Made by a program: the position numbers and the translations under genes
Shown here: positions 1-64,000 of the stretch, piece after piece
How positions within the stretch are numbered: the first letter of the stretch is position 1
Layout: every line of letters begins with the position of its first letter
Notes under the pieces: generated by a model
Databases searched by the model: none
Told to the model about the DNA's origin: nothing
Seen by the model: only the letters and a program-made list of their open reading frames with translations
Source: Faecalibacterium prausnitzii
GTDB taxonomy: Bacteria > Bacillota > Clostridia > Oscillospirales > Ruminococcaceae
DNA: 64,000 nucleotides
NCBI RefSeq assembly: GCF_003287405.1
Contig: NZ_PRLD01000006.1
Span: 1-64,000 of the forward strand
Direction of reading: 5' to 3'

Positions 1-14
1 GTATTATCTCGCAT
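1..14 (-). CDS. 5' end of an unidentified gene, cut by the window edge
   Basis: Only an ATG at position 14 and the next three full codons (M-R-D-N) are inside the window, so no function can be given. The start is supported by a strong Shine-Dalgarno (AAGGAGGT on the minus strand, 21-28) at normal spacing and by a good promoter with paired operator-like repeats directly upstream. That layout is typical of an autoregulated repressor or an efflux gene, but this is inference. Confidence 0.5.
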
Positions 15-28
15 GGTTTGACCTCCTT

Positions 29-75
29 ATTACGGTTACTGTAATAAATATATCACTAACCGTAATATTCGTCAA
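29..75 (-). promoter_or_regulatory. Promoter with two repressor-operator-like inverted repeats
   Basis: On the minus strand a -35 TTGACG (70-75) and a -10 TATATT (47-52) are 17 bp apart, with an extended TGn before the -10. A 15-bp imperfect palindrome with TTAC/GTAA ends lies at 30-44, just downstream of the -10. A related half site lies between -35 and -10 (54-66). The outer arms, 29-38 and 57-66, form a perfect 10-bp inverted repeat. This spacing fits a TetR- or MarR-like repressor blocking its own promoter. Confidence 0.6.
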
Positions 76-121
76 GCGGATTCAGAAAAATTATTTGAGG
101 GATGTGTGAAAGAAGAACGGT

Positions 122-202
122 CTACTCTATTCTTGTTTTGTTGTTCGGCGTGTCGTGGCGCTGGGAATTGCTAGGGGTCGATTGAACATTCGTTTTGGCC
201 AT
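122..202 (-). CDS. Tiny 26-residue ORF in a mobilisation-like region
   Basis: The frame starts at an ATG preceded by a perfect AGGAGG about 4 bases upstream and ends at TAG. The product is hydrophilic, rich in Asn, Thr and Ser, with no domain I recognise. Part of it is encoded inside one arm of a 12-bp inverted repeat (146-157 with 249-260). It may be a leader peptide or a 5' remnant of a transfer gene. Only the ribosome binding site supports translation. Confidence 0.3.
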   Translation of the reverse strand: MAKTNVQSTPSNSQRHDTPNNKTRIE

Positions 203-260
203 TGTACCTCCTGTCTGTTCGATAACTCCTCGGTGAAGTTATGTAAAGCACGACACGCCG
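146..260. repeat. Perfect 12-bp inverted repeat, oriT-like spacing
   Basis: CGGCGTGTCGTG at 146-157 is exactly complementary to CACGACACGCCG at 249-260. The arms are 91 bases apart and bracket a tiny ORF with its ribosome binding site. Long separated perfect repeats next to a second hairpin (267-286) are common at transfer origins of mobilisable elements, but no relaxase gene is visible, so the role is inferred. Confidence 0.55.
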
Positions 261-266
261 TTGCTA

Positions 267-286
267 TTCGCACCGTCAGGTGCGAA
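267..286. repeat. Perfect 8-bp hairpin
   Basis: TTCGCACC (267-274) pairs perfectly with GGTGCGAA (279-286) around a GTCA loop. No T-run follows, so it is not an intrinsic terminator. It sits between the 12-bp inverted repeat and the start of the dispersed unit at 292. Confidence 0.6.
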
Positions 287-291
287 CCATG

Positions 292-521
292 AGCAGGGTT
301 TGGGGTGGGGCCGCGTTTGCGAAGCGCAGCGGAGCAATGAAAGCCCCAGTGGGGCTTTTAAGCGGCAGCGCGGTCTGCGACAGCAGATGGAGGGGCGTTG
401 CCCCGACAAGCGCTACCCCAACAAGATCACTTCGGAAATGCAGACGCATTGTAGAAGTGAAGTCCCGGATGGACAGGAAATTTTCAAGAATTGAAAATTT
501 GTGGCCACGGGACGGTTCTTG
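292..521. repeat. Dispersed mobile unit, copy 1 (expanded)
   Basis: The unit opens with AGCAGGGTTTGGGG and later has the complementary CCCCAACAAGA, as in the copies at 50477 and 53301, but here about 115 extra bases separate the arms. The extra DNA includes a GCGCAGCG tract and an AAAGCCCC/GGGGCTTT hairpin (340-358) that has a homologue at 52261-52300. The core (462-513) has GTCCC and GGGAC arms around the perfect palindrome ATTTTCAA-GAA-TTGAAAAT at 480-498. It is probably a noncoding part of a mobile element. Confidence 0.65.
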
Positions 522-697
522 CCCTCTACCGCTGCGCTCAAAACTCATTTTCAACAAATGTTTCCGAATTGTTAAGGCGCAAAAATAAGTAGAAGCTGTG
601 CTGCTCATGTAAGGGGGTCGCCGTTTGCTCCGAACGAAGTTCCTGCCCCTGTTTGCGCAGCGGCGTTGTCCGGCTCGCTCACGGAAGGTGTGAGGTC

Positions 698-760
698 ATG
701 GCACGGTATCACGTTCAGACGGCTTATGCAAGATTCAAGGTACAATATGAAGAAAGCTGA
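698..760 (+). CDS. Tiny 20-residue ORF, possible truncated gene start
   Basis: An ATG preceded by GAAGGTGTGAGG opens a 20-residue frame ending in TGA. The peptide (MARYHVQTAYARF...) resembles the start of a basic protein but is too short to identify. It may be the 5' stump of a mobile-element gene interrupted by a stop or deletion. Confidence 0.15.
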   Translation: MARYHVQTAYARFKVQYEES

Positions 761-996
761 GCGCAGTGCGGACACTACGTTCTGCTTCTTTCAAGCGCAA
801 GAATAACACTTTACAGTTGTACAGTCAACAACAAAAAACAAATTTTGGAAGATTGAACAACTACATAAGATTTTATTTGTGAAAAAGAAAAATACCGCCC
901 ATGCAGCGCAGCGATGGATTTTGTCGGGTGAATCGGCGGCAAAATGAATCGGGTGTGTTGCGGGGCGGTAAATTCTTCATGGACTTTTCCTCACGG

Positions 997-1055
997 AAGT
1001 GGTGGGTCTCACGGTGATAACCAACCACTTTCTGTGGCTGTGTTCAAAATGAACA
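997..1055. repeat. Pair of palindromes shared with 20048-20235
   Basis: An imperfect hairpin (997-1030) begins AAGTGGTGGGTCTCA and ends in the near-complementary GGTGATAACCAACCACTT. It is followed by the perfect hairpin GTGTTCA-AAA-TGAACAC at 1039-1055. The same two palindrome types occur after lacZ (20048-20082 and 20213-20235), there as perfect pairs. Neither hairpin is followed by a proper T-run. Confidence 0.5.
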
Positions 1056-1241
1056 CGACCACATCTTGTGGATGGTTTCAAACCAATCCACAAAATCAGT
1101 GAGATTTGTGACAGAGAATATCATGTTTCGCAAGGTGCGTCAAGATGATTTTGAAAAATTTATGACGGTAAAACATAAGAAGTCTTACTATTTGGCTCAA
1201 ATTGAAGTCTACTTGACTTTTTTATTGAAGAAATGTCCGTT

Positions 1242-1418
1242 TTATGCTGCTGCATCTGTAACAGCCTGACGATAAGCACTTGCAGCGTTTTTATTCAACT
1301 GGCTGGGGGATAGTCCTCTGCATCGGGCGAAGTATTCCTCAGTACGGTTTCCACCGCGCACAGAGCAATCTTGGCAAGATTCAGCGTGGTATGGGGATTC
1401 ATGGCGGTATGCCTCCGT
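1242..1418 (-). pseudogene. 58-codon open frame without an ATG, possible gene fragment
   Basis: Between an upstream TAG (1421-1419) and the TAA ending at 1242 runs a frame with protein-like composition, including the stretch RTEEYFARCRGLSPSQ. There is no ATG; a GTG at about 1361 is the only plausible in-frame start. It overlaps the 35-residue ORF at 1295-1402 in another frame, so at most one of the two is likely real. It may be the 3' end of a gene whose start was lost. Confidence 0.25.
1295..1402 (-). CDS. 35-residue ORF with good ribosome binding site
   Basis: ATG at 1402 is preceded by GGAGG at about 8 bases. The product begins MNPHTTLNLAKIALCAVETVL, a leucine- and alanine-rich helix-like start, then ends after 35 residues. 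I recognise no domain. It overlaps a longer frame without a start codon, so the locus may be a frameshifted gene joining the two. Confidence 0.3.
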   Translation of the reverse strand: MNPHTTLNLAKIALCAVETVLRNTSPDAEDYPPAS

Positions 1419-1477
1419 CTATTTTTCTGTGTATAGAATACCACATAAACAAAAAGAGAACGGACGGTCGTTTCTGT

Positions 1478-2881
1478 TTACGAATTGAGCGCCTGCCACA
1501 ACGCATCTGAAGCATCAAACACTGCCACGCTGTACCCGGCAAAGCGGCTCTGGATATCAACAGTCTGGCTGCCATCGGCGGCAGTGTTGTAGCTGCCCAG
1601 TTCCAGCCCGGAAAGGGCGGGCTGGCTGCGCCACGGGATAAGCTTTGTCTGCCATTCCGCGCCCAGCTTTTCGCTCAGTGCCCCATAGGCCTGTTCGAAG
1701 CCCTCCGGGTCATCCAAGATCCAGATTTTGCTCTCGCCGTTGGCAAGGTCGGTGTTCATCTGGGTGGCACCGGCCATCTGACCGTTCATGTCGGTCAGGG
1801 CGGCATCGGCGCTCCATGTGTAGTTGTTCACCTGCACCACCACAGCCCCGTCGCCGTTGGCGTCCTCCGCATAGTCTGCCAGCGCAGTCTGCAGGCGCTG
1901 CACGGCCTCGTCCGGCAGGGCCTCCGCCGTGACTACCGCCACGGTGTAGTCCGGGTCTACGGTAGTCAGCAGGCCGTGCGCCACATACGCTACGCCCACA
2001 ATGACCATTGCCGCCACCGCCACGATGCCCCAGTTGTAATACCACCAGTTGGCGCGGGAGCGCTTTTTCTGCTCCTGTGCGGTCAGGGGCTTATCCGGCG
2101 CTGCCGGGCGCGGGATGCTGCGCACCTCTACGCCGTATTCCTGCCGCAAAACCGGGAACAGGGTCTGCATCGCTGCCAGCCCCGGCAGCCAGAAGCCGAA
2201 CAGCACCGCCCAGAACACGCTGACCGGGAACAGCAAGATCATGCCGCCGATGCCCGCCAGCATGAGAACGCCTGCCAGGACGCAGCGCGCCGGGGCGACA
2301 GCCAGCAGCCTGCCCGCCCGGCGCAGCAAGCTGTCCGGGGCGGGCAGTTGCAGCGGCAGAACGGCAGCGCAAAGCGTAGCCAGAACCGCCAGCACCAGAA
2401 AATCCAGCGCCAGAAAAACGAGAATGGCAAGCCCGGGGTAATACCCCTGCTGCGCGGCGGCTTCAAACACAAAGGCCGATACAAAGCACAGCAGCCCCAG
2501 CACCAGCGTGCCAATGCAGCCAAAGCCGCAGGCGGCTTTCCAATGGGCGGCTAGGGTCTGCTTTGCCCGGGGCAGCCACTGGGAGGGGTCGTTCTGCAAG
2601 CTGCGCAGAGCGCAGTCTGCCAGCAGCACCATGGCAGGGCCGGTCAGCAGACCGGTGACCGCACTGCACACCACCGTCAGCGGCAGGGAGAGCAGGGTCA
2701 CGCCCAGCGAGACCCCCAGTGCGGCAGGCAGGCAGAGCACGCAGACCATCAGGTTCGTGCCCAGCAGCTGGCCGAGGTCGCGGCCGACCATCTGGCAAAA
2801 GCGTGCAAAGCCTTTTTTCTCCGGCTCGTTTGGGCCTACGCCGTGGCCGTCCCGCCCATAAAGGGCATTGTAGATGCTCAT
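1478..2881 (-). CDS. DUF624/YesL-like membrane protein with extracytoplasmic C-terminal domain
   Basis: The 467-residue product has a short soluble N-terminus and paired hydrophobic segments between residues about 35 and 235, as in the YesL (DUF624) family. A further transmembrane helix near residue 285 is followed by about 170 residues that probably lie outside the cell. YesL proteins usually accompany sugar ABC uptake and YesM/YesN regulators, as here. The long C-terminal domain is not part of usual YesL proteins, which are roughly 200 residues. It is the last gene of the minus-strand group and starts 1-2 bases after the preceding stop, so it is probably cotranscribed. Function unknown. Confidence 0.65.
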   Translation of the reverse strand: MSIYNALYGRDGHGVGPNEPEKKGFARFCQMVGRDLGQLLGTNLMVCVLCLPAALGVSLGVTLLSLPLTVVCSAVTGLLTGPAMVLLADCALRSLQNDPSQWLPRAKQTLAAHWKAACGFGCIGTLVLGLLCFVSAFVFEAAAQQGYYPGLAILVFLALDFLVLAVLATLCAAVLPLQLPAPDSLLRRAGRLLAVAPARCVLAGVLMLAGIGGMILLFPVSVFWAVLFGFWLPGLAAMQTLFPVLRQEYGVEVRSIPRPAAPDKPLTAQEQKKRSRANWWYYNWGIVAVAAMVIVGVAYVAHGLLTTVDPDYTVAVVTAEALPDEAVQRLQTALADYAEDANGDGAVVVQVNNYTWSADAALTDMNGQMAGATQMNTDLANGESKIWILDDPEGFEQAYGALSEKLGAEWQTKLIPWRSQPALSGLELGSYNTAADGSQTVDIQSRFAGYSVAVFDASDALWQALNS

Positions 2882-2882
2882 T

Positions 2883-3677
2883 TTACTTCACCTCGGTGCC
2901 AAAGGCTTCGATTTGGGTCAGCGCCGGGAAGGGGGAAGTCCCCTCGGCCTGAATCAGATCCTTCAGCACAAGGCTGCGCACCCGCTTGGGCTCAAAGGCC
3001 ACGCTCTGGGGTTTGGCGCTTTTCACCAGCGGGATGTCCAGCTGGCTGCCATCAGAAAATTCCACCGTGGCCTTTACCCAGTAGTTGTCGTGGGGGAAAT
3101 CTGCCCGCTCGGTGATGCGCAGCTCATCCAGCAGTACTTCCCGGCCAAAATCCAGCGTCAGGGCTGCGTTCGGGTCGCGGTTGATGCCCCAGCTCTGGTA
3201 GGGATACTCGCCGTGGGCGCTGTTCTCAAAAATGCCGTCGATGGCGTTGCGGGCGGCAAACACCGCCTCGCCGCGCGTTTCTACGTTGGCGCTGGCGTGG
3301 GGATAAAAACCGGTGTCGCCATGCTCGTCATAGCAGTTGAAGGCCAGATTCCGCCGGGCGGCAATCTCTTCCGGCAGTGCCAGCCGTGCCCGGATAACGT
3401 GACGGCTGCCCGCAAAGCTCTTGGGCGAGTAGGTGATGGCCTGCTCCCCGAAGGGAATGTGGAAGTTGATCTCCCGCTTGACCACATACACAAGGGCTTC
3501 GGGCATGGTGTCCTCGAACTGGATGACGCAGTACTGCCCGGGATGGTCGATCTCCAGCGCCACCCGGTCGCCGGGCTTGTAGCAGTTGGTGTAAACAAGG
3601 GATACGGCGGTGTCAGCGTCACAGGTCATCAGGGTGTGGCCGGCTTCGTCCAGAATTTTCAGCTTGATGGTTTCCAT
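2883..3677 (-). CDS. Unknown protein with discoidin-like C-terminal half
   Basis: The 264-residue protein has no signal peptide or membrane segment. Residues about 5-110 look beta-rich (GDRVALEID, YCVIQFEDTMPEALVYV). Residues about 130-262 recall F5/8-type galactose-binding folds: an NAIDG motif, then ALTLDFGREVLLDELRIT. The start is supported by AAGGAG. It lies 11 bases after the heparinase-like gene and directly before the DUF624 gene, so it probably binds or processes the same intracellular sugar. I do not recognise a catalytic motif. An auxiliary role in oligosaccharide breakdown is inference. Confidence 0.55.
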   Translation of the reverse strand: METIKLKILDEAGHTLMTCDADTAVSLVYTNCYKPGDRVALEIDHPGQYCVIQFEDTMPEALVYVVKREINFHIPFGEQAITYSPKSFAGSRHVIRARLALPEEIAARRNLAFNCYDEHGDTGFYPHASANVETRGEAVFAARNAIDGIFENSAHGEYPYQSWGINRDPNAALTLDFGREVLLDELRITERADFPHDNYWVKATVEFSDGSQLDIPLVKSAKPQSVAFEPKRVRSLVLKDLIQAEGTSPFPALTQIEAFGTEVK

Positions 3678-3688
3678 GGCAGTTCTCC

Positions 3689-5485
3689 TTAGTACAGTTC
3701 GAGCTTCAGCATTTTTTTGAAATGCAGGGTGATCTTATAGATCGTTTCCGGCCATGCGGTGCGCAGGCGCGGGTCGGTGATAGGCACCGCCGTAACAGCA
3801 GCCGTTGCGGCGTCCGGGTCAAAGCGGATGCCGCCCAGTGTGCCCACCGCAAAGCCGTCCGCAGTGGGGACGGGTTGCTGCTCGGTGAGCAGGGTCAGGT
3901 CTACTGTGCCGGGATAGTCTGTTTCGTCCCGCAGGGTGATGCCCTGTTCGCTGACAGATACGCTGCGGCGGTAGGTGGTAAGCCCCGGGATGGGCGGGTA
4001 CGCGCCCGCCAGTTCGCCGGTGATGCTATTTTCCTCGGTGCACACCTCCCGGGCAGCGTATTCCGCGCCGGGCAGCTGCTGCACGCCGTCAAAGGTGGGC
4101 AGGTTGTGCCATGCGCTCTGCATCGTCCAGATCTCATACCGCTGAGGGCTGAAGGTCTTTTTGGTGTAGCTCTCCACTCCGATATCGATGAGAAACGGTC
4201 TTCCGTCCTTGTACACGGTAATGCTGCCGGTATCGTTGTGGTTGTGGCTGTCGCCGTTGGAGCCAAACTTTGCACCCAGCACCCAGCTGCCCTGCCATGC
4301 GGCATAAATGCCTACACTGGGGTACCATACTGCAGAACGATGCTGGGGAACTGCGGCGTATTCCATCAGTTCCTGCTCGGCAAAGGCGGTGGTCAGCCGG
4401 TACCACAGGTTGATGTGGGTGCTGCCGTCCGGGTTCTGCAAATGGTCGGGGTCGGCATCGGCGCGGAAATCTGCCGCCGCAAGGGCCTGCAAAGCATCGC
4501 TGCCTACGGCCTGTCCAAAGCGGTATTCCCGTGCACCGCAGCGCCCGGCCAGGGGGCTGCAATCGCCAAAGTTCAGATAGTAAGGTCCTTCCACATGGAC
4601 ATTGCAGATGTACTCCGCGATATTTTTGATCTTTGTTTCTCTGAATAGCGGGCGGAAGGCCTCCGGCGCAACGTTGGATAAAATTTCAAGACAGCCCCAC
4701 AGGGTCAGTCCGGCGTGGCGATAATACTGCGCACCCTCGTTGCAGCAGCCGTCCGCGCCGTAGTCCTTCAAAAAGCAGTCGAGGCTGTAGGCTGCCTGCT
4801 TGACGGCAGCTTTTCGCTGCTGCTGGGTGGTGGGCAGCAGAAAAACGGTGAGCAGCACATTCTGAGTGCACCAGCTCGTCCAGTTACACATAGGCTCTTC
4901 GCCGTTGCCCATCCACCAGAAGTGGCTTGTAAAATAAGGCGTCAGGATGCGGGCGTCCAGCTCCCGCTCCATCCTCGCCGTGATGCCCGGCGCGGCAGTA
5001 TCCAGCTCATCGGGCAGTAAGTACCGGGTCAGCGCCAGAAGCGCGCCGGTCTCGGCGGCAAATAAATCCACGATGGGGCGGGTGGTGTCCGGCAGGGGCA
5101 GCTGCGGGGTGTCCCGCACATAACTGTTGTGGGCGGGCAGCTGCCATGCACTTTCCTCGCAGATCGCCCATACGGTATCGGCAATTTCATCCAGAAAGCG
5201 CCCTTTGTGCTCCACACACTCGGCACTTACCAGCGCGCACAGCCGCGCCCGGCGGGAAAAGTAAGCCGTCTCCCATGGGGTGCGCCGCCCAGTGTGGGTG
5301 AAATCCAGCCAGAGCGAGAGCGGCAGGGGCGCAATGGGCGTTTGCAGCGCGGCTTCCCCCGCCTGCAAAAAGCGCTGCTTTGCCCGCAGGGGCAGCCCCT
5401 GCCATGCGGTGTGCTCTTTGACAGGGGGAAAGGGCCGGTAATCGGGAAGAAATTCCGGCAGATGAGCAAGCTGTTCCTGTATCAT
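3689..5485 (-). CDS. Heparinase II/III family protein, putative intracellular polysaccharide lyase
   Basis: The 598-residue product has an alpha-helical N-terminal part containing NEGAQYYRHAG, where this family carries its catalytic Tyr. The heparinase II/III beta-sheet signature SNGDSHNHNDTGSITVYKDG lies near residues 405-425. Such enzymes cleave uronic-acid-containing polysaccharides by beta-elimination and leave unsaturated uronides. No signal peptide is present, so it should act in the cytoplasm on imported oligosaccharides. It follows the two-component genes and faces the unsaturated glucuronyl hydrolase gene across the divergent promoter region. RBS CGGAGG precedes the ATG. The substrate (heparosan, hyaluronan, alginate or another) cannot be told from sequence. 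Confidence 0.8.
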   Translation of the reverse strand: MIQEQLAHLPEFLPDYRPFPPVKEHTAWQGLPLRAKQRFLQAGEAALQTPIAPLPLSLWLDFTHTGRRTPWETAYFSRRARLCALVSAECVEHKGRFLDEIADTVWAICEESAWQLPAHNSYVRDTPQLPLPDTTRPIVDLFAAETGALLALTRYLLPDELDTAAPGITARMERELDARILTPYFTSHFWWMGNGEEPMCNWTSWCTQNVLLTVFLLPTTQQQRKAAVKQAAYSLDCFLKDYGADGCCNEGAQYYRHAGLTLWGCLEILSNVAPEAFRPLFRETKIKNIAEYICNVHVEGPYYLNFGDCSPLAGRCGAREYRFGQAVGSDALQALAAADFRADADPDHLQNPDGSTHINLWYRLTTAFAEQELMEYAAVPQHRSAVWYPSVGIYAAWQGSWVLGAKFGSNGDSHNHNDTGSITVYKDGRPFLIDIGVESYTKKTFSPQRYEIWTMQSAWHNLPTFDGVQQLPGAEYAAREVCTEENSITGELAGAYPPIPGLTTYRRSVSVSEQGITLRDETDYPGTVDLTLLTEQQPVPTADGFAVGTLGGIRFDPDAATAAVTAVPITDPRLRTAWPETIYKITLHFKKMLKLELY

Positions 5486-5499
5486 AAAAGCCTCCGATT

Positions 5500-6762
5500 T
5501 TAAATACTTTGCTGGTATTCCCGCGGGCTGAGCCCCGTGACCTTTTTGAATACCTTGGAAAAATAGAAAGCGCTCTCGTACCCCAGTTTCTCAGCGATCT
5601 CGTATACTTTCAAATCGCCCTGTTCCAGCATCTCTTTTGCCGCAGCGATGCGGGTCTCGGTGATGTACTCCACAAAGCCGCTGTCGCCGTATTTGCCGAA
5701 CAGCTGGCTGAGGTAGTTGGGCGAAAAATTGAATACAGCCGCCACATCGGCCAGCGTCAGTTTTTCCGAAAGATGATTCTTAACATACTCCTGCACCTGT
5801 GCCACCACCTGCATCTTCCCGGCGGTGGCGTCGCCCTCGTTGACCTCCACGAACTGGATGGGCTGCTCCACCGTGAGCAGGGGCTGTAGGTGGGCGTTTT
5901 CCCGGCAGCGGCGCGCCAGCCCCAGCAGGGAGCCGGTGGGGCGTCCTACCGCCCAGAGCAGCCGTACCGTGAAATAGTTGTATAGAATTTGGCTGGCGCG
6001 TTCCAGCAGCGGGCGCAGTACCGTCCGGTATTTTTGGCACTGGGCATCGGTCAGGCAGAAAAGCACATTGCAGCGCATGGCATCCGCCCCGGTCACATAG
6101 CAGGGCAGGTAGTTTTGCAGGGTGGTCTCCAGCATCCGCCCGCAGGAAAAACTCAGCTTCAGCTGCTGGGCGGGGGTAAGGGCGGTGTTGGCGATGATCT
6201 CGCAGCTGGCTACAAGGTAGGCGTCGCTTGCAAGGTTCAGCTCCATGTGCTGCAAAGGCTGCTCCAATGCGGCTTCGTCCGGGAACAGCCCGGCGTACAA
6301 CCGCACGAAAAAACGCTCCTGATAGCTGCGCACACTCTCGGCAAGATTTTCCTGTGCTGACAATTCGCCCAGCAAAGCACGCTCCTTTTTTACCTTTTCG
6401 GCGGCCTTGGCAAGGGCGGTTTGCAGGTTTTCGGGGGTCAGGTCCAGCTTGACCAGATAATCCACCACTCCGGCACCCATGGCCTGCTTGATGTAATCAA
6501 ATTCTTCAAAGCTGGTCAGCATGATAAAGGCGGGCAGGGCGTTGCGCTCCCGGCAGGTGCGGGCAAGGGTAAGCCCGTCCATCACCGGCATTTTTACGTC
6601 GGCAATGACGATATCCGGCTTCTCCCGCTCAATGAGTTCCAGCGCCAGCTTTCCGTTGCGGGCGGTGCCGCAGACGGTATAGCCCAGCTTTTCCCATTCC
6701 AGCATCCCCTGCAGGCCGATGAGCACCAGCGGCTCATCATCCACCAGTAATATCCGCAGCAT
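5500..6762 (-). CDS. AraC-type response regulator (YesN-like)
   Basis: I chose the ATG at 6762, giving 420 residues from MLRILLVDDEP. It has AAAGGAG upstream, and the longer open frame lacks one. Residues 1-120 form a receiver domain with the acidic pocket DDE and phospho-acceptor Asp in IVIADVKMPVMDG. The middle part is of unclear fold. Residues about 315-418 hold two AraC helix-turn-helix motifs ending in YFSKVFKKVTGLSPREY. The start overlaps the end of the kinase gene by 26 bases, so the two are translationally coupled. It probably activates the divergent sugar-uptake operon in response to the kinase. Confidence 0.9.
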   Translation of the reverse strand: MLRILLVDDEPLVLIGLQGMLEWEKLGYTVCGTARNGKLALELIEREKPDIVIADVKMPVMDGLTLARTCRERNALPAFIMLTSFEEFDYIKQAMGAGVVDYLVKLDLTPENLQTALAKAAEKVKKERALLGELSAQENLAESVRSYQERFFVRLYAGLFPDEAALEQPLQHMELNLASDAYLVASCEIIANTALTPAQQLKLSFSCGRMLETTLQNYLPCYVTGADAMRCNVLFCLTDAQCQKYRTVLRPLLERASQILYNYFTVRLLWAVGRPTGSLLGLARRCRENAHLQPLLTVEQPIQFVEVNEGDATAGKMQVVAQVQEYVKNHLSEKLTLADVAAVFNFSPNYLSQLFGKYGDSGFVEYITETRIAAAKEMLEQGDLKVYEIAEKLGYESAFYFSKVFKKVTGLSPREYQQSI

Positions 6763-8554
6763 GGGTGTCTCCTTTCTGTTGATAGGGCAGCCGGATGGTG
6801 ACCTCGGTGCCCACGTCCTCTTCACTTTCAATGGTCAGGCCGTAACCCTCGCCAAAGGAATACCGGATGCGGCGGTTCACGTTCCACAGGCCGACATGAC
6901 GGAACTTTTCAGCCTTTTCGGCACCCTCGGCGGGCTCGTCCAGAAGGTGAGCTACCTGCTCCGGCGGCATGCCCACGCCGTCATCGGTAATGCGCAGCAA
7001 TACGTCCCCGGTATCCGGGTCGGTGGAGATATCCAGCAGCACGCTGCCGTGGCCGCCCTTGGGTTCCAGCCCGTGGAAGATGGCGTTTTCCACTAGCGGC
7101 TGCAAGGTGAACCGGGGAATCATGCAGTCCCGGCAAAGGGTCTCGCTTTCAATGCGGGAGACCTCAATCTCCAGGTCGCCGCCGTAGCGGTACTGCTGGA
7201 TGGTAAAGTAATCGTTGAGCAATGCCAGCTCCTCCTGCAAAGGCACCAGCTTCTGGGTGCCTTTGGAGATGCTTTTGGTCAGCCGTGCAAAGGCGGTGAC
7301 CATCTCGGCAATGCCGGGCGCGTGCTGGATGGTAGCCATCCAGCGGATGCTGTTGAGGGTGTTGTAGATAAAGTGCGGGTTCACCTCGTTTTGCAGCATC
7401 CGGTATTCCAGCTCCTGCTTGCGACGTTCGTCCTCCACCCGGCGGGTCATCAGGCTGTCCACGTTTTCAGCCAGCTGGTTGATGCCCCGGCCGATGTCGC
7501 CCAGCTCGTTGTTCCACTCCACCGTGCGGTCGGGGGCAAAGTTGCCGCTGCCCACGGTTTCGATGCGCTTTTGCAGCGCCTCCACCGGGCGGGTGATGAC
7601 CCGCTCCAGCCAGTACTGCATCAAAAAGCTCAGTCCCCAGATGATGGCAGTGCCAAGGGCGACCAGCCACAGGTACACGCCGTAGTGCAGCAAAAAGGTA
7701 TTTGCGGGCAAAAGCTGTACCAGTGCCGCGCTGCGGCCGTTCAGTGTTACCTTGACTACATAATACTTCTGGCCGTCCAGCTGCACCTTGCCCTGCCATG
7801 CGGTCTGCTCTGTCACGCCGTTATTGCTGCCGGTGCGCAGGGTGTAGTCCACCTCCCGCAGCGGATTTTCAATCTCGGTCAGGCTGCCGTTTTCGATCTG
7901 CCACAGGCGGCTGCCCATCTCCCAGTACAACGCGCTGCCGTCGGTCAGGCTGTAACCTGCTGCCGGGTCGGTGATAATGGCGGTATCCAGCGCAAGGTAG
8001 GTGCTGCCCCGGTGCAAGGTGCCCTTGCCGCAGCGGACAGGCTGGCTGATGGCGATGCAGCTCGGACTGCCGGGCAGCAGCGGGTCGGTGGCGAACTGCA
8101 TCCCGTACCCCTTGGTGAGAAACTGCTTTACGCTGGTGCGGTTGAGCGCCGCCGAGGAGTTCAGCGGGCCGAACTGCAAATGCCGGTCGTTCTCATTGGT
8201 AACAAAAAAGCGGAGGATATGGCTGTACAGGGTGCTGGAATAGTATTTTTCCTGCATGGCTTCGTAGGCGGCAATGGTCTGGGTGCCGTTGATATTTTCC
8301 TGCGAGATGTACCGCCGCACGGTGCTGTCAATGGAAGCCCAGTTCAAAAGAGCATCGGCGCTTTCCAGACTGGTCTCGATGGAGGTAGCCACCAGCCGCA
8401 GGTTGAACTCTGCCGCCTGCAGGGAGTTGGCGCGCACATATTGGTTGGAGAGGGTGAACAGCGCCGCGCCCACAGCCAGCGAGGTAAGGATGGTAAAAAA
8501 GCGCATCCCCCACACGATCTGCCGCCGCAGCGGGAAACGATGGCTGCTCTTCAT
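6737..8554 (-). CDS. YesM-like sensor histidine kinase
   Basis: The 605-residue protein has a transmembrane helix at about 14-36, an extracytoplasmic sensor region of about 250 residues, and a second helix near 290-315. A HAMP-like linker (ERVITRPVEALQKRI) follows, then the His_kinase domain with EVNPHFIYNTLNSI carrying the phosphorylated His, and an HATPase with N-box PLVENAIFHGL and G-box TDDGVGMPPEQ. Kinases of this type sense extracellular sugars or their binding proteins and pair with AraC-type regulators. It is first in the minus-strand group, with AAAGGAGG before the ATG and a promoter at 8599-8627. Confidence 0.92.
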   Translation of the reverse strand: MKSSHRFPLRRQIVWGMRFFTILTSLAVGAALFTLSNQYVRANSLQAAEFNLRLVATSIETSLESADALLNWASIDSTVRRYISQENINGTQTIAAYEAMQEKYYSSTLYSHILRFFVTNENDRHLQFGPLNSSAALNRTSVKQFLTKGYGMQFATDPLLPGSPSCIAISQPVRCGKGTLHRGSTYLALDTAIITDPAAGYSLTDGSALYWEMGSRLWQIENGSLTEIENPLREVDYTLRTGSNNGVTEQTAWQGKVQLDGQKYYVVKVTLNGRSAALVQLLPANTFLLHYGVYLWLVALGTAIIWGLSFLMQYWLERVITRPVEALQKRIETVGSGNFAPDRTVEWNNELGDIGRGINQLAENVDSLMTRRVEDERRKQELEYRMLQNEVNPHFIYNTLNSIRWMATIQHAPGIAEMVTAFARLTKSISKGTQKLVPLQEELALLNDYFTIQQYRYGGDLEIEVSRIESETLCRDCMIPRFTLQPLVENAIFHGLEPKGGHGSVLLDISTDPDTGDVLLRITDDGVGMPPEQVAHLLDEPAEGAEKAEKFRHVGLWNVNRRIRYSFGEGYGLTIESEEDVGTEVTIRLPYQQKGDTHAADITGG

Positions 8555-8598
8555 AGCGGAGCCTCCTTTCCGGTAATATTTTGCATTCTTTCCTTTAT

Positions 8599-8627
8599 AC
8601 AGTACTGATTCCGGCGCGGTTTGTCAA
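8599..8627 (-). promoter_or_regulatory. Promoter of the kinase/regulator/lyase group
   Basis: On the minus strand TTGACA (8622-8627) and TACTGT (8599-8604) are separated by 17 bp. Transcription would start near 8592 and give a leader of about 40 bases. The 344-base space between the kinase and the lipoprotein gene (8555-8898) also holds the divergent plus-strand promoter, whose hexamers are weak; TATCCT at 8809-8814 is a candidate -10. A weak promoter would fit dependence on the activator. Confidence 0.65.
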
Positions 8628-8898
8628 CGGCTTTTTTCATGGAAATTGTGTACTTTATACGCTTTTTTCTTGTGCCATGGATGTAAACTGTGCAAGAGAA
8701 CAAGAAAGTGCAGACTCCAGTGTAAGAAAGTGCATCTTTTTTTAAAAGATACAGAAAAACTGCAACTCTTCCCGGAATTTTTCCATTCCGGTTTTTGCGT
8801 TTGTGCGGTATCCTAGTGTCAACAAAAGCGAGCGGCTCCCCGGCACGGGGGAGAACGCTGCACGAAATACACACACTGCCCTGAAGGAGGACACACTT

Positions 8899-10218
8899 AT
8901 GAAAAAGATCTCTCGTCGTTCGTTCCTTACCGCTGCCGCAGCCTGCGGCGCTGCTGTTGCCCTGAGCGCCTGCGGCGGCTCTTCCGCAAGCTCCACCGCT
9001 GCTTCCTCCACTGCCGGCTCCACCGCTGCATCCGCAGCCGCAGGCCCTGTTACCCTGCAGTGGTCGGTGTGGGATAAGGAGTCCACCCCCTACTGGCAGG
9101 CCATGGCCGACGGCTACATGGCAAGCCACAAGGACGTGACCATCGAGATGGTGGATCTGGGCTCCAGCGATTACATGACCGTTCTGGCCACCCAGCTGGC
9201 TGGCAGCGCCGATCTGGATATCGTGACCATCAAGGATATCCCCGGCTACGCAAACCTGATCAATTTGGACTACCTCAAGCCCCTGAACGAGGTACTGACC
9301 CGCGACACTGGCGATTTCAACGGCACCATCGAGCAGCTGACCACCGACGACGGCAACTTCTACGCCGTGCCCTTCCGCAGCGACTTCTGGGTGCTGTACT
9401 ACAACAAGGATCTGTTCGATAAGGCCGGTGTGGAGTATCCCTCCAATGACCTGACGATGGAAGATTACGATGCTCTGGCACGCAAGATGACCAGCGGCTC
9501 CGGCGACACCAAGGTCTATGGCTGCCACTACCACACCTGGCGCTCCGCCGCTTCTCTGTTCTCCATTCTGGACGGCAAGAACACCATCATCGACGGCAAA
9601 TACGACTTCATGAAGCCCACCTACGATATGGTCATTGCCCAGCAGAAGGACGGCATCTGCATGGACTACGGCTACCTCAAGACCTCTTCTCTGCACTACT
9701 CCGCAGCCTTTGAGAACCAGCAGTGCGCAATGGTCAACATGGGCAGCTGGTTCATTTCCACGCTGGAAGCTTACATGAAGGATGCTGAGACCAAGTTCAA
9801 CTGGGGCATCGTCAAGTATCCGCACCCCGCTGGTGCAGAGGCTGGTTCTACGCTGGGCACTGTGACCAGCCTGGCCATCAACGCCGATTCTCCCAAGGCA
9901 GAGGCCGCTGCCGACTTCATCAACTGGTGTGTCTCTGAAGAGGGCGCACAGGCCATTGCCAAGACCGGCACCTTCCCGGCCTGCGGCTCCGCTGCTACCG
10001 CCGAGATCATCAAGTCCACCGAAGGCTTCCCCGAGGACAGCAACTCTGTGGATGCACTGACCACCAGCAACGTTTATCTGGAGATGCCCTACACCCAGTA
10101 CGCATCTGATATCGAGACCATTCTGAACGCCGAGCACGATGCCATTATGACCATGAGCGAGACCGTGGACGAGGGCATCCAGAACATGAACGATCAGGTT
10201 CCCGCAGTTCTCGGCTGA
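8899..10218 (+). CDS. Extracellular solute-binding lipoprotein of a sugar ABC importer
   Basis: The ATG at 8899 is preceded by AAGGAGGA and opens a 439-residue protein. The N-terminus has a twin-arginine-like motif SRRSFLT, a hydrophobic run, and the lipobox LSAC with the lipidated Cys near residue 28. A Ser/Ala-rich linker follows. The mature part is a family 1-type solute-binding fold, with typical segments such as NFYAVPFRSDFWVLYYNKDLFDKAGV. It should deliver oligosaccharides to the two permeases downstream. The neighbouring uronidase genes suggest a uronic-acid-containing ligand. A hairpin after the gene may set it to higher expression than the permeases. Confidence 0.9.
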   Translation: MKKISRRSFLTAAAACGAAVALSACGGSSASSTAASSTAGSTAASAAAGPVTLQWSVWDKESTPYWQAMADGYMASHKDVTIEMVDLGSSDYMTVLATQLAGSADLDIVTIKDIPGYANLINLDYLKPLNEVLTRDTGDFNGTIEQLTTDDGNFYAVPFRSDFWVLYYNKDLFDKAGVEYPSNDLTMEDYDALARKMTSGSGDTKVYGCHYHTWRSAASLFSILDGKNTIIDGKYDFMKPTYDMVIAQQKDGICMDYGYLKTSSLHYSAAFENQQCAMVNMGSWFISTLEAYMKDAETKFNWGIVKYPHPAGAEAGSTLGTVTSLAINADSPKAEAAADFINWCVSEEGAQAIAKTGTFPACGSAATAEIIKSTEGFPEDSNSVDALTTSNVYLEMPYTQYASDIETILNAEHDAIMTMSETVDEGIQNMNDQVPAVLG

Positions 10219-10280
10219 TAAAGCGTTTTCCGCAATGGTTTGCGGTTCTCCTTCTTCATTGTTTTCAATCCCCATTCATT

Positions 10281-10357
10281 TTCCGATGACGAGCATCGGA
10301 AAAAAGCCCTGTCCGAGCGGGGCGGGTATGCACAGCGCCCGCCCCGCTCATTTTTTG
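10281..10357 (+). terminator. Hairpin pair, partial terminator between binding protein and permeases
   Basis: A small perfect hairpin (TTCCGATG/CATCGGAA, 10281-10301) is followed by a perfect 12-bp GC-rich stem (GAGCGGGGCGGG 10315-10326 with 10338-10349) and a run of six T. This is a good intrinsic terminator inside an operon. Partial readthrough would give more binding protein than permease, a common arrangement. Confidence 0.8.
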
Positions 10358-10394
10358 GAAAAACTGTTATACTTCCGGGAAAGGAGGCTCTTTT

Positions 10395-11321
10395 ATGGCG
10401 AGTGCTGCTGTCCAGAATAAAACTCCCCGTAAAGTGCTAAAAAAATCGACCCGCGATTCCCTGATCGCGTATTCCTTCATTGCGCCAAACTTCATTGGCT
10501 TCTGCGTGTTTACGCTGGTGCCCATGGTGTTTGCCATTGCGCTGGCTTTCTGCGCATGGGACGGCCGCCACGCCATCGAGTTTATCGGTCTGAAGAACTT
10601 TGTAAAACTCTTTACCACCGATAAAATTTTTCAGGCGGCGCTGAAAAATACCATCGTCTACGTCATTGGCACGGTGCCGCTGACGCTGGCCTGCTCGCTG
10701 GCCATGGCTGTGCTGCTGAACCAGAACGTGAAGCTGCGCAACTTCTTCCGCACCGTGGCGTTCTTCCCTTACGTTGCTTCGCTGGTGGCGGTGGCAGCGG
10801 TGTGGAACATGATCTTCAACCCCTCCATGGGCCCCATCAACATGATCCTGAACCAGTTCTTTGGCGTGGCGGTGGAAAACCTGCCCCGCTGGGCTGCCGG
10901 TAAGGACACCGCTATGATCACGGTCATCCTGTTCAGCGTGTGGAAGAACATGGGTTACTACATGGTCATCTATCTGGCAGGCTTGCAGGGCTGCAACCCG
11001 GACCTGAACGAAGCCGCCGAGCTGGACGGTGCAAATCGCTGGCAGCAGTTCTGGCACATCACCCTGCCGCAGCTGCGCCCCACTACCTTCTTTGTGGTCA
11101 TCATGCTCACCATCTCCGGCTTCAAGGTCTACGACCAGATGTACATGATCACGCAGGGCGGCCCCGGCACTGCTACCATGACGCTGGTGTACTACATCTA
11201 TAATGTGGCCTTCGTCAATACTCCGAAATACGGCTACGCAAGTGCCATTGCCATGGTGCTGTTCGTACTGGTGCTGATCGTTACCATCATCCAGTTCCGC
11301 GGCTCCAAGGGCGATAACTGA
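10395..11321 (+). CDS. Sugar ABC transporter permease (LacF/UgpA type)
   Basis: The 308-residue protein has about six membrane helices and the cytoplasmic EAA loop NEAAELDGANRWQQFWHITLP, which docks the ATPase. The first helix begins near residue 24 (SLIAYSFIAPNFIGF), typical of the carbohydrate uptake 1 family. GGAAAGGAGG lies upstream of the ATG. It pairs with the next permease, whose gene starts 17 bases after this stop. No ATP-binding gene is in the window, so a shared MsmK-like ATPase encoded elsewhere is expected. Confidence 0.93.
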   Translation: MASAAVQNKTPRKVLKKSTRDSLIAYSFIAPNFIGFCVFTLVPMVFAIALAFCAWDGRHAIEFIGLKNFVKLFTTDKIFQAALKNTIVYVIGTVPLTLACSLAMAVLLNQNVKLRNFFRTVAFFPYVASLVAVAAVWNMIFNPSMGPINMILNQFFGVAVENLPRWAAGKDTAMITVILFSVWKNMGYYMVIYLAGLQGCNPDLNEAAELDGANRWQQFWHITLPQLRPTTFFVVIMLTISGFKVYDQMYMITQGGPGTATMTLVYYIYNVAFVNTPKYGYASAIAMVLFVLVLIVTIIQFRGSKGDN

Positions 11322-11338
11322 GAAAGGAGGAAGAAACC

Positions 11339-12199
11339 ATGGCAACCGCTGTTATTAAAGACCACGCTTCCCAGAAGCGCCGCAATTTCATCTCCAAGTT
11401 CCTGATCTATTTCTTCCTCATCGTCATCACAGCTTGTATGCTGCTGCCCTTTTTGTGGATGCTGTCCTCCTCCTTTAAGCTGAATAAGGACGTGTTCGGC
11501 TTCCCCATCCAGTGGATCCCCAAAAATCCCCGCTGGCAGAACTATGTGGACATCTGGACCCAGATCCCGCTGCTGACCTTTGTGAAAAACACGGTCAAGA
11601 TCACCGTGGTGGTCACCCTGTTGCAGCTGTTCACCTCCTCCTTTGCAGCCTACGCCTTTGCCAAGATGCAGTTCAAGGGCAAAAACGCGCTCTTCCTCGG
11701 CTACATTGCCACCATCGCAGTGCCTTGGCAGGCCTACATGGTGCCCCAGTTCATGATGATGAGCTCGTGGCATTTGAACAACACCCATCTGGCCATTATG
11801 TGTTTGCAGGCTTTCAGCGCCTTCGGCGTGTTCCTGATGAAGCAGTTCTACGAGGGCGTGCCCACCGAGCTGTGTGAGGCTGCCCGCATTGATGGCCTGA
11901 GCGAGTACGGCATCTGGTGGCACATCATGCTGCCCCTCAGCCTGCCCGCCCTGTCCACCCTGACCATCTTCACCTTCGTGAACACATGGAACGACTTCCT
12001 TGGCCCCCTGATCTACCTGACCAAGACCGAACTCAAGACCATCCAGATCGGTCTGCGTATGTTCATCACCCAGTATTCTGCAGAGTACGGCCTGATCATG
12101 GCGGCCTCTGTGGTGGCACTGATCCCGGTGCTGATCGTGTTCCTCTCCCTGCAAAAGTACTTTGTGCAGGGCGTGGCATCCACCGGCATCAAGGGCTAA
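11339..12199 (+). CDS. Sugar ABC transporter permease (LacG/UgpE type)
   Basis: The 286-residue protein has about six membrane helices and the EAA motif CEAARIDGLSEYGIWWHIMLP near residues 180-200. The last residues QGVASTGIKG are the usual C-terminal end of this permease class. GAAAGGAGG precedes the ATG. It forms the heterodimeric channel with the upstream permease. A strong terminator follows the stop. Confidence 0.93.
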   Translation: MATAVIKDHASQKRRNFISKFLIYFFLIVITACMLLPFLWMLSSSFKLNKDVFGFPIQWIPKNPRWQNYVDIWTQIPLLTFVKNTVKITVVVTLLQLFTSSFAAYAFAKMQFKGKNALFLGYIATIAVPWQAYMVPQFMMMSSWHLNNTHLAIMCLQAFSAFGVFLMKQFYEGVPTELCEAARIDGLSEYGIWWHIMLPLSLPALSTLTIFTFVNTWNDFLGPLIYLTKTELKTIQIGLRMFITQYSAEYGLIMAASVVALIPVLIVFLSLQKYFVQGVASTGIKG

Positions 12200-12214
12200 A
12201 CAAATCACCCGTAA

Positions 12215-12250
12215 GCGGGGCGTGGGCAGTACCCGCGCCCCGCATTTTTT
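12215..12250 (+). terminator. Intrinsic terminator or attenuator after the permeases
   Basis: Left arm 12215-12226 and right arm 12232-12243 form a 12-bp stem with a single G-T pair, followed by ATTTTTT. No clear new promoter appears before the beta-glucuronidase gene 25 bases later, so that gene may depend on readthrough. Confidence 0.8.
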
Positions 12251-12272
12251 GCAGAAATAGAGGGAAAGCGTT

Positions 12273-14069
12273 ATGTTATATCCTGAACAGAATGAAGCGC
12301 GCTTGAAGCTGAGCCTTGACGGCACATGGGCGTTTGCGCTGGGCAGCTGCGCGGAAACCCAGTTCGACCCCGCAAAGCCCCTGCCGGACGCCCAGCCCAT
12401 CGCGGTACCTGCCAGCTACAACGACCAGAACGACCAGACCACCGCCCTGCGCCGCCACTACGGCTGGGTGTGGTATCAGCGCAAGGTCACCCTGCCCGCC
12501 TTCTGCGCCGGGCAGCGGGTGGTGCTGCGGTTCGGCTCGGTGACCCACACGGCCAAGGTCTGGCTGAACGGCCAGCTCATTGCACAGCACAAGGGCGGCT
12601 TTACCCCCTTTGAAGCGGACGTCACCGCTCTGCTGCAACCCGGCGAGACCGCACTGCTGACCGTAGCCTGTGACAACCGGGTGAACCACAGCACCCTGCC
12701 TGTGGGCAACGAGGACGGGCAGCTGGCCTTCTTTGGCTCGGACAACGCGGGTATCCCCAGTGTGGAGGCTGCCAAGCGTGCCGCCGCACCCCAGAACCGC
12801 CCCAACTTTGACTTTTTCAACTATGCGGGCATCCATCGCCCGGTGGTGCTCTACACCACCCCTAAAGAGTACATCGAGGATGTGACCATAGTGCCCGCCG
12901 TGGACGGCACGGTGCAGTACGCGGTAAAAACCACCGGCAGCGCGCCTGTCCGTGTCACGGTGCTGGATGCTGACGGCAACGCCGTTGCAAGCGCCGAGAG
13001 TGCAGAAGGCACGATCACCATCCCGGAAGTGCATCTCTGGGAGCCCAGACCCGGCACGCCCTACCTGTACACCCTGCATGCCACCTGCGGGGCAGATGTC
13101 TACGACCAGACCTTTGGTGTGCGCAGCATTGAGGTGCGGGGCACACAGGTGCTTTTGAACGGCAAGCCGCTCTATTTCAAGGGCTTTTGCAAGCACGAGG
13201 ACTTTACCGCCCATGGCCGAGGCTTTGACCCGGTGCTGAACGTGAAGGATGTGAACCTGATCCACTGGGCAAACGCCAATGCCGTGCGCACCAGCCACTA
13301 TCCCTACGCCGAGGAGTTCTACGACCTGTGCGACCGGGAGGGCATTCTGGTCATGGACGAGACCCCGGCGGTGGGCATCGGCGGCGGGGCAGCGGTGAAC
13401 CCCTATAAGGAATACCCCCTTGCGGAGCATCACCGGCAGGTGCTTGCCGAGATGATCCATCGGGACAAAAACCACCCCTGCGTGGTGCTGTGGAGCCTTG
13501 GCAACGAGCCGGATCTGGAGCACTTCCCGCAGGATGCCTACGACTACTGGCACCCGCTGTATGAGCTGGCGCACCAGCTGGACCCGCAGGACCGCCCGGT
13601 CACCCTCGTCTGCTGCCAGAACGACTACACCAAGGATATCACCACCCGCACCATGGATATCGTCTGCATCAACCGCTACTACGGCTGGTACAACCTTTCC
13701 GGTGACATGGACGCCGCTTGCTACGGCCTGAATCAGGAGCTGGATTTCTGGGCAGAGCAGCACAAGCCCGTGATGATGAGCGAGTACGGTGCGGACACCG
13801 TGGCAGGGCTGCACACCGCCGGAGCCGAGATGTTCAGTGAGGAGTTTCAGGTGGAGTTCTACCGCCGTCTGGATGCAGAGTTTGACAAGCGCCCGTGGTT
13901 TGTGGGAGAATTTGTCTGGAACTTTGCAGACTACGACACTGTGCAGGGCCCCATGCGGGTGGATGGCAACAAAAAAGGTCTGTTCACCCGGGATCGCCGC
14001 CCCAAGCTGGGCATGCACTTTCTGCGCCAGCGGTGGGCAGAGATACCTACGTTTGGATTTAAGGAGTAA
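12273..14069 (+). CDS. uidA: Beta-glucuronidase, glycoside hydrolase family 2
   Basis: The 598-residue enzyme has the GH2 jelly-roll domain, an immunoglobulin-like domain and a TIM barrel. The acid/base Glu is about residue 412 in SLGNEPD and the nucleophile Glu about residue 504 in MSEYGAD. The asparagine/lysine pair in GNKKGLFTR (about 566 and 568) is the motif that recognises the glucuronide carboxylate in beta-glucuronidases and sets them apart from galactosidases. The loop after ETPAVG is shorter than in the E. coli enzyme, so large-substrate preferences may differ. No signal peptide, so cytoplasmic. It should release glucuronic acid from imported oligosaccharides or conjugates. Confidence 0.93.
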   Translation: MLYPEQNEARLKLSLDGTWAFALGSCAETQFDPAKPLPDAQPIAVPASYNDQNDQTTALRRHYGWVWYQRKVTLPAFCAGQRVVLRFGSVTHTAKVWLNGQLIAQHKGGFTPFEADVTALLQPGETALLTVACDNRVNHSTLPVGNEDGQLAFFGSDNAGIPSVEAAKRAAAPQNRPNFDFFNYAGIHRPVVLYTTPKEYIEDVTIVPAVDGTVQYAVKTTGSAPVRVTVLDADGNAVASAESAEGTITIPEVHLWEPRPGTPYLYTLHATCGADVYDQTFGVRSIEVRGTQVLLNGKPLYFKGFCKHEDFTAHGRGFDPVLNVKDVNLIHWANANAVRTSHYPYAEEFYDLCDREGILVMDETPAVGIGGGAAVNPYKEYPLAEHHRQVLAEMIHRDKNHPCVVLWSLGNEPDLEHFPQDAYDYWHPLYELAHQLDPQDRPVTLVCCQNDYTKDITTRTMDIVCINRYYGWYNLSGDMDAACYGLNQELDFWAEQHKPVMMSEYGADTVAGLHTAGAEMFSEEFQVEFYRRLDAEFDKRPWFVGEFVWNFADYDTVQGPMRVDGNKKGLFTRDRRPKLGMHFLRQRWAEIPTFGFKE

Positions 14070-14071
14070 TC

Positions 14072-15234
14072 ATGATGAAAACCTACCAGAACCACGCTAT
14101 GACCGACGCCGAGGCACGGCAGGCACTGGCCGATGCCTGCAAACAGGTGGAGACCAATCTGCCCCTGTACACCTACCAGTGCCAGAATCATTCCAGTGTG
14201 AACGATATCTACCCCGGCTGCGCCAATAACCAGTGGACCTGCGGCTTTTGGCCCGGTGAGATCTGGCTGGCCTACGAGGCCACCGGGGACGAAAAATTCA
14301 AGACAGCCGCCCTCATTCAGGTGGACAGCTTTGCGGACCGCATTGCCCGCAAGGTGGAGGTGGACCACCACGATATGGGCTTTTTGTACAGCCCCACCTG
14401 CGTGGCAGCGTGGAAGCTGGTGGGCAGCGAAACCGGCAAAAACGCCGCCATTGCCGCCGCCGACCAGCTGCTGACCCGCTACCAACCCAGCGGCCGCTTC
14501 TTGCAGGCATGGGGCACTATGGACGACCCCGGCAACTACCGCTATATCATTGACTGCATGCTCAATGTGCCGCTGCTGTACTGGGCAGCGCAGGTGACCG
14601 GTATCGACCACTACCGCGAGATCGCCGCTGCCCACACCGCCACCACGCTGGCAAACTCCTTCCGGCCGGACGGCAGCACCTACCACACCTTCTTTATGAA
14701 CCCGGACGGCACCCCCAAGGGCGGACGCACCTGTCAGGGCTATAAGGACGACAGCTTCTGGGCACGGGGACAGGCGTGGGGCGTGTACGGCAGCGCCATT
14801 GGCTACACCTACACCCACGACGAAAAGTTTTTGGATGTGTTCCGCAAGGCGCTGGAATTTTACCTTTCCCGCCTGCCGGAGGATATGATCCCCTGCTGGG
14901 ATATGCTCTTTGCCCCGGAAAGCGGCGAACCCCGGGATTCCTCCTCCGCTGCCATCGTGGCTTGTGGATTGCTGGAAGCAGCCAAGTATGTGGATGAAAC
15001 AGAAGCTGCCCAGTGGCGCACGCTGGCGCGGCAGATGCTGGCCAGCCTTGCCGCAAATTATGCGGTAAAGCCTGGTACCCTCGGCTCCGGCCAGCTGCTG
15101 CACGGCACTTACAGCAAAAAAAGCCCCTACAACACCTGCACCCCGGAGGGCGTGGATGAATGCACGAGCTGGGGCGATTATTTTTACATGGAGGCGCTGA
15201 CCCGCCTGACCAAAGATTGGGAGATGTACTGGTG

Positions 15235-15235
<1 letters not shown>
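14072..15235 (+). CDS. Unsaturated glucuronyl hydrolase, glycoside hydrolase family 88
   Basis: The 387-residue protein is an all-alpha barrel with conserved stretches WTCGFWPGEIWLAYE, VDHHDMGFLYSPT and GYKDDSFWARGQAWG, the last carrying the catalytic Asp region of the family. These enzymes hydrate the double bond of the unsaturated uronic acid left by polysaccharide lyases and so free the neighbouring sugar. Its pairing with a heparinase-like lyase and beta-glucuronidase is the strongest evidence for a lyase-type pathway here. AAGGAG overlapping the end of the previous gene precedes the ATG. Cytoplasmic. Confidence 0.93.
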
Positions 15236-20033
<4,798 letters not shown>

Positions 20034-20047
20034 AAATTTACTTGGCT

Positions 20048-20235
20048 AAAGTGGTGGGTATCATCGTGATACCCACCACTTTGGTCTTATTGCGAAACCG
20101 TAACAAGACAAAAATCAGCGCAATATTCAAATAGTATATTTGCGATATGCAATCCAACGTTGTAGCTGCTGCATTAAAAAGTTGAATTTTTATGGTTTAT
20201 GGAGAAATAAGGAATTGTGTCAAAATGACACAATT
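20048..20235. repeat. Two perfect palindromes after lacZ
   Basis: A 16-bp perfect hairpin (20048-20063 with 20067-20082, loop TCG) lies 14 bases after the lacZ stop, and AATTGTGTCA-AAA-TGACACAATT forms a second perfect hairpin at 20213-20235. Both have counterparts at 997-1055. The first may stop lacZ transcription, but it lacks a proper T-run. The stretch 20083-20430 is otherwise AT-rich with no gene I can support. Confidence 0.6.
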
Positions 20236-20430
20236 GCTCCGGACACCTTCATAGAACCATGGAATGTGAATATTTTGCTTTCATAGGAGTTCATGTTTTT
20301 TTTACTGAATCTCGTGAAAAGCGTATAAAAAGCTTGCAATCATCTGTAAAATGTGGTATATCCATTATACGAAACATTGCTTTAAAAGAACACTCCACCG
20401 TTCAATGATGTGTAAAGTGAGGTGCCTGCC

Positions 20431-21990
20431 ATGACCGCTGTGATCTACGCCCGCTATTCCAGTGACAACCAGCGTGAAGAATCCATCGAAGGCCAGATCC
20501 GGGAGTGCACGGCCTATGCGGAAAAGAACGGCATCACCATCGTCAAGCACTACATTGACCGTGCCATCTCTGCCAAGACAGACAACCGCCCGGAGTTTCA
20601 GCAGATGATAAAAGACAGCGACAAAAAGCTGTTTGATATCGTGCTGGTCTGGAAACTGGACCGCTTTGCCCGAAACCGCTACGACAGTGCCCGGTACAAG
20701 ACCCAGCTGAAGAAGAACGGTGTCAAGCTCATGTCTGCCACCGAGATCATCTCCGAGGGGCCGGAAGGCATCATTCTGGAGTCGGTGCTGGAAGGTTATG
20801 CCGAGTATTATTCCGCTGACCTTGCCGAGAAGGTCGTGCGTGGACAGACCGAGAACATCCTGAAAGGCCGCTGCAACGGTGGTCGTGGAACCTTTGGCTA
20901 CACGCTGGATTCGGAGCGGAAGTTCCACATCGACCCTCTCACCTCTCCTTTTGTGCTGGAATCGTTCAAGAAGTACAATGAAGGCTCCACTATGAAGGAG
21001 ATTCGGGACTGGCTGAACGAAAACGGCATCAAGAACCCGGTGGGCGGTGCATTTACTTATAACAGCGTTGAACATATGCTCAAGAACCGGCGGTACATCG
21101 GAGAACTGAAATTCCGGGATGTGGTCGTGCCGGATGCTATCCCGCCCATCATTCCACTGGAACTGTTTGAGGATGTGCAGAAGAAAATCGCCAAAAACAA
21201 AAAAGCCCCTGCCCGTAGAAAGGCAGAGGATGACTACCTGCTCACCACCAAGCTGTTCTGCGGCTACTGTGGGGCATTGATGTTTGGCGAAAGCGGCACA
21301 AGCCGGACGGGTGAAGTCCACCGCTACTATAAATGTGCCACTGCCAAAAAGCACAAGGGCTGCAAGAAAAAGACCGTCCGTAAACAGTGGCTGGAAGATC
21401 TGGTGGTCAACCAGACGATGCAGCTTGTCAAAGACGATGCCGCCATGGAATCTATCATCGCCAAGGTGATGGAACTGCAAAACAAGGAGAACACCAACAT
21501 TCCCCTCTATGAGAAACAGCTTCGGGATGCGGAATCCGGTATCCAGAATATGCTGAACGCGATACAGGCTGGTATTCTGACCAGCTCCACCAAGGAGCGG
21601 CTGGAGCAGCTGGAAGAAACCAAGCGTGAGCTTGAAACCCGCATTGCGGAAGAGAAGCTGGCAAAGCCCAAGGTCACGGAGGAGTTCATCCGGTTCTGGC
21701 TGCTGCGGTTCCGTAAGCTGGATATGAGCCTGAAAGACCAGCGGCAGGCGCTGGTGGATACCTTCATCAATGCGATTTACCTGTATGATGATAAGGTTTT
21801 GATAACCTTCAACTATAAAGAAGGAACACAGACCGTCACCTTTGGAGAAGCGACAGAAGTTGCATCCGAGGGAAATGGTTCGGATTTGGATTGCTTTACT
21901 GCACCACAAGAGAGACAGCTTTTGATAGCTGTCTTTTTTGTTTTATACGGCAATTTCTCTTTAACAGCAACAGCGGATAAGAGGACTTGA
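20431..21990 (+). CDS. Large serine recombinase
   Basis: The ATG at 20431 follows AGTGAGGTG; a GTG three codons earlier is also possible. Of 519 residues, about 1-150 are the resolvase catalytic domain with the nucleophile Ser in YARYSSDNQRE. Residues 160-280 form the recombinase DNA-binding domain. A zinc ribbon (LFCGYCGALM...YYKC...KGCKKK) follows, then a coiled coil near 380-430. It belongs to the same subfamily as the enzyme at 50695. No clear cargo, relaxase or partner recombinase is next to it. It probably moved the DNA around 20034-22110, but ends cannot be fixed. A hairpin terminator lies inside its 3' end (21913-21938). Confidence 0.93.
   Translation: MTAVIYARYSSDNQREESIEGQIRECTAYAEKNGITIVKHYIDRAISAKTDNRPEFQQMIKDSDKKLFDIVLVWKLDRFARNRYDSARYKTQLKKNGVKLMSATEIISEGPEGIILESVLEGYAEYYSADLAEKVVRGQTENILKGRCNGGRGTFGYTLDSERKFHIDPLTSPFVLESFKKYNEGSTMKEIRDWLNENGIKNPVGGAFTYNSVEHMLKNRRYIGELKFRDVVVPDAIPPIIPLELFEDVQKKIAKNKKAPARRKAEDDYLLTTKLFCGYCGALMFGESGTSRTGEVHRYYKCATAKKHKGCKKKTVRKQWLEDLVVNQTMQLVKDDAAMESIIAKVMELQNKENTNIPLYEKQLRDAESGIQNMLNAIQAGILTSSTKERLEQLEETKRELETRIAEEKLAKPKVTEEFIRFWLLRFRKLDMSLKDQRQALVDTFINAIYLYDDKVLITFNYKEGTQTVTFGEATEVASEGNGSDLDCFTAPQERQLLIAVFFVLYGNFSLTATADKRT
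21913..21944 (+). terminator. Terminator inside the recombinase 3' end
   Basis: AGACAGCT (21913-21920) pairs with AGCTGTCT (21927-21934), followed by a T-rich run. Because it precedes the stop at 21990, the last residues, which look unrelated to the family, may be an extension after the natural end was lost. Confidence 0.55.
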
Positions 21991-21999
21991 ACAGCAACA

Positions 22000-22110
22000 A
22001 CGACCCCTGCTGTGAAAATAGGGTCCAGAAATGCCCGCAGGCGTTCCCGAACCCCGAAATCAAAATAATCTTTCTGCTGAGCATACGCAGAGCGCACTCT
22101 AAATCGTCCT
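22000..22110 (+). repeat. REP/MITE-like dispersed repeat, copy A
   Basis: This copy has the family layout: ACGACCCCTGCTGTGAAAA, a hairpin core around GCCCGCAGGC, AAATCAAAATAATCTTTCTGCT, then CGCAGAGCGCACTCTAAATCGTCC. Relatives are at 24326-24590 (two copies, inverted) and 61980-62103, with a fragment near 37765. The hairpin arms are more degraded here than in the other copies. Confidence 0.6.
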
Positions 22111-22114
22111 GCTT

Positions 22115-22339
22115 TCAGCTGCGTTCCCCGGTCAGGTCGGTGCGGCGGGTCACCTTATGGATGGTGCCGTCCGGCTCCTGAATGGACGTGCGCTCCAGCT
22201 GGCTGCGCAGGCTGGCCTTGATGTCGGCCAAATACTCCTGCCGCAGTGCCTGCTGTTCAGCCTTTTCGGTCTCGGTCAGACCGGTGGTCTTGCTTTTTTT
22301 GGCCAGCGCATTGATGCGGGCGATCTTTTCTTCCGTCAT
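22115..22339 (-). CDS. ynzC: DUF896 family protein (YnzC-like)
   Basis: The 74-residue protein has the family hallmark start [17 protein letters not shown] and [24 protein letters not shown], two helices forming a hairpin, then a short variable tail. GGAGG lies upstream of the ATG. The family is common in Firmicutes and in Bacillus the relatives belong to the LexA/SOS-linked set, but the molecular role is not clear. It is divergent from queH. The dispersed repeat copy A ends just after its stop. Confidence 0.85.
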
Positions 22340-22370
22340 AAGGGAACCTCCTGTATTTCATCGTAAAATA

Positions 22371-22379
22371 TGTTATAAT
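22371..22379 (+). promoter_or_regulatory. Extended -10 promoter of queH
   Basis: TGT followed by TATAAT (22374-22379) is a perfect extended -10; the -35 region (about CTGTAT) is poor, as is usual for this promoter class. Confidence 0.5.
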
Positions 22380-22413
22380 GTAGGCAAGACCATTATAGCA
22401 AAGGATGATACCA

Positions 22414-23034
22414 ATGGCAACACAACGCAACTATGCCCAGCAGATGGACGCCGTGCTGGCGGGTCTTGGCGATGCCCGCCCGCGCCTTTTGCTCCACGCC
22501 TGCTGCGGCCCCTGCTCCAGTGCCGTGCTGGAGCAGCTGTGCCGGTATTTTGAGATCACGGTGCTGTACTACAACCCCAACACATGGCCGGCAGCAGAAT
22601 ACCACCGCCGGGGCGAGGAACTGCAGAAGTTCGTGGCGGCAGCACACCCGCTTGGCGTGACCGTGGTGGAGGATACTTACGACCCGCAGCAGTTCTACAC
22701 CGCTGTCGCCGGGCTGGAAAATGAGCCGGAGCGCGGCAGCCGCTGCACCGTCTGCTACCGGCTGCGGATGCGCCGTGCAGCGCAGTACGCCCGGGACAAC
22801 GGCTTTGACTGGTTCACCACTACCCTGTCCATCAGCCCCCACAAGGACGCTGCACGCATCAACGCCATCGGGCAGGAACTGGAGACAGAATTCGGGGTCA
22901 AGCATTTGCCCTCGGACTTCAAAAAGCACAACGGCTATCTGCGCAGCCTGCAGCTTTCGGAGCAGTACGGTCTGTACCGGCAGGACTACTGCGGCTGCGA
23001 GTTCAGCGCAAAGGCAAGAGGTATCAAGGGATAA
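22414..23034 (+). CDS. queH: Epoxyqueuosine reductase QueH
   Basis: I chose the second ATG (22414, MATQRNYAQQ), which has AAAGGATG at better spacing than the ATG at 22405. The 206-residue protein carries the QueH cysteine pattern: LLHACCGPCSS near the N-terminus, SRCTVCYRLRM in the middle, and YCGCEFSAK near the end. These ligate the Fe-S cluster and metal. QueH reduces epoxyqueuosine to queuosine in the tRNA wobble position and replaces QueG in many anaerobes. A strong bidirectional terminator separates it from the MFS gene. Confidence 0.92.
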   Translation: MATQRNYAQQMDAVLAGLGDARPRLLLHACCGPCSSAVLEQLCRYFEITVLYYNPNTWPAAEYHRRGEELQKFVAAAHPLGVTVVEDTYDPQQFYTAVAGLENEPERGSRCTVCYRLRMRRAAQYARDNGFDWFTTTLSISPHKDAARINAIGQELETEFGVKHLPSDFKKHNGYLRSLQLSEQYGLYRQDYCGCEFSAKARGIKG

Positions 23035-23041
23035 CGCAAAG

Positions 23042-23084
23042 AAAGCCCCTCCGCACGGCAAAGTGTGCGGAGGGGCTTTTTGTT
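23042..23084. terminator. Bidirectional terminator between queH and the MFS gene
   Basis: A perfect 15-bp stem (23042-23056 with 23065-23079) is flanked by A-rich sequence on the left and a T-run on the right, so it can end transcription from both converging genes. Confidence 0.9.
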
Positions 23085-24223
23085 TATTCCTCCGGCAGCT
23101 TTGCCACCAGAATGGCAAAGACCACCAGCCCCACGCAGGGCACGATGTTGGACGCCATACCGGCGGCAAGGCCGGCGCGCTCGGCCACCATGCCGATGAT
23201 CCACGGCATCAGGATGGCGCCGCTGGAAGCCACCGGCAGCATGATACCCATGCTAGTCACGCTGGTCATGCGGCCCGCACTGGCCACGGCAGTGGGGTTC
23301 AGGCCGGACATCGAGATGGCAAAGGCGAACAGCAGCGCGATGGCTGCGCCCTGCGTGTGCGCCATCACCAGCAGCACATAGAACACAGTGCACAGCACGC
23401 TCATACCCACCATGGCCTTGCGGGGCTTTTTAAAGGGGAATACAAAGGCGATGAGCAGCCGTCCCACCAGCGTAGCGCCCCACATCACGGTGACGGTGTA
23501 GGCAGCCAGCGTACCCGCAATGATGCCGCTGCCCTTGAAGTAGGTCACCATCCAGCCGTTGACGCTCTGCTCGGCGGCATTCTGGAAGAACAGCAGACCG
23601 GTCAGCAGCCAGAAGCGGGCAGACCGTAGAAAGCTCCAGTCGATGGCTTCCTTCTCTGTGCTGCTTTTGCTCTTACCGCCGTGCAGCGGGGTAAAAACGT
23701 ATACCAGCCAGAGCACAAGACCCATGGCTGCCAGCAGAAACACGGCCAGCTCGGTGCTTACCCGGGCTGCTGCCGCGATAAGGAAGGGGCACAGCAGCGC
23801 ACCGCAGGCGTAGCAGCTGTGCATCAGATTCATGCCCCGGGTGCGGTCGGCGGAGTTGTCGCTGACCAGAATGGTGCAGGTATTGATCACGCTGCCCTTG
23901 GCGATGCCCACCACAAAAAAGGCCACCGCCAGCAGCGCCACTGCGCCGGTCAGCCCCATGACGGCGTAGCCCACCGCGTAGCCGATGGTCAGCAGCAGCA
24001 CGCTGCGCTTCATGCCCAGCGCACTGGGCAGCATCCCCATCAGCAGACCTGCCAGCAGGTTGCCCACGCTCATCAGGGAGAGCAGCGTACCGGTCATACC
24101 GTAGGCAAAGCCGTAGCGCTCCTGCAGCAGACTGACCACCACACCTGCGCTGATAGCGCAGATGCCGCTGAAGAAAAAGGTTGCAAAGCCCGCATTGCGC
24201 AGGCGTGTGTTCTGTTGTTCCAT
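23084..24223 (-). CDS. Major facilitator superfamily transporter
   Basis: The 379-residue protein has about twelve hydrophobic segments in two halves joined by a charged loop near residues 185-205 (GGKSKSSTEKEAIDW). The N-terminal half resembles the sugar/fucose permease-like branch (GICAISAGVVVSLLQERYGFAYGMTGTLLS). The substrate cannot be predicted. AGAGAGGAAC lies before the ATG. It stands alone, ending at the shared terminator and followed upstream by a repeat-filled spacer. Confidence 0.85.
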   Translation of the reverse strand: MEQQNTRLRNAGFATFFFSGICAISAGVVVSLLQERYGFAYGMTGTLLSLMSVGNLLAGLLMGMLPSALGMKRSVLLLTIGYAVGYAVMGLTGAVALLAVAFFVVGIAKGSVINTCTILVSDNSADRTRGMNLMHSCYACGALLCPFLIAAAARVSTELAVFLLAAMGLVLWLVYVFTPLHGGKSKSSTEKEAIDWSFLRSARFWLLTGLLFFQNAAEQSVNGWMVTYFKGSGIIAGTLAAYTVTVMWGATLVGRLLIAFVFPFKKPRKAMVGMSVLCTVFYVLLVMAHTQGAAIALLFAFAISMSGLNPTAVASAGRMTSVTSMGIMLPVASSGAILMPWIIGMVAERAGLAAGMASNIVPCVGLVVFAILVAKLPEE

Positions 24224-24325
24224 GTTGTTCCTCTCTTTGCGGAAATATCCTTTTTCTATTTAACCATATTTTCGCGGCTTTGCAACCGGATTTTCTTACA
24301 AAAAGTTGCAAAAAGCCCGCCGGGT

Positions 24326-24590
24326 TCGGACGATTTAAAATGCCCTCCGCTTGCGCTCTGGGCATAATTTAAGGAAAGAATATTTTATATCTCGACAGAA
24401 CGGAACGCCTGCGGGCGTTCCGTTCTGCCATTTTCACAAGAAGGGTCGCAGAGACAAAATGCATTTTTCCGTCACAGCCCCTCTCGTGAAAAAAGCGTTT
24501 GGAGCGCTCCGCAGAGCGCGACAAACGCGAAATTAAAAATGATTTTTCCGCTGAAGATGCCCAGAGCGCAAGCGGAGGGCATTTCCAATC
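24326..24590. repeat. Two inverted copies of the REP/MITE-like repeat (B and C)
   Basis: Copy B (24326-24455, minus orientation) and copy C (24468-24590, plus orientation) lie back to back. Their outer parts give a perfect 28-bp inverted repeat (24338-24365 with 24557-24584). Copy B contains a 14-bp perfect hairpin (24396-24409 with 24414-24427). A 16-bp direct repeat, CAAAAAGCCCGCCGGG, brackets the block at 24309-24324 and 24601-24616. The whole spacer 24224-24647 contains no gene. Confidence 0.7.
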
Positions 24591-24602
24591 ATTTTCTATA
24601 CA

Positions 24603-24640
24603 AAAAGCCCGCCGGGCATTGCTGCACGGCGGGCTTTGGT
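24603..24640 (-). terminator. Terminator of the rnf operon
   Basis: On the minus strand AAAGCCCGCC and GGCGGGCTTT form the stem, followed by T residues, just after the rnfB stop. Its distal arm is part of the 16-bp direct repeat that brackets the repeat block. Confidence 0.75.
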
Positions 24641-24647
24641 TTACAGT

Positions 24648-25547
24648 TTACTCTGCCTTGGTCTCGGGCTTTGCCTCAGCCTTGGCTTCCGGCTTTGCTG
24701 CGGGGGCAGCAGCAGGAGCGGCGGGCTTCACCACGGGCTTCGGGGGATTGGGGTCGTCCTTCAGCGGGAACAGGATGATGTGCTTGGGGCACTTCTGGGC
24801 GCACATACCGCAGCCCTTGCACTTGTCGTAATCAACGCGTGCCACACCGTCCACAACGTGGATGGCGTCAAACTTACAAGTGCGCTCGCACATACCGCAG
24901 GCGATGCAGGAGGTGGTGCACAGCTTGTTTGCCACAGCACCCTTGTCCTTGTTGGAGCACATGACCACCGGCTTGCGGGGGCCGGCAGCATCGATCATGA
25001 TCACCTGCTTGGGGCAGATGTTGGCGCAGGCACCGCAGCCGGTGCACTTGTCCTTGTCCACCTTGGCCACACCGTCCACGATGTGGATGGCGTCGAACTT
25101 ACACACCTTGGTGCAGTCGCCCAGACCGATGCAGGCGAAGGAGCAGGTCTTGGGGCCGCCGTACAGAGCTGCCGCAGCAGCACAGGTCTGGATGCCCTTG
25201 TAGTCGTAGGCAGGCTTGCAGTGCTCGGAGCTGCCCTGACACTGCACAACAGCCTTCTTCTCTACGGCGCTTGCTTCGCCGCCCATGATCTTGGCAATGG
25301 CAGCAGCAGCCTTGGGGCCGCCGGGTGCGCACTTGTCGCAGGGCACGCCGTCCAGAACAACCGCCTTGGCGTAGTCGGCACAGCCGGCGTAGCCGCAGCC
25401 GCCGCAGTTTGCGCCGGCCAGACAGGCAGAAACTTCCTCAATGCGGGGGTCTTCCTCCACCGCCATGAACTTTGCGGCAGCCACCAGAACGATAGCACCC
25501 ACAGCGCCCACGATGGTGCACAGGATAACAGCAGATACAATATTCAT
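24648..25547 (-). CDS. rnfB: Rnf complex subunit RnfB
   Basis: The 299-residue ferredoxin-like subunit has one N-terminal membrane helix, then the NCGGCGYAGCADYA cluster motif. Four CxxCxxC-type sets follow (CIGLGDCTKVC, CTGCGACANICP, CIACGMCERTC, CKGCGMCAQKCP), enough for several [4Fe-4S] clusters. It accepts electrons from reduced ferredoxin and passes them into the membrane complex. The last 30 residues are a repetitive Ala/Pro/Lys/Glu tail (PAAPAAAPAAKPEAK...), which looks unstructured and is not needed for the core family. GGGAGGAAC precedes the ATG. Last gene of the operon. Confidence 0.95.
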   Translation of the reverse strand: MNIVSAVILCTIVGAVGAIVLVAAAKFMAVEEDPRIEEVSACLAGANCGGCGYAGCADYAKAVVLDGVPCDKCAPGGPKAAAAIAKIMGGEASAVEKKAVVQCQGSSEHCKPAYDYKGIQTCAAAAALYGGPKTCSFACIGLGDCTKVCKFDAIHIVDGVAKVDKDKCTGCGACANICPKQVIMIDAAGPRKPVVMCSNKDKGAVANKLCTTSCIACGMCERTCKFDAIHVVDGVARVDYDKCKGCGMCAQKCPKHIILFPLKDDPNPPKPVVKPAAPAAAPAAKPEAKAEAKPETKAE

Positions 25548-25562
25548 AGTCCTGTTCCTCCC

Positions 25563-26195
25563 TTACAGCGTAACATTGAACAGGTTTTCGACGATGCCGC
25601 CGAAGCCCATGAAGGACAGGCTGGTGATTGCAGCTGCGATCAGGGTGATGGGCAGGCCCTTGAAGGGTGCCGGGGGATCGCAGGCTTCCACGCGCTTACG
25701 CACGCCGCTGAACATAACCATAGCCAGCATAAAGCCGCAGCCTGCGCCGATAGCACAGATCAGAGCCTCGATGTAGGCGTAGCCGAAGCCGTGTGCAGCC
25801 ACATCTGCGCCGTAGTCGCCCACGACCAGAATGGTCACAGCCAGCACGCAGCAGTTGGTGGTGATCAGGGGCAGATAAACGCCCAGCGAGTTATACAGTG
25901 CAACGATGTACTTCTTGAGGAAGATCTCGATGAACTGCACCAGCACAGCGATGACCAGAATGAACACGATGGTCTGCAGGTAGCTCAACCCAGCCGGGTC
26001 CAGAATGAAGATCTGGATGGGGAAGGTAACGGCCGTTGCCATGAACATAACAAAGATGACAGCACCGGACATACCAACAGCGGAATCCAGCTTTTTGGAA
26101 ACGCCCAGGAACGGGCAGATACCGTAGAACTTCACCAGCACATAGTTGTTGACAAGGATCATGCTGAAGAAGATCGCAGCGAGTTTGACGAGCAT
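25563..26195 (-). CDS. rnfA: Rnf complex subunit RnfA
   Basis: The 210-residue integral membrane protein has about six helices and the family motif NNYVLVKFYGICPFLGVSKK near the N-terminus, plus the second conserved TTNCCVLAV near the middle; the two cysteine segments are linked to a buried iron-sulfur site between RnfA and RnfE. It is homologous to RnfE and together they form the ion-conducting core. Fifteen bases separate it from rnfB. Confidence 0.96.
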   Translation of the reverse strand: MLVKLAAIFFSMILVNNYVLVKFYGICPFLGVSKKLDSAVGMSGAVIFVMFMATAVTFPIQIFILDPAGLSYLQTIVFILVIAVLVQFIEIFLKKYIVALYNSLGVYLPLITTNCCVLAVTILVVGDYGADVAAHGFGYAYIEALICAIGAGCGFMLAMVMFSGVRKRVEACDPPAPFKGLPITLIAAAITSLSFMGFGGIVENLFNVTL

Positions 26196-26196
26196 C

Positions 26197-26862
26197 TTAT
26201 TCCGCCTCCTTCTTCAGATTGTCAAGATCACAGCAGCTCTTGCGCTCGATGCGGGCGTCCAGCTTGCCTTCCAGCCACACACAGCCGGCCATCAACAGGC
26301 CGAAGCAGAAGAATGCACCGGGAGCCTGCGTCATGATGGACACCTTGGCAACGCTTTCCGGAATGATCTGGAAGCCCAGCCAGGTGCCGCTGCCCAGGAT
26401 CTCACGGATGGAGGCCATCAGGGTAGCGGTGAGGGTGTAGCCGAGGCCCATGCCCACGCCGTCCAGTGCGGAATCCACCACATTGTTCTTGCAGGCGAAC
26501 ATCTCGGCACGGCCCAGAATGATACAGTTGACAACGATCAGGGGCAGGAACACGCCCAGAGCGTTGTACAGGCTTTCCATGTAGGCCTGCATGAACATCT
26601 GCACGATGGTCACGAAGCCTGCAATGATGACGATGTAGCAGGGCAGATGCACCTTGCCGGGGATGACTTTCCGCAGCAGGGAGATCATGATATTGGAGCA
26701 CACCAGCACGAAGGTGAAGGCGGCGCCCATGCCCAGTGCGCTGGAAACTGCCGTGGTAACGGCCAGAATGGAGCAGGTGCCCAGAACCAGACGCAGAACA
26801 GGGTTTTCTTTGATGATGCCGTTGGTAAGGATGCTTACCTTGGACTTATTTTCTTGTGCCAT
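26197..26862 (-). CDS. rnfE: Rnf complex subunit RnfE
   Basis: The 221-residue membrane protein has about six helices with the NPVLRLVLGTCSILAVTTAV segment and the internal VVNCIILGRAEMFA motif typical of RnfE/NqrD. The Cys-containing segments mirror those in RnfA. AAAGGAGG precedes the ATG, and the stop is 1 base before the rnfA start. Confidence 0.96.
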   Translation of the reverse strand: MAQENKSKVSILTNGIIKENPVLRLVLGTCSILAVTTAVSSALGMGAAFTFVLVCSNIMISLLRKVIPGKVHLPCYIVIIAGFVTIVQMFMQAYMESLYNALGVFLPLIVVNCIILGRAEMFACKNNVVDSALDGVGMGLGYTLTATLMASIREILGSGTWLGFQIIPESVAKVSIMTQAPGAFFCFGLLMAGCVWLEGKLDARIERKSCCDLDNLKKEAE

Positions 26863-26879
26863 TTCTTACCAACCTCCTT

Positions 26880-27434
26880 TTATGCCAGCTCGTTGAAGCA
26901 GTTGATACAATCATTGATGGCAGCAAACAGAGCGGTGGACGAAATGGTTGCGCCACTGTACGCATCGAAATCCTGATTCATCACAATGTTCTTGGTGCCG
27001 TCCATGCCGTTGAACTGTGCCAGGAAGTCATCGGTGGACACATTGGAGCCGATGCCCTTGGTCTGGGTAGAAGCATCCACCCAGATGCCGGTCTCGGCGC
27101 CGTTGGCGTCGAAGCCCATGATGACGGTCAGAATGCCGCCGTCAAAGCCCTTTTCCTCGGCCTTGATGGCAATGCCGCCGTCCGGAGCCTTTACCACGCC
27201 GGTAACGTTGGCGGTGGTGTAGTCGGTCACTTCCTCCAGCGTAGCTGCGTCCGAAACAGAGGGCATCACGCTGACATAAGCAGCCAGGGTGGTGCGGCGG
27301 GTGTTCTCCTTGATAACGGGAGCGGTCATGCCGTTCACCAGAGCCAGCAGCAGGCTGACGATCAGAGAGATGACGGTCAGCACAACGATCGGCTTACCGG
27401 TGGTTTCCCAGCTGGAATTTGCAGTCTTACTCAT
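26880..27434 (-). CDS. rnfG: Rnf complex subunit RnfG
   Basis: The 184-residue protein has one N-terminal membrane helix (PIVVLTVISLIVSLLLALVNG) and an extracytoplasmic FMN-binding domain with SGATISSTALF near residues 160-172; the Thr of SGAT is the covalent FMN site. Its start overlaps the rnfD stop by four bases (ATGA). Confidence 0.95.
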   Translation of the reverse strand: MSKTANSSWETTGKPIVVLTVISLIVSLLLALVNGMTAPVIKENTRRTTLAAYVSVMPSVSDAATLEEVTDYTTANVTGVVKAPDGGIAIKAEEKGFDGGILTVIMGFDANGAETGIWVDASTQTKGIGSNVSTDDFLAQFNGMDGTKNIVMNQDFDAYSGATISSTALFAAINDCINCFNELA

Positions 27435-28390
27435 TTGCCAGCACCCTCCTTCGCTTTCTTTGCAGGCTTCACATAGCCATACGGGGTCTGACGGGTCAGA
27501 TCATTGATGTACGGGACCCACAGGTTCATGAACAGCAGTGCGAAGGACACGCCCTCGGTGTAGCTGCCCCAGTAGCGGATGGCAAAGGTAACGATGCCAA
27601 GGCACACGCCGTACACCAGCTTGCCCTTCAGGGTAAAGGGGCTGGTAACGTAGTCGGTAGCCATGAACACAGCGCCGAACAGCAGGCCGCCGCTCAGCAC
27701 GGCAACCAGTGCGCTGTGCAGATCCTTGGTAGCGATCAGGTAGAACACGAACACGCTGCCAACGTAGGAAGCCGGAATGGCGATGCTGATGGTCTTGGTA
27801 GCCACCAGATAGATCAGACCCAGCACGATAGCCAGTGCGCAGGTCTCGCCCAGCACACCGCCGTGGATGCCCATGAACAGATCCAGCAGGCTCAGCTTGG
27901 AAGGATCTGCCACAGCCAGCGGGGTAGCCTTGGACAGCTGGTCCACCGCTGCATCCGGGAACACCCACTTATTCATGGAGCCGGCAAAGCTGATAAACAG
28001 CACGATACGGCCCACCAGAGCGGGGTTTGCAAAGTTCATGCCAATGCCGCCGAACAGCTGCTTGACAACGATGATAGCCACCAGATCGCCGATGATCAGC
28101 TGACCGATGGGCATCCCCACGGGCACGTTCATGGCCAGAATGATACCGGTGACCACAGCGGACAGGTCGCTGATGGGGTTTGCACGCTTCAGCAGCTTGC
28201 AGTACAGCCACTCAAAGGCCACACAGGCTACCACGGAAACGGCGGTGACCAGCAGGGCGCGCACGCCGAAAATGATCGCAGAGGCAACCACGCAGGGGCA
28301 CAGTGCAACGATCACGTTAGCCATCAGGCTCTGGGTGGTCTCGTCACTGCGGACGTGCGGGGAAGCCGAAACAATAAGCTTCGTATCCAT
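27431..28390 (-). CDS. rnfD: Rnf complex subunit RnfD
   Basis: The 319-residue protein has about nine membrane helices and conserved NFANPALVGRIVLFISFAGS and MATDYVTSPFTLKG segments of the NqrB/RnfD family, which holds flavin in the membrane. The ATG overlaps the rnfC stop by one base (TAATG). It works with RnfA, RnfE and RnfG to couple ferredoxin oxidation to Na+ or H+ export. Confidence 0.96.
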   Translation of the reverse strand: MDTKLIVSASPHVRSDETTQSLMANVIVALCPCVVASAIIFGVRALLVTAVSVVACVAFEWLYCKLLKRANPISDLSAVVTGIILAMNVPVGMPIGQLIIGDLVAIIVVKQLFGGIGMNFANPALVGRIVLFISFAGSMNKWVFPDAAVDQLSKATPLAVADPSKLSLLDLFMGIHGGVLGETCALAIVLGLIYLVATKTISIAIPASYVGSVFVFYLIATKDLHSALVAVLSGGLLFGAVFMATDYVTSPFTLKGKLVYGVCLGIVTFAIRYWGSYTEGVSFALLFMNLWVPYINDLTRQTPYGYVKPAKKAKEGAGK

Positions 28391-29724
28391 TACTTATTGC
28401 CTCCTTTTTTGATTTCGCCAAGATAGAAGGCCTTGGCCAGACTCATCATCTGGGTGACCGGGCGCTTTGCCGGGCAGACGAAGGAGCAGCTGCCGCAGTT
28501 GAAGCAGTAGTCAGCGTGCAGCTTGCCCAGCTCCTGCACATCGCGGGCGGCGTAGGCCTGATTGACCTCCACGGGCTCCAGACCCATGGGGCAGTACTCC
28601 ACGCAGCGGCCGCAGCGGATGCAGGGGTTGACCTGTGCGGGCTGTGCAGCTGCCTTGCTCAGCAGGATCAGACCGGAAGTGGTCTTAGTGGTGGGGTAGG
28701 AAAGGTTCTCCACAGCGGGGCCCATCATGGCACCGCCGGCAACCACCTTGCCCAGCTCGCCCTTCACGCCCACATAGTCCAGAATGTCCTGATAGGCGGT
28801 GCCCACGGGCACAACAACGTTCTGGGGCTTTGCGCAGGCATCGCCGTCCACGGTGATGGTACGCTGGACCACCGGCATACCGGTAGCCAGATACTTGCCC
28901 AGCGTGGAAACGCTGGTCACGTTCATCACGATGGCGCCTGCATCGGCGGGCAGACCGCCGTGGGGCACCTCGCGGCCGAGGCACTTCTCAATGAGGATCA
29001 GCTCTGCGCCGGTGCCGTAAACACTGGGCAGGGGCTTTACCTCGATAGCGCTGTCGTCCTTGGTCTTTTTGCACAGCAGGTCGATGCACTCGGGCTTGTT
29101 GTTCTCAATACCAATGATGCACTTCGGGATGCCGGTATACTGCAGCACAGCCTTGATGCCGCGGATGATATCATCGCTGCACTCCAGCATCTCCTGCGTG
29201 TCGCTGGTCAGCCACACCTCGCACTCGGAGGCGTTGATCAGTAGGGTATCCACCTTCTGCTTGGGCTGCAGCTTCACATCGGTGGGGAAGCCTGCGCCGC
29301 CCAGACCGACCAGACCGCACTCGCGCACGGCGGCAAGGAAGCTGGCCTTATCGGTGACTTCCGGTGCCTTGACAGCCGGGTCTACGGTCTGCTTGCCATC
29401 GGTCTTGATGACAACAGAATCGCACATACGGCCATTGGACAGACGGAAAGCTTCCACTGCAGCTACCGTACCGGAAACGCTGGAGTGGATGTTTGCGGAG
29501 ACAAAGCCGCCCGCCTCACCGATCTTGGTGCCGACGAACACTTCATCGCCTTTTTTCACCAGTGCCTTGGCGGGTGCGCCAATGTGCTGGCTCATAAGGA
29601 TGCGTACCTGCGCGGGCAGAGGCATCGGGACAGGTTTGCTTGCAGCAGTTGCCTTGTCATGCGGCGTATGCGCGCCAAGCGCCGCACGTTTCAGCTTGTT
29701 CAACATGGATTTCAAATCCCCCAT
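28390..29724 (-). CDS. rnfC: Rnf complex subunit RnfC
   Basis: Starting at ATG 29724 the protein has 444 residues. ATG 29706 (MLNKLKRAALG) has a GGGGGA at usable spacing and may be the true start; the GTG at 29763 has no ribosome binding site. A biotinyl/lipoyl-like N-terminal barrel is followed by the flavin/NADH-binding GLGGAGFPT. Two ferredoxin motifs lie near the C-terminus, CIRCGRCVEYCP and CFNCGSCSFVCP. RnfC is the NADH-side subunit. It is the first gene of rnfCDGEAB, the order seen in clostridia, with a promoter at 29796-29823. Confidence 0.94.
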   Translation of the reverse strand: MGDLKSMLNKLKRAALGAHTPHDKATAASKPVPMPLPAQVRILMSQHIGAPAKALVKKGDEVFVGTKIGEAGGFVSANIHSSVSGTVAAVEAFRLSNGRMCDSVVIKTDGKQTVDPAVKAPEVTDKASFLAAVRECGLVGLGGAGFPTDVKLQPKQKVDTLLINASECEVWLTSDTQEMLECSDDIIRGIKAVLQYTGIPKCIIGIENNKPECIDLLCKKTKDDSAIEVKPLPSVYGTGAELILIEKCLGREVPHGGLPADAGAIVMNVTSVSTLGKYLATGMPVVQRTITVDGDACAKPQNVVVPVGTAYQDILDYVGVKGELGKVVAGGAMMGPAVENLSYPTTKTTSGLILLSKAAAQPAQVNPCIRCGRCVEYCPMGLEPVEVNQAYAARDVQELGKLHADYCFNCGSCSFVCPAKRPVTQMMSLAKAFYLGEIKKGGNK

Positions 29725-29795
29725 TCTGCTTGAATTGCCATCCCCTCGCCCATGCAGGCGCACTGGTACAGGGACAGCAGCTGCTTAACACACTT

Positions 29796-29823
29796 ATTGT
29801 ATCATTTTGGCGCGGGAAGTCAA
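29796..29823 (-). promoter_or_regulatory. rnf operon promoter
   Basis: On the minus strand TTGACT (29818-29823) is 16 bp from TACAAT (29796-29801), which is preceded by TGA as an extended -10. The leader to rnfC is about 65-85 bases. Confidence 0.75.
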
Positions 29824-29931
29824 CGACATCACGCCCCAAATGATGAATTTTCCTGAACTTTCTTATTCGTTTTCGCCAATTAGTTTTAACTAACCACCGT
29901 ATTTTTCTTTTTGTTCTCCCCTCTCTGCCGT

Positions 29932-29960
29932 TTGCCTTTACTGCGGGAATATGCTATACT
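29932..29960 (+). promoter_or_regulatory. Promoter of the 41-residue membrane protein
   Basis: TTGCCT (29932-29937), 17 bp, then TATACT (29955-29960) with TGC before it as an extended -10. It lies in the 300-base space between rnfC and the small gene and points away from rnf. Confidence 0.7.
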
Positions 29961-30026
29961 ATACCTAACATGACAGGCGGAACGTCCCCCGCTCCGCTCC
30001 CGAACTTCACAAGGAGGCACCAAACC

Positions 30027-30152
30027 ATGAAAGTTCTCAAAGCTCTGCTCGCCGTCCTCACCACACTGGCTGTCGCCCTGACCGCTATTCTGCTGTTCTG
30101 GCAGGATAAAAGCGCTCCGCGCTATATCAAGATCTACGAAAACGAGCAGTAA
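30027..30152 (+). CDS. 41-residue single-pass membrane protein of unknown function
   Basis: ATG at 30027 follows AAGGAGG at about 11 bases. Residues about 3-26 form one hydrophobic helix (LKALLAVLTTLAVALTAILLF), followed by a charged tail QDKSAPRYIKIYENEQ. A clear promoter, a good ribosome binding site and a strong terminator right after the stop make it a real free-standing gene despite its size. No family recognised. It could be a small accessory subunit or stress protein of the membrane. Confidence 0.7.
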   Translation: MKVLKALLAVLTTLAVALTAILLFWQDKSAPRYIKIYENEQ

Positions 30153-30169
30153 TATTTTTCTTGCAAAAA

Positions 30170-30213
30170 TAACACCCCGGTCAGGCGGTAAAACCGCCCG
30201 GCCGGGGTGTTTT
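30170..30213 (+). terminator. Terminator of the 41-residue protein gene
   Basis: AACACCCCGG...CCGGGGTGTTTTT forms a long GC-rich stem with an inner GGCGG/CCGCC pair and a T-run. Confidence 0.9.
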
Positions 30214-30235
30214 TGCGTTGTCCGGCAGACCACAC

Positions 30236-30271
30236 AAAAACGCCGCCGACTTTTCGTCAGCGGCGTTTGCG
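30236..30271 (-). terminator. Terminator of the polysaccharide operon
   Basis: On the minus strand AACGCCGCTGAC and GTCGGCGGCGTT pair with one wobble and are followed by TTT, 10 bases after the stop of the DUF5662 gene. Confidence 0.8.
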
Positions 30272-30280
30272 CAAAAATAC

Positions 30281-30817
30281 TCAGTAATCCGTCTCGCAGC
30301 CAAGCAGGAATTTGATGTAGGCAAAGGTGCGCTCCCGCCCGAGGTCCCGCACCATGCGCAGCAGCTTTTCCAGCAGCGCCCGGGTCTCCGGGTGCATCAG
30401 GTAGTGATCCTTGCTGCGCTGGTAGTACTCCCACGCGGAGGCATCGGTGTATTTGTCGCCCAGATAGATCTGGCTTGCCGCTACCCGGTCGCACACCATC
30501 TCGCAGACGTACCGCAGGGGGATCTTCATGCCGGTCAGGCCGGTCTTGGTGGTGCTGTAATCGATCCAGTATTCCAGATGATGCTTGTTGCGCCCCTTGT
30601 GGTGCAGCCACGCCGAGGTGTAGCCCTTGGCTGCGCGCTCGGCCTCGTTGGGGCTGTGGTCGCCCTGATAGTAGATGCACCCGGGGATGAACTCGGTGGG
30701 GCTGTACTTGCTCAGGTCGTGAGCAAGCCCCTGTTCATACAGCCCGCATTCAAAGCAGTATTTCATCACCAGCAGCTTGTGCCGGGTGATGGTCTCGAAA
30801 TGACCCTTGATGTTCAT
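30281..30817 (-). CDS. DUF5662 family protein
   Basis: The 178-residue protein is rich in His, Tyr and Asp, with HDLSKYSPTEF near residue 33 and LHHKGRNKHHLEYWID near 72, a pattern like an HD-type metal site. It matches the Firmicute family DUF5662, whose activity I do not know. It starts 4 bases after the glycosyltransferase stop and is the last gene of the operon, though it need not act on polysaccharide. Confidence 0.75.
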   Translation of the reverse strand: MNIKGHFETITRHKLLVMKYCFECGLYEQGLAHDLSKYSPTEFIPGCIYYQGDHSPNEAERAAKGYTSAWLHHKGRNKHHLEYWIDYSTTKTGLTGMKIPLRYVCEMVCDRVAASQIYLGDKYTDASAWEYYQRSKDHYLMHPETRALLEKLLRMVRDLGRERTFAYIKFLLGCETDY

Positions 30818-30821
30818 GCTG

Positions 30822-32699
30822 TTATTCCCTCCACTGCACCGTGATGCGTCCCTCTTTCAGCCCGCGCAGATCATCACTTTCGGAAAAATCCTCCCGGTCC
30901 ATGGTCAGATTGGGGTTGTAGTAGGGGTCGTGCAGGATGTTTTCCCTGCCGTGCACATCGTACAGGCGCTGCCGCTCGGCGGCAAAGCGCCGTGCCTTTA
31001 CCGGGTCTTTTTCGTCCCCGCCGCGGCTCTTGCTCTCGTAGTGGGTCAGCTGGGCGTAGGGCGTCCACGCAATGCGATAGCCCGCATCCCGCACCCGCAG
31101 ACAGAAGTCCACATCGTTGAAGGCCACCGCAAAGGCTTCGTCCAACCCCTTTACCTCGTCCCACACGCTGGTCTTTACCAGCAGGCAGGCACCGGTAACG
31201 GCAGAAAAGTCCTGCACCGTGGCGGTGCGGAACAGATACCCGCTGCCGCCGGCCTTTTTGTACTTGTGGCTGTGTCCCGCGTAGCCCCCCAGCCCGGTAA
31301 TGACGCCCGCGTGCTGGATGGTCTCGTCCGGGTACCAGAGCATGGCACCGCACACTGCCGCCCCGCCGGGGTGGGCGCATTGGCGCAGAAGTTCAGTGAG
31401 CCAGTCGCCGCTGCGCACCTCCACATCGTTGTTCAGCAGCAGCAGATACTCGCCGGTGGCGTACTTGCGGCCAAAGTTGTTGATGCCGGAAAAGTTGAAG
31501 CCCTTTTTCGGGTAGGTGACCACCCGCAAGCCGTCGTAGCGCTGCTGCGCCTTTTTATAGTAGGCAAAGGTGGCGGGGTCGGTGGAGTTGTTCTCCACTA
31601 CGATGACCTCAAAGTGCTCCCATTCGGTCTTTGTCCAGATGCTGTGCAGGCACTTTTCCAGATCCTCGGTGTGGTCCTTGTTGGGAATAAGGATGCTTAC
31701 CTTCGGTTCGCCCACGATGTCCCACTTCACCCGGTAGGTGCTGGGGAACAAGCCGTCCTCCACCGTGCCGGTGCGCCCGGTGCGGGTCAGGTGGTCTGCC
31801 AGCGCCTTTTTAGCCGCTGCCGCCACATAGGGCTTGGCATCGGCACCACCGGAGGTAGACCCCGCGTGCACCCGCCAGTAGTAGAGCACCTGCGGCACAT
31901 GGGCGGCACCGCCGGTCTTTTCCAGCAGACGCAGGAACAGATCATGATCCTGACTGCCGTCGCATTCCGGGCGCTCACCGCCCAGCTGCTCCCACAGTGT
32001 CTTTTTAAACACCGCCAGATGGCAGATGTAGTTGCAGCACAGAAGGTAGTCCGGGGCGTAGTCCGGCTTGAAGTGCGCCACCATGGGGCGTCGGATGCTC
32101 TTGGTGAACAGTGCTTCGTCGCTGTACAGAAAACCGTCCGGTTCTCCGCACTGCCGCAGCTGCAGGATGGCCTTGCCCATGGTATACAGAGCATGGGGTG
32201 CCAGAACGTCGTCGTGGTCTGCCAGCGCCAGATATTCCCCTGTTGCCAGCTGTGCGGCAGCGTTGGTGTTGGCGGCAATGCCCTTATTTTCGATCTTTTT
32301 GTATACGATCTGTTGATTTTTTTGCTGATATTCCTTTACGATCCGTTCCACGTCCCCGTGGGCGGCGTCCGAAGCATCGGCAAGGCAGAGCTGCCCGTTG
32401 GGCGCAGTCTGCCCCGCAAAGGAATCCAGAAACTCCCGCAGGTATTTTTCAGGGGTATTATACAGCGGGGTCAGCACCGAGATGGTGGGCAGACCGCAGT
32501 CTGCCGCCGTTTTGCCTGCCATCTCTGCACGCTGCGCTTCCAGCACCTTTTTGGCGGGCAGGTAGCGTGCGCGTTTGCCAAAGCAGCGGCGCTTGACAAA
32601 GCCCGCACCGCGCATGACCATGGTGGACAGACCCTCGTCCTTTGTCAGCTGCACGGCATAGCCGACAAGCTCCTTGGCGCGTTTCAACCGTACGTTCAT
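30822..32699 (-). CDS. Bifunctional family 2 glycosyltransferase
   Basis: The 625-residue protein has a basic N-terminal segment of about 65 residues and then two GT-A domains. The first (about 70-290) has ISVLTPLYNTPEKYLREFLDS and the DXD-type LADHDDVLAPHAL. The second (about 330-590) has VSILIPNKDHTEDLEKCL, LLLLNNDVEVRSGDWL and an acceptor-side motif NDVDFCLRVRDAGYR. Such double transferases build rhamnose-containing surface polysaccharides. The gene follows rmlC and an ABC exporter, which fits that. It acts at the cytoplasmic membrane face. Confidence 0.88.
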   Translation of the reverse strand: MNVRLKRAKELVGYAVQLTKDEGLSTMVMRGAGFVKRRCFGKRARYLPAKKVLEAQRAEMAGKTAADCGLPTISVLTPLYNTPEKYLREFLDSFAGQTAPNGQLCLADASDAAHGDVERIVKEYQQKNQQIVYKKIENKGIAANTNAAAQLATGEYLALADHDDVLAPHALYTMGKAILQLRQCGEPDGFLYSDEALFTKSIRRPMVAHFKPDYAPDYLLCCNYICHLAVFKKTLWEQLGGERPECDGSQDHDLFLRLLEKTGGAAHVPQVLYYWRVHAGSTSGGADAKPYVAAAAKKALADHLTRTGRTGTVEDGLFPSTYRVKWDIVGEPKVSILIPNKDHTEDLEKCLHSIWTKTEWEHFEVIVVENNSTDPATFAYYKKAQQRYDGLRVVTYPKKGFNFSGINNFGRKYATGEYLLLLNNDVEVRSGDWLTELLRQCAHPGGAAVCGAMLWYPDETIQHAGVITGLGGYAGHSHKYKKAGGSGYLFRTATVQDFSAVTGACLLVKTSVWDEVKGLDEAFAVAFNDVDFCLRVRDAGYRIAWTPYAQLTHYESKSRGGDEKDPVKARRFAAERQRLYDVHGRENILHDPYYNPNLTMDREDFSESDDLRGLKEGRITVQWRE

Positions 32700-32700
32700 A

Positions 32701-33444
32701 TCAGACCTCGCCGCGCTGAGTCGCCTTGTAGGCGGCGCAGACTGTTGCGGTGTCCCCGTTCATTTTCAGGTGGCCGTGGCTCAGCCATGCCACCTTGGTG
32801 CACATCCGCTCGATCTGCTCGATGGAGTGGGACACCAGAATGACCGTGGTGCCGCCCGCCATCAGCTCCTGCATCCGCTTTTCGCACTTCTGCTGGAACA
32901 GGAAATCGCCCACCGACAGCACCTCGTCCGCAATGAGGATATCGGGCTTGGTGATGGTGGCAATGGCAAAACCAATGCGCGCCACCATGCCGGAGGAGTA
33001 GTTTTTCAGCGGCACGTCCAGAAAATTTTCCAGCTCGCTGAATTCCACGATCTCGTCAAATTTTTCGTCCAGATACTTGGGCGAAAAGCCCAGCACCGTG
33101 CCGTTGAGATAGATGTTCTCGCGGGCGGTCAGGTCCATATCAAAGCCCGCGCCCAGCTCGATGAGCGGGGCGATGGTGCCGTTTACGGTCACCTTGCCCT
33201 TGCTGGGCTTGTACACCCCGGCAATGGTCTTGAGCAGGGTGGATTTGCCCGAGCCGTTCAAGCCCACAAGGCCGTAAAAATCGCCGGGCATAATGTCCAG
33301 ACTGACGTCCTTTAAAGCGTAGAACTCGTCGTACTGCAGCCGTCCCTGCACCATGGCCAGAAAGTACTCCTTCAGGCTCTCATGCTTTTCCTTGGAAAGG
33401 TTGAAGCACATGGAAACATTGTCCACTTTGATGATCGGTTCCAT
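32701..33444 (-). CDS. Polysaccharide/teichoic acid export ABC ATPase (Wzt/TagH-like)
   Basis: The 247-residue ATPase has Walker A GLNGSGKSTLL, signature NYSSGMVARI, Walker B DILIADEVLSVGD and switch His in LVSHSIEQI. The motif order and the LIELGAGFDMDLTARENIYLNG stretch mark the Wzt/TagH/RfbB branch. It lacks the C-terminal glycan-binding domain of longer Wzt proteins. RBS TAAGGAGG. It pairs with the permease encoded just upstream. Confidence 0.94.
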   Translation of the reverse strand: MEPIIKVDNVSMCFNLSKEKHESLKEYFLAMVQGRLQYDEFYALKDVSLDIMPGDFYGLVGLNGSGKSTLLKTIAGVYKPSKGKVTVNGTIAPLIELGAGFDMDLTARENIYLNGTVLGFSPKYLDEKFDEIVEFSELENFLDVPLKNYSSGMVARIGFAIATITKPDILIADEVLSVGDFLFQQKCEKRMQELMAGGTTVILVSHSIEQIERMCTKVAWLSHGHLKMNGDTATVCAAYKATQRGEV

Positions 33445-33456
33445 TGTTCACCCTCC

Positions 33457-34266
33457 TTAAATGTGCAGCACAAAGCGGTCCTGCGTTTTGCGGAACACCT
33501 GCAGTCCCACCACCATGGACACTACGGCGCAGATGCCGCAGACAAGGAACATATTCCCGTCCAGCGGGATACCCCACATCACCGTGCGGCGGAAGCCCGT
33601 GATATACCAGTACATGGGGTTCAGCTTGATGATCTGCTGCATATTGAAGCCGCCGATGGAAAAGGTCATCTGGGTGGGGTCGTAGAAGATGGCGGAGAAA
33701 TACAGCAGCGCGGTGACGAACACGCTCCAGATGTGCATGATATCCCGGAAGAACACGGTAGCCGCCGCCAGGAACATACTGACCCCGAGACTGAAGAAGA
33801 ACAAGGTCACCAGCGGGTACAGCGCTTCAAAAATAGTCAGATGGAAGGGCGCGCCGGTAAAGATCATGACCAGCAGCAGCGCCACAAAGCTGAACACGCA
33901 GTTCACCATGGCAAAACAGCATTTTTCCAGCGGGAAGATATACTTGGGGATATACACCTTTTTCAGCAGCGGAGCGGCGCTGAGCACGCTGCTCATGCTG
34001 GTGGAGGTAGCCTCGTTGAAGAAGTTGAACAGCAGCTGACCGCACATCAGAAAGACGGCAAAGTTGTCGATGCCGCTGCCCCGCATATCCATCAGGCTGC
34101 TGAACACCGCCCAGTACACAAGGCACATCAGCAGCGGGTTCAAAACGCTCCACACCACGCCCAGCACGCTGCGGCGGTATTTCAGCTTGAAATCACGGCT
34201 TACAAGGTTCCACAGCAGATAGCGGTAGCGCCAGAAGCCGTTCCACATCCCTTTGAGTTTTGCCAC
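33457..34266 (-). CDS. Polysaccharide/teichoic acid export ABC permease (Wzm/TagG-like)
   Basis: The 269-residue ABC-2-type protein has about six membrane helices and begins at a GTG (GTG-GCA-AAA) with GGTGAT upstream. Features include the cytoplasmic entry RDFKLKYRRSVLGVVWSVLNPLL and the PxxYLSPI-like region near the end. With the ATPase it exports a completed or undecaprenyl-linked polymer. Confidence 0.92.
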   Translation of the reverse strand: MAKLKGMWNGFWRYRYLLWNLVSRDFKLKYRRSVLGVVWSVLNPLLMCLVYWAVFSSLMDMRGSGIDNFAVFLMCGQLLFNFFNEATSTSMSSVLSAAPLLKKVYIPKYIFPLEKCCFAMVNCVFSFVALLLVMIFTGAPFHLTIFEALYPLVTLFFFSLGVSMFLAAATVFFRDIMHIWSVFVTALLYFSAIFYDPTQMTFSIGGFNMQQIIKLNPMYWYITGFRRTVMWGIPLDGNMFLVCGICAVVSMVVGLQVFRKTQDRFVLHI

Positions 34267-34272
34267 GGGCGA

Positions 34273-34839
34273 TCACCACTTTTCAAAATACTCGAACTTC
34301 TGGGCGGCAAAGGGCTCGTGCAGCTTGTCCTTTGCGCTGGTCTTGTGCTCGCAGCCGCAGTCCGGCCACTGCACGTTGACGGTGGGGTCGTCGTAGGGGA
34401 TGCCGCCCTCGCTGGTGGGGTCGTAGACATCGGTGCACTTGTAGCAGAACTCTGCCACATCGCTCAGCACCAGAAAACCATGGGCAAAGCCCTCCGGGAT
34501 ATAGAACATCTTCTTGTTGTCCTCGGAGAGGGTGACGCCCACCCACTTGCCAAAGGTAGCGCTGTGGGGACGGCAGTCCACAGCCACATCATACACCTCA
34601 CCCTTGGTCACGCGCACCAGTTTGCCCTGGGTATGGTTCTTCTGGAAGTGCAGCCCGCGCAGCACGCCCCGGGTGGAGCGGCTCTGGTTGTCCTGCACGA
34701 ATTCCTTGTCGATGCCGGCCTCTGCAAACTGGTCCTTCTGGTAGGTCTCCATAAAATAACCGCGGTCATCGCCGAACACCTGCGGCTCAATGACCACCAC
34801 GCCGGGGATCTCGGTCTGCGTAAAAATAAACTTGCCCAT
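34273..34839 (-). CDS. rmlC: dTDP-4-dehydrorhamnose 3,5-epimerase
   Basis: The 188-residue cupin has the RmlC motifs GVVVIEPQVFGDDRGYFMETY, GVLRGLHFQ (catalytic His region) and the FAHGFLVLSDVAEFCYKCTD stretch. It makes dTDP-4-keto-L-rhamnose, pointing to a rhamnose-containing surface polymer. First gene of the cluster rmlC-permease-ATPase-transferase-DUF5662; rmlA, rmlB and rmlD are not in the window. Confidence 0.94.
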   Translation of the reverse strand: MGKFIFTQTEIPGVVVIEPQVFGDDRGYFMETYQKDQFAEAGIDKEFVQDNQSRSTRGVLRGLHFQKNHTQGKLVRVTKGEVYDVAVDCRPHSATFGKWVGVTLSEDNKKMFYIPEGFAHGFLVLSDVAEFCYKCTDVYDPTSEGGIPYDDPTVNVQWPDCGCEHKTSAKDKLHEPFAAQKFEYFEKW

Positions 34840-34906
34840 GATATTGTACCTCTCTTTTTTTAAAAGCTTTTTCTTTATCTGGAAAAGTCTGGTTTTGAAC
34901 AGGCTT

Positions 34907-36238
34907 TTACGCTTTGTTATGGTGCTTTGCCGTTTTGCGGCGCTTTTTCAGGCGGGCGTGCAGCCGCAGCACCAGCACCGTGACCACGGCTGCGCCTATG
35001 GTGCACCCCACCGAGATGCCCGCCAGCAGCCATGCGCTGCTGCCCGGCTCCACGTCCTTGGCAGTATCCAGCTTTTTGCCGGCGCTCTGTTCCAGCAGCT
35101 CGGCAAGACCGGTGATCTCGGCCTTCACCCGCACGCTGGTACTCTCCTGCTTTGCGCCGCCGTTCAGGGTATACACCGCATACACGGCGGGTTCTGCGCC
35201 CAGCAGATACTGCTCCGGCAGTTCCAAATCCACGGTCACATCCTGCGCGGATAAGCCCTCGGCCAGCAGCAGCTTCACCCCGGGGTCGGCCACCGTGACC
35301 GTACCAAGGCTCTGCCCGCCGCCCGCCACTGCCAGCTGTGCGGTAACGCTGCCGCCGGGCAGCTGGGTGTAGTTTTTGTAGGTGGCAAAGGCGTAGTCCA
35401 GCAGGGTGCGCACATCATTATATTTATCGGTGCTCAGCTGGCTTTGCATCGTCACACAGATCAGCCGCACCCCGTCCTGCTCCGCCAGACAGACATAGCT
35501 GTACCGGGCGGTGTTGGTGTAGCCCAGCTTGGAGCCCAGCACGCTGTCGATGTGGTAGCGACTGGAGCCGATGCGGATCTTATCCTGCTGGGAGAAGTAA
35601 CGGATCACCGGCTGGATGTTGGTGGACTGCATGGTGTACATCTGGTTGCGGGTGAACACATCCTCAAACCCCGGCTGCTGCAGCGCCCAGCGCAAAATCT
35701 GCGCCATATCGTAGCAGCTGGTGTAGTGATCCTCATCGCTGATGCCGTGGGGGTTTGAAAAGTGGGTGTGGGCAAGACCAAGCTCCTCCACCTGTGCATT
35801 CATGGCCGCCACGCCGTCCGCGATGGTGCCGCCGCCGAAATACTCTGCCAGCAGGTTGGCACCATCGTTGGCGCTGGCCATCTGGGTAGCGTACAGCGCA
35901 TCCACCAAGGGGACTTCCTCCCCTTCCCGCAGGGCGATATGGCTGGAATCCGTGCCCGCCAGCGAATAGACATCCTCGTGGCTCACGGTCAGCTTTACGT
36001 CATCCCAGTCCCCCTGTGCCTTTTCGCAGGCAAGACCAAGGGTCATCACCTTGGTAATGGAGGCCGGGTGCAGCTCTTCGTCCATATTCTGCTGCGCCAG
36101 CACAAGGCCGGTGTCTGCGTCCATAATGCAGTATGCCCGGGTATTGGCCAGCGCCGGGCCGGCTGCTGCCGCGCCGGGCACCAGCACAGTGCCTATCAAA
36201 AGCAGCACAGTGCACAGTGCTGCGGTAAATTTTTTCAT
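34907..36238 (-). CDS. dacF: D-alanyl-D-alanine carboxypeptidase, S11 family (DacF-like)
   Basis: The 443-residue protein has a signal peptide (about 1-26), then the penicillin-binding domain with SITK (PASITKVM) near residue 60 and SAND near 121. The third motif reads KLG (SKLGYTN) instead of the common KTG. A PBP5-like beta domain follows, then a C-terminal membrane helix (WLLAGISVGCTIGAAVVTVLVL) and a basic tail, so it is anchored at both ends. It trims the terminal D-Ala of peptidoglycan stem peptides. The short leader contains a 10-bp inverted repeat GGTATACTCC/GGAGTATACC (about 36242-36295) that overlaps the promoter -10. Confidence 0.9.
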   Translation of the reverse strand: MKKFTAALCTVLLLIGTVLVPGAAAAGPALANTRAYCIMDADTGLVLAQQNMDEELHPASITKVMTLGLACEKAQGDWDDVKLTVSHEDVYSLAGTDSSHIALREGEEVPLVDALYATQMASANDGANLLAEYFGGGTIADGVAAMNAQVEELGLAHTHFSNPHGISDEDHYTSCYDMAQILRWALQQPGFEDVFTRNQMYTMQSTNIQPVIRYFSQQDKIRIGSSRYHIDSVLGSKLGYTNTARYSYVCLAEQDGVRLICVTMQSQLSTDKYNDVRTLLDYAFATYKNYTQLPGGSVTAQLAVAGGGQSLGTVTVADPGVKLLLAEGLSAQDVTVDLELPEQYLLGAEPAVYAVYTLNGGAKQESTSVRVKAEITGLAELLEQSAGKKLDTAKDVEPGSSAWLLAGISVGCTIGAAVVTVLVLRLHARLKKRRKTAKHHNKA

Positions 36239-36319
36239 CTGGTATACTCCGCTTGTCAGTTTTATGCCAGTAAGGCATCATTTGGAGTATACCACATTTT
36301 TTCCCCGCTGAAAAGGGAT

Positions 36320-36913
36320 TTACGCATTCCTTTGTCCCAGCAGCACCGGCTGCAGCTGCTCACCCCGCAAAGCAGCGTCCACGGCGGCGGGCAGCAGGGC
36401 AAGATCTGCCTTCAGGCTCTGGGGCTTGGCAAAGGGGTCATCCTGCCCGTAGGGCACAAAATAATAGTGCTTGCGCTGGCACAGCCGCGCCATGTTTTCG
36501 CCGGAAGCGCCAAGGCCGTCGTTGGTGGAGACTGCCAGCACCACCGGGCTGCCCACCCGCAGCAGGCTTTTGGCAGCAAGGGTCACCGGCGTATCCGAAA
36601 GCCCTGCCGCCAGCCGCGCCAGCGTTGCGCCGGTGCAGGGCGCGACCACCAGCGCCTGCGCCAGCCGCCGGGGACCCAGCGGCTCCACCGCCTGCAGGGT
36701 GTCCAGCACCGGCTGCCCGGTAACAGCCTGCAGGCGCTGCCGCCAGCTTTCCCCGGTGCCGAACCGGGTATCCTGCTGCGCGGCAAAGCTCATAACGGGC
36801 AGCAGCGTCCAGCCCTGTGCCGTCAGTGCCTGCGCCGCACCCAAGGCGTCCTCCAGCGTACAAAAGCTGCCGCACACCGCAAAGGCAAGACAGCCCTTTT
36901 TCTCTGTGGTCAT
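36320..36913 (-). CDS. spoVFB: Dipicolinate synthase subunit B
   Basis: The 197-residue flavoprotein-like subunit starts AFAVCGSFCTLEDAL and has the ALVVAPCTGATLARLAAGLSDTPVTLAAKS segment typical of SpoVFB (DpaB). With subunit A it makes dipicolinic acid, normally a spore core component. Its ATG overlaps the subunit A stop by four bases. Confidence 0.88.
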   Translation of the reverse strand: MTTEKKGCLAFAVCGSFCTLEDALGAAQALTAQGWTLLPVMSFAAQQDTRFGTGESWRQRLQAVTGQPVLDTLQAVEPLGPRRLAQALVVAPCTGATLARLAAGLSDTPVTLAAKSLLRVGSPVVLAVSTNDGLGASGENMARLCQRKHYYFVPYGQDDPFAKPQSLKADLALLPAAVDAALRGEQLQPVLLGQRNA

Positions 36914-37707
36914 ATCTTCTTCCCCTCCCGCTCCTGCAAAATGGCTTGCACCGTGCGTGCCAGCGCCTCCCCTGCCGTTTCCGGTGCCCAGACCGTCGGC
37001 AGGCTCAGCGCGTGCAGCGCCGTGTGTCCCAGCCGCCGGGCGGCGGCAAAGTCTGTGCCGCCGGGCTTGGAAGCCAGATCTACGATCAGACTTTTCTTTG
37101 GCAGCGCTGCCAGCACCTGTGCCGTCAGCACCGGCGCGGGGATGGTGTTGACCACCGTATCAAAGGCGGCAGCTGCTGCGGCAAGCTCTGTCAGCGGCAC
37201 TGCCCGCAGCCCAAGCTCCTCTGCCATTGCCCGCTGCACCGGGCGGCGTGCCGCCACGGTCACCCGCGCACCCAGCGCCGCCAGACGCACCGCCAGCGCC
37301 CGCCCCACCGGGCCAAAACCCAGCACCAGCACCGCCGCGCCCCACAGGGTGCGGCTGCGCCGCTCCAGCAAAATGCCGATGCAGCCCTCGGCGGTGGGGA
37401 TGGCATTATACACAGTCAGCTCCGGGCGGGCAAAATAATCCACCAGCTCCACCCCCGCCGCCCGGGCGATGGACAACGCACTCTCCGTCACCTTACCGCC
37501 CAGCGCCAGCGCACCGGGCTTTGCCGTGCCCAGCAGCTGCGCCAGCGGCAAATCAGCCTGTTCCAGCGGGAGCGGCAGCAGGATGCAGTCTGCCTGCGGC
37601 AGCTGCTGCACGCCGCCCACCGTATACCCTGCCCGCGCCAGTGCACGCCCTGCCGCCGCCTGCCGGGCATCGCTGCCCACCACCGCAAACCGCTTTGTCT
37701 GTCTCAT
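36910..37707 (-). CDS. spoVFA: Dipicolinate synthase subunit A
   Basis: The 265-residue protein begins KRFAVVGSDARQAAAGRALARAGY and carries a nucleotide-binding GFGPVGRALAVRLAALGARVTVAAR fold near 125-150, then IVDLASKPGGTDF, both typical of DpaA/SpoVFA. It is somewhat shorter than the Bacillus protein of about 300 residues. No other sporulation gene is near. It is the first gene of a two-gene operon. Confidence 0.88.
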   Translation of the reverse strand: MRQTKRFAVVGSDARQAAAGRALARAGYTVGGVQQLPQADCILLPLPLEQADLPLAQLLGTAKPGALALGGKVTESALSIARAAGVELVDYFARPELTVYNAIPTAEGCIGILLERRSRTLWGAAVLVLGFGPVGRALAVRLAALGARVTVAARRPVQRAMAEELGLRAVPLTELAAAAAAFDTVVNTIPAPVLTAQVLAALPKKSLIVDLASKPGGTDFAAARRLGHTALHALSLPTVWAPETAGEALARTVQAILQEREGKKI

Positions 37708-37956
37708 GCCGTCATCTCCCCTTTTCCGCTGTGCGCCATCCTATGCAGGAAGATGAAAATGCGTGAGGGGGACAATTTTGAATGCGCTCCGCGTTGCGGG
37801 GCACCCCTTCCGTCATCGCCTGTGGCGAACGCAGTGAGCCTGAGGGGGTCTTTCTAAGTCTACCAACAAAAAACTCCCCCGGCAGGTTGCCGGAGGAGCA
37901 TTCATTTTTCTATTCTAAACACGGATGCGCCGCCCTGACATGGTGCGCAGCCGGTC
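37708..37956. other. Spacer with a fragment of the dispersed repeat
   Basis: No gene is visible. ACAATTTTGAATGCGCTCCG at about 37771 matches the distal end of the REP/MITE-like repeat (minus orientation), without its hairpin. GGCGAACGCAGTGAGCCTGA, around 37825, resembles part of the element at 61705-61925. A hairpin with CTCCCCCGGCA and TGCCGGAGG near 37872-37897 may end transcription of the membrane gene at 37957. Confidence 0.4.
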
Positions 37957-38556
37957 TTACTTCAGGAACTTTGCCACGGCGCGGGCGACGATGCCGCCCA
38001 GAATGCCGGACACCAGAAACTCGGCTACGCCCTGCACGCCAACCAGCAGCACAACGAACATGAAGGGGTTGGCAGCGCCCTTGACGGACACCAGATTCTG
38101 CACATAGTCGCAGCCGTAGAAAGCCAGCACGATGTAGCCCATGAAGAACAGGGTATTCAGGGCGGGTGCGGTCATGGCGCTGACGATGTAGCTCCAGGTG
38201 CGGGACTTGTCCAGCTGCTGCAGGCCCTTAAAGATCAGGCCGCAGCACAGACCCATGAGCACACGCATACCCACGCACAGGATAAAGGTGTTCAGCGGGC
38301 TGACCTGAAACAGTGCGCCGGTCATGGCAGATGCGCCGGTGATGGCATCGTAGAAGCTCACAGCGCCGAACACGCCGCCCAGCAGGGCACCCACGGCGGG
38401 ACCCATGGTGATAGCGCCCACAGCGATGGGAAGGGTGAGGAAGCTCATGTACAGCGGGCCCATGGGCACACTGCCCAGACCGACAAGCTTCATCACCAGT
38501 TCAATGGCCACCAGCAGGGCCACACGAGTCAGAGTCTTGGTATTGGTATTCTTCAT
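37957..38556 (-). CDS. ECF transporter S component, probably for pantothenate
   Basis: The 199-residue membrane protein has about six helices with the N-terminal TRVALLVAIELVMKLVGLG and the early PMGPLYMSFLTLPIAVGAITMGP motif of ECF S components. It lies beside a type III pantothenate kinase and coaBC, so pantothenate is the likeliest substrate (PanT-like). That is inferred from context only. It needs a shared ECF module from elsewhere. GGAGGAAAAC precedes the ATG. Confidence 0.7.
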   Translation of the reverse strand: MKNTNTKTLTRVALLVAIELVMKLVGLGSVPMGPLYMSFLTLPIAVGAITMGPAVGALLGGVFGAVSFYDAITGASAMTGALFQVSPLNTFILCVGMRVLMGLCCGLIFKGLQQLDKSRTWSYIVSAMTAPALNTLFFMGYIVLAFYGCDYVQNLVSVKGAANPFMFVVLLVGVQGVAEFLVSGILGGIVARAVAKFLK

Positions 38557-38698
38557 AATTCAGTTTTCCTCCTGCTGCCGTTCCGCCCTTTTTGTCGGAT
38601 ACGGCGCAAACCTGCCCGCTCTGTGCGGGTTTTAGGTGAATATTCAAATCTCTTGGAAGCGCGTTATTGTGTCAGGGCGTGTTCCAGAGAAAAATGCG

Positions 38699-39682
38699 TT
38701 AGAATCTGTCGCCGGGGAAGCGCACCCCGGCGCTGCGGCGCGCCACCGTGAGCACCCGGCTCACCGCGATGCTGGTGTCCAGCATCCGGGCGCACAGCTC
38801 CTGATCTCCGGTGGTCATGGCGCGGTAAAAGGCCTCGAACTCTGCCGCCTGCCGGGGACGGTCCCCGTTCAGGTTGTAGTGCTCCTCCTTGCCCTCGTTG
38901 GGGTGGAAGGTCACGCCGCCGCAGTAGTTCGGGGTGGATTTTTGCAGAATGTAGCCCTTTGTGCCCTGAATGATGCAGCGGGCAGGGGCTGCGCAGTCCT
39001 TGGCGGCAAGGCTTACCGCCTTGAAGCCGCTGTAATCCATCATCAGCACACCGCTGGTGTCGATGTTGCGCTCCATGTTGGCGGCATACACCGCCTTGTT
39101 GGGCTCACCGAACAGACCCACGATGTAGCTGACGTTGTACACGCCCAAATCCATCAGTGCGCCGCCCGCGCACAGCGGGTCGAACACCGGCGGGGTCTGC
39201 CCGGCGCAAAAGGCGTCGTACCGGCTGGAATACTGGCTGAAGCTGCACTGCACCATACGCACCGTGCCCACCCGGGGCAGCAGTTCCCGGAGCTTTGCGT
39301 AGTTGGGCTGGTACTGGGTGGTCATCGCCTCAAAGAGGAACAGCCGCTTGCGCTGTGCCAGCGCTGCCAGTTCCTCGGTCTCGGCGGCGGTCACCGCCAT
39401 GGGCTTTTCCACAATGACGTGCTTGCCCGCCTCCAGCGCCACCCGGGCGTAACGGGCGTGCTGCAAATTGGGCACGGCAATGTAGACCGCGTCTACCCAT
39501 TGCAGCAGCTCAAAATAATTGGTGGTGTGCTGTGGGATCTGATATTGCGCACACAGCTCTGCGGCTTTTGCCGCCGAGCGTGGGGTGCTGCACACCGCCT
39601 GCACAGTAAACGGCGTGTGCTCCACAAGCCATGGCAAAAATTCCTGCACGATCTTACCCGTGCCAAGAATGCCCAGTTTCAT
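38699..39682 (-). CDS. Gfo/Idh/MocA family oxidoreductase
   Basis: The 327-residue enzyme has the Rossmann start KLGILGTGKIVQEF, the EKP motif (VIVEKPMAV) with catalytic Lys near residue 92, and a C-terminal alpha/beta domain (GGALMDLGVYNVSYI). These enzymes oxidise or reduce sugars or related polyols with NAD(P). The substrate is unknown. It lies 27 bases after coaX, so it may be cotranscribed with it despite unrelated chemistry. Confidence 0.88.
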   Translation of the reverse strand: MKLGILGTGKIVQEFLPWLVEHTPFTVQAVCSTPRSAAKAAELCAQYQIPQHTTNYFELLQWVDAVYIAVPNLQHARYARVALEAGKHVIVEKPMAVTAAETEELAALAQRKRLFLFEAMTTQYQPNYAKLRELLPRVGTVRMVQCSFSQYSSRYDAFCAGQTPPVFDPLCAGGALMDLGVYNVSYIVGLFGEPNKAVYAANMERNIDTSGVLMMDYSGFKAVSLAAKDCAAPARCIIQGTKGYILQKSTPNYCGGVTFHPNEGKEEHYNLNGDRPRQAAEFEAFYRAMTTGDQELCARMLDTSIAVSRVLTVARRSAGVRFPGDRF

Positions 39683-39709
39683 AATGCTCTCCCTTATCCT
39701 CTTGTCCCC

Positions 39710-40600
39710 TCAGCCTACCAGCGTCTCCGGCTCGCGGCGGGTGCGGCGGTTGGGGTACGGGTGCTTTGCCCGGGGGCGTCCCTGCTGACCGTAGTGTCTG
39801 CCGCCGCCATGGCTGCGGCCGTGCTCCTGCGGGGCGTTCAGCTGGTACAGCAATGCCAGCCCCTTCATCAGCAGCTCCGGGTCATAGGCCAGGGGGTGGC
39901 GGCACAGCGGGGTGACGTATTTTGCCAGCCCGCCGGTGACCACCAGCGTAGCCGGGCTGCCCAGCTCCTCCTCAATGCGCTGCACCATGCCGTCAATGAG
40001 CACGGCGGTGCCCAGCACCGAGCCGGACAGCATACAGCTTTCGGTATTGGTGCCGATGGCTTTTTTCGGGGAGCCCAGATGCACCTGCGGCAGCTGGGCG
40101 CAACGCTCGCCCAGTGCGCGCAGCCCGGTGGAAAGGCCGGGGCAGATCACGCCACCCCGGAATACCCGGTCTTTGTCCACCACATTAAAGGTGGTGGCGG
40201 TGCCAAGGTCTACCGTGATGACCGGCAGCGGAAAGTTTGCCGCCGCGTAGGCGGCATCCACCAGCCGGTCCTTGCCCACGGCGCGGGGCTCGTCCACCCC
40301 CATGGTCAGCCCGGTGCGGATGTCCGGCGAAACGATGACCGGCTTTTTGCCGGTGTAGTGACGGGCGCATTCGGCCAGTGCCCCGGTGATCTGGGGCACT
40401 ACGCTGGTAAGCACCGCACCCTCAAAGCGCATGGGGCGCTCCGGGTGGCGGCGGTGCGCAAAAATTTTATCCATTTCGGCACGATATTCCGCAGCCGTGC
40501 GGGTGCGCACCGTGTCCATGCGCGCCACAAAGCATACACGTCCGTCCCGGATGCCCCCAAGGGCGACGGTGGTGTTGCCTATATCAATGGCTAAGATCAT
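39710..40600 (-). CDS. coaX: Type III pantothenate kinase
   Basis: I chose ATG 40600 (MILAIDIGNTTVALGG), with AAAGGAAAA upstream; the longer frame is noncoding. The 296-residue protein has the ASKHA phosphate-binding motif DIGNT, GVDEPRAVGKDRLVDAAYAA and DLGTATTFNVVD. It phosphorylates pantothenate, the first step of CoA synthesis. The C-terminal 45 residues form an unusual basic, His/Arg/Gly-rich tail (HGRSHGGGRHYGQQGRPRAK...), absent from typical CoaX and probably disordered. Confidence 0.92.
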   Translation of the reverse strand: MILAIDIGNTTVALGGIRDGRVCFVARMDTVRTRTAAEYRAEMDKIFAHRRHPERPMRFEGAVLTSVVPQITGALAECARHYTGKKPVIVSPDIRTGLTMGVDEPRAVGKDRLVDAAYAAANFPLPVITVDLGTATTFNVVDKDRVFRGGVICPGLSTGLRALGERCAQLPQVHLGSPKKAIGTNTESCMLSGSVLGTAVLIDGMVQRIEEELGSPATLVVTGGLAKYVTPLCRHPLAYDPELLMKGLALLYQLNAPQEHGRSHGGGRHYGQQGRPRAKHPYPNRRTRREPETLVG

Positions 40601-40706
40601 AATTCTGTTTTCCTTTTCAAAGTAAAAGAAAAGAACCGGTTTGCTCTTTGTCAAGCGTATTTTACCGCATTTTTGCTCAGGATACAAGTTCCCGGCAAAG
40701 ATTTTG

Positions 40707-40735
40707 TTGTGCTGGTGGAAGTTTTGCATTATACT
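40707..40735 (+). promoter_or_regulatory. coaBC promoter
   Basis: TTGTGC (40707-40712), 17 bp, TATACT (40730-40735). The divergent coaX side has a TTGACA on the minus strand near 40653 with a weak -10. Confidence 0.65.
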
Positions 40736-40784
40736 AAGGTAAGATATGTGGAAAAGAACTGTTTTTCCGGGAGGTAAACGAACC

Positions 40785-41984
40785 ATGGATCTGAACGGCA
40801 AGTGCGTCCTGCTGGGCGTGAGCGGCGGTATTGCCGCCTATAAGATGGCCAATGTGGCCAGTGCACTGCGCAAGCTGGGTGCGGATGTGGAGGTCATCAT
40901 GACCCGGAACGCCACCCAGTTCATCACCCCTCTCACCTTTGAGACCCTGACCGGCCACAAGTGCATGGTGGACACCTTTGACCGGGATTTCAAGTTTGAG
41001 GTCACCCACATCTCGCTGGCAAAAAAGGCAGATGTGATCTTAGTCGCCCCCGCCACCGCCAACGTCATTGCCAAAATGGCGCACGGCATTGCGGACGATA
41101 TGCTTACCACCGTGGTGCTGGCTGCCAAGTGTCCAAAGCTTGTGTCCCCCGCCATGAACACCGGAATGCTGGAAAACCCCATCACGCAGGATAACCTTGC
41201 CACGCTGGAGCGGTACGGCTTTACCGTCATCCCCTCAGAAAGCGGCGTGCTGGCCTGCAAGGATGTGGGCAGCGGACGCCTGCCCAAGGAGGAGGTACTG
41301 CTGGAGCACATCCTGCACACCATCGCCCGCCCGAAGGATCTGGCAGGGCTGCGCATTGCGGTGACCGCCGGCCCCACGCAGGAGGCGCTGGACCCGGTGC
41401 GCTACCTGACCAACCACTCCACCGGCAAGATGGGCTACGCCCTTGCCCGCGCCGCCGCCATGCGGGGCGCGGAGGTGACCCTGATCCACGGGCAGACCGC
41501 GCTGCCGCCGGTCAAATTCACCACCGATGTGCCGGTGACAAGTGCCCGGCAGATGTACGAGGCGGTGACCAGCCGCTTTGACGCCACCGATGTGCTCATC
41601 ATGGCAGCTGCCGTGGCGGACTACCGCCCCGCTACCGTGGCAGACGACAAGATCAAAAAGAAGGAGGGCGACCTCTCTATCCCGGTGGAGCGCACCGAGG
41701 ATATCCTTGGCACCATCGGCCCCCGCAAGACCCACCAGTTCCTGTGCGGGTTTTCCATGGAGACCCGGGACCTTGTGGAAAACTCCTCCGCAAAGCTTGC
41801 CAAGAAAAATCTGGACATGGTGGTAGCCAACAACCTTAAGGTGGCCGGTGCAGGCTTTGGCGTAGACACCAACGTGGTCACCTTCATCACCCCGGACGGC
41901 ACCCGGGAGCTGCCTTTGATGAGCAAGGCAGACGTAGCCGATGCCATTCTGGACGAGATCCTGCAGCGGCGGGCAAAAAAGTAA
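40785..41984 (+). CDS. coaBC: Bifunctional phosphopantothenoylcysteine decarboxylase/synthase
   Basis: ATG 40785 follows GGGAGGTAAAC. The 399-residue protein has the N-terminal flavoprotein CoaC domain (LLGVSGGIAAYKMAN; VAPATANVIAKMAHGIADD; PAMNTGMLENP, with the catalytic Asn region). The C-terminal CoaB domain has VTAGPTQEALDPVRYLTNHSTGKMG and IMAAAVADYRP. It performs steps two and three after CoaX. Together with the divergent coaX and the putative pantothenate transporter it forms a CoA cluster. Confidence 0.95.
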   Translation: MDLNGKCVLLGVSGGIAAYKMANVASALRKLGADVEVIMTRNATQFITPLTFETLTGHKCMVDTFDRDFKFEVTHISLAKKADVILVAPATANVIAKMAHGIADDMLTTVVLAAKCPKLVSPAMNTGMLENPITQDNLATLERYGFTVIPSESGVLACKDVGSGRLPKEEVLLEHILHTIARPKDLAGLRIAVTAGPTQEALDPVRYLTNHSTGKMGYALARAAAMRGAEVTLIHGQTALPPVKFTTDVPVTSARQMYEAVTSRFDATDVLIMAAAVADYRPATVADDKIKKKEGDLSIPVERTEDILGTIGPRKTHQFLCGFSMETRDLVENSSAKLAKKNLDMVVANNLKVAGAGFGVDTNVVTFITPDGTRELPLMSKADVADAILDEILQRRAKK

Positions 41985-42087
41985 TACTGCCGGGATTTTG
42001 TTGTACACATATCACAAAATCCACAAAAGATTTATGGTTCTTTCCGAAAATTCGGCCTTACCTGTTTATTTTATGCTGCAAAAATTA

Positions 42088-42093
42088 TATAAT
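42088..42093 (+). promoter_or_regulatory. Candidate murC promoter -10
   Basis: TATAAT at 42088-42093 lies in an AT-rich tract after coaBC; the -35 (about TTTATT) is weak. Confidence 0.4.
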
Positions 42094-42165
42094 AAGGGTG
42101 TGTCCCCATATTTGGAAGGAATCGGTCTGCGCTGCAGCCGTTAATATTTGGAGGAGAGCCTTACT

Positions 42166-43551
42166 ATGTTCATGTACTCGGATTATAGCCAGCATCTGCT
42201 GGACAATGTAAAGAAGATCCATTTTATCGGCTGCGGCGGCAGCGGAATGTACCCGCTGATCCAGATCTTGGCCGCCAAAGGCTACGAGCTGTCCGGCAGC
42301 GATGTGCTGGACGGCAGCATCATCCGCTACGAGCGGGAGATGGGCGTAAAGGTCAGCCTTGGCCACAATGCGGATAACGTTGTTGGTGCGGACATGGTGG
42401 TGTACTCTGCCGCTATCTCCAAGGATAACGTGGAGCTGAACGCAGCCGCCTCCTACGGCATCCCCACCGTGGAGCGCAGCGTGCTGCTGGGCTATGTGAG
42501 CCGCCTGTACAAGCAGAGCATCTGCGTGTCCGGCACCCACGGCAAGACCACTACCACCTCCATGATCACCACTGCGCTGGAACTGGCAGGGCGCGACCCC
42601 TCTGCCGTCATCGGCGGTAAGCTGCCCCTCATCAACGGCTACGGCAAGGCCGGCAAGGGCGATGATGTCGTTATCGAGGCCTGCGAGTTTGCCGAAACCT
42701 TCCTGAAGCTGACCCCCTACCTGTCCGTGGTGCTGAACATCGACAACGACCATCTGGACTACTACGGCAGCATGGGTGAGCTGAAGTTCGCCTTCAAGCG
42801 CTTTGCCCTGATGACCCAGTTCATGATCTTTGCCAACGCCGACGATAAGAACACCATGGACGTGATGTACACACTGGACCGCCGGGTGCGCACCTTTGCC
42901 ATCGACAACCACGCCGACTACCGCGCTGTCAACGTCAACGAGTATAAGCCCGGCTTCTTTGAGTTCGACCTGAAGGAGTGGAATACGACCGACACCACCC
43001 GCATCCGCCTGTCCGTGCCCGGCCGCCACAATATTTATAATGCACTGGCCATGTGCGCCGTGTGCCGCTTTGTGGGCCTGAGCGCAGAGCAGTGCGCCGA
43101 GGCTGCCCTGAACTTCAAGGGCGCAGGCCGCCGCTTTGAGGTGTACGGCGAGTGCAACGGTGCGCTGGTCATCGACGACTACGCCCACCACCCCACCGAG
43201 CTGCGCGCCACCCTGAACACCGCCAAGGAGATGGGCTACAAGCGCCTGATCGCCGTCCACCAGCCGTTTACATACAGCCGCACCAAGATGCTGTTCAACG
43301 ACTTTGTGGATGTGCTCAAGATCCCGGACATCACGGTGCTGACCCCCATCATGGGCAGCCGCGAGCCCAACGACCCCACCATTACCAGCGCAAAGCTGGC
43401 AGCACAGATCCCCGGCTCCGTGCTGGTGAACAGCCTGCAGGAAGCCGCCGACTGGGTAAAGCAGAACGCCCAGCCCGGCGATCTGGTCATCACCCTCGGC
43501 TGCGGCGATATCTATAAAGCCAGCAAGATGATGGTGGAAAAGGACCAGTAA
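42166..43551 (+). CDS. murC: UDP-N-acetylmuramate--L-alanine ligase
   Basis: ATG 42166 has GGAGGAGAG upstream, giving 461 residues. The N-terminal UDP-binding motif is HFIGCGGSGMYPL, the ATP P-loop VSGTHGKTTTTSM is near residue 115, and NIDNDHLDYYG and DDYAHHPTELRATL are the central and C-terminal Mur ligase motifs. It adds L-Ala to UDP-MurNAc in the cytoplasm. A strong terminator follows. Confidence 0.96.
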   Translation: MFMYSDYSQHLLDNVKKIHFIGCGGSGMYPLIQILAAKGYELSGSDVLDGSIIRYEREMGVKVSLGHNADNVVGADMVVYSAAISKDNVELNAAASYGIPTVERSVLLGYVSRLYKQSICVSGTHGKTTTTSMITTALELAGRDPSAVIGGKLPLINGYGKAGKGDDVVIEACEFAETFLKLTPYLSVVLNIDNDHLDYYGSMGELKFAFKRFALMTQFMIFANADDKNTMDVMYTLDRRVRTFAIDNHADYRAVNVNEYKPGFFEFDLKEWNTTDTTRIRLSVPGRHNIYNALAMCAVCRFVGLSAEQCAEAALNFKGAGRRFEVYGECNGALVIDDYAHHPTELRATLNTAKEMGYKRLIAVHQPFTYSRTKMLFNDFVDVLKIPDITVLTPIMGSREPNDPTITSAKLAAQIPGSVLVNSLQEAADWVKQNAQPGDLVITLGCGDIYKASKMMVEKDQ

Positions 43552-43559
43552 TTTTATTT

Positions 43560-43607
43560 AAAAAAGGACACCGGACAGCCCGCAGGCTATCCGGTGTCCT
43601 TTTTTTA
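43560..43607. terminator. Terminator between murC and the toxin gene
   Basis: AAAGGACACCGGA and its complement flank a GC-rich top, with A-run on the left and T-run on the right; it can serve both convergent genes. Confidence 0.9.
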
Positions 43608-43623
43608 GATGCAGCGGCTGCTG

Positions 43624-43887
43624 TCAGGTGTCATCGTAATGTCCGCGGCAGGAAACGATAAACACAATGCCGTTTTCTTCGTAGTAAACGATGCGGTTCA
43701 CATCGTCGATACGGCGGCTCCACCAGCCGCTGAGCGTACCGCGCAGCGGTTCCGGCTTGCCGATGCCGTCAAAGGCGTTGCGGGCGATATCTTTGATCAG
43801 CGCGTTGATGCGTTTCAATGTCTTTTTGTCCTGCATCTGCCAATAAAGATAATCCTCCCATGCGCGATCTTCCCACAGCAGCCGCAT
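43624..43887 (-). CDS. yoeB: YoeB-family mRNA interferase toxin
   Basis: The 87-residue protein has the Txe/YoeB signature: WEDRAWEDYLYWQMQDKKTLKRINALIKDI near the start, then EPLRGTLSGWWSRRIDDVNRIVYY and the C-terminal CRGHY. YoeB cleaves mRNA on the ribosome. Its ATG overlaps the antitoxin stop by one base (TGATG), which couples their synthesis. Confidence 0.93.
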   Translation of the reverse strand: MRLLWEDRAWEDYLYWQMQDKKTLKRINALIKDIARNAFDGIGKPEPLRGTLSGWWSRRIDDVNRIVYYEENGIVFIVSCRGHYDDT

Positions 43888-44144
43888 CAGGCTTCCTCGA
43901 TGAGGTCATGCGGGGCAAAATGCGCCTTGCCGCTGCGCACATCCCGCATGATGCCTTCCAGATAACGCTGATTGGCAGAGGAATAAAAGGGGTCTGCGGT
44001 CAGCTCGAACGGAATGCGCTTTTCCCGGGCGCAGGCCTTGAGAAAGATCGTTATAGCCGTGTTCATGCTCAGGCCGATCTCGTCAAAGGTTTGTTCTGCT
44101 TCATGCTTCACGGCATCATCCACGCGTACACTGATCTGTGCCAT
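43887..44144 (-). CDS. RelB/DinJ-family antitoxin
   Basis: I chose ATG 44144 (MAQISVRVDD), with AAGGAGGTG upstream; a GTG nine bases earlier overlaps that site. The 85-residue protein has a ribbon-helix-helix N-terminus (AQISVRVDDAVKHEAEQTFDEIGLSMNTAITIFLKAC) and an acidic C-terminal part that would bind the toxin. Pairing a DinJ-type antitoxin with a YoeB toxin is a known mixed combination. It probably represses its own promoter. Confidence 0.92.
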   Translation of the reverse strand: MAQISVRVDDAVKHEAEQTFDEIGLSMNTAITIFLKACAREKRIPFELTADPFYSSANQRYLEGIMRDVRSGKAHFAPHDLIEEA

Positions 44145-44168
44145 ATCCAGCACCTCCTTCTTTCTTTG

Positions 44169-44197
44169 ATTTTACCACAAGAGAAAGCAAAATGCAA
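44169..44197 (-). promoter_or_regulatory. Toxin-antitoxin promoter
   Basis: On the minus strand TTGCAT (44192-44197), 17 bp, TAAAAT (44169-44174) with TGG before the -10. Distance to the antitoxin start is about 20 bases, so the leader is very short. Confidence 0.7.
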
Positions 44198-44255
44198 TCA
44201 AGATGCTTTCTTTTTATTGTATGCCTTTCATCCTGAAATATTCCCGCAGAGACAG

Positions 44256-44291
44256 GGAGCGCCCCGCAGCCATTCGGCTGCGGGGCGCTCC
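44256..44291. terminator. Perfect 16-bp hairpin after the YhgE-like gene
   Basis: GGAGCGCCCCGCAGCC (44256-44271) pairs fully with 44276-44291 around ATTC. No T-run follows on either strand, so it may act as an RNA-stabilising or Rho-type end rather than an intrinsic terminator. Confidence 0.6.
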
Positions 44292-44331
44292 TTGTGCATC
44301 TATATACGATTCTGGAAGGATGTTGGCATTA

Positions 44332-46242
44332 TCAGAACTTGAACAGGTCCACAATGCGCTGCCACAGGCGGGTGAAGATGTTGCCCTCCTTCACCGTCTC
44401 GGTCTCCGCCACAACGTTGTCGGCAGCGGCCACGGTCTCGGCGGTCTTGTAGACGAACTTCACGCTGCTCTCGGCGTCCTCGGGTGCACCGGCAAAGCTG
44501 GTGTAGCCTTCCAGCCGGTCGCTCATCTCGTCCAGCACGGTCTTAAGGCCGTGCAGCTGATCCTGATCCAGTGCGCCGGTCAGCTTGGAGATGCCCTCCT
44601 CGTTGAACTGGTTCAGGCCGTCGTTCAGCTGGTGGGTGCCGTCGTTCAGCTGGCTTGCACCCTCGTTCAGGGTGTTCACACCGTCATACAGGGTCTTGGT
44701 ACCGGCGGCAAGCTGTGCGCTGCCGTCCTTGGCAGAATGGGCACCGTCTGCGGCGGTCTGCACACCGGCAGTGTACTGCCCCACGCTGGAAACGAAGTAC
44801 TGAATCTTGGAAAGACTGTCCTTCAGGGCACGCACATCGGCGATATCCTGACTGTTCTCCACCTGATACTTCAGCTCTGCCTTGGCGGTGTCCTTAGCCT
44901 CCTGACTGGTCAGCAGCTGCACCAGTCCGCACAGCACGGAGGGGTCGTAGTTCTGCATCAGGTGCAGAGCAGCCTCCAGATCATGGTTCGTCTTAGTAGC
45001 GGAAAGGTACAGTGCCAGATCCAGCTGGCTGTCCTTGAAGCTGGGAGCCTGTTCCCAGATGGTACGCACCATCTTGCGGCGGCCGGCAGCCAGCGTCTTG
45101 TCATTGATGGTCAGGATGTTGTCGATGACGGCGGCGTAGTTATCCCAGGTCATGTCGGTGTCGATCAGACCGCCCTCTTTCAGGGTCTTGTTGGCAGAAG
45201 CCAGTACGCCGTCCGCCACCTGCTGTGCGCCGCTGTTCAGGGCGCTGTTGTTGGCGCTCAGGGTGTCCAGACCGTTGGTCAGCTGCCCCAGACCCTCGTC
45301 CAGTGCGGCTGCACCATTGTTCAGGGTGTTGGCACCGTCCAGCAGTGCCAGCACACCGCTGGCCAGCTGGGTGGTACCATCTTCCAGCTGAGAAGCGCCG
45401 TCCAGCAGCTGGCTCATGGCATCGTTCAGCTGGTTGATGCCATCGGTCAGGTCGTTGATGCTGCTCAGGTCAAACACATTGTCGGTGCCCAGAGCCGCAG
45501 CGCTGGTGGCGCAGGCCATCATCACCTGCGGGCAGGTCAGCCCGGTAACATCTGCTTCCACCGTGATGGTGTCCTGCAGATAGTCCTCGATGGTGTCCAG
45601 CTCGTCCGGCAGCAGACCGGACAGGGAGTCCTTTACGCCCGGCAGGGTGACAAAGGCGGCCACATTGCTCTTGGCAGCGCTTTCCACCAGACCGTGGGCA
45701 GCCACCACGTTGGTGGCATCCTGCCCGAAGATCACGCCCACAGCGGTGACCAGCGGGGTAACGATGGTGCGGTCAGTACCGTTCACGTTCACGGTGTCGG
45801 TCTCGTTGTTCTTCAGGGCAATGGTCATGGTCAGATGACCGCTCTTGCCGATCAGATCTTCCAGTGCGGCTTCCTGACCGTCCAGTGCGTAGGTGACGGT
45901 AGCCTGAATGGGCAGGGCGCGGTCGGTGTCACCTTTATAATACACATCGGTATCGTCGGTGTTCCACACCAGCTTTTCGCCGTCCTGTGTGAACTCGGCG
46001 CTGCTCTCGGTGTTCTGGATATTGGTCAGGGTGCTCTGGTCGGTCACATTGGACAGACCGGAGGCGCTGTAAACGTGCTCGCTGACGGTGGTGCTCTGGA
46101 TGGAGCCATCGGCGTTCATCACAGCGTACACGGTCTCAGACTTGGTAAAGCTGCTGCCGCCTGCGGCAAAAGCCGGGGCTGCACAGCTGGCGGCAAGGGC
46201 AACTGCCAGCGCCGCACTGGCGAAACGAAGCGATTTTTTCAT
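44332..46242 (-). CDS. Secreted protein with Leu/Gly heptad repeats (YhgE-like), MMPL partner
   Basis: The 636-residue protein has a signal peptide (about 1-27, ending APAFA) and a beta-rich N-terminal part of about 200 residues. Residues about 255-330 and 500-560 are heptads with L-x-x-G spacing (INQLNDAMSQLLDGASQLEDGTTQLASG), predicted long helices. A C-terminal basic/aromatic end RLWQRIVDLFKF could be amphipathic. Such proteins are often fused to or encoded with MMPL/RND exporters. Here the gene starts 6 bases after the MMPL stop. A periplasm-spanning or cell-wall adaptor role is inferred. Confidence 0.75.
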   Translation of the reverse strand: MKKSLRFASAALAVALAASCAAPAFAAGGSSFTKSETVYAVMNADGSIQSTTVSEHVYSASGLSNVTDQSTLTNIQNTESSAEFTQDGEKLVWNTDDTDVYYKGDTDRALPIQATVTYALDGQEAALEDLIGKSGHLTMTIALKNNETDTVNVNGTDRTIVTPLVTAVGVIFGQDATNVVAAHGLVESAAKSNVAAFVTLPGVKDSLSGLLPDELDTIEDYLQDTITVEADVTGLTCPQVMMACATSAAALGTDNVFDLSSINDLTDGINQLNDAMSQLLDGASQLEDGTTQLASGVLALLDGANTLNNGAAALDEGLGQLTNGLDTLSANNSALNSGAQQVADGVLASANKTLKEGGLIDTDMTWDNYAAVIDNILTINDKTLAAGRRKMVRTIWEQAPSFKDSQLDLALYLSATKTNHDLEAALHLMQNYDPSVLCGLVQLLTSQEAKDTAKAELKYQVENSQDIADVRALKDSLSKIQYFVSSVGQYTAGVQTAADGAHSAKDGSAQLAAGTKTLYDGVNTLNEGASQLNDGTHQLNDGLNQFNEEGISKLTGALDQDQLHGLKTVLDEMSDRLEGYTSFAGAPEDAESSVKFVYKTAETVAAADNVVAETETVKEGNIFTRLWQRIVDLFKF

Positions 46243-46248
46243 AACGCA

Positions 46249-48348
46249 TTACTCCTTTTCAGACTTCTTGGCGTTGGCAGATTCAGGTACCATCCATTTC
46301 AGGGTGGTGTGGCGGATGAGCCAGTCACACAGCATCAGGGCGGCGGGCAGCACCACCAGAATGACCAGCATACTGATCAGAGCGCCGCGGGAGATCAGCA
46401 GGCAGATGCTCCGCAGCAGCTCCATCTTACTGATGGCTGCCACGCCGACCGTAGCGGCGAAGAAGGTCAGACCACTGGTCAGGATGGACTGGCTGCAATG
46501 TTCCAGCGACTGCTGGGCAGCTTCCTTGGGGGTGCGGCCAAAGGCGCGCTCCTCGTGATAACGGGTGGTCATCAGGATGGAGTAGTCCACGGTAGCGCCC
46601 AGCTGGATAGTGCCGATGACGATGCTGGCGATGAAGGGCAGCTGCGTACCGGTAAAGTACGGGATGCCCATATTGATGGCGATAGCGGCTTCGATGCTGG
46701 CAACCAGCAGCACCGGGATGGAAATGCTCTTGAAGGAGATGGCGATGATGACCAAAACTGCCATGATCGACCAAACGTTGACGTTCTTGAAGTCCACGTC
46801 TGCCACCTCGATCAGGTCTTTGGTCATAGCGCCTTCACCGGTGATGACGCCCTCGGGATCTACATTTTTGATCAGGCCGATCATCTTGTCCAACTGGCTG
46901 TTGATGGCGTCCGTGCCGGTCTTGTAGGAGCTGTTGGCAAGGATCAGCTTGTAGCCGCCGGACTGCAGGATCTCCATCACGCTGTCGGGCAGCAGCTCGG
47001 TGTCAAAGCCGGGGCCGGTAATGGAATCCAGACTTACCACCTGCGTGATACCGTCTACGTCCTTCAGCTCATCGCACAGGTCGGACACCTGCGTAGCGGT
47101 CAGGTCGTCATGCACCAGAATAAAGTGGCTGGTGGTCATGCCGAAGTCCTCGCCCAGCTTGTTGGTACCCACGATGCCGGTCAGGTCCTGAGGCAGAGAG
47201 TCGAACAGGGTGTAGTACACGCTGGTCTTGTTCTGCGCAATGGCAAAGGGGATGAGGATGAGGATAAACACGACCACGATGGGCGCTGCGTGCTTGGAAA
47301 CAAAGTAACTCAGCTTGGTCAGCCGGGGGATAACGGTGCGATGCTTGTATTTTTCCACCCACTTATCAAAGGTAAGGATCAGGGAGGGCAGAATGACCAC
47401 GGTGCAGATAACGCCCAGTGCCACGCCCTTTGCCATGACAAGGCCGATATCGCGGCCCAGCGTCAGACGCATGGCGCACAGTGCAAGGAAGCCTGCAATG
47501 GTGGTCAGGCTGGAAGCGGAGATGGAGGTCATGGTCTTGCAGATAGCGCTGGTCATGGCCTCCTCATTGGTGGAGCGCAGCTCCTTTTCTTCCTGATAGC
47601 GGTGCAGTAGGAAGATAGAAAAGTCCATCGTAACGCCCAGCTGCAGCACAGTGGCAAGCGCCTCGGTGATGTAGCTGATCTGCCCCAAAAAGATGTTGGT
47701 GCCGAAGTTGTACGCGATGGGGAACAGCAGACCCAGCATGAACAGCAGCGGGGTGAGGGTGCTTTCCAGCGAGAGGAACAGCACCAGCAGGCTGGCACCC
47801 ACGGCGATCAGGATGTACAGGGGCATTTCCTGATTGACCAGCGCTTTGGTGTCCTGCAGAATGACGCTCATACCGCCGAAGAAGCAGTCCTTGCGCAGCA
47901 GCTTTTCGATCTGCTTGACGGCTTCCATCGTCTCGTCGCTGGCGCTGGGGGCGTCAAAACGGACGATCAGCATGGTGGAATCGTTTTTGCCGAACATGAA
48001 CTGCTGTACATCGGCAGGCAGCATGGCGGTGGGGATATTGGGGTCGATCACATCGCTGAGCCAGAAGGTCTGGGTGACGCCGGGCACGTCTTCGATCTCC
48101 TTTTTCATGGCGATGAGTTCATTGGTTGGCAGGCCCTCTACCGTGATCATACCGGTGGAGGCCAGATGGAAATCGTCCTCAAGGGCTACCTCGCCGATCA
48201 TGGAGTCCAGATCCTGCGGCAGGTAGGTGAGGATGTCATAATTGATGCGGGTGGCAATGGCGCCGATCGCGGAAGGGATCAACAGCAGCACGGCCACTGT
48301 TAAGATCAGCTTGCGCAGACGCACGATGCCTTGTGCGATCTTTTTCAT
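46249..48348 (-). CDS. MMPL/RND-family exporter
   Basis: The 699-residue protein has the classic two repeats of a large extracytoplasmic loop and five helices: helix 1 near 13-33, the loop to about 175, helices to about 350, then a second set from about 360. The duplicated motif is visible as LGVTMDFSIFLLHRYQEE and LGATVDYSILMTTRYHEER, where the acidic residue couples proton flow. Substrate could be a lipid or a toxic compound. A near-consensus promoter and two operators lie upstream; the TetR gene is divergent. Confidence 0.92.
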   Translation of the reverse strand: MKKIAQGIVRLRKLILTVAVLLLIPSAIGAIATRINYDILTYLPQDLDSMIGEVALEDDFHLASTGMITVEGLPTNELIAMKKEIEDVPGVTQTFWLSDVIDPNIPTAMLPADVQQFMFGKNDSTMLIVRFDAPSASDETMEAVKQIEKLLRKDCFFGGMSVILQDTKALVNQEMPLYILIAVGASLLVLFLSLESTLTPLLFMLGLLFPIAYNFGTNIFLGQISYITEALATVLQLGVTMDFSIFLLHRYQEEKELRSTNEEAMTSAICKTMTSISASSLTTIAGFLALCAMRLTLGRDIGLVMAKGVALGVICTVVILPSLILTFDKWVEKYKHRTVIPRLTKLSYFVSKHAAPIVVVFILILIPFAIAQNKTSVYYTLFDSLPQDLTGIVGTNKLGEDFGMTTSHFILVHDDLTATQVSDLCDELKDVDGITQVVSLDSITGPGFDTELLPDSVMEILQSGGYKLILANSSYKTGTDAINSQLDKMIGLIKNVDPEGVITGEGAMTKDLIEVADVDFKNVNVWSIMAVLVIIAISFKSISIPVLLVASIEAAIAINMGIPYFTGTQLPFIASIVIGTIQLGATVDYSILMTTRYHEERAFGRTPKEAAQQSLEHCSQSILTSGLTFFAATVGVAAISKMELLRSICLLISRGALISMLVILVVLPAALMLCDWLIRHTTLKWMVPESANAKKSEKE

Positions 48349-48393
48349 GAGAACCCTCCAGAATAGAAAGTTGATTGGGAAAGCCCGCGAAAC

Positions 48394-48474
48394 TGACCGC
48401 CGGTCATCTTCCGGGCAAACACTATTATATCCACCCCGGGCAGAGTGTCAAGCGGGAAAAGTGACTGAAAGTCA
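48394..48474. promoter_or_regulatory. Divergent control region with two TetR-like operators
   Basis: Two 13-bp palindromes, TGACCGCCGGTCA (48394-48406) and TGACTGAAAGTCA (48462-48474), share the pattern TGACY-N3-RGTCA and are 68 bp apart centre to centre. Between them on the minus strand lies TTGACA (48446-48451), 16 bp, TATAAT (48424-48429), the promoter of the MMPL operon. One operator is downstream of the start and one just upstream of the -35, ideal for repression by looping or blocking. Confidence 0.8.
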
Positions 48475-48515
48475 GTTTTTTTATCACCTGCAAAAAATTG
48501 TATAACAAACCGGGC

Positions 48516-48544
48516 TTGCACAAACGGCAAAGGACTGCTAAACT
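48516..48544 (+). promoter_or_regulatory. Promoter of the TetR-family gene
   Basis: TTGCAC (48516-48521), 17 bp, TAAACT (48539-48544) with TGC before it. It does not overlap the palindromes, so the regulator may be expressed continuously. Confidence 0.65.
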
Positions 48545-48613
48545 AAGTAGCACAGGCCGGACGCAGCACATACCTGCGTTTAAATTCAGAGAAAAGAGGA
48601 ATCTACCCATAGC

Positions 48614-49216
48614 ATGAGCACCGTGGAAGGTAAGAAACAGGAAAAGCGCCGCGCCCTGCTGGATGCAGCCTACGAGCTGTTTCTGGAGCGGGGCACCGCC
48701 AAGACCAGCGTGGAGGATATCACCAGCCGGGCAAAGGTGGGCAAAGGCACGTTTTATCTGTATTTTCAGGATAAGGGCGCGGTGATGCAGGCGCTGCTGG
48801 GGCGGGTGAGCTACCAGCTGCTGAGCGATGCCTGCCTTGCGGTCGAGCAGCACCCCGAGCTGCCCGACTTTACCGCGCAGGTAGTGTTCGTCATCGACCA
48901 TATCATCGAGGCTTTGCGGCAGGATGCGCTGGTGCTGCGGTTTCTGGAGCGCAACTTCGTCTGGCCCGGGCTGGACCAAATCGAAGCCAGCAGGGAAGCC
49001 GAGCCCCTGATGCGCAAGCTGCTGGCCGTTGTGCTTTCCAGCCCGGAGATGGCCGGACGTAGTGAGCGGGAGGTCTACCAGCGCATCACCGCCTTGGGCA
49101 GTATGTGTATGTCGGTGTGCTATTCCAGCATTCTGGAGGGCAAGCCGGACAACATCGACGCCATGAAGCCGGTGCTGTACGATATCATCCGCCGGGCACT
49201 CTCGCCGGAAAAGTAA
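48614..49216 (+). CDS. TetR/AcrR-family regulator of the MMPL operon
   Basis: The 200-residue protein has the TetR N-terminal helix-turn-helix (RRALLDAAYELFLERGTAKTSVEDITSRAKVGKGTFYLYFQDK, about 14-56) and an all-helical ligand domain. It is divergent from the MMPL/YhgE genes, with two matching palindromes between them. It is probably a local repressor released by the exported compound. Confidence 0.9.
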   Translation: MSTVEGKKQEKRRALLDAAYELFLERGTAKTSVEDITSRAKVGKGTFYLYFQDKGAVMQALLGRVSYQLLSDACLAVEQHPELPDFTAQVVFVIDHIIEALRQDALVLRFLERNFVWPGLDQIEASREAEPLMRKLLAVVLSSPEMAGRSEREVYQRITALGSMCMSVCYSSILEGKPDNIDAMKPVLYDIIRRALSPEK

Positions 49217-49246
49217 AAAAGAACGCATAAAAAAGCACAAAAGGTC

Positions 49247-49275
49247 TTGCTTTTTGCAAAAAGCTGTGGTAAACT
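49247..49275 (+). promoter_or_regulatory. tRNA-Val promoter
   Basis: TTGCTT (49247-49252), 17 bp, TAAACT (49270-49275) with TGG before the -10; the tRNA starts 20 bases later. Confidence 0.75.
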
Positions 49276-49294
49276 ATCCAAGTCGATATGACAT

Positions 49295-49370
49295 GGACGG
49301 TTAGCTCAGCTGGTAGAGCATCTGCTTGACGTGCAGGAGGTCACAGGTTCGAGTCCTGTACCGTCCACCA
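49295..49370 (+). tRNA. tRNA-Val (anticodon GAC)
   Basis: The 76-base gene folds into a full cloverleaf. Acceptor arms are GGACGGT and ACCGTCC, the D arm GCTCAGCTGGTAGAGC, and the anticodon loop TTGACGT, reading GAC for valine GUC/GUU codons. The T arm is CAGG-TTCGAGT-CCTG, and the CCA end is encoded. It marks the left border of the accessory island. A 17-base stretch of its 3' half reappears inverted at 52232-52248. Confidence 0.97.
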
Positions 49371-49378
49371 TACAGTTC

Positions 49379-49425
49379 GTACTCGAACCCGATTCTTTAC
49401 GAAAAAGGGTTCGGGTACGTTTTTT
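49379..49425 (+). terminator. tRNA terminator
   Basis: GTACTCGAACCC (49379-49390) pairs with GGGTTCGGGTAC (49407-49418) with one wobble, followed by GTTTTTTG. Confidence 0.88.
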
Positions 49426-49474
49426 GTTTACAGGAGGTTCTGCGAAAGGACTACTCGGAACAGTAAACGAGCAA

Positions 49475-49514
49475 AGGCAGGGTATCACCATGACGGTGGT
49501 ATCCTGCCTTTTTG
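49475..49514 (+). terminator. Hairpin terminator, shared with 52406
   Basis: A 15-bp stem with wobble pairs (49475-49489 with 49495-49509) precedes five T. A close copy lies at 52406-52440, so this hairpin belongs to the mobile modules of the island. Confidence 0.75.
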
Positions 49515-49525
49515 CTTTGCGGAAT

Positions 49526-49713
49526 CAAGTTCGCTTTGTGCGAACTTGGTCGTCCCCCTATATGGCGCGTTTGGGAGTAGTCGCTGCGTACGTGCGTACC
49601 GGGAGCCTGTACACCTCTGACAAGGTGTAACACACTAGACTTTGTGCCAAAGTCTGTGTGCCAAGGGGTCAAGCCCCTTAGAATCCCTGCGGAGCGTGTA
49701 CGCACGTACGCAG
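49526..49713. ncRNA. Highly structured noncoding block, possible oriT or RNA
   Basis: A 9-bp hairpin (49526-49548) is followed by a perfect 16-bp outer stem, CTGCGTACGTGCGTAC (49584-49599) with 49698-49713. The outer stem encloses three more hairpins: TACACCT/AGGTGTA (49610-49629), a two-part stem CACAC plus AGACTTTG (49631-49660), and AAGGGG/CCCCTT (49663-49679). Almost every base is in or next to a helix. There is no T-run at the end and no coding frame of interest. A transfer origin, an attachment site or a structured RNA are all possible; I label it ncRNA only as a best fit. Confidence 0.5.
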
Positions 49714-49749
49714 AAAAATGGCAAAATTTCACTATATCGGGGTGTTCTT

Positions 49750-49775
49750 TCATGGTGGAGTGTGGTATACTCGGC
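49750..49775 (+). promoter_or_regulatory. Extended -10 promoter, shared with the MATE gene
   Basis: GTGTGGTATACTCGG gives an extended -10 (TGG TATACT, about 49765-49770). Nearly the same stretch, GGTGTGGTATACTTGG, precedes the MATE gene near 53580. The two cargo genes thus use related promoter modules. Confidence 0.6.
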
Positions 49776-49813
49776 TTAGCCCAGTAAATCGGAGTTTGAC
49801 GAGGTAAAAGAAT

Positions 49814-50431
49814 ATGAATGGAAAACATCTATTTCTTACATCTGCAGGGTTGACCGATAAGATGAAAGAGAAATTCTTTGATATTATTGGAAAGTGTCCG
49901 AAGGATGTGAAAGTGCTTTATATTCCAACAGCTGGCATTGAAACAGATGGTGCAAGAGAGTCGCTTGCAATATGTTTTCATGAACTCTTTCTAATGGGAA
50001 TTCAGTACGAAAATATATTAGTGTACAATCTGGAATTAATTCTTTCAAAAGACTATCAAAGAACCTATTCTTCGTATGTTACAACCCCGTTTATGCTTAC
50101 AAGGCTATTAACTTTTGAAGAATTAAACCAATTTGATGCTGTTTTTGTCAGTGGTGGTGATGTATCTGTGCTTTGTCGTGAAATGTCTAGAACTGGTTTT
50201 GATAGAATACTTAATAATGCAATTAAAAACGGACTTATATATGTCGGAATCAGTGCAGGAAGTATGTATGCGGCGGGAAATTTAACAGATGGATTACATA
50301 TTATTGACAATCCTATTATCCCCCATTGGAATGGTTCTGAAACAACAGTATTACCGAACGGCAAAGATGAGATTAAGCTTGCTGATGGAAAAGCTGTTTA
50401 TGTAGAGGATAATTACATGAGTGTAATATGA
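49814..50431 (+). CDS. S51-family peptidase-like / class I glutamine amidotransferase-like protein
   Basis: The 205-residue protein has the peptidase E fold: LFLTSAG at the start, FVSGGDVSVLCREM near 111-124, and the nucleophile elbow GISAGS with Ser near residue 147, followed by a His in IIPHWNG. S51 enzymes cleave Asp-X dipeptides; related proteins act in cyanophycin or resistance pathways. The base composition is much richer in A and T than its neighbours, so it was acquired. It has its own promoter and GAGGTAAAAG before the ATG. Cargo of the island. Confidence 0.82.
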   Translation: MNGKHLFLTSAGLTDKMKEKFFDIIGKCPKDVKVLYIPTAGIETDGARESLAICFHELFLMGIQYENILVYNLELILSKDYQRTYSSYVTTPFMLTRLLTFEELNQFDAVFVSGGDVSVLCREMSRTGFDRILNNAIKNGLIYVGISAGSMYAAGNLTDGLHIIDNPIIPHWNGSETTVLPNGKDEIKLADGKAVYVEDNYMSVI

Positions 50432-50476
50432 TGCACATGTAGGATTAGTCAAATTCCAGTTTGCCGTACTCGTTCC

Positions 50477-50572
50477 AGCAGGGTTTGGGGCAGGCACGCC
50501 CCAACAAGAAGCTGTCCCAAAGTGGCAAGAATTTTCAAGAATTGAAAATTTGTGGCCACGGGACGATTCTTG
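50477..50572. repeat. Dispersed mobile unit, copy 2
   Basis: The unit starts AGCAGGGTTTGGGG with a TTGGGG/CCCCAA hairpin, then CAACAAGA. GTCCC (50514-50518) and GGGAC (50560-50564) flank the palindrome ATTTTCAA-GAA-TTGAAAAT (50531-50549), and CGATTCTTGC follows. It lies just upstream of the second serine recombinase and is probably the left end of that element. Confidence 0.7.
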
Positions 50573-50629
50573 CTCTCAGCTTTTTCGCTGCGTTTCGCAA
50601 TTTTCACATTTCAATCTGCTCGCAGATTG

Positions 50630-50658
50630 TTGACAAGCTGCGCTTGACCCGATACTAT
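50630..50658 (+). promoter_or_regulatory. Promoter of the second serine recombinase
   Basis: TTGACA (50630-50635), 17 bp, TACTAT (50653-50658). A perfect hairpin AATCTGC-TC-GCAGATT (50614-50629) abuts the -35 and could bind a regulator. Confidence 0.75.
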
Positions 50659-50694
50659 AAAGGCAAGTCGAATACGCGCCAAGGAGGTGCAACC

Positions 50695-52287
50695 ATGACC
50701 GCCGTGATCTACGCCCGCTATTCTTCCGACAGCCAGCGCGAAGCGTCCATTGAAGGGCAGCTGCGCGACTGCAAGGACTACGCCGAGAAGAACGGTATCA
50801 CCGTGGTCGGCACCTACATCGACCGTGCCTACTCCGCCAAGACGGATGACCGCCCGGACTTCCAGAGGATGATTAAGGACAGCGCAAAGAAAATCTTCGA
50901 TGTAGTTCTGGTCTGGAAGCTCGACCGCTTTGCCCGGAATCGGTTCGATGCCGTGAACTACAAGTACCAGCTGGAAAAGAACGGCGTCCATCTGGTGTCT
51001 GCCATGGAACCCATTTCGCAGGGGCCTGAAGGCATTATGGTGGAGAGTATGCTTATCGGCATGGCGGAATACTATTCCGCCGAACTTGCCCTGAAAGTAG
51101 CGCGCGGTGAGCGCGAAAATGCCCTCCAGTGCAAGTACAACGGCGGTATCGTTCCGCTGGGCTTCACCATTGGCAAGGAGGACAGACTGTACCATATCGA
51201 CCCGGAGACGGCTCCCATTGTGCAGGAGATTTTTACCCGGTACGCCAACGGCGAGCCTGCCGAGAAAATCGCAGCATCCCTGAACGAGCGAGGGCTGCGC
51301 ACCCGTACCGGCAAGCCTTTTGTCAAGAACAGCTTCTTCCAGATTTTCCGGAACCGCCGTTACATAGGTGAATACCGATATAAGGACATCGTGACACCGG
51401 GCGGCATTCCGGCCATCGTGGACGAGGACTTGTTCGACCGGGTGCAGCAGCGTTTCGAGCAAAATAGGATTGCCCATGGTCGACCCGCAAAAGAGGATGT
51501 GAGCTATCTGCTGACCACCAAGCTGTTCTGCGGCAAGTGCGGCACCCTGATGGGCGGCGAGAGCGGCACCAGCCACATGGGAAACACCTACTATTACTAC
51601 AAGTGCGGCAACGCCAAACGCCACGGCAAGGCGCATTGCGACCTGAAAGCCATCCGCAAGGAGCCGCTGGAACGGTTCGTGGTGGACACTGCCATTAAGG
51701 TGATTTTCAGCGATGAAATCATCGAACGGCTGATAGATTTGGTCATGGAAGCCCAGCAGCAGGAGAACACCCGGCTGCCTGTTCTGAAAGAGCAACTCCG
51801 GGATACGGAGAAGCGGCTGGCAAACCTTCTGGAAGCCATTGAACAGGGCATCCTGACCCCGACCACCAAGCAGCGGTTGGACGAGCTGGAAGCCCGGAAA
51901 GAAGCCCTGAACACCAGCATTTTGGAAGAAGAGCTGAAAAAGCCCGTCCTGACCCGTGAGTGGATTCGGTTCTGGCTTGAAAAATTCCGCAAGGGTGACG
52001 TGGGCAGCACGGAACACCAGCGGCAGATCATTGATACCTTTGTCAACTCGATCTACGTCTTTGATGACCGGGTCGTGCTCAATTTCAACTTCACGGACGA
52101 TTCCAAAACCATCTCCCGTGAAGAGGTGTTGGGTTCGAGTGCTGTGGAGAATGCTCCACCAAAACAAGAGTCCCTGACTTCGGTCAGGGGCTTTTTTGTT
52201 GCGTCATCCACTAACCCACGTCAAAGCAGGTCGGTACAGGACTCGAACAGCACGTGCCGAGCGCAGCGAAGGCAATCAAAGCCCTAG
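50695..52287 (+). CDS. Large serine recombinase
   Basis: ATG 50695 follows AAGGAGGTG; the longer frame is noncoding repeat. The 530-residue protein has the catalytic Ser in YARYSSDSQRE, the recombinase domain, a zinc ribbon (LFCGKCGTLMGGES...YYKCGNAKRHGKAHC), and a helical region near 370-420. It is clearly related to the enzyme at 20431 along its whole length. Its last 40 residues run through a terminator (52172-52197) and beyond, and look non-native (VASSTNPRQSRSVQDSNS). It probably moves the unit that begins at 50477. Confidence 0.94.
   Translation: MTAVIYARYSSDSQREASIEGQLRDCKDYAEKNGITVVGTYIDRAYSAKTDDRPDFQRMIKDSAKKIFDVVLVWKLDRFARNRFDAVNYKYQLEKNGVHLVSAMEPISQGPEGIMVESMLIGMAEYYSAELALKVARGERENALQCKYNGGIVPLGFTIGKEDRLYHIDPETAPIVQEIFTRYANGEPAEKIAASLNERGLRTRTGKPFVKNSFFQIFRNRRYIGEYRYKDIVTPGGIPAIVDEDLFDRVQQRFEQNRIAHGRPAKEDVSYLLTTKLFCGKCGTLMGGESGTSHMGNTYYYYKCGNAKRHGKAHCDLKAIRKEPLERFVVDTAIKVIFSDEIIERLIDLVMEAQQQENTRLPVLKEQLRDTEKRLANLLEAIEQGILTPTTKQRLDELEARKEALNTSILEEELKKPVLTREWIRFWLEKFRKGDVGSTEHQRQIIDTFVNSIYVFDDRVVLNFNFTDDSKTISREEVLGSSAVENAPPKQESLTSVRGFFVASSTNPRQSRSVQDSNSTCRAQRRQSKP
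52172..52197 (+). terminator. Terminator with UUCG loop in the recombinase 3' end
   Basis: CCCTGAC-TTCG-GTCAGGG then CTTTTTT. The same terminator with its flank GCGTCATCCAC occurs after the MATE gene at 55021-55047. Confidence 0.85.
52232..52248 (-). repeat. 17-bp copy of the tRNA-Val 3' half (inverted)
   Basis: On the minus strand GTTCGAGTCCTGTACCG is identical to tRNA-Val bases 49347-49363. Such tRNA pieces are typical of attachment sites of integrating elements. The orientation is opposite to that expected for a simple attL/attR pair. Confidence 0.55.
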
Positions 52288-52300
52288 CAGGGCTTTGATT
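52261..52300. repeat. Perfect 12-bp hairpin related to 324-358
   Basis: AATCAAAGCCCT (52274-52285) pairs with 52289-52300 around AGC. Together with the preceding GCGCAGCG tract it matches the insert in copy 1 of the mobile unit (GCGCAGCG...AAAGCCCC hairpin). Confidence 0.5.
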
Positions 52301-52405
52301 AGTGCGCGGTTTCCAACGCGTAGGAATGTCTACCAAGAAAGATGCCGCTAGACCATTCGGTCTGGGGATTTTTTGTTGTGACAGGACGAGAATAAAAATA
52401 AGCAA

Positions 52406-52445
52406 AGGCAGAGTATCACTATGGTAGTGGTATCCTGCCTTTTGT
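52406..52445 (+). terminator. Hairpin terminator, copy of 49475
   Basis: A 15-bp stem (52406-52420 with 52426-52440) before TTTGTTTT; about 80% identical in sequence to the hairpin after the tRNA. It may also end the cupin gene's convergent transcript. Confidence 0.7.
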
Positions 52446-52459
52446 TTTGATATGTTTTA

Positions 52460-52813
52460 TCAGTAGATCACAGCATCCGTTGCAGTATAGCCTTCGAGAG
52501 AATTCTCCTTGACCTGAATACAAATATAAGTGATCTCAGAATTGCTTGCAGCAAAGAACTGACGTTTTGCCACGGGAGAAATCCTCAGCCAGTCGCCTGC
52601 TGTAAGGCTGATTTCTTCGCCATCGATAACGACCTTGCCTTTGCCGGAAAGAACACCGTAGATTTCCTCATTTGCCTTGTGGGAGTGGACAAACGGAACA
52701 TTTGCTCCCGCAGGAAGCGTATTCAGGCTGATCTCCGCACCAGTCAGGGCGAGCTTTTCATGAAGCTCCGTCCGATTTTCTTTTCCAACTGTCATTTTTG
52801 TGTAGCTTGCCAT
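52460..52813 (-). CDS. Small cupin-domain protein
   Basis: ATG 52813 follows GGAGGTGC and gives 117 residues. The cupin motifs are PFVHSHKANEEIYGVLSGKGKVVIDGE (metal-binding His/Glu) and ISPVAKRQFFAASNSEITYICIQ. It is single-domain and cytoplasmic. Divergent from an HxlR regulator, a common pair in which the enzyme-like protein answers to oxidative or electrophile stress. Substrate unknown. Confidence 0.85.
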   Translation of the reverse strand: MASYTKMTVGKENRTELHEKLALTGAEISLNTLPAGANVPFVHSHKANEEIYGVLSGKGKVVIDGEEISLTAGDWLRISPVAKRQFFAASNSEITYICIQVKENSLEGYTATDAVIY

Positions 52814-52859
52814 TGTAAGCACCTCCATTTTGATTCGCAATCTTTCATTGCCTGCGCTA

Positions 52860-52943
52860 AGTATAGAAGCTCGCACATTCAAAAACAAGTACGCACCTTT
52901 TTGTAACTGTACACTCAAAAATAAATGTGCTATACTATACACA
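52860..52943. promoter_or_regulatory. Divergent promoters of the cupin and HxlR genes
   Basis: Minus strand: TTGTTT (52883-52888), 17 bp, TATACT (52860-52865). Plus strand: extended -10 TGC TATACT within TGTGCTATACTATACACA (52926-52943), an imperfect palindrome that could be the HxlR operator. Confidence 0.6.
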
Positions 52944-52955
52944 GAGGTGACTGAT

Positions 52956-53288
52956 ATGCGTACAAAAGAAGAACTGCCGGAATGTCCGGTTGCAACAGCA
53001 GTATCCCTGATTGGCGGAAAATGGAAACTCTTGCTTCTGCGCAATCTGAAAGAGCGCCCATGGAGATTCAATGAGTTGCAAAGAAGCATCGATGGAATCT
53101 CGCAGAAAGTTTTGACCGAGAGCTTAAGACAGATGATTGATGATGGGCTTGCCTACCGCCGTGATTATCACGAGAACCCTCCCAAAGTAGAATATGGGTT
53201 GACCGATCTCGGAACGGAAATGTTACCAATCGTCAATGCACTTGCAGACTTTGGCAATTACTATAAATCAGTCGTTGATCGGTCATGA
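52956..53288 (+). CDS. HxlR-family transcriptional regulator
   Basis: ATG 52956 follows AGAGGTGA and gives 110 residues. The winged helix begins after the conserved Cys in ELPECPVATAVSLIGGKWKLLLLRNL and includes RFNELQRSIDGISQKVLTESLRQMIDDGL and EYGLTDLG. The single conserved Cys is the redox- or electrophile-sensing site in several members. It probably controls the divergent cupin gene. Confidence 0.92.
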   Translation: MRTKEELPECPVATAVSLIGGKWKLLLLRNLKERPWRFNELQRSIDGISQKVLTESLRQMIDDGLAYRRDYHENPPKVEYGLTDLGTEMLPIVNALADFGNYYKSVVDRS

Positions 53289-53300
53289 TCGATATTATGA

Positions 53301-53399
53301 AGCAGGGCTTGGGGCTTCGCACGCCCCAACAAGAAAGCTGTCCCAAGGGGCTGGAAATTTTCAAGAATTGAAAATTTGTGACCACGGGACGGTTCTTGC
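53301..53399. repeat. Dispersed mobile unit, copy 3
   Basis: AGCAGGGCTTGGGG with TTGGGG/CCCCAA hairpin, CAACAAGA, then GTCCC (53340-53344), the palindrome ATTTTCAA-GAA-TTGAAAAT (53357-53375), GGGAC (53386-53390) and GGTTCTTGC. It is followed at once by the 3' end of a recombinase gene. Confidence 0.7.
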
Positions 53400-53433
53400 T
53401 CTCACGTTTTCCCTCAACTTTTGCAATTATTGT

Positions 53434-53512
53434 TGAAGAAGTTTTAGGTTCGACTGCTGTTGACAATGCTCCACCACATCCCCAGACCATTCGGTCTGGG
53501 GATTTTTTGTGG
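53434..53512 (+). pseudogene. 3' remnant of a third serine recombinase with its terminator
   Basis: The frame reads EEVLGSTAVDNAPPHPQT, matching EEVLGSSAVENAPPKQES at the C-terminus of the recombinase at 50695. The catalytic and DNA-binding parts are gone. A terminator (CCCCAGACC-ATTC-GGTCTGGGG-A-TTTTTT, 53480-53508) follows. Joined directly to the left-end unit at 53301, it looks like an internal-deletion derivative of the element. Confidence 0.75.
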
Positions 53513-53554
53513 TTGGCAGTAGCAGGACGTCTGCCTGTCAATTCCGGCATCTTG

Positions 53555-53586
53555 GGGTGTATTTTTTTGACGGGTGTGGTATACTT
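53555..53586 (+). promoter_or_regulatory. Extended -10 promoter of the MATE gene
   Basis: TGG TATACT (about 53577-53585) inside GGGTGTGGTATACTTGG, close to the promoter of the S51-like gene. Confidence 0.6.
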
Positions 53587-53630
53587 GGATTTGACTCAGA
53601 AGAGCAATAAATTTCAGAAGGAATGGAATC

Positions 53631-54974
53631 ATGTCAAAGGATGAATATCTGATCACCGATGCGCCCCTGAAAGCGCTGACGGTTTTTGCAATGCCGATGA
53701 TCCTCGGCAGCTTTTTCCAGCAGGTCTACAACATGGCCGACTCCATCATCGTCGGTCAGTTTGTTGGTTCCTCCGCGCTTGCGGCTGTCGGTGCCTGTGC
53801 TGCGCTGACCAACGTTTTTATTTGTGTGGCGCTTGGTGCCGGTGTGGGTGCAGGCGTGCTTGTAAGCCGCTATTTTGGTGCCAAAGACTATGGCAAAATG
53901 AAGACCATCGTGTCAACATCCCTGCTCAGCTTTTTGATCCTGAGCATCGTCCTTGGCGTTTTTGGCTTTTGCTTTTCCCATTCGATGATGAGCGGCTTGC
54001 AGACCCCTGTCGACATTCTGGAAGATGCAGTGCTGTACCTGCGGGTCTATTTTGCAGGCTTCCCGTTCCTGTTCATGTACAACATCCTTTCCACCATGTT
54101 CACCTCTATCGGGGAATCCAAGATCCCGCTGGGGCTGCTGATCTTCTCGTCTATCCTGAATATCTTTATGGATCTGTGGATGGTAGCCGGTCTTGATCTC
54201 GGCGTGTTCGGCGCAGCCCTTGCGACCCTGATCGCACAGGGCATTTCTGCTGTGTTCTCGCTTTTGATCTTCTTTGCGCGGATGCGGCGGTACAAAAGCC
54301 CCTTTCACTGGTTCGACGGGCAGGAGCTGCAGTCCATGCTTCGCCTTGCCGTCCCGTCGATTTTACAGCAGTCCACCGTGTCCATCGGTATGATGATCGT
54401 GCAGGCTGTGGTAAATCCCTTTGGCACACAGGCACTTGCAGGGTATTCGGCAACGATGCGGGTAGAGAATGTTTTCTCCCTCATCTTTGTATCCATCGGC
54501 AATGCCGTTTCACCCTACGTTTCCCAGAATCTCGGCGCAAAGAAAACCGATCGTCTCAAAAAAGGCTACCACGCCGCACTGATTCTGGATCTCTGCTTTG
54601 CCGTTCTTGCATTCGTGGTCATCGAGACCCTGCACACCCAGATCTCCTCGCTGTTCTTGGGCAAGGACGGAACCGCGTTGGCTTATCAGGTGTCCGGTGA
54701 TTACATGAGATGGCTCGGCTATTTCTTCATCTTCATGGGCATCAAGATGGCGACCGATGGCGTCCTGCGCGGGCTTGGCGTCATGCGCCCGTTTCTTATT
54801 GCCAACATGGTAAACCTTGCGATCCGTCTGTCCGTTGCCCTGATCTGCGCACCGCGTTTCGGCATCGCCTTTGTCTGGCTTGCCGTCCCGGCGGGCTGGC
54901 TGGCAAACTTCCTTGTCTCCTATGCGGCGCTCAGAAGATCGTGGCCCGCAGACAATGCGGCTTCCACCCGATAA
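53631..54974 (+). CDS. MATE-family multidrug efflux protein
   Basis: The 447-residue protein has about twelve membrane helices with the family opening MPMILGSFFQQVYNMADSIIVGQFVGSSALAAVGA and the second-half PSILQQSTVSIGMMIVQAVVNPFGTQALAGYSA. It belongs to the DinF/NorM-like branch of Firmicutes and exports cationic compounds by Na+ or H+ antiport. AGAAGGAATG precedes the ATG. It is the last cargo of the island, ended by a terminator copied from the recombinase module. Base use is closer to the chromosome than that of the S51-like gene. Confidence 0.92.
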   Translation: MSKDEYLITDAPLKALTVFAMPMILGSFFQQVYNMADSIIVGQFVGSSALAAVGACAALTNVFICVALGAGVGAGVLVSRYFGAKDYGKMKTIVSTSLLSFLILSIVLGVFGFCFSHSMMSGLQTPVDILEDAVLYLRVYFAGFPFLFMYNILSTMFTSIGESKIPLGLLIFSSILNIFMDLWMVAGLDLGVFGAALATLIAQGISAVFSLLIFFARMRRYKSPFHWFDGQELQSMLRLAVPSILQQSTVSIGMMIVQAVVNPFGTQALAGYSATMRVENVFSLIFVSIGNAVSPYVSQNLGAKKTDRLKKGYHAALILDLCFAVLAFVVIETLHTQISSLFLGKDGTALAYQVSGDYMRWLGYFFIFMGIKMATDGVLRGLGVMRPFLIANMVNLAIRLSVALICAPRFGIAFVWLAVPAGWLANFLVSYAALRRSWPADNAASTR

Positions 54975-55020
54975 CCTCTGTTTCTGGCAAAGTTTGGAAC
55001 TTCGCACCCCTTGATCAAAG

Positions 55021-55047
55021 CCTCTGACCTCGGTCAGGGGCTTTTTT
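55021..55047 (+). terminator. Terminator after the MATE gene, copy of 52172
   Basis: CCTCTGAC-CTCG-GTCAGGGG then CTTTTTT, followed by GCTGCGTCATCCAC as after the recombinase. The shared flank shows both ends came from the same kind of module and may mark the right border of the island. Confidence 0.75.
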
Positions 55048-55087
55048 GCTGCGTCATCCACCCGTCCATGCTGGAGCGGAACGGCAC

Positions 55088-55142
55088 AAAATACCCCCGG
55101 CAGGCTATCGCTCTTGCGGCGGCAGCCTGCCGGGGGTATCGC
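55088..55142 (-). terminator. glpK terminator
   Basis: A perfect 16-bp stem starting ATACCCCCGGCAGGCT closes a loop of about 17 bases; TTTT follows on the minus strand. Confidence 0.85.
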
Positions 55143-55167
55143 GTTATCCTGTCAGAAGTTTTCTGCC

Positions 55168-58339
<3,172 letters not shown>

Positions 58340-58390
58340 TTTTTCTCTCCTTCCCGCTCCGGGGAAAATCGTGTAATATTGCCCTGTGCA

Positions 58391-59392
58391 TCAGATCACA
58401 AGGCCGCCGTTCACCCCGAACACCTGTCCGGTGATGTATCCGGCATCCTCGCCGGCCAGAAAGACCAGCAGCTTTGCAACTTCTTCCGGGGTGCCCAGCC
58501 GCCCCACAGGGGTCTCCTCGGCCAGCGCCGCCTTGTCCTCGGCGGTAAAAGCCGCCATCATGTCCGTCTCAATGACCCCCGGCGCTACGCAGTTCACCGT
58601 GATGCCGCTGGGGCCTTCCTCCTTCGCCAGTGCCTTGGTCAGGCCGATGAGCCCGGCTTTCGCGGCGGAATAGTGCACCTCGCAGCTGCCGCCGGTCTGG
58701 CCCCACATACTGCTCACGGTCAGAATGCGGCCCTGCTTGCGGCGGATCATGCCGGGCAGCGCCAGCTGGCACAGGTGGAACGCGCCGCTCAGGTTCACGT
58801 CCAGCATCCGCTGCCACTCCTCCGGGGTGATGTCGGTAAACAGCTTCTGCTGCGCGATGCCGGCGTTGCACACCAGCACATCCACCCTGCCCATGGCCTG
58901 CTCCACCGCGTGGAACGCCAGCTCACAGCTGGCGCGGCTGGCTACATCGCACTGGATGGCGATGCACCCGGGCAGCTGCTGTTCCAGCGCAGCGGCAGCG
59001 GCGGCATTCTGGTGGTAGAGCACCGCCACCTGATACCCTGCTGCCGCAAAGGCGCGGGCAGCGGCAGCGCCGATGCCCCGGTCACCGCCGGAGATCAGCA
59101 CCCGGCGCGCCGCAGCGGGCGCGGCAGGGGCAGGCCGTTCTTTTACGGGCTGCGGCGCTGGCTCTTCGGGCTGCGGCGGCGCAGGCGGCTCTGCGGGTTT
59201 TTCCAGCGTGATCACCCGGGTGGGTTCGTCCACCACAGGCGCTGCCGGTTTTTCCAGCGTCATGATGCGGGTGGGCTCGTCCGCGACCGGCTCCACCGGC
59301 GCAGCCGGCTTTGCAGCCGGTGCGGCAAGGGGCTCCGGTGCGCTCTCTTCCTCCGGCACCTGAAAGGTCAGTTCAAACTCGTCCTCGTACAA
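58391..59392 (-). CDS. FabG-like short-chain dehydrogenase with an unusual N-terminal extension
   Basis: I chose the TTG at 59392 (MYEDEFELTF..., 333 residues) because AGGAGG lies about 9 bases before it and no ATG fits. Residues 1-95 are Pro/Ala/Glu-rich with a direct repeat of DEPTRxxTLEKPAxP (EPTRIMTLEKP and EPTRVITLEKP). Residues about 96-333 are a full SDR: ISGGDRGIGAAAARAF, VCNAGIAQ, the catalytic SSMWGQ...YSAAK, and GVNGGLVI at the end. The closest chemistry is 3-oxoacyl-ACP reductase, but the extension suggests another role or location. No fatty acid gene is nearby. Confidence 0.82.
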   Translation of the reverse strand: MYEDEFELTFQVPEEESAPEPLAAPAAKPAAPVEPVADEPTRIMTLEKPAAPVVDEPTRVITLEKPAEPPAPPQPEEPAPQPVKERPAPAAPAAARRVLISGGDRGIGAAAARAFAAAGYQVAVLYHQNAAAAAALEQQLPGCIAIQCDVASRASCELAFHAVEQAMGRVDVLVCNAGIAQQKLFTDITPEEWQRMLDVNLSGAFHLCQLALPGMIRRKQGRILTVSSMWGQTGGSCEVHYSAAKAGLIGLTKALAKEEGPSGITVNCVAPGVIETDMMAAFTAEDKAALAEETPVGRLGTPEEVAKLLVFLAGEDAGYITGQVFGVNGGLVI

Positions 59393-59585
59393 GAGTGTAT
59401 CCCTCCTGTTCGGTATTCTCGGCTCGGCGTAAGTGCGCCCAGCCGGAAAAACCCTGTGCCCATCCCCAGACAGTGCAGCGTTCCGTTCGTATGTCCGGCA
59501 AAGGTCCGGTGCTTTGGCGTGCCTGCCTGTGCTTATGATGGGTTTCGACAAGATTCCATTGAATAATATACCACAATCCAGCCCA

Positions 59586-59626
59586 AAAAGAAAGTGGGAA
59601 CCGCAATTTTTTACGCAGTTCCCACT
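59586..59626 (-). terminator. tadA terminator
   Basis: AGTGGGAAC (59593-59601) pairs with GTTCCCACT (59618-59626); on the minus strand TTTCTTTTT follows. Confidence 0.8.
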
Positions 59627-59634
59627 ATTTTTCC

Positions 59635-60135
59635 TTATTTTTCCCTGTTTTCGGGCACCGGGGGCTTCCAGCGGGGTCTGCCCGCCCGCTTTTCCCGCAG
59701 GGAAACAAAAAACGCCTGCAAAAGCTGCTGCGCTTCGGCCTCCCGCAGCCCCTTTTCCACCACCGGATGGTGGTTGAAGGGCAGCGCGAACAGGTCGGTC
59801 ACCGAGCCGCAGCACCCGGCTTTGGTGTCGGCAGCGCCGTACACCACCCGGCGCAGACGGCTGTTGATGATGCCGCCCGCGCACATGGGGCAGGGCTCTA
59901 AGGTAACGAACAGCTCGCACTCCCACAGCCGCCAGCCGCCCAGCGCCTTGCAGGCGGCATCAATGGCCAGTAGTTCCGCGTGGTGCAAGGCGTTTTTCTC
60001 GGTTTCCCGGGTGTTGTGCGCCGTGGCTACCACCTCGCCGTGCCGCGCCACCACCGCGCCCACCGGTACTTCGCCCAAGGCGGCGGCTTTGGCGGCTTCT
60101 TCCAGTGCAAGACCCATCAGTTCAAAATCGGTCAT
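59635..60135 (-). CDS. tadA: tRNA-specific adenosine deaminase
   Basis: I chose ATG 60135 (MTDFELMGLALEEAAKAAALGEV, 166 residues), with AGAGG at 9 bases; the ATG at 60144 overlaps that site. Zinc and catalytic motifs are HAELLAIDAA and LEPCPMCAGGI. It converts A34 to inosine in tRNA-Arg. The C-terminal 35 residues are basic and proline-rich. It follows the CPBP gene by 13 bases. Confidence 0.93.
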   Translation of the reverse strand: MTDFELMGLALEEAAKAAALGEVPVGAVVARHGEVVATAHNTRETEKNALHHAELLAIDAACKALGGWRLWECELFVTLEPCPMCAGGIINSRLRRVVYGAADTKAGCCGSVTDLFALPFNHHPVVEKGLREAEAQQLLQAFFVSLREKRAGRPRWKPPVPENREK

Positions 60136-60148
60136 GTATCCCATCCTC

Positions 60149-60538
60149 TCATCCCATCGCCAGCACCAGCAGGTTGTTTGCGCTGTGCAGCAGCATTCCC
60201 GGCCAGAGATGCCCGGTGCGGTCGGCAAGCCACCCAAGCCCCAGCCCGCACACCAGCGCATAGACCATGGCGGCGGCGCTGCCGTGCTGCAAGGCAAACA
60301 GCACCGCCTGCAAAAGAATGGCCTGTCCCCTGCCCAGCGGCTGCGCCCGGCGCTGCACCGCGCCCCGGAACACCCCTTCCTCCACCAGCGGAGCCAGCAG
60401 ACAGACCCGGAAAAACCGCGCCGCGCCGCCCGGTGCAGCGGGCAGCAGCACCGCCAGCGCCTTGCCCGCCAGCAGATACCCCACCGCCCAGCCAAAGGCC
60501 GAAAGCAGTGCGGCGGTGCGGGGGTTCAGCTTGTGCAT
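60149..60538 (-). CDS. Small CPBP-family intramembrane metalloprotease
   Basis: The 129-residue protein has about four helices and the CPBP motifs LVEEGVFRGAVQ, LFALQHG and LLHSANNLL, which bind metal. It is shorter than most CPBP proteins (about 200-250), lacking N-terminal helices. Members process prenylated peptides or protect against bacteriocins. Overlaps no gene and is probably cotranscribed with tadA. Confidence 0.82.
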   Translation of the reverse strand: MHKLNPRTAALLSAFGWAVGYLLAGKALAVLLPAAPGGAARFFRVCLLAPLVEEGVFRGAVQRRAQPLGRGQAILLQAVLFALQHGSAAAMVYALVCGLGLGWLADRTGHLWPGMLLHSANNLLVLAMG

Positions 60539-60641
60539 GGTCGGTCTCCTCCTGCTATGGTTCGTTCCCGGTTATAGTACCATATCTGCCGCCGGGTGCG
60601 CAAGGTTTCGGCGTTCTGTCGTGGCAAATTTATGCAAATTA

Positions 60642-60671
60642 TTGACATATCGCCCTAAATGGTGGTATAAT
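60642..60671 (+). promoter_or_regulatory. Near-consensus promoter of the DegV gene
   Basis: TTGACA (60642-60647), 18 bp, TATAAT (60666-60671) with TGG before the -10. Strong constitutive type. Confidence 0.85.
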
Positions 60672-60738
60672 AATTTCCAACCTTTTTAATAAAAACGTTG
60701 CTTATACTGTAATTTACCGGTAGACCGGAGGTATTATT

Positions 60739-61596
60739 ATGATCCGTATCCTCACCGATTCCGCGTGCGACATCCTGCCCGCCGAGGCGCAGCAGCTGGG
60801 CGTGACCGTGATTCCCCTGAACGTGACACTGGAGGACGGCACCGTCCTGCGGGACGGCATCGACATGACCCCCAGCGAATACTATGCCCATCTGGCAGCC
60901 TGCCGCAAGCTGCCCACCACCAGCCAGCCCAGCCCGGAGCAGTTCGAGCAGCTGTATCTGGACGCTGCTGCCGCCGGGGACGAGGTGCTGGGCATCTTCT
61001 TGTCCGATGCCCTGTCCGGCACCGGTCAGTGCGCAAGGCTTGCCGCCGACCTTGCCAACGTGGACAATGTGGTGTTCGTGAACACCGAGAACGTCTGTCT
61101 GGGGCAGTCTTTGCTGGTGCGGCTGGCTGTGCAGCTGCGGGACGCCGGCAAGACGATCCACCAGATCGCCGCCGATCTGGAAAAGGCCAAGCAGCACCTG
61201 CATCTGGTAGCTGCCGTGGACGATCTGAAGTACCTGCGCAAGGGCGGCAGACTGTCTGCCGCCGCCGCTGTGGCGGGCGGTATGCTGGGCATCAAGCCCA
61301 TCCTCGCCGTCATAGAGGGCAAGGTGGCGCTGGCCGGTAAGGCGCGCGGTCTGCCCGGCGTGTATGTGGCGCTGTTCAAGAAGATCGACGAGATGGGCGG
61401 CATCCACCCGGGCTACACGCCGCTGCTGGGCTACACCGTCAACCACCGGGAGCTGCAGCCGCTGCTGACCTACCTGCAGGACAACCTGCATCTGGACGCA
61501 CCGCTGGTGCGCCAGATCGGCTGCGTCATCGGCACCCACACCGGCCCCGGTGCCTTCGGCATCGCATTCTTTGATAAAGAACTGGTGCTGGAATAA
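60739..61596 (+). CDS. DegV-family fatty-acid-binding protein
   Basis: The 285-residue protein has the DegV fold: ILTDSACDILPAEAQQLGVTVIPLNV, then CRKLPTTSQPSPEQF, LSDALSGTGQCARLAA and the C-terminal IGTHTGPGAFGIAFF. DegV (FakB-like) proteins hold a fatty acid for phosphorylation by FakA. No fakA is in the window. GGAGG precedes the ATG. A terminator follows at 61616. Confidence 0.92.
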   Translation: MIRILTDSACDILPAEAQQLGVTVIPLNVTLEDGTVLRDGIDMTPSEYYAHLAACRKLPTTSQPSPEQFEQLYLDAAAAGDEVLGIFLSDALSGTGQCARLAADLANVDNVVFVNTENVCLGQSLLVRLAVQLRDAGKTIHQIAADLEKAKQHLHLVAAVDDLKYLRKGGRLSAAAAVAGGMLGIKPILAVIEGKVALAGKARGLPGVYVALFKKIDEMGGIHPGYTPLLGYTVNHRELQPLLTYLQDNLHLDAPLVRQIGCVIGTHTGPGAFGIAFFDKELVLE

Positions 61597-61615
61597 AACC
61601 TATATAAAGCAAGAA

Positions 61616-61652
61616 CAAGACGGGCAGCCCGTGGGCTGCCCGACTTGTTTTT
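61616..61652 (+). terminator. Terminator after the DegV gene
   Basis: CAAGACGGGCAGCC pairs with GGCTGCCCGACTTG with one mismatch around CGTG, then TTTTTT. Confidence 0.88.
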
Positions 61653-61704
61653 TGTGGGGGAATGGGAAGTAATAGCGCTGTTTTGGGATGTGCACCCTTG
61701 TTGG

Positions 61705-61925
61705 CAACACCCTCGCCCTCTCAGGCGCTAACGCGCCAGATTCCCCCTTTTGTCGCTGCGCGACATCTTCCCCCGGCGCGGGGGAAGTCTTTCCTCAAAG
61801 GGAGAGCCCTTGGCATAGCGGCAAAGTTTCCAGTCGAACCGCAAGGCTTGCGGTTTCGCCAGAGCCTCTCCCTTTGGGAGAGGTGGATGCGAACGTAGTG
61901 AGCAGACGGAGAGGGCGAGGTTGCT
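61705..61925. mobile_element. MITE-like element with 12-bp terminal inverted repeats
   Basis: CCTCGCCCTCTC (61711-61722) and GAGAGGGCGAGG (61909-61920) are perfect inverted ends, and the match can be extended outward with GCAAC. Inside are hairpins TTCCCCC/GGGGGAA and CCGCAAGGCTTGCGG, and a CTCTCCCTTTGGGAGAGG palindrome at about 61866-61883. There is no coding frame. It has the style of a nonautonomous transposon. Confidence 0.65.
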
Positions 61926-61979
61926 TCCCGCAGCACCGCGCTTTCGCAGAAAGCGGCGCTGCAACTGCCGCTTTTCTCT

Positions 61980-62103
61980 ACGACCCCTCTCTGTGAAAAA
62001 GTAGTTCCGAAACGCCCGCAGGCGTTTCGGAACTACAAATAAAAATATTCTTTCCGCTACTGATGCGCAAAGCGAACGCGGAGCGCATTCTGAATCGTCC
62101 CGC
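61980..62103 (+). repeat. REP/MITE-like dispersed repeat, copy D
   Basis: The best-preserved copy: CGACCCCTCTCTGTGAAAA, a perfect 16-bp hairpin (62001-62016 with 62021-62036, loop CGCA), AAATAAAAATATTCTTTCCGC, then an AGCGAACGCGGAGCGCATTC end and GAATCGTCC. It ends close to the stop of the TSUP gene. Confidence 0.7.
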
Positions 62104-62110
62104 CCTGCCC

Positions 62111-62884
62111 TTACAGCACCGCGTCCGAGATGAGCTTGCCCAGCAGCAGCACCAGCACCACCAGCATCATGGGGCGGATGAAGCGGGCACCCTTTTTCAG
62201 GGCAAAATGGGAGCCAAGCAGGTTGCCCAGAATGTTGCTGACGGCGCAGGGGATGCCGATGTGGAACACCACCAGACCGTTCATCAGGTAGGTGAACAGG
62301 CTGGCGTAGTTGCTGGCCAGATTGAGCACCTTACCGTTGCCGTTGGCGGTGCGCAGGTCAAAGCCCATCAGGGTGGTAAAGGCAATGATGGCAAAGGTGC
62401 CGGTGCCCGGGCCCATGACGCCGTCGTACAGGCCGATGCCAAAGCCGATGGCCAGCGCCAGTAAGATCTTTTTCAGGTCCAGCGTGCCGTCGTCCCGGTT
62501 CTCATCCGGCAGGTTGCGCTGCCACAGGATGATGACCGCCGCCACCGGCAGGATGATGAACATCATGGTGCGCAGCATCTCGTCACTGAGCAGCAGCACG
62601 ATGTGCGCGCCCAGCGCACTGCCCGCAAAGCTGCCGATGGCTGCAAGGACGCCCACCTTCACGTTTATGGCACCGCTTTTGAAAAAGTTTGCCGTGGCAA
62701 AGGTGGTGCCGCAGGCGGCGCTGAACTTGTTGGTGGCATAGGTGTAGTGGGGCGGCAGCCCGGCGAACAGATAGGCCGGCAGACTGATCAGCCCACCGCC
62801 GCCGGCTGCCGAATCCACAAAGCCTGCAAAGCCGGTCATCAGCATGAGAAACGCCATCATCCACGGCGAAATCGTGATACCCAT
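62111..62884 (-). CDS. TSUP (TauE/SafE) family membrane carrier
   Basis: The 257-residue protein has about eight helices, with the family motif GFVDSAAGGGGLISLPAYLFAGLPPHYTYATNKF near the start and its second-half counterpart GIGLYDGVMGPGTGTFAIIAF. TSUP members move sulfite, sulfoacetate or other organosulfur anions. Substrate unknown. AGAGGAATT precedes the ATG. Confidence 0.9.
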   Translation of the reverse strand: MGITISPWMMAFLMLMTGFAGFVDSAAGGGGLISLPAYLFAGLPPHYTYATNKFSAACGTTFATANFFKSGAINVKVGVLAAIGSFAGSALGAHIVLLLSDEMLRTMMFIILPVAAVIILWQRNLPDENRDDGTLDLKKILLALAIGFGIGLYDGVMGPGTGTFAIIAFTTLMGFDLRTANGNGKVLNLASNYASLFTYLMNGLVVFHIGIPCAVSNILGNLLGSHFALKKGARFIRPMMLVVLVLLLGKLISDAVL

Positions 62885-62981
62885 TGTTATAATTCCTCTT
62901 ATCTTTCCAAGTCGTTTGTTCTTTTTCAGGAGACGCGCGCCTTAGACCATATAAAACCTCCCCTCGCAGGGCAATACACAG

Positions 62982-63022
62982 CCCGGGATATCCGCGCAGC
63001 GCAGGGGTATCCCGGGCACATT
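62982..63022. terminator. Hairpin between the TSUP and dipeptidase genes
   Basis: GCCCGGGATA and TATCCCGGGC form a perfect 10-bp stem; T-runs are poor on both sides. It may still end the dipeptidase transcript. Confidence 0.5.
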
Positions 63023-63043
63023 TTGCAATTTTAAGACGTTTTA

Positions 63044-64000
63044 TTACAGATTGTTTTTAAAGAAGCGGTATGCGTTGCGCCAGTAGATGGCTTCCACCTC
63101 GTCCTCGGTAAAGCCCTCGCGGCGCAGTGCCTCGGCCAGCAGCGGCATATCTGCTGCCGTTTCCAGCTCGTGCTGGCCGCCGATGCCGTCAAAGTCGCTG
63201 CCAAGGCTGATGACCTCAATGCCGCCCACCTGCTTGAAGTGTGCCGCGTGCTTTGCCAGCCGCTCCACCGTGCTGCGGCAAAGCTTCGGATGTGCCGAGT
63301 CTGCGTCCACAAAGGAAGCGCAGTAGTTCAGCCCCGCAATGCCGCCTTTTTCTGCCAGTGCGCGGATCATCTCGTCGGTCAGGTTGCGGTTGTGGGGCGA
63401 CAGCGCACGGCAGTTGGAATGGCTTGCCGCAAAGGGGCGGGTGCTGTGATTTACGATGTCCCAGAAGCCCTTATCGGAAAGGTGGCTCACGTCTGCGGTG
63501 ATGTGCAGCTTTTCCATCTCCTCCAAAAAGGCAAAGCCTTGCTCGGTCAGGCCGGTCTCGGTATTGGCCACCAGCGGCCCGCCGGGGTTTGCGTTGGGGG
63601 CTGCCAACTCGTTGGGGTAGTTCCACGTCAGAGTCATCATGCGCACGCCCAGTTCCTGCAGCCGCCGCAGCACGCCCAGACTGCCCTTGCAGCAGCCGCC
63701 CTCTTCCACCGTCAGCATGGCGCTAAGCTTGCCCTCGGCGCGGTTGCGCTCAAGGTCGGCGGCGGTGTACACCGGGGCGATCTTTTCCGGGTAAGCCGCC
63801 ATGAGCCGCTTGAAGATGTCGATCTCCTCCAGCACGCTTACCAGCGGGTCGGCCCCGGGTGCGGGGTCGGCCAGATCCACATAGGCCGCAAAGCATTGCA
63901 GCAGATAATCCCCCTGCTGCAATTTTTCAAGGTCGATATGCAGATCGTTGTGCAAAAAGCTTTTGGGTGCGCCCGCCTTTTCGGCGCGGCGCAGTTCGTA
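63044..64000 (-). CDS. Membrane dipeptidase family (M19) protein, 5' end outside the window
   Basis: The frame stays open to the right edge. The upstream in-frame codons read YELRRAEKAGAPKSF before the first internal start-like codon, so the true start with the first metal-binding HxD motif lies beyond 64000. Visible motifs: TVEEGG with a zinc-bridging Glu, the SHLSDKGFWDIV and AASHSNCRAL His ligands, and SDFDGIGG near the end. M19 enzymes hydrolyse dipeptides, often with D-residues. No signal peptide can be assessed. At least 318 residues. Confidence 0.9.
   Translation of the reverse strand, partial: YELRRAEKAGAPKSFLHNDLHIDLEKLQQGDYLLQCFAAYVDLADPAPGADPLVSVLEEIDIFKRLMAAYPEKIAPVYTAADLERNRAEGKLSAMLTVEEGGCCKGSLGVLRRLQELGVRMMTLTWNYPNELAAPNANPGGPLVANTETGLTEQGFAFLEEMEKLHITADVSHLSDKGFWDIVNHSTRPFAASHSNCRALSPHNRNLTDEMIRALAEKGGIAGLNYCASFVDADSAHPKLCRSTVERLAKHAAHFKQVGGIEVISLGSDFDGIGGQHELETAADMPLLAEALRREGFTEDEVEAIYWRNAYRFFKNNL

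Follow-up and report, generated by a model that had tools for sequence, protein, structure and literature searches.

Organisation of the locus

The window is the whole 64,000-nucleotide stretch of Faecalibacterium prausnitzii DNA analysed here, taken from contig C61 of a source genome of 3.03 Mb. An earlier note, made from the sequence of the window, had drawn attention to a multi-hairpin block at 49475–49713 and placed it behind a tRNA-Val gene. Both are present, and the features of the region are as follows.

49295–49370, plus strand: tRNA-Val(GAC), the integration target; its last seven bases, TCCACCA (49364–49370), form the left direct repeat
49371–52161, no strand: mobile island (predicted IME) of 2.79 kb, starting after the CCA of the tRNA; TCCACCA recurs at 52155–52161 as the right direct repeat
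49378–49425, plus strand: T1, terminator-like hairpin and T6 (by eye; the terminator scan lists part of it only)
49473–49511, plus strand: H1, terminator-like hairpin with a T-run (terminator scan)
49525–49548, no strand: H2, palindrome to the left of the outer stem
49584–49599 and 49698–49713, no strand: ARM, perfect 16-bp outer stem (sequence search)
49610–49629, no strand: hairpin that, on the nicked strand, follows the predicted nick on its 3' side (folding of both strands)
49624–49663, minus strand: predicted RS_A-type MOBV oriT core, an inverted repeat and AAAGTCTAGTGTG/TTACACC (slash, predicted nick)
about 49631–49660: central hairpin of the block, enclosed by the ARM stem (folding)
49663–49679, no strand: G+C-rich hairpin AAGGGG/CCCCTT flanking the oriT core (folding, alignment)
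49735–49806, plus strand: P, conserved region with TATACT at 49766–49771, ending just before the cargo gene
49814–50431, plus strand: cargo gene for a peptidase S51 family protein of 205 aa; other copies have other genes in this slot
50477–50580, plus strand: S, conserved spacer from cargo to recombinase
50695–52287, plus strand: large serine recombinase with Resolvase, Recombinase and Zn-ribbon domains (domain scan)

The order along the island is tRNA, T1, H1, H2, ARM–RS_A–ARM, P, cargo, S, large serine recombinase and TCCACCA, with the cargo and recombinase genes as the two main ORFs of 49371–52161. The recombinase domains were scanned for in ORF 50461–52287, within which the start at 50695 was picked by eye from ribosome-binding site and frame. 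This frame crosses the right border at 52161, so that the C-terminus would vary with the insertion site or in a circle. No relaxase or coupling-protein gene was found in the island, nor any Mob_Pre or PF02534 match on contig C61. P is not listed by the promoter scan; the conservation of the leader ends here, and P may be the promoter driving the cargo slot.

A tandem second unit occupies 52162–53476, with a further copy of H1 (52401–52443) and, by eye, cupin-like and HxlR-like ORFs. Its S copy lies at 53301–53404, it ends in GGTTCGA..GCTCCACCA with TCCACCA at 53470–53476, and no recombinase was seen in it. Both S repeats contain, by eye, the inverted parts GGGGC..GCCCC and CAAGAA..TTCTTG, and S is found between cargo and recombinase in most of the islands mapped.

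Borders and integration site

The left edge was placed at 49371 because the same sequence follows four tRNA types. On the right, similarity to the window stops at 52159–52166 in nine of the 13 loci with a window-like recombinase and continues past the border in four (L056, L058, L059 and L060). A search for right borders gave a match in 15 of 19 loci examined and none in four, the border reading TCCACCA in 13 and TCCACT in two (L061, L182). Beyond it, most copies have other sequence, terminator-like by eye, while some copies share it.

An empty site is available for the sister copy L055. In another genome, a tRNA-Ala(CGC) gene (L236) ends GGTCCACCA and is followed directly by the post-island sequence of L055. 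L232 and L233 have the same empty junction behind an incomplete tRNA; L235 has different sequence ahead of the shared terminator, and the match of L234 stops short of the junction. For both copies in the source genome, empty sites were searched for in relatives and not found: in G022, T1 of the same tRNA is followed by different content, and relatives have the right-hand flank of copy 2 at another place. Copies of the island occupy the TCCACCA that ends tRNA-Val or tRNA-Ala genes, with an empty site seen for the sister copy only. From the junction sequences of L236 and L055 it follows that the island enters between the tRNA and its terminator, and T1 would take over as terminator of the tRNA after insertion.

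Structure of the folded block

The block folds far better than chance on both strands. Its minimum free energy is -116.9 kcal/mol on the plus strand and -110.3 on the minus strand (z-scores of -7.27 and -7.74), and none of 200 dinucleotide shuffles was as stable on either strand. The earlier description, of a perfect 16-bp outer stem enclosing three hairpins with two more to the left, is accurate throughout. The accompanying statement that no T-run explains the block is wrong for the hairpin at 49473–49511, which has one and is listed as terminator-like; T1 too is, by eye, a hairpin with six T, and is kept in all 19 rows of our leader alignment. Among the modules H2 comes first and ARM second, the RS_A core being enclosed between the two ARM arms, and CCCCCTATATGG stands at 49554–49565, just before the left ARM.

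Nothing in Rfam accounts for the block, as had been claimed: in a scan of the window the tRNA alone reached its gathering score. A plasmid DNA similarity search with the whole block gave no match, and a phage search returned seven records, each covering 17–30% of the query at 81–93% identity, so that none of these three routes identified the block as a whole. The phage records (MT836952.1 and six others, all 'Bacteriophage sp.') are small unannotated contigs from human faeces with short stretches of the block.

The innermost hairpin resembles a MOBV transfer origin

On the minus strand of the central hairpin, AAAGTCTAGTGTG/TTACACC comes directly after the inverted repeat, so that the nick sequence TAGTGTG/TTA stands behind the repeat as in an RS_A site. 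The predicted nick lies on this strand between 49631 and 49630, a position assigned from the MOBV nick consensus and in agreement with the plasmid sites described below. The other mark of an RS_A site, a place just upstream of a mobV gene, is not seen on contig C61.

For comparison we took 12 plasmid stretches with MobV-type genes from 40 listed of 1979 matching records. A site of RS_A form is present in nine of the 12: in L159, L161, L162, L165, L169 and L170 by a strict search, and in L163, L164 and L168 by a looser search only. None was found in L160, L166 or L167, of which L166 begins 44 bases before the gene. From the first base of the 10-base nick sequence to the annotated start of mobV the distance is 53 bp in L162, 77 bp in L165, 4 bp in L169, where sequence and start overlap, and 50 bp in L170; the nick sequence reads TAGTGTG/CTA in L165 and TAGTGGG/TTA in L170. 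In L159 the site is 4.4 kb from mobV, and in L161 it is on the other strand.

Homologues with preserved pairing, proposed in the earlier note as a check, do exist. An alignment of the RS_A stem was made from 33 of 47 distinct cores, and 96.9% of its stem cells are paired; selecting the rows by their motif gives an advantage to the part of the stem that is fixed. Covariation is 0.081 versus 0.023 in shuffles, a value reached by none of 500, and three pairs have changed on both sides, as many as in five of 500 shuffles. Sequence identity extends past the stem to the nick side. Together with the alignment to sites at mobV genes of plasmids, this points to the innermost hairpin as a predicted RS_A-type MOBV oriT.

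An RS_A site of Faecalibacterium form is also present at 2379–2413 of L158, the one IMG/VR contig matched. In L046, L047 and L049, RS_A sites lie between an HTH gene (283–308 aa) and restriction genes. We considered these genes as partners of RS_A and regard them as mere neighbours within the same elements; such defence islands may use the same transfer route.

Copies in other genomes

Full-length copies of the block, defined as matches to at least positions 1–193 of the 195 in the query, number 27 and are found in 11 of 31 genomes of the same genus at 88–100% identity. There are none in 30 genomes outside the genus, one of which (G034) has a partial match. The oriT core occurs in 17 named stretches, of which 16 come from Faecalibacterium and one (L151) is a contig of a Collinsella MAG with a diverged leader copy, reflecting either transfer across phyla or a binning error.

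In an alignment of 19 of the 27 full-length copies, the sequence common to different tRNA sites runs from the CCA end of the tRNA to about 49806, just short of the cargo gene. The preceding tRNA is Val(GAC) in ten, Val(CAC) in five, Ala(GGC) and Ala(CGC) in one each, and undetected in two (L016 and L018), where a 3' tRNA remnant is present. A window-like recombinase is found in 13 of 16 islands compared, being absent from L010, L052 and L057, and long open frames of 491–665 aa are seen in all nine of the 13 for which frames were mapped. Where aligned as separate pieces, recombinases are 91–95% and leaders 89–97% identical to the window; in L059 and L060 the two align as one piece, at 94% and 95%. 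L060 has the window island again, 95% identical across 2.83 kb and preceded by a tRNA remnant. The slot between P and S was recovered as 32 intervals (some places counted twice) that form ten cargo clusters.

The source genome has a second block copy at C61:145136–145333, 96% identical to the first. The corresponding unit, G000:C61:144982–146410 (L010 6983–8411), has, at the position of the recombinase, an ORF of 50 aa together with two small ones resembling, by eye, a toxin–antitoxin pair. Being devoid of a recombinase, this copy would need one in trans.

Association of the modules with relaxase genes

Linked relaxases in other genomes, a second check that had been suggested, were sought in 41 genomes, 21 of which have Mob_Pre. 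RS_A, ARM and H2 were located in the same 41 and their distances to Mob_Pre measured, with random expectations derived from positions in five complete genomes. An out-of-genus RS_A match (G049), out-of-genus Mob_Pre matches, second ARM arms and opposite-strand H2 duplicates were dropped before counting.

Lone copies of the modules do tend to lie near MobV-like genes. Lone H2 is within 500 bp of Mob_Pre in 28 of 33 cases (0.2–0.5% at random), mostly 214–391 bp from the match, with one copy at 1.1 kb and four far away. Lone ARM is within 1 kb in seven of ten (0.4–0.8% at random), a linkage that depends on Mob_Pre matches below the Pfam cut-off, which were kept; of the remaining copies, one goes with a class C remnant and two belong to ARM-only leaders (L137, L138). 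Lone RS_A is within 6 kb in 26 of 41 (1.9–3.5% at random), with seven farther away and eight on contigs without Mob_Pre. It counts against RS_A as oriT that in the genus it lies mostly 3–5 kb from the MobV gene rather than directly upstream, and that Mob_Pre is missing from the 6 kb around 15 of the 41 lone copies. Among copies with another module within 600 bp, Mob_Pre is within 6 kb of none of 20 H2, none of 36 ARM and none of 36 RS_A.

The relaxase genes concerned are of three classes. Class A are strong MobV proteins, with RS_A at a distance, and their profile matches the solved plasmid recombination enzyme 4lvi (E 2.5e-25). Class B proteins have 421 aa and are accompanied by H2 and by an oriT-like site near CATAGTGGGTTATTACACTT, 62–83 bp upstream. 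Class C carries the motif HLDESTPHIH and matches Mob_Pre below the Pfam cut-off (E 1.4e-4 to 6.4e-3). In profile comparisons with class A, homology is clear for class B (probability 99.2%) and weak for class C (7.9%). At least nine ORFs (L012, L067, L068, L069, L071, L072, L079, L083 and L088) appear to be partial or on the wrong strand, and their tree positions and labels were left unused.

H2 precedes five class B ORFs by 167–258 bp and two class A ORFs by 235 and 316 bp. ARM hairpins precede the class C ORFs of L050, L133, L135 and L136 by 86–365 bp (L134, with a broken gene, being left out) and the class B-like ORF in L139 by 146–182 bp; they also lie upstream of some class A genes. The ARM positions before class A and class B-like genes make uncertain the simple scheme of one site per relaxase class. 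The source genome itself has five Mob_Pre matches, class A and B included, and six coupling-protein (PF02534) matches, so that mobilisation by a helper appears possible; class C is represented there by a remnant only, beside ARM at G000:C70.

Some observations on H2 and ARM count against the composite reading. H2 is only a palindrome adjoining the class B site, and the class B nick-like sequence was not seen in the block of the window. The arms of ARM do show paired changes across contexts (28 arm pairs, the palindrome being counted on both strands). Their loop is 97–105 bases long in the composites, because RS_A has been inserted, against 7–38 elsewhere, and a loop of this length may spoil ARM as a hairpin site. 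We hypothesise that the block carries candidate sites for three relaxase classes.

Other leaders combine the same modules differently. A second type (L042, L043, L044, L048 and L181) has RS_A, a reversed class B site and the ARM hairpin in series, the class B site copy being 50–55 bp long and 93–98% identical; in the four other than L044, whose genomes were searched for Mob_Pre, none lies within 6 kb. A third type (L137, L138) has ARM without RS_A and H2. Since the leader types share modules, they would appear to draw on one module stock, and this is the main reason for reading the block as a composite.

Taken together, of the possibilities raised in the earlier note (a new structured RNA, a transfer origin or a folded recombination site) it is the transfer origin that gains support, from the RS_A form of the inner hairpin and the homologous modules beside MobV-type relaxase genes elsewhere in the genus. 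We consider it very probable, arguing from sequence, that a relaxase-less (oriT-only) IME of 2.79 kb has its mobilisation region in this block, which we read as a composite, partly nested oriT. The island has its own recombinase and a specific site with an empty counterpart (the latter for L055 only), as relaxase-less IMEs do.

Alternative interpretations

A mixed reading, compatible with an oriT at the core, is not the likelier one but carries appreciable weight. Here RS_A alone would be the oriT, while H2 and ARM would be operators for relaxases or accessory proteins and in the island merely tune the cargo promoter. The position of ARM directly before P in leaders of the window type and in ARM-only leaders (and, by eye, in those of the second type) agrees with this, as does its occurrence upstream of relaxase genes, expected of an autoregulatory operator. 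H2, however, is about 190 bp from P, and the class B oriT-like site in second-type leaders would be left unexplained.

Alternatively, the block could be what is left, without present function, of a larger element that has decayed and no longer has its relaxase. A partly deleted leader in a tandem copy (L059 7783–7958), the class C remnant beside ARM at G000:C70 and the three of 16 islands lacking the window-like recombinase all fit with decay. We nevertheless find this improbable in view of the 27 full-length copies, with 88–100% identity across 11 of 31 genomes, the 13 of 16 islands that do match the recombinase, with long open frames in all nine for which these were mapped, and the repetition of one compact architecture with ten cargo clusters.

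More doubtful still is the idea that the leader of the island is transcribed into a structured noncoding RNA or a riboregulator. The new-RNA option draws on the strong fold of both strands (z -7.3 and -7.7) and on the paired changes in the RS_A and ARM stems, yet both are common to inverted repeats in DNA, of which an equal fold on the two strands is indeed expected. Moreover, no Rfam match reaches the gathering score, the terminator-like hairpins T1 (by eye) and H1 stand between tRNA and block, the modules recur next to relaxase genes and with different order, orientation and spacing, and sequence identity is not confined to the stem but reaches the nick side beyond it. Hardly credible, finally, is a folded recombination or attachment site (attC-like), or an RS_A serving solely for plasmid-type cointegration by Pre: passages of PMC5714925 do name RS_A as recombination site A of Pre proteins, but integration is at the TCCACCA of the tRNA end, more than 100 bp from the block, which is internal to the integrated copies.

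Comparison with known systems

The predicted composite oriT has its closest counterpart in the MOBV oriT/RS_A of the pMV158 plasmid family. It shares with that site the repeat CACAC..ACTTTG/CAAAGT..GTGTG followed by TAGTGTG/TTA, and further hairpins nearby, but differs in having no adjoining relaxase gene, in lying inside a second 16-bp stem and in being accompanied by H2. The family name is also given in passages of PMC5714925.

IMEs with an oriT alone ('iOriT', mobile genomic islands) are known (parts of PMC5704250 and PMC11389934). As in those described there, we see a recombinase of the element's own, an oriT, site-specific integration and no relaxase or secretion gene; in contrast to them, the island here is of 2.8 kb, with a serine recombinase, a MOBV-type oriT, several oriT-like modules per cassette and a slot for one cargo gene. 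Tn4451, likewise a clostridial mobilisable element with a serine recombinase and MOBV, is listed in parts of PMC5704250 with a MobV relaxase, whereas none was found in the island. A streptococcal IME has a MobV mobilisation module with a pMV158-like oriT, which functions when cloned in a plasmid (parts of PMC5090054).

Staphylococcus plasmids such as pWBG762 carry two or three oriT mimics of different subtypes, the several oriTs of one hitchhiker matching different helpers (parts of PMC8136818 and PMC4652767). There, as far as these parts go, the carriers are plasmids and the subtypes belong to one pWBG749-like family, unlike an integrated island with modules linked to several MobV-like classes, one nested in another. 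Relaxase-less islands and multi-oriT plasmids are thus already known, and what appears to be new is the nested composite on such an island: the literature searched yielded no case of a composite oriT, nested in this way, on an island that has a serine recombinase, targets a tRNA gene and can exchange its cargo gene. The earlier note had thought the block the best candidate for an undescribed element unless it matched a known oriT; its core does match one, and it is the combination of modules that may be new.

A possible route of transfer

The following sequence of events can be envisaged. The serine recombinase would catalyse integration of the island at the 3'-terminal TCCACCA of a tRNA-Val or tRNA-Ala gene, where T1 would then replace the terminator of the tRNA. 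A MobV-type relaxase from another element would bind the RS_A-like inverted repeat and, judging by the consensus, nick the minus strand at 49631/49630. The nicked strand could leave through the type IV secretion system of a helper, in a genome with both MobV relaxases and coupling proteins. H2 and ARM, common to the neighbourhoods of other MobV-like relaxases, might widen the set of usable relaxases, this being the least certain step, and the promoter at the right edge would drive any gene placed in the cargo slot.

More tentatively, we propose a one-gene cassette system in a major gut genus, in which the sites of three MobV-like classes are gathered in one folded, partly nested cassette, so that many co-resident elements could mobilise it, and in which a slot behind a conserved promoter swaps its cargo.

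Many genomic islands are without visible means of transfer. Here a compact case is repeated in a genus of the human gut, in which the transfer signal is readable, likely helper enzymes are encoded in the same genome and each module is short enough for an oligonucleotide. If the interpretation is true, the stacking of oriTs known from staphylococcal plasmids would serve integrated islands too, and would offer a mechanism for the exchange of single genes among Faecalibacterium strains.
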